The notes below the pieces were generated by a model. That model did not search any database. It saw only the letters and a list, made by a program, of their open reading frames with translations, and was not told where the DNA came from. 64,000 bases of DNA from Lenzites betulinus (lineage: Eukaryota; Basidiomycota; Agaricomycetes; Polyporales; Polyporaceae), in NCBI GenBank assembly GCA_022264855.1, contig JABYQU010000018.1, forward strand, positions 62,001 to 126,000, given 5' to 3'. The position numbers and the translations under genes were made by a program. Positions 1 to 64,000 of this stretch are shown here, piece after piece (the stretch's first letter is position 1; every line of letters starts with the position of its first letter).

Positions 1-1026
1 CACAGCTGATGCACACCGACGTAGAGCACTGCGAATAAAAAACAACCTGCAAATCTGCCACCTCCTGAAAATTGCGTCAATCAATATACGGGTAGCGCTG
101 CGCTGGACGTAAGGTGAGCGCTGCTTTGCGAGTCCTTCGTGGTTTGAACGAACAACGCTAACTTTATTATCGAAGATGTGAGTAAGACGTGAAGCTTGTA
201 TTCAATAGACACTCAAGCCAGACAGTGGTAATCGTTGCACGATCCTGTACAATCCTCGCCGACCTCTTAGCCATTGTCGTCACCTGGCGGGTCACTAGAA
301 ACTCCCACCAGGTCTTGAGAGGTAACTCTCAGCAACCGTCGCTGCACCACATAATGTGGAAGAACGGTACGCCCACAACTAGCCCTAGGAATCAACGACA
401 TATTGATCGCATGCCTCTTTCGGTGTAGGAAATATATATTTCGTGTAAGCATGCGCACTGAGAGCTGCTGCCGCTGTGACTGACATTTTCCCCAGCACGT
501 TGCTACTCGCAAACCTACTGGACCTCATTCTGGTCACGCTCTCGGTATGCTCTGTTGTCTATACATTCCGCGTAACAACGCCTCATCAGTGTCCCCCTTG
601 CGGTTCCATAGATTGCAGTCCCACAGAATCAGGGGAGCTACGTTATCTCCTTCCTCGATCCGTGCGCCCATTCCTCCTCCATCCTATCCCGTCACTCATC
701 ACTACACGTACCCATGCAGCTTGAACTCGATTCTGAACTGCCGCCTCCTGCTCGATCTCTACGAAACAAACGCGAGGCTCGAGCGCGGCGGGTCGTCCCT
801 CTCCCAGTCTCACCTCGACCTCAGTCTCCACTTCTCGCGCATCGAAGGAGCAGACGGCCCCGATAACTCTCCCTTCCTCAGCTCGTTTGCCGGTCCGATC
901 CTGCATACGTTCCTCGACGACGATACGGACGTCGACGTGGTCAACGTCGGGCGTAGCGAGGGAAAAGTGGACTCGGAGCCCGTGCTACCAGTGGCCGGGC
1001 CAAGCTCTTCGGAAACGGCGGCGTGA
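1..1026 (+). CDS. DUF6533 membrane protein, copy 1 (5' end outside window)
   Basis: This is the 3' part of a DUF6533 gene; exons 1-6 lie beyond the window edge. Visible pieces are the loop exon with the PPPENC motif (about 40-112), a 2-nt exon AT at 176-177, the membrane exon with the VVTW motif (226-392), the 16-nt exon, the helix exon ending at the GTATGC donor, and a last exon at 720-1026 that begins with the family's LLDLYETNARLERGG motif. All visible exons join in frame. The acidic, Ser-rich tail ends in ETAA. The sequence is more diverged from the other copies than most. It is called by alignment of splice sites with the complete copy at 13823-15681. Confidence 0.8.
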
Positions 1027-2572
1027 CACGCAGCCGCCACCTGAAGGGCGGCTTCCAGATGATCCACAGCCCACTGGCGGGTACCACCTCCCTCTATACC
1101 CGTACATCCCTATCCGATAGCTTAGATTTTGGACGCCGAGTGCACCCACGAACGTCGTTTCTTGTCTCATCTGTTCCTCGTAGACCATCCTGCACATCCG
1201 CTCTCACGGTGGGTGGGTGTATAAGTACGCTATGATCTTGTTGTACACTACAATTCCGTTGATTTTGGGCATAGGCGAGAGTGAGCGAGGCTCAGAGCTA
1301 TCGTCGATCTCACCTCGATGTTATTCGATCAGATAAAGAGAGCTTCTTCCAGACATGTACAAGTACCTAACGCATGGACGAGGAAAATAGGCAGCAGAAG
1401 AGTGGGGTCAAGGACAACTTGCATAGGCGCGCGCGGTGAACGTTCGTACTTCCCGTCATCCACCTAGGGTTAGTGTCAGAGGCACTTCTTGCGTTCTCCG
1501 TACTACTACTCTCATGCTTCCCACTCTCATGACAAGCTGAACCCCCTCAATGTACAGCTTGCCGGATTGACCTCAGCACACATTGACAGCACGTGCAGCA
1601 TGTCCCACGCCGGTCTTTTTTCCGAATTGTTTGATTTGCCGAGGCTGATGATATGGTTTGAGGTATTTTGCATGCGATCAACATCAAGGTACAGCTGCAT
1701 CGCTCTTACGGTGTCGCGAAAGGTCGATCATACTTATATCTCTCACAGGTACCACGCCGTCGTAACAGTGCCGACGGGATATATACCGCTCGCCGTCTTC
1801 CAGGCGGTATCTCAGACGACCACGGTCGTCTGACTGTCATGGGACCGTACGCAGAAAGAAGCTCCATCGCGCACGCAGCCCCTATTGTCTCCGCCGACGA
1901 CACCACGATGTCCACGCATGCTAATATGATTATCAGTATAGGGAGCCGCCGAGCCCGAGAGGCCGGGAGGCTGCTGAGCGCCGAGTCCCGAGGTCCTGAA
2001 ATGGGCCCCAATTCTTATGCTACATTTATTTCCATCAGGTTCTCTCATTCTCCCGTGTTCGCGTTGCCATTCCTCCTCGTCGCATACGTACTAGCTTGCT
2101 TCCATGTCTACCTGGTCTCACTCCGCCACCGCAGTGACCGTACCCCTGTTCCCGACTCAGTAATCGCGCAAACAACGATTGGAACCAGGCCACACGCCGG
2201 AAATCTCGGAGCGAGCGGCTCGACAACCCTATTCCACCATCCCGGAGCAGACACGCGCCCGGACTGCGACCGGACATCAGCAACAATGTCGGAGGCCACG
2301 AGCTAGCCCACGCCGTGCGCTGCCGTGCGGCTCGTTCCCGCGATCTGATTCTATAGCACGCATAAGAGGAGATAGCCGCGACATCAGCGCCGAATGAGCA
2401 AGCTTGACGGTCGGCGCTCAATATCAAGCCGATATGTAATTCACTTCCGCGGACCGTGCTGTGGGGTATAATACCCAGCGACGGCACCTCGACTCCTCAA
2501 GGCCGACACCCGACCCGCCTCACACTCCTTACCTGCGTCCGTCCTCCATCCGTAACGTGCGCTGTGCGCAAG
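1027..2572. other. Intergenic, no gene recognised
   Basis: I see no family-level similarity in either strand. Open frames here are short, overlap each other on both strands and have no shared splice pattern. The right end holds the promoter of the next gene, with a TATAATA box near 2467-2473 about 100 bases before its ATG. Confidence 0.5.
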
Positions 2573-4378
2573 ATGTCTTCTTCGTCAGCGCCTGATCCAA
2601 CGGAGGCCATCATCTTGAACTACCAGGCTGCGTAGGTCGTCACCGCAATTATACCGAGACTGCATGCACTGTGGCTGACAGGAGTCTCACTTGCAGGAAT
2701 ACGTATATCACCTGCAATATCGCAACGAGCGGTAAGCGTTCTACATCGCATTCTCGGACCCTTAAAGACTCAAAAGCCGTTGACAGCCTTGTTCGTGTAC
2801 GACTACCTCCTATGCCTACCTAGGGAGTGCCAATATGTTTGGAAACCGGGAAAGTCGAGGGCATCACGGCTTCTGTACTTCTCCGTACGGTACATGTTCC
2901 TCCTGAACTCCATCGTCCCACTTGGCGTACTTAATCCAATATCAGACAAGGTGAGCACGCACATCCAGCGTTGTGCGTGCGCCCGCAAACTGACGTGTTT
3001 ATGAATCCAGAGGTGATGCTTCGTCGTATGCGCCTGAATTTCGCACATCACTAACACAGCTGTCGTGAAGCTGTACAGCGCTTGTGTGGATAGACACAGT
3101 GGTAGCCACCCTGACGCGGATAGGCCCTGCCGGTAAGTTCGACGTCGCGGTCTCAGCCGAAGGATGTAGCTAACGCTTGAACACCACGCAAGTGCTGACC
3201 GCTCTCAGGACGTTCGTTCTCTCGAGTAAAAACAGGCTCCTGCTTTGCATCACAATGCTCCTCGGTCTCGGTCCATTCCTCGTGAACGCGGTGAGTGCCT
3301 GCTTTCGTGCAGTCCTGCCATCTGGATTCCGCTGACTCGCACTGACACAGTGCACAGCGTACCTCTCCATGCCCCTGAACCTCCCACCTCCCCAAAACTG
3401 CGTAAACGTATACAACGTGAGCGCGACTCTCAATTTAGCGTGAGTGCCCCTCTGTCACCCGTGCGCCATCGCCACTGACCCCGGTAACCCGTAGATGTGA
3501 GCGAGATGATATGGCTTTATCGATAGACACCGAAGACTAAGCTGTTTGGGTAGTGGTGATCTGCTCGCGCGTCTCTACAATACTCGCGCAACTCATAGCG
3601 ATCGTCGTAACCTGGAGGGCGACGCGAAACTCAGACCAAGGCCTACGCGAGAGCTTCCAGCGACGCTCGCTGGAGCGCGTCATGTGGACGAATGGTGCGC
3701 GCGCAGTTTGTTCGGGCGCATATGGGGTGCTGACGGCGTGGCGACCTCATCTCGTCCAGGAAATGTGTATTTCCTGTGCGTCCATTGCACGCTCTCGAAT
3801 CACGGGGTACTGATGTCCCTTGCACAGCACACTACTCACATTGAGTTTACTCGACCTCATTCTCGTGCTGCTGTCGTCGGTTCGTCTAATTATCCGCCCC
3901 ATCTCGCGCATCCCGCCCTCATCCCCGCTTCTTCTCACAGCTCTCGTTCGGGATTGGTTTAGGGAGCTACGTCATCCTCTTCCTCCAGCCGTACGCCCTC
4001 TCTCCTCTAATTCACTCGCCCTGCCGCGTACTGACCTTCCGCCCCGCACGCAGAATAACCTCGATCCCGAGCTGCCACTTCCTGCTCGATCTGTACGAGA
4101 CGAACGCGCGGCTCGAGTGCGGCGGGTCCTCGCTCGAGCAGTCGCACGTAGACCTCAGCCTCTACTTCACCGTCGCGGGCATCGAGGGCGCGGAGCACCG
4201 CGACGACTCGCCCTTCCTCCGCTCCCTCTCGGGGCCCGTACACGCGTTCCCGAGCGACGGAGACGACGAAGACGACGACGACTACTCGCACCTGGGCGCG
4301 GGCGACTGGGGAGCGCTGCAGCTGAAGCCGGTGCATGCAGCCGCATGCACGCGGTCAAGCCTAGATCCGGGCGCATGA
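2573..4378 (+). CDS. DUF6533 membrane protein, copy 2 (divergent, intact)
   Basis: The start ATG at 2573 follows the same CAAG context as the other copies. Exon 3 carries the family signature (YDYLLC, PREC, QYVW). The splice pattern matches the reference copy at 13823-15681, with 2-nt exons AG at 3011-3012 and AT at 3495-3496. A TGA just before the exon 5 acceptor is intronic once the AG exon is used. All exons then join in frame to a TGA at 4376-4378. The last exon (4054-4378) has a run of Asp and Glu residues, and its tail is unlike that of the recently duplicated copies. Together with copies 1, 4 and 6 it looks like an older member of the family. It is probably a seven-helix integral membrane protein; its function is unknown. 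Confidence 0.82.
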
Positions 4379-5362
4379 CACGCTCCACCTTCTCCTGGTG
4401 AGCACCAGCATACATACCACGTAGCATCCCGCCCGTTCTGACGTGGGCTCCTGGCCCCCAGCGCGCCCACGCGCGAGTCCTTTCTGCACCCCGCCCGGTT
4501 GTCCGCGGCCCGTGCCTGTATTCATAGTACCCGTTCGTGCAGCTGCTCTTGTCCATGTTGTACAGTATAGACTACACATCCGCTCCGTCGCGCACTTTCA
4601 TTCGCTCGCTGTGCAATGTTGTCCCGCATACCTGGTTTTTCGGTGAACGCACGCGCATGGCGCGCGGTTTGGTGACCGCGATCGCGGCGGGTACCGTTAC
4701 GAGCTCGATCGCGACCGCGTGCGTGCACTGTCGAGACTCAAATACGCGGTGTTTCATGCAAGATTCGAGGGCCGCCCGGATTTCATATGGCAGGTTTGCC
4801 GAGCTGCGGTGTCGGGAACAGCGCGAAGCGTCGAAAACGTGGCCGGCCTAAACGTTGATTTGCGGTGTGTGCGATCAGGGCTGGGAGCAAGTCGGGCACC
4901 GGCCGGTCCCCAATATCGAAGCAGATCTTCCTCCGCGTGGCGGGGTGCCTGTCGCGGGCAGTACTAGTGGCGTCTGCGCGTTCTTGGGACTCGGCGCACA
5001 CTGAATATGGCATAGCGGGGCGGCAGACGCGGGTGACCATTCATCTACTTCAGCGAAATGTTCTATGACAAGTCCCTCGAGGTAAGAGGTACTGTACGGC
5101 AAGAACAAGGGTCAGAACACAGGAGGTATACTGTACAGCAAGAAAGAACCGTAACAAGAACGGAGGCACCTTGTCGGTATGGTACGTACAAACGGCAAGC
5201 GGCGTGCTACCAGGGTATAAAAACGACTCAGAGAGCGCACGGTGTGAGACGGTATGATCAAACGTACGTATAGGCGCACTGGGCTGCACGCGGTGCCCTA
5301 GTGCCAGTGTCCGGCCATTGGACTTCCGAGTCCCGACGGCGGTAATGTAGTACGGAACGGCG
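4379..5362. other. Intergenic between convergent DUF6533 copies 2 and 3
   Basis: No gene is recognised. About 110 bases at 4781-4893, read on the minus strand, resemble 13072-13165 on the plus strand downstream of SPC25, so this spacer contains at least one dispersed segment. The GC-rich left part is probably the 3' UTR of copy 2. Confidence 0.45.
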
Positions 5363-7238
5363 TCACACCACCGTTTCTAAGGTTCCCGCGGCTCTTGAGC
5401 TTGGGCCCGCGGCTGCTTCGGAGCCCCCCGCCGTCGTTTCCACCTGCTTCGTAGTTACTCGCATAAGGACAGACGGCCCCGCCTCGGGCTCGTCGTCGGC
5501 CGTGTCGAACGCCATGTCGTCAGGGAATTAGTGTAGGACCGGGCCGGAGAGTGAGCTGAGGAAGGGCGAGTCCTCGGGGGAGTCCGCTCCCGGATCCTCT
5601 ATTCCCGTGAAGTGGAAACTAGCGATGCCGATGTTTGACTGGGAGAGGGACGAGCCGCCGCGCTTGAGCCGTGCGTGTGTTTCGTACAGGTCGAGAAGGA
5701 AGCGGCAGTTAAGGATAGTGGTCATACTACATGATGGGCGTTGCGTTCAGCGGCTAGGTAGTTTCGAGGTAGAGGGGCGTGCGTACGGATTGAGAAAAGT
5801 GGTGACATAATTGTCGTCGATCTGTGTGTCTACTATCTGGAGGACTCTGTTGGAGTCATAATACATGAAATGTATGGACAACTGCACGCACCGAGAGAGT
5901 GACCAGAATGAGGTCCAAAATATTGCCAAACAACAACGTGCTATATGGAACCATGTCAATCGTGGCGCGGGTGTGTGCTTCGTGTAGTACACTTGGTAAT
6001 CTTACATGAAATAGATGTTCCCTGCATGGGACGAGAACACGCAAGACCATCAGAGCATCAGAGCCAGTCCGCGGTTGAACGAGAGATGTGCTCACCATTT
6101 GTCCACATGATGTCCTGCAATGACGGTTGCTTGGATGTATCTTGTAAGACTTTGCGAGATGTCCTGGTCGCCCGTCAGGTCACGACAATTGTTATCAAGT
6201 CTGCGAGTATCGTGCAGGATCGTGCAGCGACCGTGACTAGGCGAACCGTTGACATTGAGTGTCTATCAACGAAACGATCGCATTTCGCTCACATCTGCAG
6301 ATTGGCGGTGGCAGAATCGTTGAGCGGCGCACGGACACCCGTAGAAGAGCAGGACTGACCCTATAAGCTCAGCTACACTTCCTGAATATTGTACAGCACA
6401 GTTCTCAGGAGGAGGAAGATTGACGGGCAACCGTTGGTATTCTGTGCTCTATGCGATACACATCGGTCAAGCGTCATCGAAATTCGCATAATAGAGAACA
6501 TTTACCGCGTTCACCAGAAAGGGGCCAAGACTGAGAATCATCGCAACCCCGCCCAGCAGCTTGTTTCTGCCCGAGAGAACATATGTCCTCAGCGTCGTGA
6601 GTACTGCCACGTTCATTAGTGATTGTGTCTGAAATTGGGGAGGTATAGTAATCAAGCAGCGACGGACTCACTGGCAGGTCCAATCAGGTCCAGTAAAAGT
6701 AGACATGTTTGACACCAGGTCAAGACTGCACAACTTTACGGCGATCGCGTTAGCGCTATAATGGGCTGCTAGTCATGAGGTAAACAAACACCTCTTCAGG
6801 CAGATACGACCTTCAGTAGGCGCATATGTAGGAAAGAGATACGTATGCTTACAGTGTCCGATACTGGCGGGATCGTCGCAGACGCCATCATATTATTCAG
6901 CAAGCTTATGTACCTGACGAACAGGTACACGAGCCGGGAGGCTTTGGAGCGGCGCGACCGCCAGACATATTGATACTCCCGGTCCAGGCAAAGGACATAA
7001 TCATATACGAACATCACTGTCATATTCAAAGGCATCTCGGTTAGATCGTCTAATGTGAATGTGATGCAGGATGATTTACCAGTCGCGGCAATTCCGCAGG
7101 TACTCGACGTCCTCCTGTACGTAATCGTATCATCAGCCCCAGCCCCTGTGGACTTTGTAGGATTAGAGGTATCACCTACACGAGCTGGTAAATCATGGCC
7201 ACGGCTGCTGCAGGAGTGCTTCCTGCCGACGAAGACAT
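5363..7238 (-). pseudogene. DUF6533 copy 3, probable pseudogene
   Basis: The start ATG is at 7238-7236. Exons and both 2-nt exons (AG at 6793-6792, AT at 6294-6293 on the minus strand) are preserved, but two nonsense changes are visible. In exon 9 the conserved VVTW tryptophan codon reads TGA (near 6176). In the last exon the Ser codon after PVLH reads TAA (near 5528); the frame then stays open to the family's usual stop at 5363. The first lesion would remove the last membrane helices and the whole tail. All splice sites still look normal, which suggests recent loss. A sequencing error is possible for either site but unlikely for both. Confidence 0.72.
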
Positions 7239-7991
7239 CTTGAGCGTCCCAGGGATCGAAGATCGAACGAGGGGAAGGGAATGAGGTACGTCGGGTTGTC
7301 CGCCGCTAGGTCTTATATCTCATAGCGCTGCATTGACACCAACCGAATCGTATCATGGCTGAGAAATTGGTCGACAGCAAGCTTGAGTGCGTTTATGCTT
7401 CGGGCAGTGCCTGGTAACCGTTTAGATCTTTGAGAGGGTGGTTGTACCCCAGGATGAGCGGAGTTCGCCACCCAAAGAACCGCGTGAGTACAATGTTTGG
7501 TCGTCATCGGAGACTTGATCTCGGGCCCCTAGGAAGCTTCTTAGACGCAAGATGAGCATGGTCGACTTGTGCTGCCTGCGCCCTGGTATCAGTGGACATT
7601 GCCTCGCCGCCTGAGATAGTGACGGAGTCAAGGTGGCCGTGTTCGCGATGGCGTAGCGGTCAGGATTTGTGACATGCTCATGGCTAGGAGATGCTGTTCG
7701 GAGATGTAATCCCTACGTTGGCGACCAGCATCCGTCTTCTGCGCAGCTACAACATCGATATCCATCGACCGGGAGAACTGATAGGTGCAAGAAAGCGTCG
7801 AGAAACACGGATACCGTTTTCCTTTTTGGCTGACACGAGAAGGGGCGCCTTGGTGAACGCAACGCGGTTTGAGCTGAACACGCGCTGCATATTGGTCGTA
7901 CTCGCGCACACTTACAAGAAGCGCCGGACGTCTCGAAGATGGAGCAGTATAATCAGACGCACAGCAAACATCCGCGAGGGCAACCGCATCC
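7239..7991. other. Spacer with promoter of copy 3 and a divergent relic
   Basis: The first part mirrors the DUF6533 promoters, and the remainder abuts the 3' end of PMS1. At about 7420-7650 on the plus strand lies a relic also found upstream of copies 7 and 9 (shared peptide-like stretches LGP and VDIAS, then EIVTE). No intact frame remains and I do not recognise its source. Confidence 0.45.
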
Positions 7992-10900
7992 CTACGATCT
8001 CGAGCGGCCGAAGGTAGCCCAATCAATATCCCGTGCGTGCCCTTCCCGCCCTACGCCCGCGATGTCGGAGAGATGACGCATAGTCGGCCTTCCGTGGGGG
8101 CAATGCCACGGCTGGTCCATCGTCCCCATGTGCTGCACAACCTGGGGGGGGGGGCGTCAGTTTAGACCAAGTGATGATGACAATCAAGACACAAAGGGCG
8201 CGACGACGTACCGACACCATCTGGCGACGACTCAGCGGCTTGCCAATCATGATGCTCATTCTGCACGCCCGCATCGCGAACATAGCGCGCGCCTTTGAGC
8301 AGCGCACCATCTGTCCCGTGGGACGCTCCTGCAAGAGATGGAGCAGCTCTTCGAGATCTGTGGGCGTTCCTTTCAGCAACGCACTGGGCACGCGGGCAGG
8401 GGTTGGGCGCACCTTTCGTGTCGAAAACAGTGCTCTTGCTGATCGGCTGCGCGTCCAGCCGCACGCGCTGCCCCGGCGGCCGGTCTTCGCAAACCTCGAG
8501 TTCGAACCCATTCTGCCGGAGGACGTCGAGGTTCTCTAGCGCCACTAGCTCATCTGCTGCAGTGAGTTCCAGCACCTGGGGTCTGTGGAAGGTGTCCGTT
8601 GAGCGAGAAGTGACTAGTGAGTAAAAAAGAATATATACTGGAAGAGCTTCTGGCAGTCGATCTTCGTGGTCTGCTGCAGCGTCTCGAAGTTGTATTTCTC
8701 ATCCGCTGCATGTTGGTCTACGATGAAGAGGTCGTCCGTCCCCGTCCCGGGCCTCGAGTCCGGTCCATGCGAGCCTTTCCGCCGCCGTACGACAATGAAC
8801 CCGAGGTTGAACTGGCCAACCACTTCCATGGATGCAAAATCGGTCTTGTCGATCACTCGCGACAGAGCCTCGGTCGCCTCGTCATCAGCCATGTCGACGG
8901 AGCCAGGGTTGCCGTCGGCGGTACGCGCGAGGTTGAGATCATTCTGCACACGCTGGGCAGTTGCTAGTCGGGCTTGAAGTGTCTGCCATGCGGCAGTGAC
9001 TAGTGACAGGTCAAAGGCGAATGAGATATCCTCTCGGTCGTTGACGCGCACGATCTCCCCACTGATCGCTGTCGTAGTTGCGGAGCGCGTGCCGACCTCG
9101 CTGAGCTCTTGTGAGACGCTCAGAGGGGCGTCTTCCATGATTTGTATGTCCTCGTCCTCTACGAGCTCGATATCTTCGTCGCCGGGGACTTCCATGTGGG
9201 CGTCTCCACTCTCAGATGGCCCGGCCGCAGGAGTGTCTCCCCCGTCGTCATCATCGACCTCATCCTGCACGGCGTCGGCCCGGCCCCCATCGCCCTCGTC
9301 TGAGCTGACCTCGTGTAGTGCTACGTCACCGTCCACATCACCCGCCAGCGTTTCCGCAACCTCCTCCTCGTCGACGTCCATCACCGCGGAGTCGTCGACC
9401 TTGCTCCCCGTCCGCGCAAATCCGCGCAGCAGATCGCGCATGCCCTGGCGCGCACCCTTCGCCGGTGCATGCGCCCCGTCCCCAGAGTCGCGTCGCGTGC
9501 GCTTGCGCGGCCGCGCCTCGTCCGCGTCTGGTCTACGGAGACTCCACGATGCTCCGGACGTGCTCAGGACCATCTGCTCGGGCGTGCGTGACTTGGCGGG
9601 CGAGGCGCGTGGTTGCGATACAGCTGCGCGTGCCAGGGGGCGGGAGGGGGGCCGGATGGCCGGTATGGGCGGATCTTCGATGTGTGGGGAGGTCCTCGGT
9701 TCGTTGGGGGGCGTACTTGGTCGTGAAACAGGAGATGTGTCCGGGTCGCCGTCGTCAATGTGGCTGTTGCTCGAACTCATCGGCGCGCGTTTGCTCGGAG
9801 GAGAGTCCGCGTGGTCTATGGTGGTGGTTTGAACTGTCTTCCGCTGATTGACAGATGCGTCTTCTGTGTCGGGATCCCCAACACCGCTGAGTGTACCTAT
9901 CCCGCCTTGCGAGGAGCTTGGCTGGCTTAATGAGGGGTCAGCAATGAGGAGGCTCGGCTCTCCAAAGACTTCGTCGTCCGTTGTGGTTTGTAGATCAGAT
10001 TGATGCGAAGCAATATCCTGTGAAGACACAGGGGATGACATGGAGGGCTCTTCATCCGCATCGTCTGGCAGAAAGAGAGGATTCGTTTCCGCCGGTGGAG
10101 TGGCGACACGACTGGCGCGCTGAGGCGCGTTGTCGGCTTTCCGCGTCGCTTGCGATGCGTTGACATCGAAAGTGGCGCGTGCCGGTGCATACTTCGCTTC
10201 GAGCGCGATCTAACGTGGACTAATGTGAATATAAGGTCATGACGGCCAAGAGGCAGGAATACCTTCAGAGCTTGTACGAGATTGTTCTCGCTGTGGAGAA
10301 GGATGGTGCGCTTGTCCGGGCTGACGTTGATGTCGCAGGAGCCTGGTAGCAGTCAGAATAGAGTGATTCACATTCGATTTGAGACGCACTGGTGGGTAGG
10401 ATGAAGTCCGCTATTATAAACGGAGACTGGGTCGCGTTAAATGTTCTATACACTTCGTTGAAGGCCTTCTGAACCTATAACCGAGTATGATTAGCATATG
10501 TTATGATCAGTGCAATGAGCAGGCGTACCTTGGAAGGCGCACACGGCCGCCCGTTGACGTAGAAGAATTGGCGATCGGTACCGGTTCTTCCGCAGCCCAC
10601 CGAGAACTTGGAAATCAGGCCGCGGACTTTGACCTCGTTCGCATTTCTGCTCCGAATACAATGACCTGAGTCGGACTATGAAGCTGCAGTGTCACAGGGA
10701 AACGTACCCTGTATCCTGGGCCTTACCGAGGCGTCGCAAGACGCCTGTATCGACCTCCACGCTGAAGTTCAACTCAATGTCCACGAGATTATCCAGCGTC
10801 TTCGGACCCCATATCGCCGACACCGACGCGCGGATGGAGGGGATGCCGTCTGTGCGCATTTGGGTGGTCTTCCTCCTGCAGATCTCTCAGCATTTATGAC

Positions 10901-11753
10901 GCATGACAGACGTGGTACGCTGTACCGACCCTCCCGTGGGCTGGTTGGTCACGCTGAGGCGCACGCCCTTGTTCTCCTTCGCACAGGGCACTAGGGCGTA
11001 AGCGTACAGCAGAGTGAGGGCTTTGCCGAATTCGCGTTTTGCATTGCGTTCGAGCTCCTTCCGGCGTACTGGGAGCGGAGTGAATAAACCAGTCACCGTG
11101 ACGGTGGTACCTCGCTGTTAATGCAAGTGGTATCAGACGGCTGAGGCTATCTCGGGGAGCGCAGACTTGCCTGGCGGGCGGCTTTACCCTTGCGGCTTTT
11201 GGCCTTCCCTGTACGCTCAAACTCGATGACGGTACCTGCGGGTGCTTCGGCGGCGGTCGCGGTGGTGACAGACACGGATTTGGCGAGCGCGCACAGGGAG
11301 GAGAGCGCTTCGCCGCGGAAACCGAAGGTAGCCACGGTCTCAAGGTCGGTGAAGGATGATAGTTTGGACGTATGGTGCTTGAGAGCTGCAGATTTGAGTA
11401 AGACAACGAGGTCCAACACCGGGAGGAGATAGAATGTGTACACTTACCAATAGAATCGTAGTCTGCGGGGGAAATGCCACTGCCGTTGTCTATGACCTCG
11501 AAAGACTCAAGCCCCTGGTCTTTAAAGCGCACCTCTTGTAGGCCTTGAGCATGGTGCAAATGATACATTTGAATGAGAACATACCGATGTTGGTCGCACC
11601 CGCGTCAAGGCTGTTCTCGACGAGTTCTTTGACGGCGGTCTGGAGGTCGACGACGACCTGGCCGGACGTGATTTTGTGCGCAGACCCGCTATCTAGGGCT
11701 TTGATCGCATTGTTTCCTTCATTTGCGTTCATGACGGCAGTACTCGTGGTCAT
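7992..11753 (-). CDS. PMS1: DNA mismatch repair protein PMS1 (MutL alpha subunit)
   Basis: PMS1 is the endonuclease subunit of the MutL alpha heterodimer with MLH1, acting in the nucleus downstream of MutS. The N-terminal GHKL ATPase motifs are visible: [12 protein letters not shown] (motif I), DNGSGI (motif II) and FGFRGEAL (motif III). Several short introns interrupt this half. A long single exon (about 10190-8640) codes for an acidic, Ser/Pro-rich disordered linker with a KR-rich patch. The C-terminal domain has QFNLGF, the metal-binding motif [21 protein letters not shown] and [10 protein letters not shown], so the endonuclease looks intact. A 43-nt intron (8412-8370) is needed to keep frame between STVFDT and TDLEELL. 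The last intron ends in a poly-C tract before CAG. The stop is at 7994-7992. Divergent from SPC25. Confidence 0.93.
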
Positions 11754-12131
11754 AGGTGGCGATTGGAGAAATATGAGGCCTTACTCGACTTGCGCCGACG
11801 GGCTAGGGTAGAATGACGGATGTGGACTCGCAGAGTGGTGCCTCCGACATCTACGGGGCATATAACAGAGACCTTGGTGTATTCAAGAGATACTAGATTT
11901 GTACTTGGACCCAGGAGGGATGCACATATAGCGTTCGTGAGGGCCAAAAGTCGCGGAGGCAGGTCGGACGAGCAAGTCTCGCAGGAAGCGCCCATGCCAC
12001 AATGCGGTCACATGACGTGCAAACACGGTACGAACGCGCGATACGCGACGCGCGTGCCATGTTCACTGTTCACTCCGCTCTCCTCGTCGTCCTACTCGGC
12101 CGTGCGCCCGTCTGACTGTTCTACTTTGACT
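11754..12131. promoter_or_regulatory. Bidirectional PMS1-SPC25 promoter region
   Basis: This 378-bp interval separates two divergent start codons and must hold both promoters. It contains the two-part element described at 11985-12015. I see no clear TATA box near either start. Shared control of a repair gene and a kinetochore gene would fit cell-cycle-linked expression, but that is inference. Confidence 0.6.
11985..12015 (+). promoter_or_regulatory. Two-part conserved element, PMS1-SPC25 copy
   Basis: The first half is GAAGCGCCCATG and the second half CGGTCACATGA, separated by 8 bases. The same pair occurs upstream of LPDER relics at about 20.0, 24.6, 28.7, 34.8 and 51.15 kb. TCACATGA is an M-box type E-box bound by bHLH-zipper factors in other eukaryotes; binding here is not shown. 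Confidence 0.6.
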
Positions 12132-12983
12132 ATGTCAAAGGTACTCCGTGTGCCCAAGCTCGATTTGGCTGCGGTGCTCGCCCAGCAGAATCCACAAATC
12201 GACCTCCGCCTGGAAGGATACGAGGCATCAACCCGCAACTTCCTCGCCGCCGTCTCGAACTACACCCAACGCGCAGTTGCAGAAATACAGAACCGGAAGG
12301 ATGCGTATTCTGTGGAGAAGAAACGACTAGCCGAAAAGGCGCAGAACATCGAGGCAGAGACCAGCCAGTGCAAGCTGAAGGAGATAGAGCTCATCAAAGG
12401 TTCGCCCGCACACCCGCCCCGCCCCGCCCGCCCCGCTCACTGTGGCTGCAGAGCTCGACAGGGAGCAAGAGGAGAAGAAGGAGGCCGAGGCGAGCGTCGC
12501 GGCCTTCCGCCGGCAGCTGAACCAGCTCAAAGAGAAGTGCGCGTCGCTCGACGTCGAGATCGAGCAGCACCGCGTCGTCGCCGCCAACCTCCTCCGCGAG
12601 CGCAAGCGTGAACAGGCCATCCTCGGAACCCACGCCGCGCGCGCGCATCCGGAGCTCGCCGCGTGCGAAGCGGCGCTCAAGTGCACGGTCGAGGGCATCG
12701 GCGACGACCGGATCCTCGTCCGGTTCACGCACGTCGATCCCGCGGACGTCCAGCGCGAGTTCAGCCTCGTCGTCGATGCGTCCGCGCGCATCTACAAAGG
12801 TCCGCCTCCGTTCGATACTCTCCCTTGTGAGCTCGACTTGACGTTGCGGCAGTGCCGACCACGACGCCGTTCCTCCCCACGCTGCCCATCCTCCTCGACG
12901 AACTGAATGACTCGCGCGACATTTATGCCTTCATCCGCCGCGTCCGCAGTGCCTTCCGCGAACTGGTCGCCAGCGGGCGGTGA
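12132..12983 (+). CDS. SPC25: Kinetochore protein SPC25
   Basis: SPC25 is a subunit of the NDC80 complex that pairs with SPC24 to anchor microtubule-binding NDC80-NUF2 to the inner kinetochore. Three exons are seen: 12132-12399, 12452-12799 and 12853-12983. Introns are 52 and 53 nt, and the joins K-ELDREQ and YK-VPTTT keep frame. The product is about 248 residues. After a short N-terminal segment there is a long charged coiled coil (about residues 50-160) and a C-terminal globular SPC25 domain with RILVRFTHVDP, EFSLVVD and the closing helix RDIYAFIRRVRSAF. Length and layout match fungal SPC25. The start was chosen as the first ATG of the first coding exon. Confidence 0.92.
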
Positions 12984-13822
12984 CCTGCCGCGCCCCCCTT
13001 TCGCCTTTCGTCTCCCGAATATTTGTAAGATGTATCATACCCGCTATAATGACTTGCACAGCGTTGAGTCCTGGCATTCTGTGCTCCCAGCCTTGATCGT
13101 GCGCACCGGGGGCTTCGCGCTGTTCCCAACGCTCAGCACGGCAGATCGGCAAACTTGACATCTGACATGGTCATCGCGCTCCGTCGCGCGGATATCAGGT
13201 TTGGTGGATCTCCCTGGATCTTGAATCAGCTCAGTTACAGACAGCATCGGTACCCGTGCGAACCACTGGCAAACAGGGCCACGGTCCTTACTTACACGAC
13301 GGTGCAGCAGCGCCGGTGCCATAGAATATAATCATATGCCGCCGCGTTTCGGATGCTCATCGTCCGACCGTGAAGGAGAGTAACAGGTTGTAATCTCCGT
13401 CGCCATCGCGGACCTGAATCCTGTCTCCGGCGACGGACCAACCACGCATGGCAGGGCGCAGGCGGCGTAAGTTGCCGCCTATCCTCAACTTGTATGCGAC
13501 CAGCTTACTGGGGGATCATCGATCAGGTCTGGGATGACAACCATGCGTCGTACGCATTCGGCGCATGTTCTCCCTGAACAAGCAAACCCGTTGGTGATCG
13601 AGCGATACAGCCACCCGCCGCTCGAAGATCTAAACCGGACCCACGCACGGAGCGGAGCATGAACGTACTCAGTACGGGCCCGTAGCTCACTGACGACTGA
13701 TCTCCCGGCCAAGCAGGATCTGAAACGGTTCTCCTCGACATAAGTTCACCCGGTATAAAGCCTGGCAGCAGCCACTCCACTTTCTTCTCAGTCGATCCTC
13801 CGATACCCCTGTGCCGCTCAAG
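12984..13822. other. Spacer: SPC25 3' side, divergent relic and copy 4 promoter
   Basis: At 13072-13165 lies the segment shared with 4781-4893. At about 13340-13720 on the minus strand is a decayed relic corresponding in place and orientation to those upstream of DUF6533 copies 5, 8, 10 and 11. A TATAAAG box at 13754-13760 is about 65 bases before the ATG of copy 4. Confidence 0.5.
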
Positions 13823-15681
13823 ATGTCGTCTTCGGTAACGGGTACTCCTCCAGCAGCCGTCGTCATGCTCTATCGGTCCCTGTAAGCTGCCGCTGTATCC
13901 TGCTACGCTCAAGGGACCACAGCTGATGGCATGTATGCGTGCAGACGGATAGTGAATGCCTGCGGAATTGCTGCTGCTGGCGAGTCATGCTGCGCGATAA
14001 CATGCACATCCGATAACCTGACGGAGATGCCGTTGAATATTACAGTGATGTTCGTCTATGATTACATCCTGTGCACGGGCAGGGAGTATCAATACGTCTG
14101 GCAATCGCACAACTCCAGGGCCTCCCGGCTTGTGTACCTGTACATCAGGTACATAAGCTTGCTGAATTACATTATGGCGCTTGTCACGATTCCGCCAGTA
14201 TCAGACACCGTAAGCATACGTCTAGCTCACGTACATATGTGTCTACTGACGCACATATTTTGCATGCAGAGGTGGTTATTTACCTTATGACCCCGAGCCC
14301 ATTACAGCACTGACAGGATCACCTTCAAGCTGTATCGTCTTGGGCTGGTGCACTACAGCCCTTGCACTTCTGAACTTGATCGGACCTGCTAGTGAGTCCG
14401 TCAGGGCTTCTTCGCACTGTCTCCGCAACCAGGATAACATTCACTGACCAACTGCGGCAGTACTCACAACGATTAGGACGTACGTTCTCTCGGGCAGAAA
14501 CAAGCTTCTGGGCGGGTCTGCTCTGATTCTCAGTCTTGGCCCCTTCCTCGTGAACGTGGTGAGTGCGTTCCCCATTTCGCCGATATCTATGAATCTTTAC
14601 CGATGCGCATTTCCATAGAGCAGCCAATACCGATACCTGCCCGTCAACCTCCCTCCTCCCGAGAACTGCGGTGTAGCAGATACAGGGAGTGCAGCTGAGA
14701 ATATCGGGTGAGTGTGCCTCGCCCACGGGCGCCGGCCCGGTGCCAGCCAGATACTGACACAGGAGCCTACCTGCAGACGTGAGCGAAATGCGACCGTTGG
14801 TGTGATAGATACTGAATGCCTCTGGCCGCGTAGTAACGGCCGCCGCGCGATCCTGCGCGATCCTCGCTGACTGCATAACAATCGTCGTGACCTGGCGGGC
14901 GACGAGGACGTCCCGCAATGCCCTGAAAGAAAGCTTTCTGCGGCCGTCGCTGCAAGACATCATGTGGACGAATGGTGAACACATTTCTCATTCAATACCC
15001 GCACACAGGCGCTGATGCTCTGATGATCTTGCGTGGCTTCGTCTTGTGTAGGGAACATATATTTCATGTAAGATCTCACGAATAATCGCCACCGCCACGA
15101 CTGACATGGCTCCTATAGCACACTGCTGTTCGGCAATCTGCTGGACCTCATACTGATCACACTGTCGGTGCGTCCGTGGGCTCCCCACTCCGCGTATCAC
15201 GACTCCAGCAAGGCGCCCCGCTTTATAGATTACAGACACGGACAACGGCGAAAACCAGGTCACGCAGTTCCTCGATCCGTGCGCCCATCCGCCCACCTCC
15301 GAGCCATCTCACCGCTGACCACGCCGCGCCTCATGCAGCATAAACTCGATCTTGAGCGCCCGCTTCCTGCTCGACCTCTACGAGACAAACGCACGGCTCG
15401 AACGCGGCGGCTCGTCCCTCTCGCAGTCGAACATCGGCACCCACAGTCTCCACTTCGCGGAGAGCGGGGGCGCGCGCGCGGACGCGCCCGAGAACCCTCC
15501 CTTCCTCGATTCGTTCTCCGGACCGGTACTGCATCCGTTCCCCGACGACATCATAGCGTTCGATACGATCGACGACAAACCCAAGCCGGCGGCGTCTCTC
15601 TCAGTGCAGACAATATTAATGGCGACAACAGCGGAAACGGCGACGGGGGGCTCCGCGAGGGCCTCAGAGTCGGTGGTGTGA
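13823..15681 (+). CDS. DUF6533 membrane protein, copy 4 (reference gene model)
   Basis: My complete model has 13 exons: 13823-13881, 13945-13979, 14046-14209, 14270-14271, 14330-14391, 14461-14558, 14619-14707, 14777-14778, 14834-14974, 15052-15067, 15119-15167, 15229-15278 and 15339-15681. They total 1110 nt, or 369 residues, with no stop. Exons 4 and 8 are 2 nt (AG, AC) and exon 10 is 16 nt. The family signature is in exon 3 (YDYILC, REYQYVW, LYIRYISLL). Hydrophobic segments follow in exons 3, 5, 6, 9 and 11, with a PPPENC loop in exon 7, consistent with about seven helices. The tail after LLDLYETNARLERGG is acidic, Ser-rich and probably cytoplasmic. Intron 2 starts with GC instead of GT. 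DUF6533 proteins have no established function. The micro-exons are inferred from frame and from conservation in all copies. Confidence 0.85.
14270..14271 (+). other. Proposed 2-nt exon AG of copy 4
   Basis: It lies between an acceptor TGCATGCAG and a donor GTGGTT. The upstream intron is 60 nt, with branch site CTGAC; the downstream intron is 58 nt, with branch site CTGAC. The upstream exon ends in phase 0, and AG plus the next C gives Ser before Cys. Without it the frame meets a stop or shifts. The same AG-GT arrangement is present in all ten copies that include this region. Confidence 0.7.
14777..14778 (+). other. Proposed 2-nt exon AC of copy 4
   Basis: It follows the acceptor CTGCAG and precedes the donor GTGAGC. 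The upstream exon ends in phase 2 (GG), so GG+A gives Gly and C+TA gives Leu, which restores the frame of the next membrane helix. The flanking introns are 69 and 55 nt. All eleven copies have AT or AC here. Confidence 0.7.
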
Positions 15682-16549
15682 CTCTGCTCCGCGATCTCGC
15701 TAGTACACCACCATCAAACCGTCCAGCGATGCCCCAGCGGACATCCGGACACCGCATATACCCCCGTTTGCTCGCACTGTGGCTTATGTGCAGATTATTA
15801 TATTTGTTCCTGAGTACTCTTGTCGTACTACAACATCCTCTGCCCGCCGCGATGTGCTGCGTGCATCACTAGTGGCGTTTGTCATAGTATACAGTACATC
15901 GTCACGCGTCATCGATTCATCGCCAGCCTGAGCATGTCCGTTTGCATGTTCTGCGTACTTATGCGCCACCGGCTCTGTCATGTGCGCCGCCGCTGCCCGA
16001 TCGTGCGCCGAAGTTATCACATCTGTCACTCATCCTTGGCAGATCACACTTCCCCAGGCTCTTCTGCCGCATCGAGCGCACAAGTCAACGTGAAGGACGC
16101 TCTTCCTACGCTTCTTCTCCCAGTCCGGATGCGAAGGGTTCAGCAGTGCGTATATAAACCCGCAGTGGGGCTGCGCTTATGCTGTCGCTGTCCCCGCGCT
16201 CCCCAATACTTGCTGCTCTCCGTCGCACTGCTGCTACTCTCCGTCGATATCTCGGAATGAGCCTCGACGCGCCCCTCCGTGCGCGTGTCCATGTCGCCGG
16301 CAGAGCAACCGTCGTGGAGCATCACGGTCACGTGCTCATACAGCGACGCGTCAGCCACCGTCAGCCCGCCCCCGCCTGGGCGCTTGCGCAGCGCACATCC
16401 GCCTTCCGCCTTCTCACACGAAGGTGCGAAACTGAGGCGGACCGACATCGCCCAGCCGCGCAGTCAGCTCGATCCACCCTGCACTGCACCGACCGCAGCA
16501 GCCATATAACGGCCATCGACCGCTGCGACGTCCCGCTCAAACGCCGCCG
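15682..16549. other. Intergenic, carboxypeptidase promoter side
   Basis: No gene is recognised. A half element CATCACGGTCACGTG at 16317-16333 resembles the second half of the two-part element but carries a CACGTG E-box. The GGCGC half is not evident at the usual distance. Confidence 0.45.
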
Positions 16550-19058
16550 ATGTTTTCCAACTGCATCTGCACCCTCGTCCTACTCGCTGTCGCTTCAGCC
16601 GCCTGGGGCGCAACAACGCTTCCGAACACGTATCCCTACGCATGGCCGGGACAGCCAGATGGCGATTACAGCACCGACTGGCAAAGCTGTGAGTGCACCC
16701 CCTTGCAAGCCTACGCTTCACCAGCGCTGACCCCTCGTCGCATAGACTTTGAGGTAACCAGCCTCCCGTCGACGATCCCGACCGGTCTACCGCGCAGCTT
16801 TGCGGGCAACATCAACGTCAACCGCACTGGACACAAAAACGACACGCTCTTCTTCTGGGGCTTCGAGCGCGAGGGCTCCAGTGGGACGCTGACTGCTGCT
16901 GCGGATGCGGGCAATACCGATCCATGGATCCTGTGGCTGCAGGGAGGGTAAGTGTATCTAAGTCGGCCGCGCGCCCAGATGCTGACCACGTACGTCCTTG
17001 CAGACCTGGGTCTCCTGGCTTGCTGGGATTGGCGACGGAGGTGCGTCGGATGTCTACGTCTCCATCCGTGTATTGACAGCCACACAGAACGGCCCCATCC
17101 ATGTCCTGAGCAACGGCTCGTGGGTGACGAACCCATATAGCTGGACCACGCTCGCGGACACGATCTGGATGGACCAACCCGTCGGTGCGTGCTATATGAC
17201 AACTCTTGTTCTATCATCGGCATGCTGATGGTCGTTGTGCAGGCACGGGCTTCTCCACCGCAAGTACAAAGGGCTATGGTGCGTTGTTTGACGCCTCTGC
17301 GGCTGTTTTTTTCGCTAACGCGGCCTAGTCGCCGACGAGGACCAAGTGGCCGATGATTTCGTGCGCATACGTCCGCCTTGTGATGTATCATCGTGTGCTG
17401 ACGCGGGTCCGTAGCTGGGCTTCCTCACAAACCTGGTCAAAGTCTTTCCCAGCCTCGCCACTCGTCCCCTGTACCTAATGGGCGAGAGCTATGCTGGGAC
17501 GTTCATCGTGAGCATCACCCACACGGCAGGGCCAATCGTACGATATACTGATACGTTGAATCACCGTGTAGCCCTACATCGTCAAGCATATCTTCGCGAG
17601 TTCGTCCAGTCCGGTAACATTGCGCAAGATTACCATTGGCAACCCCGCTCTAGGCTCCGCAGCGACCAACCAAGACCTTCCCGTGGTATGTGTCCTTTCC
17701 GACGATCAATCTATCAGCTATTCACGCGCACCAGGTCAACATGCTAGAGACATATCCAGCGATCATCGGATACGACCAGGATGTGTTCAACTACTTCAGG
17801 GAACAGTAAGCGCTGCTCTTCTCGGTCTGATCCGGCGCGCGTCTTACCTCTTCTGCAGACATCACCTCTGCGGATACGACCTGAATCTGACGTATCCCCA
17901 GAACGGCACATTTCCTCCTTTCAACTACACCAGCGGGCAGCAGGCGGCGCTCAACCGTGCCGGGGGTCACACTAGCCGATCTGTGCGATCTTGGAAGGAC
18001 ACCATCAAGGATAAACTCGCCAAACGCCACAGCACGCATGGAGCGACCACGGATGCAAGCAGGAGCGTGAAACGGTCGCAGTGGAAGCGGGACCTGTCCG
18101 GACGCCCCAACGGGACGATCGACTCCTGGTACGGCTGCGACATCTTCGACGAGATGATCGACTATGCCGTCAATTTCACCTTCCCGTGGAGTAAGCACTT
18201 GTTCACTCCGTGGACACGCATGCATCATGCTGATACTCGGCGCTAGCGAACGGCGGCTTTGATTCGTTCGATATCCCGGACGCGACCCACCCGGAACCGG
18301 ACTTGGACCCCTCGACCTTCCTGAACGACCAGCTGACGCGCGCCGCGCTCCACGCGCCGACGTCCCAGAATTGGAGCAGCACATTCGACTACCCCTTCGG
18401 CTCGGTGAGCGGCGGCGCCGACCCCAGCGTCGAGCCCATCGCGTTCCTCTCCGAGCTTGCTGCCAACGCGAGCGCGCGCAACATCCCATTCGTGTTCTAC
18501 TCCGGGAATGACGACGCGCGCATACAACACCGTGGGACCGAGACAATTATCCAGAACTTCACGTTCGGCGGCGTTCAGGGCTTCACGCGCAAACCGTCGA
18601 CGCCGTGGTACGATGACGACGGCAACGTTGCTGGGGTCGTCCACCAGGAGCGCAACGTGACGTACGTGCTCATCGCCGGGGCCGGGCACGAGGTGCCGCA
18701 GTGGCGGCCAGCGCAGTCCCTCGTCTTCCTGCGCGAGTTCGTGCTCGGGGCGAACACGAACGGCACCGTCGACGGGTCGGACGTGGTCGGCGGCGAGGAC
18801 CCATCGCTAGCCGGGGACTACCTCCCTGGCGGCACGGAGATCTTCTATGGGTCGAGCACGACTGCGGGCGCGTCTACCATCCCGAGCGCGACGATCGCGG
18901 CGTGGAACAGCTTCGTGGCGACCGCGCTCCCGAGCGGCAGCGTTCCTGGGAAGAGCGCTTCCGCGAGTAACGGAGCAACTACGGCGGTCTCGATAGGCGG
19001 CACTCCTGTCGTGTTCCTTGTTGCGGGTATTGTAGCGGTAGCGTCTGTTCTGTATTGA
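16550..19058 (+). CDS. Serine carboxypeptidase, peptidase family S10, probably GPI-anchored
   Basis: It removes C-terminal residues from peptides at acid pH, in the vacuole or outside the cell. The N-terminus is a signal peptide (about 20 residues, hydrophobic core LVLLAVASAA). Several short introns join WILWLQGG to PGSPGLLGL, then MDQPV to GTGFS. The catalytic Ser is in GESYAG (about 17480), the Asp in the FYSGNDDARI stretch (about 18500) and the His in GAGHEVPQW (about 18685). Paired Cys positions such as HLCGYD and YGCDIF are kept. Several NxT/S sites suggest glycosylation. The C-terminus is a Ser/Gly linker followed by a hydrophobic tail (VVFLVAGIVAVASVLY), typical of a GPI signal, so a cell-surface enzyme is likely. 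The last large exon runs 18246-19058. It interrupts the DUF6533 array. Confidence 0.92.
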
Positions 19059-19177
19059 TTACCACCCCGCCATAGTCTGTAGATTGTCGTAGATACCCTC
19101 GCTAGCCCAAACTCATACCATCAATAGAACATCAATAGAATATAGAGGATGTTCAACGTTTATATATGTTATATATG
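19059..19177. other. 3' flank of the carboxypeptidase
   Basis: AT-rich 3' UTR-like sequence with a short near-repeat TATATGTTATATATGTTATA around 19160-19180. Confidence 0.4.
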
Positions 19178-19850
19178 TTATAGCTTCGCGATTGCTTCCG
19201 CATATGTTTCGACGCGGTGCGCATGCGCGACCCCTTGTGATACGTTTCTTTCATTCGTGACGCGCCTGCTCCGGCCGTCCATCTCGTACACATCGATATT
19301 CTCCGTCAGCGTTCTTACCGTATGCTTTCCCGTCAAGTTGTTAGCCAGCCCCTCGAGCGCGAGCTGAGCGGAGCTGTGTATGTTCCCGCAGTTCGAGCAG
19401 GCGCGCGACTCGGACACGGCGGGCTTTTCCTGAAGACCCCTGCACTGGATCAGGCCTTGAGGGGTCGCCCGGCTGGGCACCAGAAGGCTCGCGGGGAGAC
19501 GGTAGACGCGAAGGCGCCCACGCGTGTCGGTACTTGTGGAGTGACCGACATCCGGAGGCGGTTGCGTCGTGCGCGCCGTCTGTGTCGACCGCAGACCTGT
19601 CTGCTGCAGCGCAACGTTCCATGAGCAGATCTAGGGTGCGCCTTTGCATGGACACCTGCACATCCCGGTGGTAGCACTCGCGACGGAGATCGTGAGGGCG
19701 TACGCGCGCGCGAACCGGGAGGGCGGGCGCGAGGGACTCCGCAGCAGCCACCTCGTCGACGCGCGGACTTTGTGACGGCCATGTATCGATAAGTGTTGCG
19801 TCGTGTGGGTCGGACGCGTGGGCGGTGTTCAATGTTCATCGTCGCGCTCG
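19178..19850 (-). pseudogene. LPDER-repeat gene relic (copy H)
   Basis: Fragments align in order with the intact LPDER gene at 41606-44206. They are a start region MNTAHASDPHDA near 19830, the stretch REPSGAQPGDPS near 19470, and a weak downstream block. Stops and frameshifts separate the pieces. The two-part promoter element lies upstream at 20055-20024. It is in the usual position, upstream of and on the opposite strand to DUF6533 copy 5. Confidence 0.6.
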
Positions 19851-20023
19851 TCACGGTCGCGAAAGATATCGCTATAGGGGAGACTGATCGAACAACATAG
19901 CTGCAGCGAGTGGGAAGCAAGGTGCAGTGCAGATGCTGTTTGACGAGACCCGGAGTGGAGTACAGTACATCTTGTTCGAAGCCGGTGTCGAGGCGGTTGG
20001 GCGTGTGTTGAGGCTCGTATACA

Positions 20024-20055
20024 TCATGTGACCGTGATGTATCATGGGCGCTTTC
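20024..20055 (-). promoter_or_regulatory. Two-part conserved element, relic H copy
   Basis: Minus strand: GAAAGCGCCCATG, 8 bases, then CGGTCACATGA. Located about 200 bases upstream of the start-like ATG of relic H. Confidence 0.6.
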
Positions 20056-20099
20056 TACCGGTTGTAGCACGCGTCCCGCCATGGTCTGCTTTCTCCGTC

Positions 20100-20507
20100 G
20101 TTGTGTGCAACTACGCCTGAGCCAAGCTGAAAAAAGTAAGCTAGTCTACTAATGAGGTTGCGCAAGTCGCTCCCCATCTTTATGCGGCGTTCGACAGGCT
20201 TCTCGTGACGACCACACGTCGTACGCACGCGTCTCTTACTCTCCCAGTACCGCAACACGGGTGGCGAACTTGGTTCATCCCGCGATACAAGCCCCCCCCA
20301 AAGATCTCAACTGTGACTAAGTGCTGTTTGAACCATGGACGCCCTCACTACAGACCGTAGCGCGCTGTCGACCGCTCGCCCACCATAGCAAGATCCGATT
20401 AGATGAGTATCAACGCAGCACTATGCCGTATAAAACTTAGCGGCGGACACCACGGCCGACTTCAGCCCCTTCCCCCAATTCGATCCTCGACCCCTGGGAC
20501 GCTCAAG
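20100..20507. other. Divergent relic and promoter of DUF6533 copy 5
   Basis: The minus strand of about 20100-20330 encodes a broken stretch with RYWESKRRVRTTCGRHEKP. The same stretch recurs near 35.2 kb (minus) and 50.6 kb (plus), always divergent from a DUF6533 gene. A TATAAAA box at 20429-20435 is about 75 bases before the ATG and is conserved in several copies. Confidence 0.55.
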
Positions 20508-22406
20508 ATGTCTTCGTCGGCAGATGGCACTTCTGCAGCAGCCGTGGCTGCGATTTACCAGTTCGTGTAGGTGTTGACTGTAATTCTACAAAAGCCACAG
20601 TGGCTGGTGTTGATGAGATGCTTGCATACAGGAGGACCGTGAATAGCTGTGGAATTGCCGCGACTGGTAAATGTTCCCGCACCCGATTATTCACATCGGA
20701 CGATCTGACTGAGATGCCTTTGAATATAACAGCGATGGTCATGTATGATTATGTCCTTTGCCTGGACCGGGAGTATCAATATGTCTGGCGGTCGCGCAAA
20801 TCCAAAGCCTCCCGGCTCGTGTACCTGTATATCAGGTACATAAGCTTTCTGGACTATGTGATGGCGTTTGCGACGATTGCGCCAGTATCGGACACCGTGA
20901 GCATGCGTATTTCTCTTATACATATGCGCCTACTGAAGGGTCGTATTTGCCTGAAGAGGTGTTTGTTTACCTCATGACTAGCAGCCCATTATAGCGCTAA
21001 CGCGATCGCCGTAAAGTTGTGCAGTCTTGATTTGGTGTCAAACATGTATAGGTTTCCTGGAATTGATTGGACCTGCCAGTGAGTCCGTCGCTGCTTGATT
21101 ACCATGCCTCCTCAATTTCAGACACAATCACTAATGAACGTGGCAGTACTCACGACGCTGAGGACATATGTTCTCTCGGGCAGAAACAAGCTGCTGGGCG
21201 GAGTTGCTTTGATTCTCAGTGTTGGCCCCTTTGTGGTGAACGCGGTAAATGTTCTCTGTCATGCGAATTTCGATGGCGATTGACTGATGTGTATTGCATA
21301 GAGCAGAGTATACCTGGAGTTGCCTGTCAATCTTCCTCCTCCCGTGAACTGCACTCCACAAATTGCAACGAGTACAGCTGAGGCTATAGAGTAAGTCGCG
21401 CTCTGCCATAGGTGTCCGTGCTCCGCTCCATGATGCTGACACTGGCACTCTACAGACGTGAGCGGAATGCGATCGTTGCGCTGATAGACACTAAATGTCA
21501 ACGGTTCGCGCAGTGGCGATCGTTGCAAGATCGTGTGCAATACTAGCAGACTTGATAACAATTGTCGTGACCTGGCGGGCGACCAGGACGTCCCGCAGAG
21601 TCCTACAAGATACATTTAAGCAACCGTCATTGCAGGACATCATGTGGACGAATGGTGAGCGCGCCTCTCGCTCGACCACCCACCGGATCCTCTGACGATA
21701 TTGCGTGCTTTTATCTCGTGCAGGGAACATTTATTTCATGTAAGATTGAGTGTACTACACGAAGCACCCACCCACGCCACGATTGACATGGTTCCATGTA
21801 GCACGCTGCTGTTTGGTAATCTACTGGACCTGATTCTGGTCACACTCTCGGTGCGTGCACTTGTCCATACATCCGGCGTAAAAACACTTCAACATAGCTC
21901 CCCAGATTACAGGCCTACAAGGCGACGGAAACTGGGTCATCCAGTTTCTCACTCCGTGCGCCCATTCCTCTGCTTGCCAGCCATAGCGCCGCTGATCACA
22001 ACGTACTTCATGCAGCATGACCGCCATCCTTAACTGCCGCTTCCTGCTCGACCTGTACGAAACGAACGCGCGGCTCGAGCGCGGCGGCTCGTCGCTCTCC
22101 CAGTCAAACATCGGCATCGGTAGTCTCCACTTCACGGGCATAGGCGCCCCGGAAGCGCCGGACTCCCCCGAGGACTCGCCCTTCCTCAGCTCGTTTTCCG
22201 GCCCGGTTCTACACTCGTTCCCCGACGACATTGCCGCGCTCGACACCGCCGACGACGAGCCTGAGTCCGTCCCAGCGCAGACGACGGCCCCAGCGACAGA
22301 AACGGCGGCAGGGGGCTCAAGCTCGGCGTGGAGGGCAGACACGACGTGGGGCTCAGACATCGCTGGGGGTTCGGGGGTCGCAGGAGGCTCTGGAATGGCG
22401 GTGTGA
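20508..22406 (+). CDS. DUF6533 membrane protein, copy 5 (intact, 385 aa)
   Basis: Exon sizes equal those of the reference copy except for the longer last exon (22016-22406). The 2-nt exons are AG at 20957-20958 and AC at 21456-21457. The total is 1158 nt, or 385 residues. A TAA near 21014 lies in the intron just before the exon 5 acceptor and is removed if the AG exon is used. Signature motifs are YDYVLCLDREYQYVW and LRTYVLSGRNKLLGG. The tail ends SGMAV and, like copies 7-11, carries Ser/Gly/Trp-rich repeats after PVLHSFPDD. It belongs to the recent subfamily that includes copies 3 and 7-10. An LPDER relic follows tail-to-tail. Confidence 0.85.
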
Positions 22407-22879
22407 CGGCCCTCCGCAATCTCCCCGCCGCCGTCGTGCAGTCCGACGCCACCCCTGCGGATACCAACACACTTCAAGTACCGCAGTTTGCTTGCACCCA
22501 TGATGAACGTTCGTTCCTAATTTATGCGCGCCCGAAGTGTTGCCTGTATACCCTCACTGGACGTTTGTACCCTTCGGCCGCCACCGCGCGCCGGTCCGCC
22601 TGCACGTACCTGTACCGATATACATGTAGCCGCGGTTTTCGTCTTTCATGTTCTTGTTCCTGTTCTTGTTTGTTGCTACTATAACTAGACGTCACCTATC
22701 TTGACCTTGTCCTTAGGCTTACCGCACTATACCGCATTGTTTTTAGGCCCTGACGCGCTTCTCATGCATGTACAGCCTATACCCGAAACGATAGTAGACT
22801 CTTTCTCTCAGTCACGTTCTTGTTCTCGTTGTTGTTGTACAGTACACATCTCGTCCGACCATTCCTTGCTGTGCTGGAC
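22407..22879. other. 3' flank shared with copy 10
   Basis: No gene is recognised. The sequence, including a CTTGTTCTTG-type pyrimidine-rich stretch near 22640-22840, is duplicated in inverted form at about 47990-48400 beside copy 10, so the duplicated unit extends through this spacer. Confidence 0.5.
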
Positions 22880-24470
22880 ATCACCCTTTAACTTGCCCCA
22901 ACAGAACATATGGCCGAGGCGAACGCACGCACATCGGTGCCATTGCGAGCGGCGAGCCCTCAGTGTTGAGCCCTCGCTGTCCGTACCCGAAACACCGAGG
23001 CTGACGTCGACGTTTGCGCCGCGAGTGTCGCCGCTCGATGTCTCCGGCTTGTGCTCGATCTTGCCCACGCCGTCTCTCGTACTGTATCGGGCCATGGCTG
23101 GCGTCCAACGCCTGGTGCGACGGGCGCCCTGCTTCTGTCCGCGCCGTCCCCAGGTTATACTACTCACTATCGCTGGCGGGGCTGCACGCGCGTTCGCCGC
23201 ATGTGGCAGCTGGCCGGTGTCGTAGGCTACTAAGTCCTGCGTGCACAAAACCAACATCATCAGCGATTTGCGTTGTCGTGAAAGCACAGTCCAATAAGAA
23301 AATGAGGAATGTAAGAATGGTGCTGCCGGGTTAGCGCGCCATGCGTACCTCTTGCTCGCCAGCATGCGACCCGCAGAAATCGCTGTTGATCTCCGCGCCG
23401 CTGAGCGGGACAACCTCCGACACCGCTCGCTCCGCAGTGAGGGCGTGTGCAGCAGGTCCGCGTGAGTCTCGCGCGACCTGGCCTGCGACCTGGCCTGCGA
23501 GTCGTCACGACAACAGACGTCTTGTGCTGCGTAGCAGGCGTCTGCCATCCATACGCCCATCCTATGCGTACTGCAACAAAAATGAAGAGGTATGTCCGCA
23601 CACGTATCAGTCCTCTTCACGGAATTTGGGTGGCACCTTGATCGGGAGAACAGCCACGTCCGTCTCGTTGACGTTTCTCGCGAGTCAATCGATATCGTCA
23701 ATGCGCTTCGTCGTGTACGCAGCCTCGTTGCCCAGCGGCTCCTGTGAGCGCAGTGTACTATGTCAGTACCTCCCATATAACACCCTCGCGGTCCGGCCCG
23801 CGCGCTCCTCAGCCAAGAGTACAATAGAAAACTCAACGCGCTCGCCAGCGACGGCACCAAGACGGGGCCATGGGTGCAAGTGTCTTTGGGCCCGGACTCG
23901 TGCTGTGCCAGTGGATGAGCGGACTCCTCGGGGATGTGCACGACGTGGGGCTCCTCTTGGCGGCCGGGCAGCGCGTCTGCGCCAGACGGGTGATCGCCTG
24001 GCTGCGTGCAAAATTGTTCGCGGAAGTCAGCGGATGCGGGGCTGCATGTGGACTGCTATGGTATGTATGTTAGTGGCATCAGGGATGGCGGGGGGTGGGT
24101 ACGAACAAGTTGTGTGTTAGTAGAACATGAGTAACCTCCGAGGGCGTCTGCAAACCTGTTCCGACCTGCTGACGTTCTGAGCTGTATATCACGGCTTTTC
24201 TGCTGTGCAGCACACTGACGGCGGACCTACGTAGCTCGCGAGGATGGTCTCCCACTGACGGCGGGAAGATAGAGCGCATACGCGTCAGTCACGAGGAACG
24301 TCGAAGCAGCCGTGGTGGTCATACAGCGCGCCTCGTCAATGCACTGGTAGGACAACTTCCTCATGGCAGACCGCGTGAAAAAGATCGCGGCGAGACGTGG
24401 CCAGTCGTACGTCGTGTTCGGACGCGCGGGCGGTGTTCATCGTCGCAGACGCGGAGCATGTCGCTGGGGA
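22880..24470 (-). pseudogene. LPDER-repeat gene relic (copy d)
   Basis: Collinear fragments of the intact LPDER gene can be read on the minus strand: DDEHRPRVR-type start region near 24460, KLSYQCIDEARC near 24350, HIPEESAHP near 23935, LPSQEPLGNEA near 23740, and GKIEHKPE near 23060. Stops and frameshifts lie between them. A 377-codon open frame across part of this region is a by-product of decay, not a gene. Confidence 0.65.
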
Positions 24471-24618
24471 CGAAGAAGCAACGATTCACAATGCACAGTG
24501 TGACGTTGAAGGAGAGAAGCGCGGCGACTAGTGCAGTTGCTGTTTGACCAGATGAAGACCTGGTATAGAGTCCAGCTTGCAAACCAGCGCGGGCGGCGGA
24601 AGCCCGCATGGGTGTGTA

Positions 24619-24650
24619 TCATGTGACCGCGATGCAGCATGGGCGCTTTC
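24619..24650 (-). promoter_or_regulatory. Two-part conserved element, relic d copy
   Basis: Minus strand: GAAAGCGCCCATG, 8 bases, CGGTCACATGA, about 190 bases upstream of the relic's start region. The promoter element has outlived the coding frame. Confidence 0.6.
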
Positions 24651-24659
24651 TGAGCCAAG

Positions 24660-25344
24660 ACTTATGCCTCCTGCCCTCTGCTTTCCCCTCCGAGGCTCCT
24701 TGACCTCCCACCGCTGTGTGTAACTTAAACGACTTCTCGAAAAGAACGTGTGCATCTCGGTTGTCAAAAAAGGGGACGTGCAGCATGCCAAGATCTGCCA
24801 GTGGTCTCCAGGACGAAGAGCACTTAAAGTCGTACGGACGACTCGGACACCGGCGCCCATCTCCATCCAGGCGGCAGTGCCGCCGATGAGCAGCACGACG
24901 ATGCCACTAGCCTCGTAGATATCGGCTAGACTGAGAGTTGGTTTAGTAATGGACAACTTAACTGTGCTAACCAGATAGGCACACGCGGTTTGCGTTGCAG
25001 CGCTGAGGCATAGAATATGTTCAGATCGGTGTTCGTACGATCGTCATCCGACCATGAAGAGAGAACATAACTGAATCTTGGTCACCACCGCATACGAACA
25101 TATCAATTCGGGGACTATCGCTGGCGACGGGGCACTGTTGGGCCGCGCAATGGCATAGAAGGACGGACTGCAGTACCGTGTAAAACAATAGAGCAAGCTG
25201 AATGCATCGTTATGAGACACGTACAGGCAGGTGGTTGTCGTGTAGTCCTCCTCGGACGACGACAGAAAATAGGGCAAGTTGCTCAAAAGTAAAGAGAAGA
25301 TTGAGCGAGTCTCTGGCGACTGCAGTCGGGGTCGCGGAGGCGCG
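24660..25344. other. Spacer with an array breakpoint
   Basis: From about 24800 to 25150 the sequence matches 34900-35150, which normally leads into the divergent relic and a plus-strand DUF6533 gene. Here the match stops near 25.15-25.2 kb and the 3' flank of minus-strand copy 6 begins. I read this as a rearrangement junction. Confidence 0.45.
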
Positions 25345-27171
25345 TCACGCCGCTGTGTTCGAGCCTCCCGCCGCCATCGCCATCGGCGTTGTCTCCGCTG
25401 GGATAGACGGCTCCGCTTCGGGCTTCTCGTCAACCGTGTCGAGCGCCGTGTCTTCCGACTCGTCGGAGAACGAGTCAAGTAGGACCGGGCCGGAAAATGA
25501 GCCGAGGAAGTGCGAGTTCTCGCCGGGAGCGTGCGCTGCCTTGAATTCGTTGAAGTGGAGGCTGAGGGTGCCCATGTCAGACTGGGAGAATGACGAGCCG
25601 CCACGCTCGAGCCGTGCATTCGTTTCGTAGAGGTCCAGCAGGAAACGACAGTTGAGGATCGAGGTTATGCTGTATGGTGTGCACTCATGATCAGCGGCGG
25701 GACAGCGCAGCGGCGGGGAGTAGACGTACGGATCGATGAACCCGATGGGCCAGTTCGCGTTGTTCTCTGGGTCCGTGATCTATAGAAGGGAGACTCTGTT
25801 GAGATGATGATATGCAGAATCAGTTACCAACCGAACGCACCGAAAGCGTGGCGAGAATGAGGTCCAGTAGATTCCCACACACCACTGTGCTTAATATCGA
25901 CGCATGTTAATGATAACAGTGGCGGCTCTTAGGATGCACTAGATCTTACATGAAATATATATTCCCTGCACAAAACGGGCACACGCATTAGAACATCACT
26001 GATCAGGAAGCACGGTGGCAGACCGTCAAACTAGATGTGAGCTCACCGTTCGTCCACATGACGTCCTGTAGCGATGGTTGCTGAAAGCTATCTCTCATGA
26101 CCTTGCGAGACGTTCTTGTCGCCCGCCAGGTCACGACGATAGTAATGCAATCAGCGATTATTGCGCAGGATCGCGACACGACAGTCACTGCACGAATCGC
26201 CTGCATTTAGCGTTTACCAACTCAGCTAGCATTGCAATTTGCTTACATCTGCAGATCGCCGATGTCAGCAATGGGGCCCGGAGTCTTGTGGTAGAGCAGG
26301 ACTCACGCTAGATGCTCCGCCGTGGTCATTGTTGAATTAGAAGCGCAGTTTATGGGAGGTGGAAAATTGGCGGGCGGGGACTGGTGTATGGTGATCTACT
26401 CCAACGCGCGTTGGTCAACGTTTATAGACGTCAGCAGATGTCACTCACCACATTCACCAGTAAGGGTCCAAGACTGATCATCATAGCAATCCCCCCTAGC
26501 AGCTTGTTTCTGCCCGAGAGAACGTACGTCCTAAGCGTGGTGATTACTTTCGCATTTAATCAGCGGTTGTATTCATAACTTCGGAGGACGTGGAGACGGA
26601 CTCACTGGCAGGCCCGATTAAGGCCAGTAGAACTAGACATGAAAGGCTCCAGCCCACTGCTATACAGCTTCACGCCGATGGTGTTAATGCTGTAAATGAC
26701 TATAAGTCCGAAGGCGAACATTCACCTCTGCATGCCCCGGTATATGTGCTTTAGTATACATAATTATACAAGAGGTTACAGATGCTTACAGTATCTGATA
26801 TTGGCTGCATAGTCGCAACCGCGTAAACAAGATTCACCAGGCTTAGGTACCTGATGTACAGGTACACAAGCCGGGAGGCCTTGGACTTGCCCGAGTGCCA
26901 GACGTATTGATACTCCCTGCCCAGGCATAGAATGTAATCGTATATGTAAACCACTGTCGCGTTCATCAGACATCTACATCAGACTGCCCGAGCTAGAGAA
27001 TGTAGTGCACGTAGACTTACCCGCAGGGGCAATTATTATGCAGGCGGTCGTAGTCCTCCTGTACACATGTATACCGTTAACTTCAGGCGTTTTGATCATA
27101 GCGATCACTTACACTTCCTGGTAAAGTGTAATTATGGCTGCTACAGGGCTGCCCGCCACCGCCGAAGACAT
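25345..27171 (-). CDS. DUF6533 membrane protein, copy 6 (divergent, intact)
   Basis: The start ATG is at 27171-27169 and the stop at 25347-25345. Exon 2 is 38 nt instead of 35 and stays in frame. Exon 3 has YDYILCLGREYQYVW. The 2-nt exons are AG at 26727-26726 and AT at 26248-26247. A TGA just upstream of the exon 5 acceptor is intronic. The last exon (25669-25345) has a shorter tail, ending in NTAA like copy 1 rather than the ELAV-type end. Its sequence is clearly older than the 20-50 kb subfamily. No LPDER copy lies at its 3' side, and it is one of few copies not following the array's orientation. Confidence 0.83.
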
Positions 27172-28130
27172 CTTGAGCGTTCCAAGAGTCGAGAATCAAG
27201 CGAGGGAAACCGGTTGAAGTAGGTTGGAGTGTGCCCCGCTGAGTATATATCATCGCTCGGATCCTGTTGTAATGACCCAGCGACACGCGGAGGTGCGGGC
27301 GGCCTATTAGATCATTGCAGGGCCAATATAGATGTCATGGTCTCGTAGAACAGCCTCGCAGGGATGCGGACATGTGTACAACCCCATCTCCGGTGAGTTA
27401 AAGCTCCTTGACCACGATGCAAGGGCCGGCGGGTCAGGACCATCAAGCAAGCTTAAGGTCGTTGAGAGTTTGGACAATGGTTCAACCTGTGACTCGCACC
27501 TTGGTTTTCTGGACTATTAAACGTATGCAGCCCCGGGATAAGAAAGAGCCAGCCTGATACATCCTATATCGGTATGTTCTGTAACTGCTCGACATGGTCA
27601 GACGTGCACTGTCTCATTGTCGGCGCTGACATACATATTCAGATGCCTTATCTTCAAGGTGCCGCCCAAGAGACATTTCACTTACAGTTGCTTGCGCAGG
27701 TGTCAAGTATAAATACTGCTCACACGTGTAGCGAGCCACCTCAGCGTCCCTGACAAGCGCTAGTACTTACTATATGTTCGGACGGAACCCAGTGTTCAGG
27801 TATCCTAAAAAAAGCGTCCCTTCTCGACGTCCGAAAACCTTGCAATTTTGCAATCTTGTGAATATGCATCCTACAGGCTGCCTCCGGGAACTGCGAAGGA
27901 CTTGGGCATCGGAAAAGACGATCTTCAAGAGACAAAGCAAGGCAGTAAGGACGTTGGACGTGTAAACATGAATGGAATATACGTAAGTCCGAAAGCACCC
28001 CCGTACCAGCCGAGGGGTACTGGGGTAATGATGAGAGGGGAGAAGGCGCTATTCGGATATCGCCAGTTGAGCCGAAAATGATTGAAATAGGCGTTGTTCA
28101 AATGTGACGGCCATCGAGTGTATAGTGCTT
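27172..28130. other. Intergenic, copy 6 promoter side
   Basis: No gene is recognised. The left part is the promoter of copy 6. Between 27.3 and 28.1 kb I find no clear match to the other spacers, so it may be unique sequence or strongly decayed. Confidence 0.4.
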
Positions 28131-28500
28131 GGGGAGGTTTGGGTGCAGCTGACCGGTGGTCGTGGTCTGAGTTCTGCATGCACAGAGTCAAGATCGTCAG
28201 TTATCTGCGTTCTCGTAGTAGCAGAGGTAAAGGAGGGAGAGAGGGATGTACGAATCGCGCCAGGTCAGCGCGCACTGCATACCTCTCGCTCGCCAACAGC
28301 ATGCGACCGGTGACGTCCAGGTCAGCCACCAGGGATGCCGCAGCAGCCGTGGTAGGTGTGCCTCCTCAACGTGTTGATAGGGTAGCTTCATGACGGCCGA
28401 CGCCGCCGGTGCGTTCGCTTGCTGCGCCACATATGTCGTGGGGAAATGTGGCCAGTTATACTTGGTGCCGTGTTTGGGCAATGTTCATCGTGGCAGCTTT
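28131..28500 (-). pseudogene. LPDER-repeat gene relic (copy F)
   Basis: Short minus-strand fragments (KLPYQHVEEAHL near 28390 and a following stretch shared with relic d near 23.3 kb) lie in the order expected for the LPDER gene. The middle of the gene is missing and frames are broken. The start region ATGAACAT is near 28490. Confidence 0.5.
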
Positions 28501-28674
28501 GGAAGATGTCGCTGCATGGGACGATGAGATGAACAGAACGCACAGGTTGGTGTTGGCTATCATACAAGAGGTGGGACGAATCTGCCGTTCCACTAGATCA
28601 AGATCGAGTGCAACTTGCAGGTCGCAGTGACCAGCACGCCGGCGTCGGAAGCGCATTCGCGGCGTGGGTGCGTA

Positions 28675-28706
28675 TCATGTGACCGCGACGGAGCATCGGC
28701 GCTTTC
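28675..28706 (-). promoter_or_regulatory. Two-part conserved element, relic F copy
   Basis: Minus strand: GAAAGCGCCGATG (one mismatch), 8 bases, CGGTCACATGA. Located about 180 bases upstream of the relic F start region. Confidence 0.55.
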
Positions 28707-28739
28707 TGCGGGCTTAGCTACGAGTCTCCGCCCTCCCCA

Positions 28740-29142
28740 ACTCTGTCACTATCTCTGAATAGAAGGCGATGTCCACTCGCTGCACAAGCACCACAAGTTG
28801 CACATCCTCAACTTGCGTTCAGCAGGTTTCCTGCCAGAACTGGGGCGCCAATATCCAGTTTCGATGATGGATCATACACTGTACGCATGCGGCTTCTTTG
28901 ATGACCGATTGAACGTGGGTACCAAACATGTTATTCTTAGTGGGATAACCACCTGTTCAAAGAGCCAAATCGCCGGGTGCCAGATACAGACCGTAGCCCG
29001 CTGTCGACCGCTCGCCGACCATAGCAAGATCCGATTAGGTGAGTATCAACGCAGCACTATGTCATTTAAAACTTAGCAGCAGACACCGCGACCGACTTCA
29101 TTTCCTTCCCTCATTCGATCCTCGACCCCTGGGACATTCGAG
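28740..29142. other. Divergent relic and promoter of DUF6533 copy 7
   Basis: The minus strand of about 28740-29000 matches 46720-47030 upstream of copy 9 in mirror orientation. No intact frame is present. The promoter resembles that of copy 5, but the TATA-like sequence is TTTAAAA (about 29065). Confidence 0.5.
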
Positions 29143-31058
29143 ATGTCTTCATCAGCAGGCGACACTTCTGCAGCAGCCGTGGCTGCCCTTTACCAGTTCA
29201 TGTAGGTGGCCACTGCAATCCTATCAAGGCCACAGGGGTGGTGTTGACGAGATGCTTGCGTACAGGAGGACGGCGAATACCTGCGGAATTGCCGCGACTG
29301 GTAAATCATTCCTCAGTAGATCATTCACACCAGACGATCTGACAGATATGTCGATGAATTTGACAGTAATGCTTGTATATGATTATGTCCTTTGCCTGGA
29401 CCGGGAGTATCAGTATGTCTGGCGGTCGCGCAAATCCAAAGCCTCTCGGCTCGTGTACCTGTATATCAGGTACATCAGCTTGCTGGAATATGTGACGGGG
29501 CTTGTCACGATCCCGCCAGTATCGGACACCGTGAGCATGTGTATATCTCTTATACATATGCACCTACTGAAGGTCGTATTTTGCATGAAGAGGTGTTTGT
29601 TTACCTCATCACTCAGAGCTCAATATCGCACTAACACGGTCGCCGTAAAGTTGTGCAGTCCTGAGCTGGTGCCAAACGTGTTTAACATTGCTGGCCTTGA
29701 TTGGATCTTCCAGTGAGTCCGTCGCTGCTTGATTAATCTACCTCCGAAGCTTAGAATACAATCGCTGATGAACATGGCAGTACTCACGATGCTGAGGACA
29801 TATGTTCTCTCGGGCAGAAACAAGCTGCTGGGCGGAGTTGCTTTGATCCTCAGTCTTGGTCCCTTGTTGGTGGACGTGGTGAGTGCTCTGTTGTGCGAAT
29901 TTCGATGGCCCTTGACTAATGTACTGCATAGAGCACATTCTACCTAACGTTGCCCGTCAATCTCCCTCCTCCCGAGAACTGCGCTGGACAAAATGCAGCG
30001 AGCACAGCTGAGGCTATAGGGTCAGTCCTACTCTACCACAGGTGTACGTGCTCTGCTCAACGATGCTGACACCGACAATCTGCAGATGTGAGCGGAATGC
30101 AATCATTACGCGAATAGAAGCTCAATGTCAATTGTTCGCCTAGTCACGGTCATTGTACGATCCTGCACGATACTCGCAGACTTGATAACAATCGTCGTGA
30201 CCTGGCGGGCGACCAGGACGTCCCGCAAAGTCCTACAAGATACATTTAAGCAACCGTCATTGCAGGATATCATGTGGACGAATGGTGAGCGCACCTCTCG
30301 TTCAACTGCTTGCAGGCCCTGATCCTCTGACAATATTGCATGCTTTTGTCTCGTGCAGGGAACATTTATTTCATGTAAGATTGAGTGTACTACACGAAGC
30401 ACCCACCCACGCCACGATTAACATGGTTCCATGTAGCACGCTGCTGTTTGGTAATTTACTGGACCTCATTCTGGTCACACTCTCGGTGCGCCCGGTTCTT
30501 CATACATATCGTGTGTAGCCACTCCAACAGAGTCCCCAGATTACGGACCCAAAAAGCGACGAAAACTGGGTTGTCAACTTTCTCGATGCGTACGGTCATT
30601 CCTCTACCTGCGAGCTATCTCGCCGCTGATCACAACGTACTGCATGCAGCATGACCATGATCCTAAGCTGCCGCTTCCTGCTCGACCTGTACGAAACGAA
30701 CGCGCGGCTCGAACGCGGCGGCTCGTCGCTCTCCCAGTCAAATATCGGCATCGGCAGTCTGCACTTCACGGGAATAGGCGGCCCTGAAGGGGACTCCCCC
30801 GAGGACTCGCCCTTCCTCAGCTCGTTTTCCGGCCCGGTTCTACACTCGTTCCCCGACGACTCCGACATGGTGTTCGACACGACCGATGACGAGCCCGAGA
30901 CAGGGCCCTCCGTCCCAGCGCGGACGACTGCGCTAGCGGCGGCGGTGACGGAAACAGCGGCAGAGGGCTCGAGCTGTGCGTGGACGGCAGACACGGCGGT
31001 GTGCTCAGCTGTCGCCGGGAGATCGGGATTCGCGGGAGGATCAGAAATGGCGGTGTGA
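29143..31058 (+). CDS. DUF6533 membrane protein, copy 7 (intact, 391 aa)
   Basis: The start ATG is at 29143. The 2-nt exons are AG at 29591-29592 and AT at 30086-30087. The last exon, 30650-31058, encodes PVLHSFPDD and a tail ending GGSEMAV. Exon lengths sum to 1176 nt. As in copy 5, a TAA lies in the intron before exon 5. The donor after exon 7 is GTCAGT, weaker than the GTGAGT or GTAAGT of copies 4 and 5, and the same weak donor occurs in copies 3, 8, 9 and 10. It pairs tail-to-tail with LPDER copy B. Confidence 0.85.
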
Positions 31059-32015
31059 CGCCCCCCCGCGACCTCACTGTCTCAGCGATCGCGTGGACAC
31101 TTCGAATACCCCGTCATCTCGCACCCATGTGAAGTGTTCGTTCTTGGTTCTTCAAGTTGCTTGTACTCTAGGCTCGCAAAGCAGCCTCACGTGCTGTACC
31201 CCCGGGGCGTGCTGTCCCTGTAGATCAGACCACGGCGCTGCCAGTGTGTACCATTATCGTTGATAGATTCCTAGTCATGTTCTCCGCTACGTTCTTATTC
31301 TTTCCCTGTTTTAGCCTATTTTATTCTGTACTCACATCTTCCGTCCCGCCCGTTTCTTGTAGTTTATACTCCTCCGTCTCCTCCGTTCTCTTGCCGTTCT
31401 TAACTATACTAAGCTCGGTGCCATCCATCCGCTGCCCTGCTATATCATCCCCACTGGAAGACCCCCAATACACCTTAGAGTCCATCTAGTACGAAGCCCC
31501 CCCTCTCTTTCCCTGTTCCGGCTGGCGTTTCCCGCCTAGGGCGAACTACGAGCACTGACCGCTGAGTACTCACCGCCATCGCCATCGTGGCGCCACGCGG
31601 CACGTCCCACACTGGCACTCCTGCGTTCTCACCGGGACGAATACGCGTACGTACGACTTGTCAGAGTCGCCCCGAACCATCTTTATCGTATGGTAAGAAG
31701 CTACATAGCCACTTAAGCTGCAGGTTTGACCTTGAACGCTCGCCTCCAGCACTCTGCGTGGATTTATATCCTAGTGCATTGGTGCCAGTGACCCAACGGG
31801 GACCGCTTCAGACGAACAGTGCATCCGAGCGACCTTCGAGTTCGTTTCCACATGAGGTATATTTGCGCAAAGGAGTTACATGTACAATGTGCATTAACGA
31901 TACAAATTCGTACGAATACAACGCGTGCTCATCAATGGCAACAGCGCACATCCCGAGTCTCGAGCCCTCCATATCATACATACAGACACCGTCCGCACAA
32001 GATCCCCCGTGCCGC
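31059..32015. other. Spacer between copy 7 and LPDER copy B
   Basis: The ends match the spacers at 37.44-38.33 and 44.2-44.67 kb. In the middle (about 31.27-31.85 kb) there are some 500-600 bases with no counterpart there, so this copy carries its own insertion or the others a deletion. No gene is recognised. Confidence 0.45.
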
Positions 32016-34010
32016 TCACGTCGACGGTGCCGCCTCGCCCGCCTTCAAGCGCTGTCCCTGCTCGGCATTCGCCGGCCTGTGCTCGATCTTCCCGAGCAGC
32101 ACCTTCGCCTCGCCGCGCATCTTGTCCATGAGCCCCGCCTTCTTCGCCTTCTCCTGCGCCGGCGGCGGCGCCTTTTCTGGTGTCGACGCATCTGACTGCG
32201 ACGGGCGCGCCTCCTCGGCGGGGCGCTGCGCGTCCTCGCTCGCGTGCTCCGCGGGGATGCTCCCCTCCGCCGCGGGGTGCATGTTCGCGGGGTGGTAGTC
32301 GGTGTCGTAGCCCGAGCCCTGCGCAGAACCCCTCGTCAGCCCCGCGTCCTCGTCAAAAGCCAGAATATGAAAAGAAAAGAAAAACAGGAGAAAGAATAGA
32401 CAGACGGGCGACGCGTACTGCGTACCTCAGCATGTGACTCGTCGAGCTCCGCACACGCAGACGCGCCGTTCAGCGGGGCACGCCCCCCCCCACCGCATGC
32501 GCGCGGGGGCGCAGCGTCGCGTGCAGCATGTCCGCCTGCGCCGCGCGCGGCCGGCCCTGCTCCGAGTTGTTGTGCGGAAGCAGTCCGTGCCCCAGTCCCC
32601 AAAGCGCGTGTGCTACGAGCCGCGTCCGTCCGTCCGTCCCATGCTCACTGCAACGAAGAAATAAAGAAGGGCGGATGCTCACCTTGTTGGGCGCGCCGTG
32701 CGTGCCGCTCTTGTCACTCAGGTGCTTATCGCCGCCCGCGTCTGCCTTGTTCTTCGCGGCATCGTCCTTGAGCGGGACGCTGGGTGCCTCCTCCTTCTTC
32801 GTCTTCGTCGGCTGCGTGACAGTGCTCGTTCCGGTGCCTTGTCCGCGCCCACGCTCGTCCGGGAGGGCCGCCGCGCCAGACTTGTTGAAGTTTCCAACGA
32901 GCGCGTCGACGCCGCCGACGCACTTCGTCGAGCCGACCGCCTCGTTCCCGAGCGGCTCCTGCGAGGGCAGTGCGCGGCCGGTAGTGCCAGACACCCCGCT
33001 CGCAGTATGGCCAGCACGCTCGTCAGGCGTGAGTGCGACGGAGGATTCGTTGCCGAAGGTTTCCTCAGTGGGCTTGAGCGCGATCTGGGTGCAAGTGTCC
33101 ATCGGACCCCAGTCGTACTGCGAGTGGGCGGACTCTTCGGGGAGGCGCGCGAAGTGCGGCTCTTCTAGGAGGCCGGGGAGGGCGCCTGCGCCGGACGAGT
33201 GGTCGCCCGGCTGTGCGCCGAAGTGCTCGCGGGTGGGGACGGTGGGGGCGGTCACGGCGGTGGAGTGGCTGCTGGTGATGCCGGGGATGCCGGGAGCTGC
33301 GGAGAGGTGGTGAGCCATTGACTGTCTTTCGGAAATGACGCGAGCGATGGGGATAGCGGGCGACAGGACTTTGCTCTGAGGGGAAGCAGTAATTGTCCTC
33401 TATCAAGGGGATGTTCTTACGTTGCAAGGGATGCCACTACAAGTCGAATGCATGAACTCGACATGCATCCCTCTCCGTCCTTGACCACCCAGATGAGGCG
33501 ACGAGCCTAAAACCCTGACTCTGGGTTCGGGGGTCAGAGAGCTGGTGTTGCCGTGTTCATACCGCACGAACGGGCAGTTGTAGCCATCGACTTCAACGGC
33601 CATAACATCCTCAGATATCTCCGGTCGCAGTAGAAGGCTATGCATGCCCGACAAGGTTTAGACCCACCCATACCGTCTGCGCCCGTACAGGGTGTTCCGT
33701 CCCAGGCCACTGCCAACAATCCAAGAGCGGTGTACTCACCAGCTTGCTTCATGGTCTGCGCAGCAGATTGCGCCTTAGCCTGGACGTTATCCTTAGCCGC
33801 CTGCGCATCCTGCGAGTTCGGGAGGGCGCCAGCAACGCGGTCCTTGAGCGCATACGCGTCAGCCGCGAGCAAGGCCGCTGCAGCCGCAGTGGTCATATAG
33901 CGCTCATCGGGGAGCGTCGTAAAGGCGGCCTCGTTGAGCGGACCAGGCAGCAAGCCTACGCCGCTGCCGGTGTGCCCGCCGGTCGCGTTGCCAGACACTT
34001 CGCGATGGAT
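32016..34010 (-). pseudogene. LPDER-repeat gene copy B, 5'-truncated and probably disrupted
   Basis: Three exon blocks align well with the intact copy: LPDER repeat 1 and the Ala-rich segment (33998-33722), the long middle exon with REHFGAQPGDHSSGAG through LSDKSGTHGAPNK (about 33283-32691), and the last exon ending at 32016 with MRGEAKVLLGKIEH. The counterpart of exon 1 is absent upstream and no in-frame ATG precedes repeat 1. In exon 4 the frame is broken by a net 4-base loss and again at a run of nine G near 32480, reaching a TGA. If transcribed it would give a truncated protein. A homopolymer assembly error could account for one break only. Confidence 0.6.
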
Positions 34011-35516
34011 GTAAGTGTATCGCAGAAAGTCAGAGCCACGGGGCCGCCGTCCGCGGACATGTCCGCGGGAACATGTCCACGTCGCAGAAGCGCCGGCCTG
34101 CCTTATATGGATGAGCGCTCCTTGTCACTCCCTGTCACTCTCTACTTGCCGCCTCGCTTGTTGTTGCCTCCTTGGTCCCTGCGCTCACCGCGCTTGAGCC
34201 GTTGCCTGCTGAATGAGGTCGTTTAATTGCATCACGGTAGTAGACGTTGGGGAGTACGCAGCACGGTGTGGTCTGTGGGGGAAAGATGTGAAAGCCACTC
34301 AGTGGCTCGCGCTGCTGCATAAGAGCATTCAGAACAAAGGTAAACGCATGCATAACTTGGCCACAGCGGCTACGTCATCTGGTGAGAACAAAGCATATGT
34401 ACGGTATGGCCTGCTACAACAAGGCGAGGCGGAACAAGGCGTGTATACAATGCGGACTACAAAAGTCACGGCCCATGCAATATAGTCACAGTGACTCCGA
34501 TGTGACCCTTCGGCATTGACCACTGCCTTTATCCGCAGGACAATCCACCGGACGTGTCCGCGGACAAACTCCCCGTCGCTCGGACGTTCTCGTGTATCGA
34601 CAGCTTGAAGTGATGTGTCATGTGTATCCGGACGCGTGTGTCCGAACAGTTCGTTGCGGCAGTGATCACGGTCGCAGAAGATAGCAAGGTCTAGAAAGTT
34701 GAGTACAGTACAACCTGCTGCAGTACTAGAAGCCCTGGGTGTTGAGGCGGCTGGCTGAGGAGTGAGTGAAGCATCATGTGACCGTGATGTAGCATGGGCG
34801 CTTCCTGCCGGTTGTACCTGCCATGGTCTTCTTTCTCCGTCGATGTGTGCAAATACGTCTTCATGATGGCTCAAGCCAAACCAAAAAAAGTAAGTTAGTC
34901 TAATACTGAGAGGGCTTCTGGACAAAGAGAACTCAGGATCGTACAGGTCGCTCTCCTTGACTCAGGCGGCGGTGTCGGCGATGAGCAGCGCGACGCCCTC
35001 GTAACTACACATATCAGATTGTACCGAGACTTGACTCGTTCAAATCAGCGTTCGGCCGATGTTCGTCATCCAGCCATGAAGATATAACAGAACTTGATCG
35101 TCGTCATCACCGCACACGAACATCTCAACTCTGGGACTATCTCTGCGCATGGCGGGGCGTGTACGCGCAAGTCGTTCCCTATTTTTACGTGGTGTTCGAC
35201 AGGCTTCTCGTGACGACCACACGTCGTACGCACACGCCTCTTACTCTCCCAGCAGCGCAACATGGGTGACGAACTTGGTTCACCTCGCGATACGACCCCC
35301 TCAAGGATCTCAACTGAGACTGGGTGCCGTTTGATCCAAGGACGCACTCACTACAGACCGTAGTCCGCTGTCGACCGCTCGCCCGCCCTAGCAAGATCCA
35401 ATTCGGATAGTGTCAACACAGCGCTATGAGGTATAAGACCTCAGGCTAGCGGCGGACACCCTGATCGACTTCAGCCCCTCCCCCTCATTCGATCCTCGAC
35501 CCCTAGGAGGCTCAAG
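34011..35516. other. Spacer: copy B upstream, divergent relic, copy 8 promoter
   Basis: The minus-strand TATA-like CATATAAGG is near 34110. A two-part element sits at 34805-34774. A relic with ESKRRVRTTCGRHEKP lies at about 35350-35060 on the minus strand. A TATAAGA box near 35432 is about 85 bases before the ATG of copy 8. No intact gene is seen. Confidence 0.5.
34774..34805 (-). promoter_or_regulatory. Two-part conserved element, LPDER copy B
   Basis: Minus strand: GAAGCGCCCATG, 8 bases, CGGTCACATGA. It is about 750 bases from the first coding block of copy B, farther than in the relics, consistent with a missing first exon. Confidence 0.55.
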
Positions 35517-37438
35517 ATGTCCTCGTCGGCCGGCGGCACTCCTGCAGCAGCCGTGGCTGCAATCTACCAACTCACGTAGGTGGTGACTGTATTTTACAAA
35601 AGCCACAGGGGCTGGTGTTGACGACATGGTTGCGTACAGGAGGACGGTGAATACCTGTGGAATTGCCGCGAATGGTAAATCTTCTCGCACCCGATCATTC
35701 ACATCGGACGATCTGACTGAGATGCCTTTGAATACAACAGCGATGGTCATATATGATTATGTGCTTTGCCTGGACCGGGAGTATCAATATGTCTGGCGAT
35801 CGCGCAGCTCCAAAGCCTCCCGGCTCGTGTACCTGTATATCAGGTACATAAGCTTGCTGGAATATGTGATGGGGTTTGCCACGATCGCGCCAGCATCCGA
35901 CACTGTAAGCATGCGTATATCTCTTATAAATATGTGCTTACTAACGAACATATTTTGCATGAAGAGGTATTTGTTTACCTCATGACTCAGAGCTCATTAT
36001 AGCACTAACGCGATCGACGTGTAGTTGTGCAGCCTTGAACTGGTCTCAAACATGTCTACTTTTACTGAACTTGATTGAACCTGCCAGTGAGTCCGTCACT
36101 GCGTGATTACCATACCTCCTCAATTTCAGACGCAATCACTGCTAATGAACGTGACAGTACTCACGACGCTGAGGACATATGTTCTCTCGGGCAGAAACAA
36201 GCTGCTGGGCGGGGTTGCGATGCTTCTCAGTCTTGGCCCCTTTCTGGTGAACGCGGTAAATGTTCTCTATCATGCGAATTTCGATGACACTTGACCGATG
36301 TGTATTGCATAGAGCACGGTATACCATGAGTTGCCTGTCAATCTTCCTCCTCCCGAGAACTGCACTTTACAATATTCAGAAAGTGTAGCTGAGATTCAAG
36401 TTATAGGGTCAGTCTTGCGTGTGTCCCTGCTCCGCTCCCCGATGCTGACACCGGCAATCTGCAGATGTGAGCGAAATGCGATCGTTACGCCGATAGACAC
36501 TGAATTCCAACGGTCCGCGCAGTGGCGATCGTTGCAAGATCGTGTGCAATACTAGCAGACTTGATAACAATTGTCGTGACTTGGCGGGCGACCAGGACGT
36601 CCCGCAAAGTCCTACAAGATACGTTCAAGCAACCGTCATTTCAGGATATCATGTGGATAAATGGTGAGCATGTCTCTCGTTCAACCGCGCACTGGCTCTG
36701 ACGCTCTGATGGTCTTGCGTGTTCTCGTTTCGCGCAGGGAACATCTATTTCATGTAAGATTACTAAGTGTACTTCACGAAGCACACACCCGCGCCACGAT
36801 TGACATGCTTCCATATAGCACGCTATTGTTTGGCAATATTTTGGACCTCATTCTGGTCACTCTCTCGGTGCGTGCAGTTGTTCGTACATTCGGCATAAAA
36901 ACACTTCAACATAGCTCCCCAGATTACAGGCCTACAAGGCGACGGAAACTGGGCTGTCGGATTCCTCAATGTGTACGCCCGTTCCTCTACCTGCGAGCCA
37001 TGTCGCCGCTGATCACAACGTACTTTATGCAGCATGACCACCATACTTAACTGTCGCTTCCTGCTCGACCTGTACGAAACGAACGCGCGGCTCGAACACG
37101 GCGGCTCGTCCCTCTCGCAGTCAAACATCGGCATCGGCAGTCTGCACTTCACGGGAATAGAGGGGCCTGAAGGGGACTTCCCCGAGGACTCGCCCTTCCT
37201 CAGCTCGTTTTCCGGCCCGGTCCTACATTCGTTCCACGACGACGACATGGCGCTCGACACGGCCGACGACGAGCCCGAGGCGGGGCCGTCCGTCCCAGCG
37301 CAGACGACTGCGCTAGCGGCGGAGGTGACGGAAACAGCGGCAGAGGACTCGGGCTCTGCGTGGACGGCAGACACGGCGGGGGCCTCACCTGTCGCCGGGG
37401 AATTGGGATTCACGGGAGGCTCAGAACTGGCGGTGTGA
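35517..37438 (+). CDS. DUF6533 membrane protein, copy 8 (intact, 392 aa)
   Basis: The start ATG is at 35517. The 2-nt exons are AG at 35965-35966 and AT at 36465-36466. Exon 7 is 6 nt longer than in copy 5 and in frame. Exons sum to 1179 nt with the last exon at 37033-37438. Here the codon at the site of the intronic TAA in other copies is TGT, so exon 5 could also be read from an upstream acceptor without a stop; the micro-exon model still fits. The branch site TACTAAC before the AG exon is a perfect consensus. The tail ends GGSELAV. It lies in the left arm of the central inverted repeat. Confidence 0.85.
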
Positions 37439-37635
37439 CGCCCCGCCCCCTGCGACCTCACTGTCCCAGCGATCGCGAGGACACTGCGAGTGCTCCCCTT
37501 GTCCCCCACCCGCGCGGAACGTTCGTTCTTGATTCTTGTTTGTATCCTGCAGATCGGAGCACGGTCCCGCTGTCCGCCTGTGCGTACCATTACCGCTAAT
37601 AGATTCTTGCCAGGCGCCTTCTCAGCTCCGTTCTT

Positions 37636-38024
37636 TTTTTTTTGGTGGAGCGCGTCTTGAGCCTGCTCCCCCAGTGAGCTCGTCAGAGCGTGTGGTGGGG
37701 TAGCGGGCGCGCTTGGTGACTTCTAGGGACAAACGAGAAACCCCAGCAATCACTTGAGTGGTGAGAGTTTTAGATGTGCGATCAGGTCGCACTATCACCG
37801 TACCGCGAGGAAATGTCTTTTACGCACTGAGTGTGGGACTCGAAGGTCATCGGGAGATTCATCCGAGAGCACCAGGCGCCCTCATCCTCTCCCTCGCTTA
37901 ATACCCACTAAAACCCCGCTATCCGTCACCCATCTCGAGGGTAGGTCTCTCTCCTCTTCCAGTAAAGGGCACCAGGTCCCTTCTACCAGCCGTATGTGTC
38001 GTTTACGTTTTTTGCCTAGGAGTA
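37636..38024 (-). mobile_element. SINE-like insertion with target-site duplication
   Basis: About 389 bases interrupt the spacer downstream of copy 8. They are flanked by a 15-base duplication (CTCAGCTCCGTTCTT at 37621-37635 and CTCGGCTCCGTTCTT at 38025-38039). The equivalent site in the opposite arm (about 44485-44499) holds one uninterrupted copy of that sequence. Read on the minus strand the insert ends in a run of A (T10 at 37634-37643 on plus). A possible B box (CTTCGAGTCCCA) lies inside. There is no coding capacity. These features suggest an RNA-mediated non-autonomous element; the A box is not clear. Confidence 0.6.
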
Positions 38025-38335
38025 CTCGGCTCCGTTCTTGTTCTTGTCATTTTTGTTCTATACGCACCTCCGCCGTGCTGCCCGTTCTTGCTGTACTCGA
38101 GTACGTTCTCCATCACTGCGTCCGTTTCTTGTTGTCCTGTAACATCCCGGAGTCCCTCATATAGTGTATTTGCGCAAAGGAGATACACGTTGTACAACGC
38201 GCATTACCGATACAAGTCCGTACAAACACAACGCGTGCCTATCAACGGCAGCAGCGCACACTGGCACCTCTCACATCTCTCGAGCCCTCTCTCTATCATA
38301 CATACAAGACCGTGACCCCCCGCTCACGCCGCTGC

Positions 38336-39085
38336 TCACGTCGTCTGCGCAGACGCACCCTCAGGCTCGCGCGCCTTCAAGCGCTGCCCCTGCTCGACCT
38401 TCGCCGGCTTATGCTCGATCTTGCCCAGCAGCACCCTCACCTCGCCGCGCAACATGTCCATGAAATCCGCCTTCTTCGTCTTTTCCTTCTCCTGCGCCAG
38501 GGCCTTCTCCTGCGCCGGGGCCGGGGCCTTCTCCGGCGTCGCCGCATTCGAGTTCGAGTCGGACTGCTCGGCGGGGCGCTTCTCACCCTCGCCCGCGCTC
38601 GCGTGCTCCGCGCGGATGCTCCCCTCAGGCTCCGCCGCGGGGTGGTAGTCCGTATCCATACCACAGCCCGATCCCTGCGCGCAACCCCGTCGTCAGCAAT
38701 GTGTGCTCGTCGATAGCCAGAATATGAAAAATGAACAAGGGAGAAAAAAGCGGAAGGAAGTATCAACGGACAGTCGACGCGGCGCACGGCGCACGGCGTA
38801 CCCCAGCAAGCACCTCGTCCGCGACACAGTCGCCATCGGGCTCTGCGCACGCAGCCGCGCCGCCCAGCTCCGCACGCCCCCACACCGCGCGCTCCGCCCC
38901 GAGCGCATGCGCGCGGGGGCGCAGCATGTCCGCCTCCGCCTCCGCCTCGCGCGGCCCTACTCATCGCACTCAGGCTCCGTCACGCAGAAGCAGCCCAGCA
39001 GCAGGAAGCCACCCAGGTCCCCAGAGCACGTGCCAGTGTGCTGCGCTGCGATGCGCTGCGCGTCCGTCCACGGCATCCGCAAACC
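38336..39085 (-). pseudogene. LPDER-repeat gene copy C, 3' fragment
   Basis: The last exon is open and well kept (MDTDYHPAAEPEG through MDMLRGEVRVLLGKIEHK to the stop at 38336). The exon before it matches exon 4 of the intact gene (SGD then GCFCVTE) but reads TAG a few codons on. Homology ends within the intron near 39085. All LPDER repeats and the 5' half are missing. The fragment lies tail-to-tail with copy 8. Confidence 0.65.
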
Positions 39086-41605
39086 CCCCACTGGCAATAC
39101 GCGTTCAAGGAGTGCATCCAGTACGGCCCCGCCCACTGGCATCCGCGCTCCGGCTCGGGCTGGCGTCTCCCACCGGCTGTGCGCCCCGAGCACTACATTC
39201 CTGCGTGCAGACACCGGCCCCGCGCCCACACCGCGCCCGCGCCCGCGCCCACCAGCGGCGTCCGCAACTTCAACGTGAAGACGCGCACGCGCGGACATCC
39301 CGCCGACTCGGAGCGGCCACGCGTGCACGGCTGCCTAGTACGCGTCTACGACTGTAACTTACTTAAAGCTCGGTTGGGATGGGCCGTGCCAGTTTTCGAG
39401 CATCTGCGCGTTGCTGGACCGAGGACATCGTCCCGCCCCACTGCGATCGCCGATGCCAGAGATGCGATGCCAGAAATGCGATGCCGGGGCCGCGATGCCA
39501 GTCCCCAGGCCAGAGCCGCGAAGCCACCCCGACACCAAGCCACGCCGGAGCGTGCAACGGCGGACTATCGTGCCCAGCAGCTCCCGGGGCCGGTACGCGT
39601 CGCCGTCCGAGCCGATCTATTGGCCAGTCTGTGTCCTCGCTCGCCGCCTCGTCCCCGTCCCAAGCCGTCCCCGTCCAAGTTCAAGGTGAATGTGTCCCAT
39701 CCCCCGCGGTCGTCCGCCGGCGCAGACCAGACGCCGCGCCGTGCTGCTCCTCCGTGTCTTCCGTGTGCCTCGACGATGGGGCGACGCGGCGCGCTCGAGG
39801 CGCACGTTCAACCTGAAGCAGGGCTATGTTCAAGTTCGAGCGAGGCTGAGTTCTGAGCCCTGAGCCGGAGGGACCGTGACGGCGCTCGCGAGTCTGCGGG
39901 GGACCCCCCGGCCGTCGAGGACGCGCCATGGCGTCGGCGCGCGGGTGCGTGAGTGAACGAATGGGTCGTTCCGCGCGGCGCGTGCACTGAGGGCGCCCGG
40001 CGGAAGTGTCACTGGGGCGCCGCGCCAACGTCGAGGCTTCGAGGCTGTGCGCGGCGACGCGACTGGTCCTGGCGATGACGCGTATCTGGTACCGCAGCCG
40101 CGGGAGCTGGCCAAGCGACGGTGTTGGCACCTGCCAGACGCGCACAAATGGTCGGCGTGTGGTGCGCCAGTGAGGGGGAGGGTTCAGCACGCTCGGAGTG
40201 GGCAGCGCAGGAACGACCGTGACTGCAGCGGCTCGAGGGTGCTGAGGCCTGAGACCTGAGGTCTGGTGCCGCGGGTTACGTTTGTGCTCGGTCCTGCCTG
40301 CGCGAGCCGCAACCAATTCCGCGCGCGCGAAGGCACCCCGGGTTAAGAGGAACGTACAACGTACTTATTTAGGCTTATCGCGATCCTCCGTCTACGTACT
40401 GGCACTAACACCGTCCGAGAAGGACGCACGCGCACTCGCACGTCGGCGCGCGACCGTCTTTTCCCGTATGGGTGCGCGTGGGTCGTTCCGGGCGGGATGC
40501 CAGTAGTTCAACACTACTGGTGCGCGTCCGGAGGGGGGCGGGCCCGGGGTGCAGTGCTGGCCGCTCAGAAGTACTAGTACTGTTTTCGGCGCGCGGGCTT
40601 CTCCTGTGCGCGCTGAGCGAAGAATCAATCCTGATAGCTGTCTTCAGAAGAACGGCGCTCGCAAGACTCGTACGCGCGGACTCGGACGTTGCGTGGACTT
40701 GCCGGTACTTTTGGAGCAGTCCGCGCTCGAACGACGGGAGCGACTTTGCGGAGGCGTTGACCGCGCGGATAGGTCTTGCGCCTGCACGGGACGAGCTTGA
40801 GTGGCCGAATTGGGATGGACGTACCGGGTGTGTGCATTTCCTCTGTTTCACTCTCCAGACGCCGTCGGCGGACGCATGCGCACGTCCACAACGGGGGCGG
40901 AACGTGCACGTGTTTATATGTCGTGCATCTGGATTGAGGCTCCTCATGCGGCGGCGGGAGTTAAAAACAAGGTGGTCCACATTATTTTGGGCGAGGATGG
41001 GCATCCGTCACTAGCCCAGCACGATTGAGGGGGTTAGACTTTGGTACGTACTACGCACTGGCACACCACGGTGCGCGTGGCAGGCGGGTGTCGAAAGCGC
41101 ATGGAGGACCGGTAGGGTGATTAGAGCCGCGCGCAGACGAGGACCGCACCTCGGGGAAGTAGGCACCGGCTAGTCACGAGGTAGGGGACTCGGAGACGGA
41201 ATAACGGAGTGACCACGGTTGAGGGTGATTGCGCGCGGGCAGTTTTGCGGGCGTCTATCTCTTTAATTACGTTTGTTTGGGTTTATGTGAGGTGGCTGCG
41301 GGCGTGATGACGTCGGCGAGGACAGACGCCCAGGGCCTCGACTTGGTTCGTCCCTCCACGGCGCACGCGCGATGACGCTGTCTGTGGTGTTGGCGTCCTG
41401 GCGCGTAGAGAGGAGCAGCGCGAGCACTGCGCCGGTGACGTCACCCGCAATGACGTGCATCTTCTACGCATACTAAAACCTTCCGTGCGGCGTCGACCCT
41501 CTCCCTCATATTCCTGCCCGCTTTGCACACGACCATCAGCCAGCTGCCCTCACCCGCACACGACCATCAACCAGTACTCTCATACTCACGACCACGACGA
41601 TAACG
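39086..41605. other. GC-rich central spacer at the mirror axis
   Basis: No gene is recognised. Many open frames exist on all strands because of very high GC; they lack introns and family motifs. Short tandem repeats of a GATGCCAGA-like unit lie at about 39445-39510, and CCGCGCC-type repeats near 39220-39250. This spacer separates rightward units from leftward units. The right end is the promoter of the intact LPDER gene, with a TGACGTCA site at about 41435. Confidence 0.5.
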
Positions 41606-44206
41606 ATGTCCGGACTCCCCCCTCAGCTCGACACGACTCTCCCCGGAACGCCCTCCACCGAGTGGGCCCGCTCGACGACCACCGCCGCCTTCTCCCGCAC
41701 TGACCCCGCCCCCGCCCTCGGCGCAACTACCACCACTACCACCACCACCACCCCTTCCGTCCCACCGCCCACTACCGTGACGGGCGGCTCCATCTCCGCC
41801 GCGGACGGCGCCCAGAAGGCACCCTTCGACGCAAAGGCGTTCAACGTCTCCCCCGCCACCCCCGGCGCAGAGTTCCCCGGCGCGTACCCCGCCACCCCCG
41901 GCGAGCCCGGCCCGCAGCTGCAGCCCCCCGCCACGGAGACGGTGCTGCAGACCGCGCAGAACGCGGCGAGCACCGCGTCGGGCTACATGCAGTCCGCCGC
42001 GGGCGCCGCCGCGCAGTACCTCCCCCAGGGCGTCGTCGACACCGTGTCTTCATATATGCGTGAGCACTATTCTGGCGTCCTCATTCCTTTTCTCGTATCT
42101 GATGCACGTCGCTTCAGCCACATCTTCCGCAACCGCGACGATGAGCACCGCCCGCGCGTCCGCGCACGACGCAGAACACACCACCTCCCTCCCCTCGCGC
42201 GAGGTCGCCGGCGCCGCCGCGGGCGAGCGCACCGGTGGCGTCGGCGCGCTGCCCGGCCCGCGAGACGAGGCCGCCGTCACGAAGCTCCCCGACGAGCGCG
42301 TCGACGCTGAGCGCTACACGACCACCGCCGCCGCCGCCGCCTCGCTTGCCGCTGGCGCGTATGCGCTCAAGGATCGCGTCGCGGGCGCGCTCCCGTCTGC
42401 GCAGGATGCGCAGGCCGCGACGGACAGCGTGCAGGCTAAGGCGCAATCTACTGCACAGACTGTCAAGCAAGCTGGTGAGTGCATGTTTATTGGATTGTTC
42501 GCAGTGGTTCGGTGTGGGAACCGGCTCTGTACGGCCGCGGACGGCGCCCGGTCTTTTCTGCGACTTGAGATGTCTGAGGGGGTGATGGCCGCAAACGCGC
42601 GTTCGTCCGTTATGCACGCAGCAGCCCTCTCAATCCTCGCGCACTCGAGTCGTAGTCGCATCCCTTGCGACGCGAGAACATCCCCCTGATAGCGGACAAC
42701 TGCCGCTTCCCCTCATCGCCCGACAACCCCATTTCTCGCCTCATTCCCGAAAAAACGACAAAGACTCATCCACTTCTTTGCAGCCCCCGCCATCCCCGGC
42801 CTCACCAGCACCAGCACCCACTCCACCGCAGTTACCGCCTCCACCCTCCCCACCCGCGAGCACTTCGGCGCCCAGCCGGGCGACCACTCCTCCGGCGCAG
42901 GCGCGCTCCCCGGCCTCCTCGAAGAGCCGCACGTCGCGCGCCTCCCCGAAGAGTCCGCCCACCCCCAGTACGACTCCGGCCCGATGGACACCGCAGCGCA
43001 GGTCGCGCTCAAGCCCACTGAGGAAGCCTTTGGCAACGAGAAGGCCACGGGCGACGCGCGCCGCGTAGGCGGTGTCGGTGCGCTCGTTGGTGGACGCGAT
43101 GAGTCCTCCGTCGCGCTCGCGCCGGACGAGCGCGCGGGCCAGACCGCGAGCGGGGTGCTTGGCACTAACGCCCGCACGCTGCCCTCGCAGGAGCCGCTCG
43201 GAAACGAGGCGGTGGGCGCGACGAAGCGCGTCGACGGGGTCGGCGCGCTGGTCGGGAACTTCAACGAGTCTGGTGCGGCTGTCCTCCCGGACGAGCGTGC
43301 GCGCGGACAGGGCACCGGAACGGGCACTGTCGCGCAGCCGACGAAGAAGGCGGATGCACCCAGCGTCCCGCCCAAGGACGACGACGATGCCGCGCAGAAG
43401 GCAGACGCAGGCGGGGAGAAGCACCTGAGCGACAAGAGCGGCGCGCACGGCGCGCCCAACAAGGTGAGCATCCATCCTTATTCGTGGCAGTCAGCATGGG
43501 ATGGACGGACGGACGCGGATCGCAGCACACGCGCTCTGGGGACCCGGGCACGGGCTGCTTCTGCGCGACCGAGCGCGACGAGCAGGGTAGGCCGCGCGAG
43601 GCGCAGGCGTCCATGCTGCGCGCGACGCTGCGTCCCCGCGCGCACGCGCTCGGGGCGGAGCGCGCGGTGTGGGGGCGTGCTCCCCTGAGCGGCGTGTCTG
43701 CGCGCGCGGAGCTCGACGGCGACTATGATGGTTCGCACGCTGAGGTACGCCGTGCGCGCCGCGCCGTCTGTCCTATCGTTCCTTCAGCGACTTTCGCAGT
43801 TTGACTTTTGGCGAGGACCCATTGCTGATGACGGGTTCGCGCGCAGGGCTCGGGCTACGAAACGGACTACCACCCCGCGGACATGCACCCCGCTGCGGAG
43901 GGGAGCATCCCCACGGAGCACGTGAGCGAGGGCGAGAAGAGCGCCGAGGGCGCGTCGCAGTCCGACTCGACGCCAGAGAAGAGCGGCGTGACGCCAGAGA
44001 AGGCATCAGAGAAGAGCGCCGCGACACCGGAGACGGCACCAGAGAAGGAGCCGGCGCCGCCGCAGGAGAAGGCGAAGAAGGCGGGCTTCATGGACAAGAT
44101 GCGCGGCGAGGCGAAGGTGCTGCTCGGCAAGCTCGAGCACAAGCCGGCGAAGGTCGAGCAGGGGCAGCGCTTGAAGGCGGGCGAGGGTGCGCCTGCGTCG
44201 ACGTGA
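41606..44206 (+). CDS. LPDER-repeat protein, intact copy A (689 aa)
   Basis: Five exons are seen: 41606-42059, 42118-42474, 42784-43463, 43526-43744 and 43847-44206, totalling 2070 nt with consistent phases. The protein has no signal peptide or membrane helix. Residues 1-150 are Pro/Thr/Ala-rich, with a Thr run and an Ala/Gln amphipathic stretch. Four copies of a motif of the form GVGALxG...E..V..LPDER lie at about 190-212, 305-328, 366-388 and 420-443. After repeat 1 there is an LEA-like Ala/Gln/Lys segment. The C-terminus is Lys/Glu-rich and closes with MRGEAKVLLGKLEHKP. I recall similar proteins only from Agaricomycetes and know no function; a stress-type disordered protein is a guess. An alternative start is the ATG at 42142, conserved in the relics. 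Confidence 0.75.
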
Positions 44207-44668
44207 GCGGCGCGGGGGACTGTATGATAGAGAGAGGGCTCGAGACACTCGAGAGATGTGCGCTGCTGCCGTTGATAGGCACGCGTTGTATTCGTACGGA
44301 CTTGTATCGTTAATGCGTGTTGTACATCGTGTATCTCCTTTGCGCGAATACACTATGAGGGACTCCGGGATGTTACAGGACAACAAGAAACGGGCGCAGT
44401 GACGGAGAACGTACTCGAGCACAGCAAGAACGGGGAGCACGGCGGAGGTGGGTATACAAAAACAATGACAAGAACAAGAACAAGAACGGAGCCGAGAAGG
44501 CACCTGGCAGGAATCTATCAGCGGTAATGGTACGCACAGGTGGACGGCGGAGCCGTGCTCCGATGATACAAACAAGAATCAAGAACGAACGTGTCGCGCG
44601 GGCGCGAGACAACGGGAGCACTCGCAGTGTCCTCGCGATCGCTGGGACTGTGAGGTCGCGGGGGGGCG
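44207..44668. other. Spacer between convergent LPDER A and copy 9
   Basis: 3' UTRs only. It contains AAGAACAAGAAC-type repeats at about 44467-44490 and the empty target site of the SINE-like element at about 44485-44499. Confidence 0.55.
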
Positions 44669-46589
44669 TCACACCGCCAGTTCTGAGCCTCCCGCGACCC
44701 CCGATCCCCCGGCGACAGCTGAGCCCCTCGCCGTGTCTGCCGTCCACGGAGAGCCCGAGCCCTCTGCCGCTGTTTCCATCACCTCCGCCGCTAGCGCAGT
44801 CGTCTGCGCTGGGACGGACGGCCCCGCCTCGGGCTCGTCGTCGGCCGTGTCGAGCGCCATGTCGTCGTCGTCGGGGAACGAATGTAGGACCGGGCCGGAG
44901 AACGAGCTGAGGAAGGGCGAGTCCTCGGGGGAGTCCCCTTCAGGGCCGCCTATCGCCGTGAAGTGCAGACTGCCGATGCCGATATTTGACTGGGAGAGCG
45001 ACGAGCCGCCGCGCTCGAGCCACGCGTTCGTTTCGTACAGGTCGAGCAGGCAGCGGCAGTTAAGGATGGCGGTCATGCTGCATGAATTACGTTGTGATCA
45101 GCGGCGAGATGGCTCGCAGGTGGAGGAATGGGCGTACGGATCGAGAAAGTCGATGACCCAGTTTCCGTTGGTTTGTGGGTCTGTAATCTGGGGGACTCTG
45201 TTGAAGTGTTTTTACGCTGAATGTATGAACAACTGCACGCACCGAGAGTGTGATCAGAATAAGGTCCAGTAGATTACCAAACAACAACGTGCTATATGGA
45301 AACATGTCAATCGTGGCGCGGGTGTGTGCTTCGTGTAGTACACTTGGTAATCTTACATGAAATAGACATTCCCTACAAGAGGCGAGAACACGCAAGATCA
45401 TCAAAGCGTCAGAGCCAGTCCGCGGTTGAACGAGAGGCGCGCTCACCGTTCGTCCACAAGATGTCCTGCAATGACGGTTGCCTGAACGTATCTTGTAAGA
45501 GTTTGCGGGACGTCCTGGTCGCCCGCCAGGTCACGACGATTGTTATCAAGTCTGCGAGTATCGCGCAGGATCGTGCAGCGACCGTGACTAGGCGAACAAT
45601 TGACATTGAGCGTCTATTAGCGCAACGATCGCGTTTTGCTCACATCTGCAGATTGCCGGGGTCAGCATCGTTGAGCAGAGCATGGACACCTGTGGTAGAG
45701 CAGGACTGACCCTATAGCCTCAGCTGTGGTCGCTGCATTTTGTCCAGCGCAGTTCTCGGGAGGAGGGAGATTGACGGGCAACGTTAGGTAGAATGTGCTC
45801 TACGCAGTACATTAGTCAAGGGCCATCGAAATTCGCACAACAGAGCACTCGCCACGTCCACCAACAAGGGGCCAAGACTGAGAATCAAAGCAACTCCGCC
45901 CAGCAGCTTGTTTCTGCCTGAGAGAACATATGTCCTCAGCATCGTGAGTACTGCCACGTTCATTAGTGATTGTGTCTGAAATTGAAGAGGTATGGTAATC
46001 AAGCAGCGACGGACTCACTGGCAGGTCCAATCAGGTCCAGGAAACCTACACATATTTGACACCAGGCCAATACTGCACAACTTTACGGCGATCGCGTTAG
46101 CGCTATAATGGGCTGCTAGTCATGAGGTAAACAAACACCTCTTCATGCAAAATATGTCCGTTAGTAAACTCATTTGTATAAGAGATATATGCATGCTCAC
46201 GGTGTCCGATACTGGCGGAATCGTCACAAACGCCATCACATATTCCAGCAAGCTTATGTACCTGATATACAGGTACACGAGCCGGGAGGCTTTGGACTTG
46301 CGCGATTGCCAGACATATTGATACTCCCTGTCCAGGCAAAGAACATAATCATATATAACCATTACTGTCATTTTCAAAGGCACCTCAGTCAGATCGTCCG
46401 ATGTGAATGATCTGGTGCGGGATAATTTACCAGTCGCGGCAATTCCGCAGGTATTCACCGTCCTCCTGTACGCAAACATCTCGTCAACACAAGCCACTGT
46501 GGCTTTTGTAGAATGACAGGTGCCACCTACACGAGCTGGTAGATCATGGCCACGGCTGCTGCAGGGGTGCCGCCTGCCGACGAAGACAT
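44669..46589 (-). CDS. DUF6533 membrane protein, copy 9 (intact, 391 aa)
   Basis: The start ATG is at 46589-46587 and the last exon at 45077-44669. The 2-nt exons are AG at 46140-46139 and AT at 45645-45644. Exon lengths equal those of copy 7 (1176 nt). The donor after exon 6 is GCGAGT (45852-45851), a GC donor where copy 7 has GTGAGT. A TAA sits in the intron before exon 5. The tail ends GGSELAV. It is convergent with intact LPDER copy A, so this is the only fully intact DUF6533-LPDER pair in the window. Confidence 0.85.
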
Positions 46590-47159
46590 CTTGAGCGTCC
46601 CAGGGATCGTGGATCGAACAAGGAGGAGGGACTGCCAAAGTTGGTCGGGGTGCCAGTATCCGCCGCTAGGTTTTATACCTCACAGCGCTGCGTTGATAGT
46701 GTTCAACTTGATACTGACAGGATCTGATCTTGCGGGGGTGGGTGACCTCGACAGTGAGCTACGTTCTGTGCCTGGTACCCGGCGGTTTGGCTTTTTGAAC
46801 AGGTGGTTATCCAGCTAAGAATAAACATGTTTGGTACCGATGTTCAATCGGTCGTCGAAGAAGCCGCATGCCGCTACAGTGTATCATCATCATCGAAGAC
46901 TGGGTATTGGGGCCCCAGGAAACCTGCTGAACGCAAATTGAATGTGTGCAACTTGCGATGCTTGTGCAGCGAGTGGACATCGCCTCCTATTCAGAGATAG
47001 TGACAGAGTTGGGTGGTGGTATGCGACAGCGGTAGTGGCTGGGTTACGGTGATACAGCCTTAGCAGATAAGGTTGGATTCGATCTTATCTTGTCAAACAG
47101 CAGCAGCGCCTCGCCTCGCTTCTCCTCAGGCTATTCACGTCAGTCTGTACAGTTTGCTC
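46590..47159. other. Copy 9 promoter and divergent relic
   Basis: The plus strand of about 46720-47030 carries a broken relic (CNLRCLCSEW; in another frame RVDIASYSEIVTE), shared with 28740-29000 (minus) and 7420-7650. No intact frame is present. Confidence 0.5.
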
Positions 47160-48050
47160 ATTACATCTTTGTCCGCAGCCACATTCTCCGCAACGGCCAC
47201 GACAATGAACACCGTCCACGGACCCGAGCACGACGCACGACTCCTGGCCACGCACTGGTTACGTCTTCCCGTGATCTCTAAGTTTACTCAACCTGCAAAC
47301 GCACCGGCAGCGTCGGCCATCGCGAAGCTGTCCTACCAGTGTGTTGACGAGGCACGCTGTATGACCAGCCTGGGACCACGGCCGCTCCGGCATTCCTCAT
47401 GACTGACGCGTATGGAGGCTGCGTTCTATATTCCCGCCGCTAGTGGGCGACCATCCTCCCAAGCTGACAATTATTTGCATTGGGCCGCCGTGAGTGGACC
47501 TTTTAGCAATGTGTAAGGAAAAAGCCGTGATATACAGCTCAGATCGGAGTCTGCGGGTAGGCACAGGCGCGCAGTCGCCATCGGCTTAGGGCACTAGTCA
47601 CTCGCGTATGCTGACACATTTCGTGCGTACCCTACCACAACCCTAATGTTACTAACACACACCCAGAGCCGCATCCTCCCCCCCGAGCACTCATCCAGGC
47701 GATTACCCATCTGGCGCAGAGGAGCTGCCCGACCGCCAAGAAGAGCCCCACGCTGTGCGCATTCCCGAGGAGTGCGCTCATCCACCGGCACAGCACGAGT
47801 TCAGGCTCAAAGACACTCAGTGCCGTCGCTGGCGACCGCGTCGAGTACTTGAGCACGTATAGGATGGAGCTCAACACTCAGGGGCCGCTTCGCCGCTCAC
47901 AACGGCAGCGACGTGCGTGCGTTCACCTCGGTCGGATGTACTGTAATGCAAGATATATAATGGATGATGTACAGCACAGCAAGGAGCGGTCCGGACGAGA
48001 TGTGTACTGTACAACAACCACAACAGCAACAAGAACGCGACTGAGAGTGT
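47160..48050 (+). pseudogene. LPDER-repeat gene relic (copy E)
   Basis: Collinear plus-strand fragments include a start region ATGAACACC at about 47206 in the context DNEHRPRTRARR (other frame), AKLSYQCVDEARC near 47325, IPEECAHPP near 47765, and a downstream block near 47870-48000 that matches the 3' region of relic d. Frameshifts and stops separate them. It lies tail-to-tail with copy 10, as relic d does with copy 5. Confidence 0.62.
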
Positions 48051-48413
48051 GAGTCTAGATGTCTACGATCAGTTCGGGTATCTGTACATGCATGGGAAGT
48101 GCGTCAGGGCCTAAAAATGATACGGTATAGTGCGGTAACCCTAAGGACCAGATCAAGATAGGTAACGTATAGTAGCAACAAACAAGCACAAAAACATGAC
48201 AAGACGGAAACCACGACCACATATATATCAGTACGGGTACGTGCAGGCGGACGGACGTGTGGTGGCCGAAAGGGACAATCGTCTAGGGACAGGGTGAACA
48301 AGCAACACGTCGGGCGTGCAAGAATCAGCAACAAACGTTCCACATGGGTGCGAGCTAACGGGGTATTCACATTGTCCTCGTGATTGCTGGGACAGTGAGG
48401 TCGCGGGGGGGCG
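48051..48413. other. 3' flank shared with copy 5
   Basis: Inverted counterpart of about 22407-22810. No gene is seen. Confidence 0.5.
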
Positions 48414-50319
48414 TCACACCGCCAGTTCTGAGCCTCCCGCGACCCCCGATCCCCCAGCGATGTCTGAGCCCCCCGGCGTGTCTGCCCTCCACACCGAGCT
48501 CGAGCCCCCTGTCGCCATTTCCGTCGCTGGCGCCGTCATCTGCGCTGGGACGGACGGCCGCGCCTCGGGCTCGTCGTCGGCCGTGTCGAGCGTCATGTCG
48601 TCGTCGGGGAACGAGTGTAGGACCGGACCGGAAAACGAGCTGAGGAAGGGTGAGTCCTCGGGGGAATTCGCTGCCGAGCCCTCTATTTCCGTGAAGTGCA
48701 GACTGCCGATGCCGATATTTGACTGGGAGAGCGACGAGCCGCCGCGTTCGAGCCGTGCGTTCGTTTCGTACAGGTCAAGTAGGAAGCGGCAATTAAGTAT
48801 GGCGGTCACGCTGCATGAGGTACGTTGTGATCAGCGGCGAGTTGGCTCGCAGGTCGAGGAATGACTGTACGGTTCGAGAAATTCGGTAACCCAGTTATCC
48901 TGGTTTTGTGGGTCTATAATCTGGGGGACTATGTTGAAGTGTATTCACGCCGAATGTATGAACAAGTGCACGCACCGAGAGTGTGACCAGAATGAGGTCC
49001 AAAATATTGCCAAACAACAACGTGCTATATGGAACCATGTCAATCGTGGCGCGGGTGTGTGCTTCGTGTAGTACACTTGTTAATCTTACATGAAATAGAT
49101 GTTCCCTGCACGAGACGAGAACACGCAAGACCATCAGAGCATCAGAGCCAGTGCGCGGTTGAACGAGAGGCGCGCTCACCGTTCGTCCACATGATGTCCT
49201 GCAATGACGGTTGCTTAGATGCATTTTGTAGCACTCTGCGGGACGTCCTTGTCGCCCGCCAGGTCACGACGATCGTTATCAAGTCTGCAAGTATCGCGCA
49301 GGTTCGTGCAGCGACCGCGACTAGGCGAACAATCAACATTGAGTGTCTATTTGCGCAACGATCACTTTTCGCTCACATCTGCAGATTGGCGGTGTCAGCA
49401 TCGTGGAGCGGAGCACGGACACACGTAACAGAGCAGGACTGACCCTAAGATCTCAGCCGTGCTCGCTGCAATTTGTCCAGCGCAGTTCTCGGGGGGAGGA
49501 AGATTGACGGGAACCCGTTGGTATACTGTGCTCTACGCAGTACACATCAGTCAAGTGTCATCGAAATCCACACGACAATTACCACGTTCACCATGAAGGG
49601 GCCAAGACCGAGAATCATCGCAACCCCGCCCAGCAGTTTGTTTCTGCCCGAGAGAACATATGTCCTCAGCGTCGTGAGTACTGCCACGTTCATTAGTGAT
49701 TGTATCTGAAATTGAGGAGGTATGGTAATCACGCAGTGACGGACTCACTGGCAGGTTCAATCAAGTCCAGTACAATTAGACATGTTTGACACCAGTTCAC
49801 GGCTGCACAACTACACGTCGATCGCGTTAGCGCTATAATGAGCTCTAAGTCATGAGGTAAACAAACACCTCTTCATGCAAAATATGTTCGTTAGTAAACA
49901 CATATGCATAATAGATATACGCATGCTCACAGCGTCCGATACTGGCGCGATCGTGGCAAGCCCCATCACATATTCCAGCAAGCTTGGGTACCTGATGAGC
50001 AGGTACACGAGCCGGGAGGCTTTGGACTTGCGCGACCGCCAGACATATTGATACTCCCTGTCCAGGCAAAGGACATAATCGTATATAACCATTACTGTCA
50101 AATTCATCGGCATCTCAGTCAGATTGTCTGGTGTGAATGATGGGGTGCGGGAAGATTTACCAGTCGTGGTAATTCCGCAGATATTCGTCGTCCTCCTGTA
50201 CGCAAGCATCTCGTCAATACCAGCCCCTGTGGCTTTTGTAGAATTACAGTGACCACTTACGCGAGCTGGTAGATGGCAGCCACGGCTTCTACAGGAGCGC
50301 CGCCTGCCGACAAAGACAT
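48414..50319 (-). CDS. DUF6533 membrane protein, copy 10 (intact, 387 aa)
   Basis: The start ATG is at 50319-50317 and the last exon at 48810-48414. The 2-nt exons are AG at 49870-49869 and AT at 49378-49377. The summed length is 1164 nt. Exon 3 ends SDA rather than SDT. The codon at the TAA site of other copies is TGT, as in copy 8. The donor after exon 6 is GTAATT. Flanking sequence on both sides matches that of copy 5 in inverted orientation, which makes these two a likely pair from one segmental duplication. Confidence 0.85.
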
Positions 50320-51144
50320 CTTGAGCGTCCCGGGGATCGAGGACTGAACGAGGGAAAGAGATTGAAGTCGTTCGGGGTGTCCGCCACTCAGTTTTATACG
50401 GCATAGTGCTGCACTGACACTAACCTAATCGGACTTTGCTATGGTGGGCGACCGTTCGACAGCGAGCTACGCTCTGTAGTGAGTGCAAACATACTTCGGT
50501 CTTTTCCTGATACTGGTTGGATCTTTGAGGGGGTGGTTGTATCGCGGGATGATCCAAGTTCGCCACCCATGAAGTTACGGTACTGGGAAATAAAGAGGCG
50601 CGTGCGTACGACGTGTGGTTGTCACGAGAAGCCTCAGGTTGAACACCAATTGAAGATGGAGAGCGACTTGCACCACCTATGCCCCGTCATGCGCAGACAT
50701 CACGTTGTCGCCAGAGATAGTTCCAGAGTTGAGATGTTCGCATGCGGGCCGGTGGTGACGATGATTAGGTTCTGCTCTATCTCCATGTCGGATGACGGCC
50801 ATCCGAACGTTGACTTGAACGAATTCTACCCCTCGGTGCTGCACAACAGACCGTAATCCTTTTTCTCTCACTATTACTGGTATTGTCAGTAACTAAGCCA
50901 AGTGTCGGGCCAACCAGCAGATATCTACGAGGGTGTTCAGCATCGCCGTGTTCAAGTTGCTCGTCGCCGGCACCGCCGCAGATGAATGAGTGTCCCCTGT
51001 ACGATGTTGGTTGCTTTTCGTTGAAGAGCCCCTCGGTAATAGGCAAAGAAGACTTCCAAACTTCCTTCTTGTAACTTGACTTGCACACATCGGCGGAGAA
51101 GGCAGACCACTGGCCTGCCAGAAGGACGCGTGCTTCAGCTGGCA
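50320..51144. other. Copy 10 promoter and divergent relic
   Basis: The plus-strand frame 50479-50856 (125 codons) contains EIKRRVRTTCGCHEKP and, in another frame on the minus strand, MEIEQNLII. Both have counterparts beside copies 8 and 11. I take it as a decayed segment rather than an active gene, because the frames differ between copies. Confidence 0.5.
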
Positions 51145-51172
51145 GAAAGCGCCCATGATCACGGTCACATGA
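51145..51172 (+). promoter_or_regulatory. Two-part conserved element, relic G copy
   Basis: Plus strand: GAAAGCGCCCATG then CGGTCACATGA with only 4 bases between instead of 8. About 190 bases upstream of the relic G start region. Confidence 0.55.
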
Positions 51173-51329
51173 TGTTTGCAAATGTCCAACACGTCCGACC
51201 GCCTCGACAACAGCTTCCAGTAAGCTGTGCTGTACTAGCCGCTTGCAGGATACCGTCAAACCGCATACACGCCCCGCCCCTCACTTTTTGTGAAGTCTGT
51301 AGCTCTATAAACGTCCCCCCGTCACGGTA

Positions 51330-51630
51330 GCAACATCTTTCGCAACCGGCGCGATCATGACGATGAACACCGCCCACGCGCCCGACCCACACGACGCAAT
51401 ACTTCGATGCGTCTTCCTCCAATCGTGAGCTACTCGCTAACGCGGCCGGAAAAAGCAGCGGGGGCGATGACGCCTCGCTACCTGGCCGTCACAAAGTCCG
51501 CGTGTCGACGAGAAGTGTATGCTCACCGTGGCCACTGCGGCGTCCGTAGGGACTGGCGCGCACCTATGGCGACAAAGGATGTGCCATATGGCACGCGCAT
51601 GGCCAGGGAAGAGAATGTGTAATACAATGG
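51330..51630 (+). pseudogene. LPDER-repeat gene relic (copy G)
   Basis: Only the 5' end is recognisable: ATGAACACC at 51363 followed by a stretch reading AHAPDPHDA, close to the start of relic H at 19.83 kb, then fragments up to about 51600 that are also shared with H. Stop codons follow at once. Confidence 0.5.
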
Positions 51631-51850
51631 AATTAAGAAATTTGAACTTCAGGATTTATTGGTAGAAGTACGGTCAAGCGGGCGCGAGGCAGCGGTCGAC
51701 GGGGACACACAGCCCGAGGCGGAAGATACAAGCAACACTCCGACTAGGGGCGTGCAAGAGTCAGGGATTAGCGATCAGCATCTGTACGAGCGGGCGGGAG
51801 CATGCGCGGTGTCCTTGTAGTTGCTGGTGCAGTGAGGTCGCGGAGGGGCG

Positions 51851-53787
51851 TCACACCGCCAGTTCTGAGCTTCCCGCGACTCCCGATCCCTCGGCGACGA
51901 CTGGGCCCCCCGTCATGTCTGCCCTCCACGCCGAGCTCGAGCCTCCTGCCGCCGTTTTTGTCGCTGGCGCCGTCGTCTGCGCTGGGATGGACGGCCCCGC
52001 CTCGGGCTCGTCGTCGACCGTGTCGAGCGCCATGATGTCATCGTCGGGGAAAGAGTGTAAAACGGGGCCGGAGAATGAGTTAAGGAAAGGCGAGTCCTCT
52101 TGCCCGTGCGCATCCGCGCCATCGATTCCCGTGAAGTGGAGACTGAGGGTTCCAATGTTTGACTGAGATAGGGAGGAGCCGCCGCGTTCGAGCCGTGCGT
52201 TCGTTTCATAGAGGTCGAGCAGGAAGCGGCAGTTTAGTATGGTGGATATGCTGCATGATGTGCGTCGTGATCAGCGGTGGGAGAGTTTGGGGGTATAGGA
52301 ATAGACGTACACTTCGAGAAACAAGATGGCCCAGTTGCAGTCCCCTAATCCGACAATCTACAAGATGAGGTGCCCTGTTGGAGTCGTGATATATGGGATG
52401 GGCAGCCGACCGGACGTACTGAGAGCGTACTGAGAGCGAGAGCTAGTATACTACCACAAAGCAGCGTGCTATACGGAGGCATGTCAATCGTGACGTCCGA
52501 TGGTGGTTCTCGTTGTGCATTAAATCTCACATAAAATAGATATTCCCTAGGCAGGATGAGGACACGCAAGACCATCATATCATTAGACCTGAGTGCGGTG
52601 AACGGAGATGCGAACTCACCGTTAGTCCACATGATGTCATGCAACGACGGCTGCTGAAAGCTATCTCTCATGTCACTGCGGGAAGCTCGGGTCGCCCGCC
52701 AGGTCACGGCGATCGTTATGCAGTTAGCAAGTATTGCACAGGTCCGTGTGGCGATCGTCACTACGCGAACCATTTGCATTGAGCGTCTATCAATGCAGAG
52801 ATTACATTTCGCTCACATCTGCAGATCGTGAGTGTCAGCATCGCGGGATGGCTCCCGGGCACCCGCGGCAGAGTGGGGCTCACCCTATATTCTCAGCTGT
52901 GCTGCCAGTGTATATTGTGCCACAGTTTGCGGGAGGAGGAAGATTGGCGGGCTTTAGTAGGTATTCGCCGCTCTATCCCAATGTGCATGCCAGGCGGCGT
53001 CACCGTTGTATTTGATAAATATCGGCACAGCGGAAAACACTGACCACGTTTATGATGAAGGGACCAAGGCTGGAAATCAGAGCAAACCCGCCCAGGACCT
53101 TGCTTCTACCAGAGAGAACGTATGTCCTAAGCGTTGTGAGTACTTCCACAATCGATCAGCGATTGTATCCTGAGCTTCAGAGGTGGCATGATTAAGCGCC
53201 GGCGGACTCACTGGCAGGCCCGATGAAGTCCAGCAATCCTATGCATGCAATGCACCAGCTCAGAACTGCACAGCTGCACGGCAATCGTTTTAGTGTTGTG
53301 ATTGACTGCAAGTAACGAGGTTAATAGCAACCTCTGCATGCAAGATACGTGCTTTGGTATGTGCAGATGTACAACAGGTTTGTGTGAGCTTACGGTGTCC
53401 GATGATATGGGCGCAAGCGTGGCAAGCGGCATAGCAAAATTCAGTAAGCTTATGTACCTGATGTACAGGTACACAAGCCGGGAGGCTTTGGACTTGTGTG
53501 TCCTCCAGACGTACTGATACTCCCTGTCCAGGCATAGAATGTAATCGTACAGGGTAAGCGCTGTCATGTTCATGTGGACTCCGTTAGATCGCTCGATGCG
53601 CATGTTGTGTTCCATGAAGACTTACCAGTGGTGGCATTCCCGCATGTAATCGCCGTCCTCCTGCACACAAGCACATTGTCAACGCTGGCCCCTGTGACGT
53701 TCGTAAACTTATAGTGACGACCTACACGGACTGGTAAACCATGACCACCACGGCTGCCTCAGGATCCGCTGTGGCTGACGAAGACAT
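51851..53787 (-). CDS. DUF6533 membrane protein, copy 11 (intact)
   Basis: The start ATG is at 53787-53785. Exon 1 is 62 nt, one codon longer than usual. Exon 3 has YDYILCLDREYQYVW and ends ISSDT. The 2-nt exons are AG at 53333-53332 and AT at 52818-52817. Upstream of the exon 5 acceptor the codon is TGC, not a stop. Exon 11 ends at TCA before a GTACGT donor, beside a small direct duplication of CTCTCAGTACG that offers a second donor. The last exon 52250-51851 ends GSSELAV. It is more diverged from copies 7-10 than they are from each other. Confidence 0.83.
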
Positions 53788-55707
53788 CGTGAGGCTCTTA
53801 GGGGTAAAGGATCGAATGAGGGGAAGGGGTTGAAGTCAGTCAGAGTGTACGCTACTGGATATTATACCTCATAGGATTGTGCTTCGGCACTAACCGCATC
53901 GGGGCTCGCTGAGCTTGGTAGCAATTGGTCGACACTCACTTGACAGCGAGATGTGACCTGTCCATGTCAAGAGTGCGATCATAATTTGGACAGTGGCTGG
54001 CCCCGCTTTGAATCTTTGAGCAGTAGTTGTATCGCTGGATGTATAACGTTTACCGCACGTGTTTCGGCATTTACAGAACAAGAGCCGTATGCGCACCACA
54101 TGATCGTCGATATAGGAAAGTTGGACTCCCAACAAGCTTGACCGCAGATTGATGATAGGCGACTTACGCCGCATGTGTTCTGACAAGGGTGCATGTCTGT
54201 CCGCCGCCAGAGAAATGATAAAGTCGGAGTTGAGATGTTGGTTTGCAATGGCGGCGAAGATCAGGTTCTGTTGTGTTTCCATGGTGGGGCGATGATCACC
54301 GGGGACGCTGCCTTGAAGTTGGGTTCTATAGCACTCGGAGCTGTTACACCGCCATGTAAATAATTGTGGTCATGTCTGGTGGATGGGCAACGAACCTTCC
54401 AGACCACGAACGCATACTGCGTGCCCAGTTCGCGCGGAAAGTGTGAAATGGGAGAGTGTTGGTTGATCTGTGCGCAGGGCTGTCGGTGGTCCTGGTCAGT
54501 GCTTAGTGAGTGATCACGGTCATACAACATAGATCATACACCACGAACAAACTCGTGACAGGTCCACGCGCGTGGCCCGGGCGCGCTGGCCGCGGTCGGG
54601 AGGTGGCGGCTGGCGCAGGGACTCCGTGGCTCATGGTACATCTTGTCACATCTGAGAAATGATAGAGCCACGACTCCAGCTACCCAGTGCCCAGTGCTGA
54701 AGGTATCATAGTTACAGTACATAGCGCGTAAATTTTGAATCGTACCATGAGTCTGCTTTGTTGGACAAGTGAAGAATGAAGTCGATGATACTGAGCTCGA
54801 GGGGAGGTCTGTGTCATGTTCATTTCTGGTATTTCTGCTAACGGCGCGCTATAACTTGTCCCAAAGATTGAGTGTCGAAATTGCGGTGCAAGAGTAGGGG
54901 ACTCGGGAAGTATCCATGGCAGGGACCGGACGTCGTCGTGGCGGCGGCGGCGGCCTGCAACTTGGTTTGTACATGGCACACGATCATCATCCGGAGTGCG
55001 AGCAACGAGGCCCTACGTCACGATCATACCAAGAACGTAAACCTGCATCAGTTGATGATATATTCATATTAGTACGGGTGTCTTGTAAGTGCAGAAGACG
55101 CAAGGTCAAGCGACGAAGTGACCGAGAGTCGTGGTGGTGGAGAGCAAGTGAGCCCAGAGCCATCAAGCGCCAAGATTTAGTTTGACCGTGAAATCACAAC
55201 CCTCCTTAATCGCGCTCTCCTCGGGCTGAATTTACGCTTGGATCGCTCGAGATCAGGGCACCTCTCCTCTGACTCAAGAGCTAACCGCGGTTGCACTCAT
55301 ACATCCAATCCGGTGACAGATATGGCTACAATTTATTCGCAGCCTCCGACGAGACTTGGGATAATAAGATGTACAACGTGCGGCGACAGAAAGAGTCCAG
55401 GAACGATGTGTGCGGCGTATGTACATATGAACGATGGATGGGCGGGTAAGTGGTGCGCGGTACTATGAATATATGAAGGTATGAACGTGCATGCAGTCCA
55501 GGTCCGTGCCCCGTACCCGGGGCGGAGTATGCGATGGTGAATGGTGAAGGGTGAATGGTGAATGCATGCGGGCGGGCGTCGAGCCACACCACGCAAAGAA
55601 TGGGAGATGTGTGTGTGTGTGCGTCGAATACTGGAAGGAAGATGGAATGTGCAGAACGAGCGGAGGTGGATTCCCCAACGTGGCCACGCGCGCCGGCGCG
55701 AGCGGAC
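53788..55707. other. Intergenic with a divergent relic near copy 11
   Basis: At about 53990-54290 a relic divergent from copy 11 is present; its minus-strand frame starting at 54282 reads METQQNLIF and stays open for 130 codons, the longest version of this segment. From 54.3 to 55.7 kb no gene is recognised. A (GT)n run lies at about 55608-55620 and a GCGGCGGC run near 54940. The last few hundred bases are the 3' flank of the kinase gene. Confidence 0.45.
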
Positions 55708-58700
55708 TCACAGCGACGTCGGCTCGAGCGAGTCCGGCTTGAAGCGCAGCCGCGCGAGGAGCACCGCCTCCCACTTGCCCCCGTTCCCGCCCCCGCTGCC
55801 GGAGGCCGCGCCGCTATTGCTCGTGCTCACGCCGTAGCTCGACACCTTGCGCGCCCACTGCGGGCCCGCCGCGGGCATCGGCTCGTCGTAGCTCGGGCCG
55901 CCGATGTAGGACGAGGAGAGATCGGTCGAGAACGTGAACTCGCCCCATGCCTGGCCCGTCCGCGCAGCCGCGAACACGTTGAAGTCGACCTGCCCGTCCG
56001 GGTGGTCGTGGCTCACGAACAGCGCGTAGTCCTGCGCCTCCAGCGTCCCGATGACTGCGTGCACGTGTTAGAGGCGAATATCCATGCACGCGAGGAGAAA
56101 AAGGAGCTCACCGAGGTAGAGGTCCTCCTTTGAGATGCGGTGCTCGGCCCCGTACAGCGCCAGGATCTGGTCCGCGTTCGCCTTGAACCACTTCTTGGGC
56201 GTTCCCAAGTCCTCAATGTACCGGTAGTTCGTCGCCTCGGTGAACAAGTGCGCCGTCTTGTGTCCCGCCCGCAATGGCGAACAATAGCGTCGCCTGCGCC
56301 AAATATCCATCAGCCTGAGTCGCTTGAAGCCCGCACACGCAAAAGGACACTCACGAGTACTTGACTTCGCCCCGGCCGCTCCGCGTCGAGCTGAACCACG
56401 AGTTGATGAGGTCCATCCCACGCTGTGCCACGTTCCGCTTGTCCTGCCGCTGGTTTCCCTGGCTTACACGCCCGTAGCCATACAGCGACGGGATGTCCTT
56501 CGCGAGCCCGCCTGACGTCTTGGCCGGGTCGAACGAGTTGAAGAGCGTGACGAACTCCCCGCCCGTCCCCTTCCGGTGGTAGCCCACTGCCCCGATCGGC
56601 ACTTGTGAGGGTGTCCACAACGGCAGAGTTACTGGAGGGGCGTCAGACCTCGCCGGGATGAAGGAGCAGGAGTACTCACGAGACGGGTGGAACTCATGTT
56701 GCAGCAGCATTCGGTATCGACGCTCGTCGCGCAGGACCTGCGCGTACTCATCGGGCGGCGGCGGCGACACATGTCTCGGGAACTCGATGCGCTCCGAGTA
56801 CGCGTCGTGCAGCGAAGACGAAGCGCGACTGCTCGAGCGGCTCTGGTCCACCACCACGAACGGATCCGGAACGGCGGTCTCCGCCTCGTCATTGAGTCCA
56901 GACTGCGTCGTGTTCGACACGGAGAGCTCGCCGATGGCGGTGCGGTACGACGTATCCGCGGACAGGAGCGTGTCCTCCTCGATGAACGACGCAGTCGTGT
57001 CGGCTGTGCCGCGCGCATCAGTATCTCTTTTCCGGACAGAAGCACGGATGACTCACGGGGAAGCAAGGGCAGGGGAATCGGGTGCATGTCCGGCGACTTG
57101 CGCAGGTGCATCTCCTCAAGCTCCACCCGCCGCGGCGGGATGGGCGACTCCTTCATGTCCGAGCCGAAGCGCGCACGCAGCTGCTGCACGTGCTCGTCGA
57201 TCGTCGTGAACGACGGGCGCATTGCGGGATCGCGGTGCCAGCACACGCGCAGGATCTCTGACAGCTGGGGTGCCCAGCGCGCGCGCTGCAGAGGCGGCTC
57301 CGGGCGCATGTCCTCCCCTACAGTAGCGCGAAACGTAAGCAACATGACAAACACTCGAGATGGGCAAACGTACGGAGGACGAAGTGACGCACAGCGTCGT
57401 CGTCGGCCATCGCCCACGGCAAAGCGCCCTTCGTGAGCAGCTCGACACAGGTGATCGCGAACGCGTATACATCCACTTGCTGCGTGAGCTCGCTGTGGCC
57501 AGACATGAGCTCTGGCGACTGCCACCGCAGTGTGCCATCTGAAAAAATACGAGGCGTTAGTGCCGGTAAAATCCCGTATGCGCGGAAAGAACTCACGGGG
57601 CAGAGGCATCCCGCTGATCCGATACGCTTCCGACTTCATCTCGCTCTGGCCAAAGTCCGAGATAATGCAGTGCGCGCGGTCGTCGACGAGTACGTTCGAA
57701 GCCTTGAGGTCCCCATGGAGCACGCCCTGGCTGTGGAGGTACGCCATCCCCTTCGCGATTTGGTGAACCATCTTGAGCACGTCCACCGCGTCGAGCGAAG
57801 GTAGGCCCTTGAGGTACGACACCAGGCTGCCGTTGCGGTAGTACGGGCTCACGAAGAACCATGGCGGGTCGCTCGAGGCCGACGAAGCGCCAAGCAGCTC
57901 GAGCACGTTCGGGTGCTGCAGCGTCTTCCAAATCGAGATCTGTGGGGTGATCAGCACTCGGTCCACAGCTCATTGAGAGGGAAAAAAAGTCCGAAACTGA
58001 ATGTCGCAGCACGATCGCCAGGGCGCACAACAGCCCATAGAATCCCGATCCCTCATTTTCACGGCTGAGTCGGAAGAGAATCCGAAGCAGCGACACAGCC
58101 AAGCACGCGGCGCACCCACACCGGCACCCGGCAACCCAACCCAGCCCAATACAAAGTCCCCCGAAGCCAGATAACCGCGTCGCGATAGACTTCAAAGCTC
58201 ACCTCGTGCACAAACAGCTGCCTCGGCGTCGTCTCCGCGAGCACCTTGATCGCCACCTTCCGGTCCCGCCACGTGCCCTTGTACACGTCCGAAAAGAACC
58301 CAATCCCGATCTTCTCCTCGCGGTCGACCTCGTACCGCGTGATCGTCCAGCTGGGGAGGGCGACCTCCGCCCCGCTCAGGCGCCGCAGCGCGTCGATCCC
58401 CGTCTCCATGAACTCCCGGTCGAGCGTGTCCCGCGGCGCCCGGTCGCGCGAGCGCGCCGAGCTCGACGAGTGACTGGTGCCGCTCGTCCCGCTGCCCGTG
58501 CTAGCGACGGTCGCGCTCCGCGTAAGGCTTGCGACCTCGCCCGTCGGAAGCGCTGCCGTGGCCGTGACGATAACAGTCTCCTCGATGTCAGAGTTCGCGC
58601 GGCTCTCGCGCTCAACCTCGGCCTCGAGTGCGCGCTGCAGCGTCTTGATGGCTTCCGGCATTTCGTCGCGCCCGACCTGGAGGATGCGGATCATCTCGAC

Positions 58701-60256
58701 GTCGTTGTTGGTCTGCAGCGCCGTGCGCATGAGCTGACGCAAGTCGGCCGCGTCGTGCACCGCGTCGCGCTCGTTTTGACGAGAGGTGAGTGCCTGGAGC
58801 TTAGCAGTCACGTGGCGTGCCTCCTCCGGGTGCGAGCTGGAGTCGGTGCCAGTGAGCTGAAGCATGTTTGTGGGCGGTGATGATGGCGGAGACTCGATCT
58901 GCGCTGGGTGGCCGGAGTGCGCCAAGGTGTCGAGCAGGGCAGCGGCTTCTGCACGTCGCTGTTCTTCGGCGTGCAGCACTTGCTTCAGAATACGGATCTG
59001 AATAGATAGCTGGAAGGCGAAGGTTTAGCAAACAGCGACAGCGAGCAATAATATGTACCTACACTGAACATGCCGAGGGCATCGCTCAGGCTGTTGTGGC
59101 AGCCGACGAGAGCGCGCTGGATCTCATCGCGCTGGAGGTAGCGCTTGATGAACGGCCTGTGAGACTGCTTCACAAGGAACCTATAAACCTCACGGAAGGA
59201 CCTAAAGGCGAGGATTAGCACCGTCCGACCAAGTACTGCGGTAAACGCCACGTACTCGACTAATCGAGTGACGGGCGCTTGTAGCTCCACGCCAACCGAG
59301 TCTCCCGCCTCCGCAATTTCCTCGCGGACTGACATCAGAATCGTCGCGCATCGCTCTGTCAAGCGCAGGCAGGCAAGCCGGTTGATCTACGAACGGAAGG
59401 GTAAGCATGGGGGGTGATAGGGGCAGAGACACACGTACATCGACGAGCTGTAGCGCATCCCAAATGCTGAGCAGGGTGCGCGCTGCCTCTTCCAGCCCCG
59501 GGATGGGTGCAAACCGTAAGACGTCCGTGCTGACTTCGAGCAGGTCATGCACCACCTGGGCGGTGATGCCAAGCACATTCGCAGCTGCTTCCGCAACGCG
59601 CTGGGAAGGATCAGGACACATTCACTGATGTATATCAATGATAGACGCACCTCTCGAGTCCGGACCCAGCCCTCCGTCTGCTCCGAAGGGATTGTACGAT
59701 GCCGACGCTCCTCCCATGGGCGGGCAGTGACCTCCCTCTTCGTCCACCAGTTGGTGCTCTCGCCATTGGGCGGAGTCGCATCGCCATGGGACGAGCTGCG
59801 CCAGAGGGAGAAGTCGCGGAATGGACTGACAGAGCGTCCGCGATGGGCGAGAGAGGACGCGCGGCTTCGAGAGCGAAAGTCGGACGCGGGCGTGGAGGCC
59901 GGGATGGGGTTGGAGGCGACGCGGGCGATGTGGAGCGGGTTCGCGGGGGCAATGGACGGTCCTCGGATGGTGGACACAGACCCGCCGCGAGGGCGAACTG
60001 TCTGCGCGGACTGCGAGGCGGGGGTAACGTACCTCGCGCTGGGTGACGCGTCGCCAGAGGGAAGAGGCGACGTCTTGTGCGGCGGAGACGCGGACGGGTT
60101 GAGGGGAGAAGAGACCTTCACGCTAGTTGAGTCTGAGGAGGAGTGGGAGGAGATCGGAGGGGCTGGAGGAAAAGGAGTAGATCCAGGCGAAAGGGGGGGC
60201 GACCCATGGGAAGCGATGGGGGTTCCGCTGCGAGAAGGCTTTGCTTTGGATGACAT
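55708..60256 (-). CDS. TKL-type protein kinase with MLKL-like N-terminal domain
   Basis: The start ATG is at 60256 and the last frame closes at 55708. Domains in order: a Ser/Pro-rich disordered N-terminus (to about 59650); a helical segment of MLKL_NTD type (about 59640-59000) with FAPIPGLEEAARTLL and LRLTERCATIL; a linker; and a kinase domain (about 58380-57150). The kinase has IGIGFFSDVYKG, VAIKVL, HEISIWKTLQHPNV, HGDLKASNVL, DFGQSE and QSPELM, so Lys, alpha-C Glu, catalytic Asp and DFG Asp are present; HGD replaces HRD. Then a C-terminal domain common in Agaricomycetes (WTPSQVPIGAVGY, PSLYGYGR, AGHKTAHLFTEATNYRY, KKWFKAN, DYALFVSHDHPDGQ). Many short introns are present; the one inside the N-lobe is about 257 nt. 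Exon borders in the tail are approximate. The substrate is unknown; a role in cell death or signalling is inferred from the MLKL-like domain only. Confidence 0.82.
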
Positions 60257-63200
60257 GGCTACCGTCTTCTGGAAAGCAGAGGCTGGGTGCGCAAGGAAGA
60301 CGGCAGAAGGCGATGTGGGATGAATTCGACGAAGAAGGAACGGGCGGGGGTTTATATGGCGTGTAGCGTGAGGCAGAAAAGGAAAGGTTGGAGGAGGAGG
60401 AGGAGGACCGCCGACGCAGCAAATCTCTGTCCCGGACAGGCTCCGATTGATCTATCGCGCGTCTGCCCAATATCTGCCTCCTCGCCGTATTTCTTTTTGT
60501 CGTGCCAGTGTGGGGTTATAGTATGCAAGATCGGAGGGCAAGGGAGTCAAATGAACGAGGCGGAAGACGGCGGAGGTGCAGCTCTCCCCGCACCCGTCCC
60601 CATTCGTCCGTGTCGCAGCGCAGGTCACGTTCCCACGCCACAACGCTGCTATTCCCCGCCAAGCACGCCCCTTTTAGGCAAGCAGTGTTGTTTGTCTCAC
60701 CAAAGCTGTGCTCCTCATATGTGCCTCTGCGTTTACCGCTCACAACACATCCTGCGCACTGTTCACGCCTTCTACATCGATGTGTGCATGCGGTATATGT
60801 AATAACAGACAGCGTACGCAACAGTTAACGTAGTAAACCACACGCAATCCTTGTGCTGACGAGCCATTGTGAAACAACCAACGACTGTAATAGACCCGCA
60901 GCTCCCACACAAGCGATACAAGTCACAATTTTTCAAGTCATAAGTGGATGACGATCAGTGAACGAGCCATGACACTGTACGTCGCTAGTACTCTCGATCC
61001 CGCCCGCAAGTCCGGTATCCTATCAGTCCGGCTACTTACCACTGCCTCATCCACCCCGGGTTTATCGCAGAGCTCTCATCCCCTTCCATCGACGCTAATG
61101 TCAACTATTCTGGTTTGTACCAGACGTTCCGCCGGCATTCATCCTGATCGACATCTCGCGTCCAGATCCCGCCGCAACACATTGAGATCCCGCCCACCAA
61201 GCTTGAGTCCGGCATGCGTACCATGTGCGCCCGCCGGCGGCACGTCTGCCCTAGTCCCTCACGCGCACGCTCTTCTGCTGATTTCCGCACATTCCACGGC
61301 ATCTTGTGTGACAGCGCCAGCGATTCCGCGTACATTTTCTGCCGCCGCGATCGAACGGAGGCATCCTTCCACGACCCGACGATTGCTCGACCCCTATTGA
61401 TTTCGTCGGCCCCGTAGCGCGAACCAATGGCATGGGACATCCTTGAGTTACCGGACGTTCGATAGTGTAGTTCTGCTAGCCCGTTCCAAGGGACTGATCA
61501 CCGCTAACGTGTTAGTAGTATCGCTGATTTTTGTCCGGTGTTCTACGGAGACTACAGCTTAGACCTGTTGCTAGCCTCCGGCAAGCGTCTCGGTCAGTTT
61601 AACTCTTCGATACGCCAAAATTTGTCGAGATAGACCCCCAGTATTCTCCGAAGAACGGACAACCTCCAATCTAATCAACGTGGCAATGTCTCCACTCTCA
61701 CACCAGAGGGCACACGTCACTCCTCCTAGGGGACATACATGTGTGCCCGTCCACACTTTCCCCAATGTGTCGACAGCAGCGCGCGCCCACAAACTCATGA
61801 CCTACCCACCCACCCACCCGCCTCGCCTAACGCCAATCGCCTCCCCCGCCGGCCCCAGCGCGCCCCATCCACCCGCCCATCCATCCAAACCACGTCCAAT
61901 CACGCACGACGAGCGCAGTGGCAGATCACCGTACGGCGTAGCTCAAGTTGGTCCCGCCGGCACGCCAGATCCCGATCGACGGCCAATCTGCGCCTCCTCC
62001 GCGTACGTACTAGGCCCGATCGCCACCGTTAGTACCCGGATTGCGATCGAGCCCGCCAGGCTCATCGACATCTTGGACCACTGGCGCGGCGGGGGCGAGC
62101 GGGTATCTCGCGCGCGCGCTGCTGCAGCCTGTCAGTGGGGAAGGGCCCTGGTGTTTGAATTTTGAATGCCGGATGACGGCGTGCGCCTCTGCGTTTGTGA
62201 ATGCCGGCGGGATCAGTGAGATTTGTGCCAGTGGATGGGGCCTCGTAGCGATCGGGAGGATTAGATACCGGGGCTGCGGCGGTGGAGCCTGGGGTGAGTC
62301 GCCGGGGAGGCTTGCACCAGTGGTCCAGCAGCCTGCTGAACGTGAATGAGGGCTACAACGTAACTTGTGTCAGTGCATACGCTAAAGGCTGGTCGTCGGA
62401 GAAACTTGTGCGGGCCGACTGCCATCAGCGTTCTTCATCTCCGGCTCCAAGACACAGCATAGAAGTAAGCTCTTGAGCGTGCTTCCCTGAGAGAGGTTCC
62501 CCCTCGTGCCGTATCTTGAGATGTGTCGCTCAGAGTCTTCGCCTTCTTCCATTAACCAAGAATGCGTATCCCTAGCAATTGACGTTGAATCCCCCGATTG
62601 GTACTCCATCGCGTCGCGGGAAGCACTACAAGGCAGCTTCAAGGAAGTGCTACGCACGGTTGCGGCGCGAAGTCGTCCCCAAAGGCGCGAGTGCCTACGC
62701 CCTCGTCCGGTTATCATCACCGCCGAATTGATCCATCCTTTCATTGGTACAAATCAGTCTAGCGATCCATGCACATGCCCGTGCCGCCTCCTGTCGATCC
62801 CCGTTTCCCATCAACTCTCGACAACGCATGCTAGCCAGCGAGGCGCACTCAGGTGGCGCGTACGCCGACTCGGATGCATTCGGATGGGTGACTCTCTCTC
62901 CCGGCCCGGACCATCCTCATCCCCGCTCGCTCCTCTTCCGCAGACTTAATGCCCATGCAATACGCATGGAGGCACATGCAGGATACATGACGTCGCCGAG
63001 CGCGAGCCGCGAAGGTGCCATTTCAGGCCCATCGCGCTTCCATACCGAAGAAGCAACGCCTCGTTGACTGGTCTCGTACATATGCAGGATGCGATGCGCA
63101 CAATAACACACGGCGCGCACTAGACCATTGGGGATAGGCCAAAATGGGTCCAAAAGTCGAGACAAGGGACAAGGGGTAAGCGTTCGGCCGACTTATCGTG

Positions 63201-64000
63201 TTTTGAGTGAGTTGCCAACGATTTCGATCCAGTGTTCGCCTCTTGTTCCGGTCTTTGAAAGGGTTTTGCTCGGTCGGCAACGACTCAACGATCCACTGCC
63301 TGCGGTGACATGTGCGCGGCGCGCTCCGCTGCCGAAGCCAGGGGCGCCCACCGCAGAGAGACGGACGGAACCTGTGAGCTGCTGCTCCAAAATCCGATCG
63401 GCCGAAGATGGTTCCGCGCAGGCCAGCGACGCGAAGCTCTGTCACTGCATTGAGGGCCTGCATGGCAGTGTAATTTGTGGAAAGATGATAAGTCGTATGA
63501 CGATTCTGCTGAAAGGTGAGGGGACGAGGTTTCGGACTTCAGCAATTGAGTACTAGCGTGCCTGATACAGGTCCGGATGACCACCTGCAGGCCTGCATAT
63601 CTTCGTACTTCGGGTACATCACAGGTAAGACGCTGCGACCACAGAAGCTGCAGCACTAGGTTTCCTCACAGCATGAGTGGCTGAGCCTTGCTGCAAACGC
63701 ACTGTTGATCAGAATCCGACAGGTCACCGCATACCCAGTCGTACTGCATGCACGACGTGGCGCTCTGTTCGGGGCCTGTCTTGCACCGGTGTGCGTTGCG
63801 CAGACACCGTTGTGCCGATTAGTTCCGAATTCTGCGCACTTGGATCCGGGATGCAGGTGCTCTAAGATCTGAGACTTGTAGCCACTGGAATGCAGGTAAG
63901 TAGAGCCCTGGCGGTAAATGGCCGATTGACGTACTTCGTAGTAATACTGCCAACGCGGAAGCGTGTCATGTGTCCTCACTCAGGGCTCAGAGTGATAGTG
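60257..64000. other. Right end, no gene recognised
   Basis: Open frames up to about 160 codons occur on both strands but overlap, lack conserved motifs, and show no consistent intron pattern. The first few hundred bases are the kinase promoter. CCACCCACCCACC-type repeats lie near 61805-61820. A gene entering from the right edge cannot be excluded. Confidence 0.45.

Follow-up and report, generated by a model that had tools for sequence, protein, structure and literature searches.

Two exons of 2 nt predicted in the seven-helix DUF6533 genes of the polypore Lenzites betulinus

Ultra-small exons and the DUF6533 family

Exons of a single nucleotide with reported RNA support have been described in the plant genes APC11 (PMC4674806) and VPS55 (PMC8831610) and in CYP621A of Fusarium (PMC12940212). 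As these accounts describe them, the exons of APC11 and VPS55 are ultra-small, required for the reading frame, conserved across species and were overlooked by annotation, a set of features shared by the 2-nt exons that we predict here in DUF6533 genes of the polypore Lenzites betulinus. The plant exons, however, measure 1 nt and are described as occurring once per gene, in genes of one or few copies (PMC4674806, PMC8831610), whereas the DUF6533 genes would contain two exons of 2 nt each, the letters of which change while the length mostly stays at two. For APC11, it is further reported that intronless relatives carry the base in place, and a stepwise removal was proposed (PMC4674806). The Fusarium case resembles ours in its fungal origin, the phase mismatch, the doubled intron length, the existence of an intronless homologue and the position of the exon next to a conserved motif (PMC12940212). 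Unlike the DUF6533 exons, that of CYP621A is confirmed by RNA reads; it is described as one exon with the same letter in the orthologues of one genus, whereas the present two exons extend over dozens of diverged paralogues and are known from genomic sequence and protein models.

Very small exons between short introns are also on record for the P450 genes of the white-rot basidiomycete Phanerochaete chrysosporium, with a minimum reported size of 6 bp (PMC1184071) compared with 2 nt in DUF6533. A further likeness exists to stwintrons, in which two introns are necessarily removed in sequence; as these are described, nothing between the inner and the outer intron is left in the mRNA, whereas 2 nt are predicted to stay in DUF6533. 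With respect to the family itself, SNB1 (Snowball) of Coprinopsis cinerea is reported to belong to the same Pfam family, with seven predicted transmembrane helices (PMC10949477). Searches of the literature on DUF6533, on 2-nt exons, on basidiomycete and Agaricomycetes microexons and, among the matches listed, on fungal microexons returned no earlier report of such exons in DUF6533. The matches for 2-nt exons were unrelated, and in two of those for Agaricomycetes, the term microexon denotes a setting of a read mapper. Since 1-nt exons are already known, the exons described here are not the first of the ultra-small kind; new are the presence of two such exons per gene, where the previously described cases are reported to have one, the persistence of these exons across dozens of diverged paralogues while the letters turn over, and the occurrence of natural variants within one genome. 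As predicted, they rank with the smallest exons so far inferred for a gene of any kind.

The window, a stretch of 64,000 nucleotides inside a contig of 598,728 bases of the 37.4-Mb L. betulinus genome, harbors ten complete DUF6533 copies in both orientations (copies 2–11, also W2–W11) and one partial copy (copy 1, W1), which is the window part of locus L045 and has its first half outside the window. A profile search of the genome with DUF6533 (PF20151) gave 81 matches, all above the curated Pfam cut-off and including all ten complete copies. The protein P0004 of T. gibbosa, a relative of the window genes, matched the family with 56.8 bits (cut-off 24.1), and its AlphaFold2 model, a prediction, features seven long helices (mean pLDDT 73.5, pTM 0.60). 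Among the matches listed in a fold search against the PDB, a GPCR-like seven-helix bundle and nothing more specific was found. Judged by this model, the DUF6533 genes appear to encode receptor-like seven-helix membrane proteins.

Gene structure of the window copies

Copy 4, located on the forward strand and modelled with our spliced aligner, may serve to illustrate the proposed gene structure. Exon 1 (13823..13881, 59 nt) begins with ATG and is followed by exon 2 (13945..13979, 35 nt) and exon 3 (14046..14209, 164 nt), which ends in phase 0 and, according to both aligner and Pfam, comprises the bulk of the DUF6533 match. At the first of the two sites in question (site 1), the 2-nt exon AG (14270..14271) is predicted between an upstream intron of 60 nt (14210..14269, GTAAGC..ATGCAG) and a downstream intron of 58 nt (14272..14329, GTGGTT..TTCAAG). 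It forms the codon AGC (Ser) together with the first base of exon 5 (14330..14391, 62 nt), the first full codon of which is that of a conserved Cys, and the predicted spliced sequence reads ...GACACC AG CTGTATCG... (14209 -> 14270-14271 -> 14330). Exon 6 (14461..14558, 98 nt) and exon 7 (14619..14707, 89 nt, ending in phase 2) lead to site 2, where the 2-nt exon AC (14777..14778) is predicted between introns of 69 nt (14708..14776, GTGAGT..CTGCAG) and 55 nt (14779..14833, GTGAGC..GCGTAG). Here, the A would end the codon GGA (Gly) and the C begin CTA (Leu), giving the predicted spliced sequence ...ATATCGG AC TAACGGCC... (14707 -> 14777-14778 -> 14834). Exon 9 (14834..14974, 141 nt), exon 10 (15052..15067, 16 nt), exon 11 (15119..15167, 49 nt), exon 12 (15229..15278, 50 nt) and the aligned portion of exon 13 (15339..15582) follow, and the frame continues to the stop of a coding sequence of 1110 nt.

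The aligner placed the same pair of exons in all other complete copies. On the forward strand, these are AG at site 1 and AT at site 2 in copy 2 (3011..3012 and 3495..3496), copy 7 (29591..29592 and 30086..30087) and copy 8 (35965..35966 and 36465..36466), and AG and AC in copy 5 (20957..20958 and 21456..21457); on the reverse strand, AG and AT were found in copy 3 (6792..6793 and 6293..6294), copy 6 (26726..26727 and 26247..26248), copy 9 (46139..46140 and 45644..45645), copy 10 (49869..49870 and 49377..49378) and copy 11 (53332..53333 and 52817..52818). Copy 7 was also rebuilt by hand, which resulted in 13 exons (59, 35, 164, 2, 62, 98, 89, 2, 141, 16, 49 and 50 nt plus the last), a coding sequence of 1176 nt and both 2-nt exons at the same positions. 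These twelve exon lengths are shared, with few departures, by the ten complete window copies, in which the 2-nt exons are flanked by canonical introns of 55–69 nt. Copy 1, on the forward strand, contributes the site-2 exon AT (176..177); its site 1 is situated outside the window, lacks the AG acceptor and reads ATATATAG|GT. Two in-frame stops are present elsewhere in copy 3, a correction to the preliminary description of this DNA, and the other nine complete copies have an uninterrupted frame that ends in a normal stop.

That description had listed the 2-nt exons by position, giving the lower coordinate of each pair for the minus strand, and sequence and aligner coordinates agree in showing the expected dinucleotide between AG and GT at every one of them. 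The coding lengths it gave for copies 4, 5, 7 and 8 (1110, 1158, 1176 and 1179 nt) were recovered exactly when counted to the stop. Both exons had been ascribed to all copies, which is true of the ten complete ones but too broad for copy 1 with its missing site-1 acceptor. Likewise, skipping of either exon had been said to shift the frame in every copy: a premature stop followed in 10/10 copies at site 1 (copy 3 has its own stops anyway) and in 9/10 at site 2, but copy 2 remained open in the shifted frame after the site-2 skip. The motif TACTAAC, mentioned for one case, precedes site 1 in three of the copies (8, 9 and 10). Branch-site motifs were dropped as an argument for the exons; CTRAY-like motifs 8–45 nt before the acceptor were present in 0.50 of the introns before and 0.47 of those after site 1, and in 0.65 before and a scarcer 0.25 after site 2, compared with 0.47 of other introns. 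The central proposal of two 2-nt exons per gene is supported, in that the frame closes at the same two codons with canonical splice sites in all ten complete copies of the window.

Conservation and natural variants across the genome

The aligner was purpose-built: exon length was left free, introns could fall in any of the three phases, a single codon could be interrupted twice, and both gaps in the residues and frameshifts were permitted; junction residues were masked, and each gene was left out of its own profile. The final splice weights were trained on 459 introns from other places in the family, leaving out 14 GC-donor introns and penalising GC donors. Altogether, 79 of the 81 matches were modelled (left out were L047, which is interrupted, and L021, which is under the threshold), loci L001–L008 were excluded from the counts as duplicates of other loci, and models scoring below 4000 (7/79) were regarded as weak, so that 72 genes with scores of 4000 or more form the well-modelled set. 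Among 20 close relatives, the models displayed near-uniform exon lengths; each of the two sites had its 2-nt exon in 18 genes, and otherwise no exon of 5 nt or less was modelled. Across the family, a 2-nt exon was called in 62/79 genes at site 1 and in 51/79 at site 2, counts of genes that are not independent of each other; a 5-nt exon at site 1 was found in two further of the 79 genes, and single exons of 1, 4 and 5 nt were also modelled at site 2. The well-modelled set contains 60 genes with the site-1 exon, 51 with that of site 2 and 49 with both. Away from the two sites, no 2-nt exon and one 4-nt exon were present among 971 exons. A first-pass run under rougher weights with cheap GC donors had given 54 (site 1) and 44 (site 2) of the 79 genes, along with five additional very small exons, one of them of 2 nt; these counts were superseded by those under the final weights.

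The introns beside the 2-nt exons are of ordinary length (medians 57–63 nt vs 61 nt for 618 other introns), and the paralogues concerned are spread over many contigs, with eight sampled distant ones sharing 22–31% identity with T. gibbosa P0004. Single introns of more than 100 nt at site 1 decreased from nine in the first-pass run to those of L045 and L009 under the better weights, and L009 contains a candidate exon GG (introns of 59 and 60 nt) that was passed over by the aligner. In the models, site 2 is left as one long intron (95–137 nt) in seven genes and is intronless in eight, most of these models being weak.

While the length of these exons is mostly maintained, their letters are not. 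At site 1, we counted AG 36, AC 10, GG 7, CG 3 and GT 2 times and GC, TC, CA and CT once each, in addition to the two 5-nt exons; at site 2, 15 of the 16 possible dinucleotides are represented. On a gene tree of 75 genes (junction columns removed, quick search, midpoint root), a minimum of 22 letter changes at site 1 and 28 at site 2, 5-nt forms included, and at least five changes of the site-1 intron state (one, two or none) were required. Such retention of length with changing letters points to a coding exon under frame constraint, since a splicing signal would be expected to hold its letters. Two introns at site 1 occur in 9 of the 15 rows on one side of the deepest split of the tree and in most of the 60 on the other. 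At site 2, exons of 2 nt are absent from the smaller side, where four genes have exons of 8 nt, and one clade of the larger side has 11-nt exons; both lengths equal 2 modulo 3, as does the 2-nt form. Given the midpoint root, the two-intron architecture is old: at site 1, it is shared by the two groups that the deepest split separates, and so is the arrangement at site 2, which in one of them takes the form of 8-nt exons. The statement that the exons were kept through many duplications is in this respect modestly worded.

The dinucleotide also covaries with the base across the intron. For dinucleotides of a split codon box (AG in 36/37), the third codon base was a pyrimidine (Ser) in 34/37 genes, compared with 9/25 for those of a fourfold box (Fisher P 4e-6), a test which ignores kinship apart from a rerun without the 20 close genes (17/19 vs 8/24, P 4e-4). 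The residue after the site-1 codon is Cys in 64/64 genes, partly by construction, as this column was unmasked in the aligner. Moreover, ten paralogues carry the site-1 letters inside a larger exon. Seven of them kept one intron of 48–73 nt, namely the phase-0 intron before the dinucleotide (L015 and L076) or the phase-2 intron after it (L039, L049, L053, L057 and L010), and have the letters within the neighbouring exon; three (L065, L070 and L077) are intronless at the site, with the codon readable as continuous coding sequence. Site 1 was intronless in six models, of which these three count, the stretch being unreadable in L054, L072 and L075. Weak models among these fusions are those of L076, L010 and L077, and L010 has a GC donor. 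L045 represents the opposite of the fusions, having lost the site-1 acceptor. At site 2, single introns of normal length occur only in L059, L071, L028 and L070, where the evidence for an exonic homologue is less clear.

Public protein models gave further hints, the comparison comprising all 35 proteins returned. The 235-aa protein P0008 (C2E23DRAFT_823753) matches letter for letter within spliced copy 6, spans site 2 and contains the AT exon of that copy. Among the GT/GC-AG pairs searched around this site, none gave the P0008 stretch by a single intron; as far as such pairs go, P0008 is encodable only with the site-2 exon included. Joins of exact length at both sites are present in P0004 and P0009 of T. 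gibbosa and P0020 of T. cingulata, and an exact site-1 join in P0017 of T. coccinea and P0025 of Dichomitus squalens. At site 1, the net length difference was 0 in 7/20 scorable proteins, and 5 were judged right; at site 2, it was 0 in 9/18, with 4 judged right, compared with 18/22 and 20/24 at two ordinary introns, and two D. squalens models differ by five residues at site 1. Public models thus tend to fail chiefly at these two joins and to have the other introns mostly right.

Splicing of the 2-nt exons and alternative explanations

Taken together, we consider it very likely that these are genes of about 13 exons, two of which measure 2 nt and are constitutively included, coding for seven-helix DUF6533 proteins. 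Site 1 would supply the first two letters of the codon directly ahead of the conserved Cys where helix 3 begins, whereas the two letters of site 2 would complete one codon and open the following one, close to where helix 5 begins. Fungal introns of such shortness are recognised across the intron. Since both exons sit between ordinary short GT-AG introns, intron definition is the most likely mode of their recognition. For APC11, it has been argued that sites so close are not easily bound together (PMC4674806); as splice sites 2 nt apart could hardly be bound at once, a stepwise removal of the two introns is most likely in DUF6533 as well. In the window copies, the upstream donor of site 1 reads GTRAGC in 10/10, and the downstream donor is without G at position +5 in 10/10, a base found there in 92% of the training introns. 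With a strong upstream and a weak downstream donor, the upstream intron would probably leave first, an order suggested by splice-site strength alone; its excision would leave AG|GT, so that the joined AG could then serve the second donor. In several lineages, introns were lost at site 1, and the letters changed many times over.

The 2-nt exons could be dispensed with if each site held a single long intron (about 110–130 nt) with a shifted donor or acceptor, e.g., with exon 3 extended by 8 nt. Masking of the 2-nt acceptor left an in-frame route without frameshift in 12/18 cases at site 1 and 8/18 at site 2, and five of the site-1 routes (W2, W8, L018, L026 and L058) went through a donor 8 nt further downstream, four through the adjacent dinucleotide GT and three through others; under the first splice weights, the donor 8 nt downstream was even preferred unmasked in W7 and L045. 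However, a frameshift was forced in the remaining 6/18 and 10/18 cases, the makeshift routes vary between copies, a GT at +8 is found in the sequences of the window only in copy 7, and this copy reverts to the 2-nt exon with weights learned from other introns. Single introns would also be twice the usual length and leave the one-intron and intronless paralogues unexplained, which makes this explanation very improbable. In copies 3, 5, 9 and 10, use of the neighbouring GT as the site-1 exon costs only 0.4 bit, and AG and GT are hardly separable by the sequence of these copies themselves; AG is preferred on the evidence of the remaining copies and of the T. gibbosa proteins. Even further from what we observed is a removal of the whole middle after the inner intron, as in stwintrons, which have been described in several fungi, or by a recursive site of zero nt. 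The AG-AG-GT at site 1 of the window copies indeed comes near a ratchet point, and no dinucleotide remains in the AG|GT of L045. Nevertheless, removal of the whole composite leaves the frame 2 nt short, as in the skip tests, and the dinucleotide is coding in intron-poor paralogues and retained in P0008 at site 2, so that we give this option hardly any credence.

Equally far-fetched appears the view that the window contains decaying tandem copies, in which 2-nt exons would arise as a frame-fitting accident through pseudogenes. It could draw on the stops of copy 3, the interrupted L047 and the frameshifts needed in L013, L016 and L046 in one first-pass run, but nine of the ten complete window copies have an open frame with conserved exon lengths, distant paralogues on other contigs have the same exons, annotated proteins of other species contain the joins, and third codon bases covary across the intron. 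In dinucleotide-shuffled compound introns, an AG-NN-GT of any strength with an intron of 42 nt or more on each side occurred in about 12%, and one with site scores matching the real ones in 1.2% for the 54 genes of site 1 and 0.5% for the 44 of site 2 in the first-pass models; the full aligner on shuffled introns called a 2-nt exon in 34/248 (site 1) and 21/204 (site 2) runs and used a frameshift in 100/248 and 79/204, all of these tests taking no account of gene relatedness. An artefact of frame fitting was rejected, with acceptor masking, shuffles, relearned weights, leave-one-out profiles and masked junctions running against it. A regulated skipping of real exons, by which inclusion would turn the receptor on and skipping lead to truncation or decay, is compatible with the preferred explanation in all but constitutive inclusion. 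Either skip shifts the frame and would truncate the products of nearly all window copies, the window genes have weak donors after the site-1 exon, and a microexon switch has been reported for Xlr2 of Trichoderma (PMC11121469). Constant length with turnover of the letters is, however, what constitutive coding use would lead one to expect, and we regard regulation of this kind as improbable, though less so than the preceding explanations.

Two 2-nt exons per gene would explain the frequent mis-annotation of DUF6533 genes, whose proteins are often truncated or wrong in databases; a gene required for the patterning of fruiting bodies belongs to the same family. Exons of 1–2 nt are also of interest as a probe of how the spliceosome separates exon from intron, because exon definition is hardly applicable and the two splice sites lie within the room that a single complex takes up. 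The L. betulinus genome alone offers some 50 paralogues in which both sites have a 2-nt exon (49/72 well-modelled genes), and their letter changes, the 5-, 8- and 11-nt versions, the one-intron forms and the broken site provide a ready set for studies on exon function and intron order. A more far-reaching and, in our view, rather doubtful idea is that the two 2-nt exons are ancestral in all DUF6533 seven-helix genes of mushroom-forming fungi, Snowball included, and that splicing efficiency gates the amount of receptor. If true, very many genes would depend on splicing in an obligatory order across exons of 2 nt, and how efficiently this proceeds could set the receptor level, e.g., in fruiting.

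Length variation of the small exons

At site 2, the second of the two places where DUF6533 genes carry an inferred 2-nt exon between two short introns, exon models from the spliced aligner gave longer versions in eight genes, namely 8 nt in L060, L017, L073 and L063 and 11 nt in L049, L054, L039 and L057, all of which equal 2 modulo 3 like the 2-nt form. A longer version was also found at the first place, site 1, where the sister pair L067 and L078 has a 5-nt exon, which reads ACAAA in both loci. Apart from these two exons, the models of the window copies contain a third small one, exon 10 (e.g., 15052–15067), with a constant length of 16 nt in all ten complete copies.

Damaged or displaced close relatives

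Copy 3 (window 5483–7238, minus strand) has two in-frame stops, one in exon 9 and one in the last exon, and retains all splice sites; it is probably a recent pseudogene. L045, which comprises window copy 1 and its upstream part, lacks the acceptor AG ahead of the site-1 dinucleotide (ATATATAG directly followed by GT), leaving an apparent zero-nucleotide site. Judged from the sequence, this locus may be a broken gene, or a GC donor 8 nt further on may be used instead. In the close relative L047 (C19:138310–141350), several hundred additional bases displace the middle exons, which would reflect insertion or decay.

Predicted fold and the Pfam profile

Among the PDB matches listed, Ste2 was the top fold match of the predicted seven-helix structure of P0004, a DUF6533 relative from T. 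gibbosa. Cysteines 82 and 151 of this protein are invariant across the ten family members compared; in the model, residue 82 lies where helix 3 begins and residue 151 in the loop that leads into helix 5, a placement similar to that of GPCR disulfides. The PF20151 profile spans 46 positions, and its match in P0004 stops about 15 residues short of site 1. Mis-spliced models may have made this domain artificially short.
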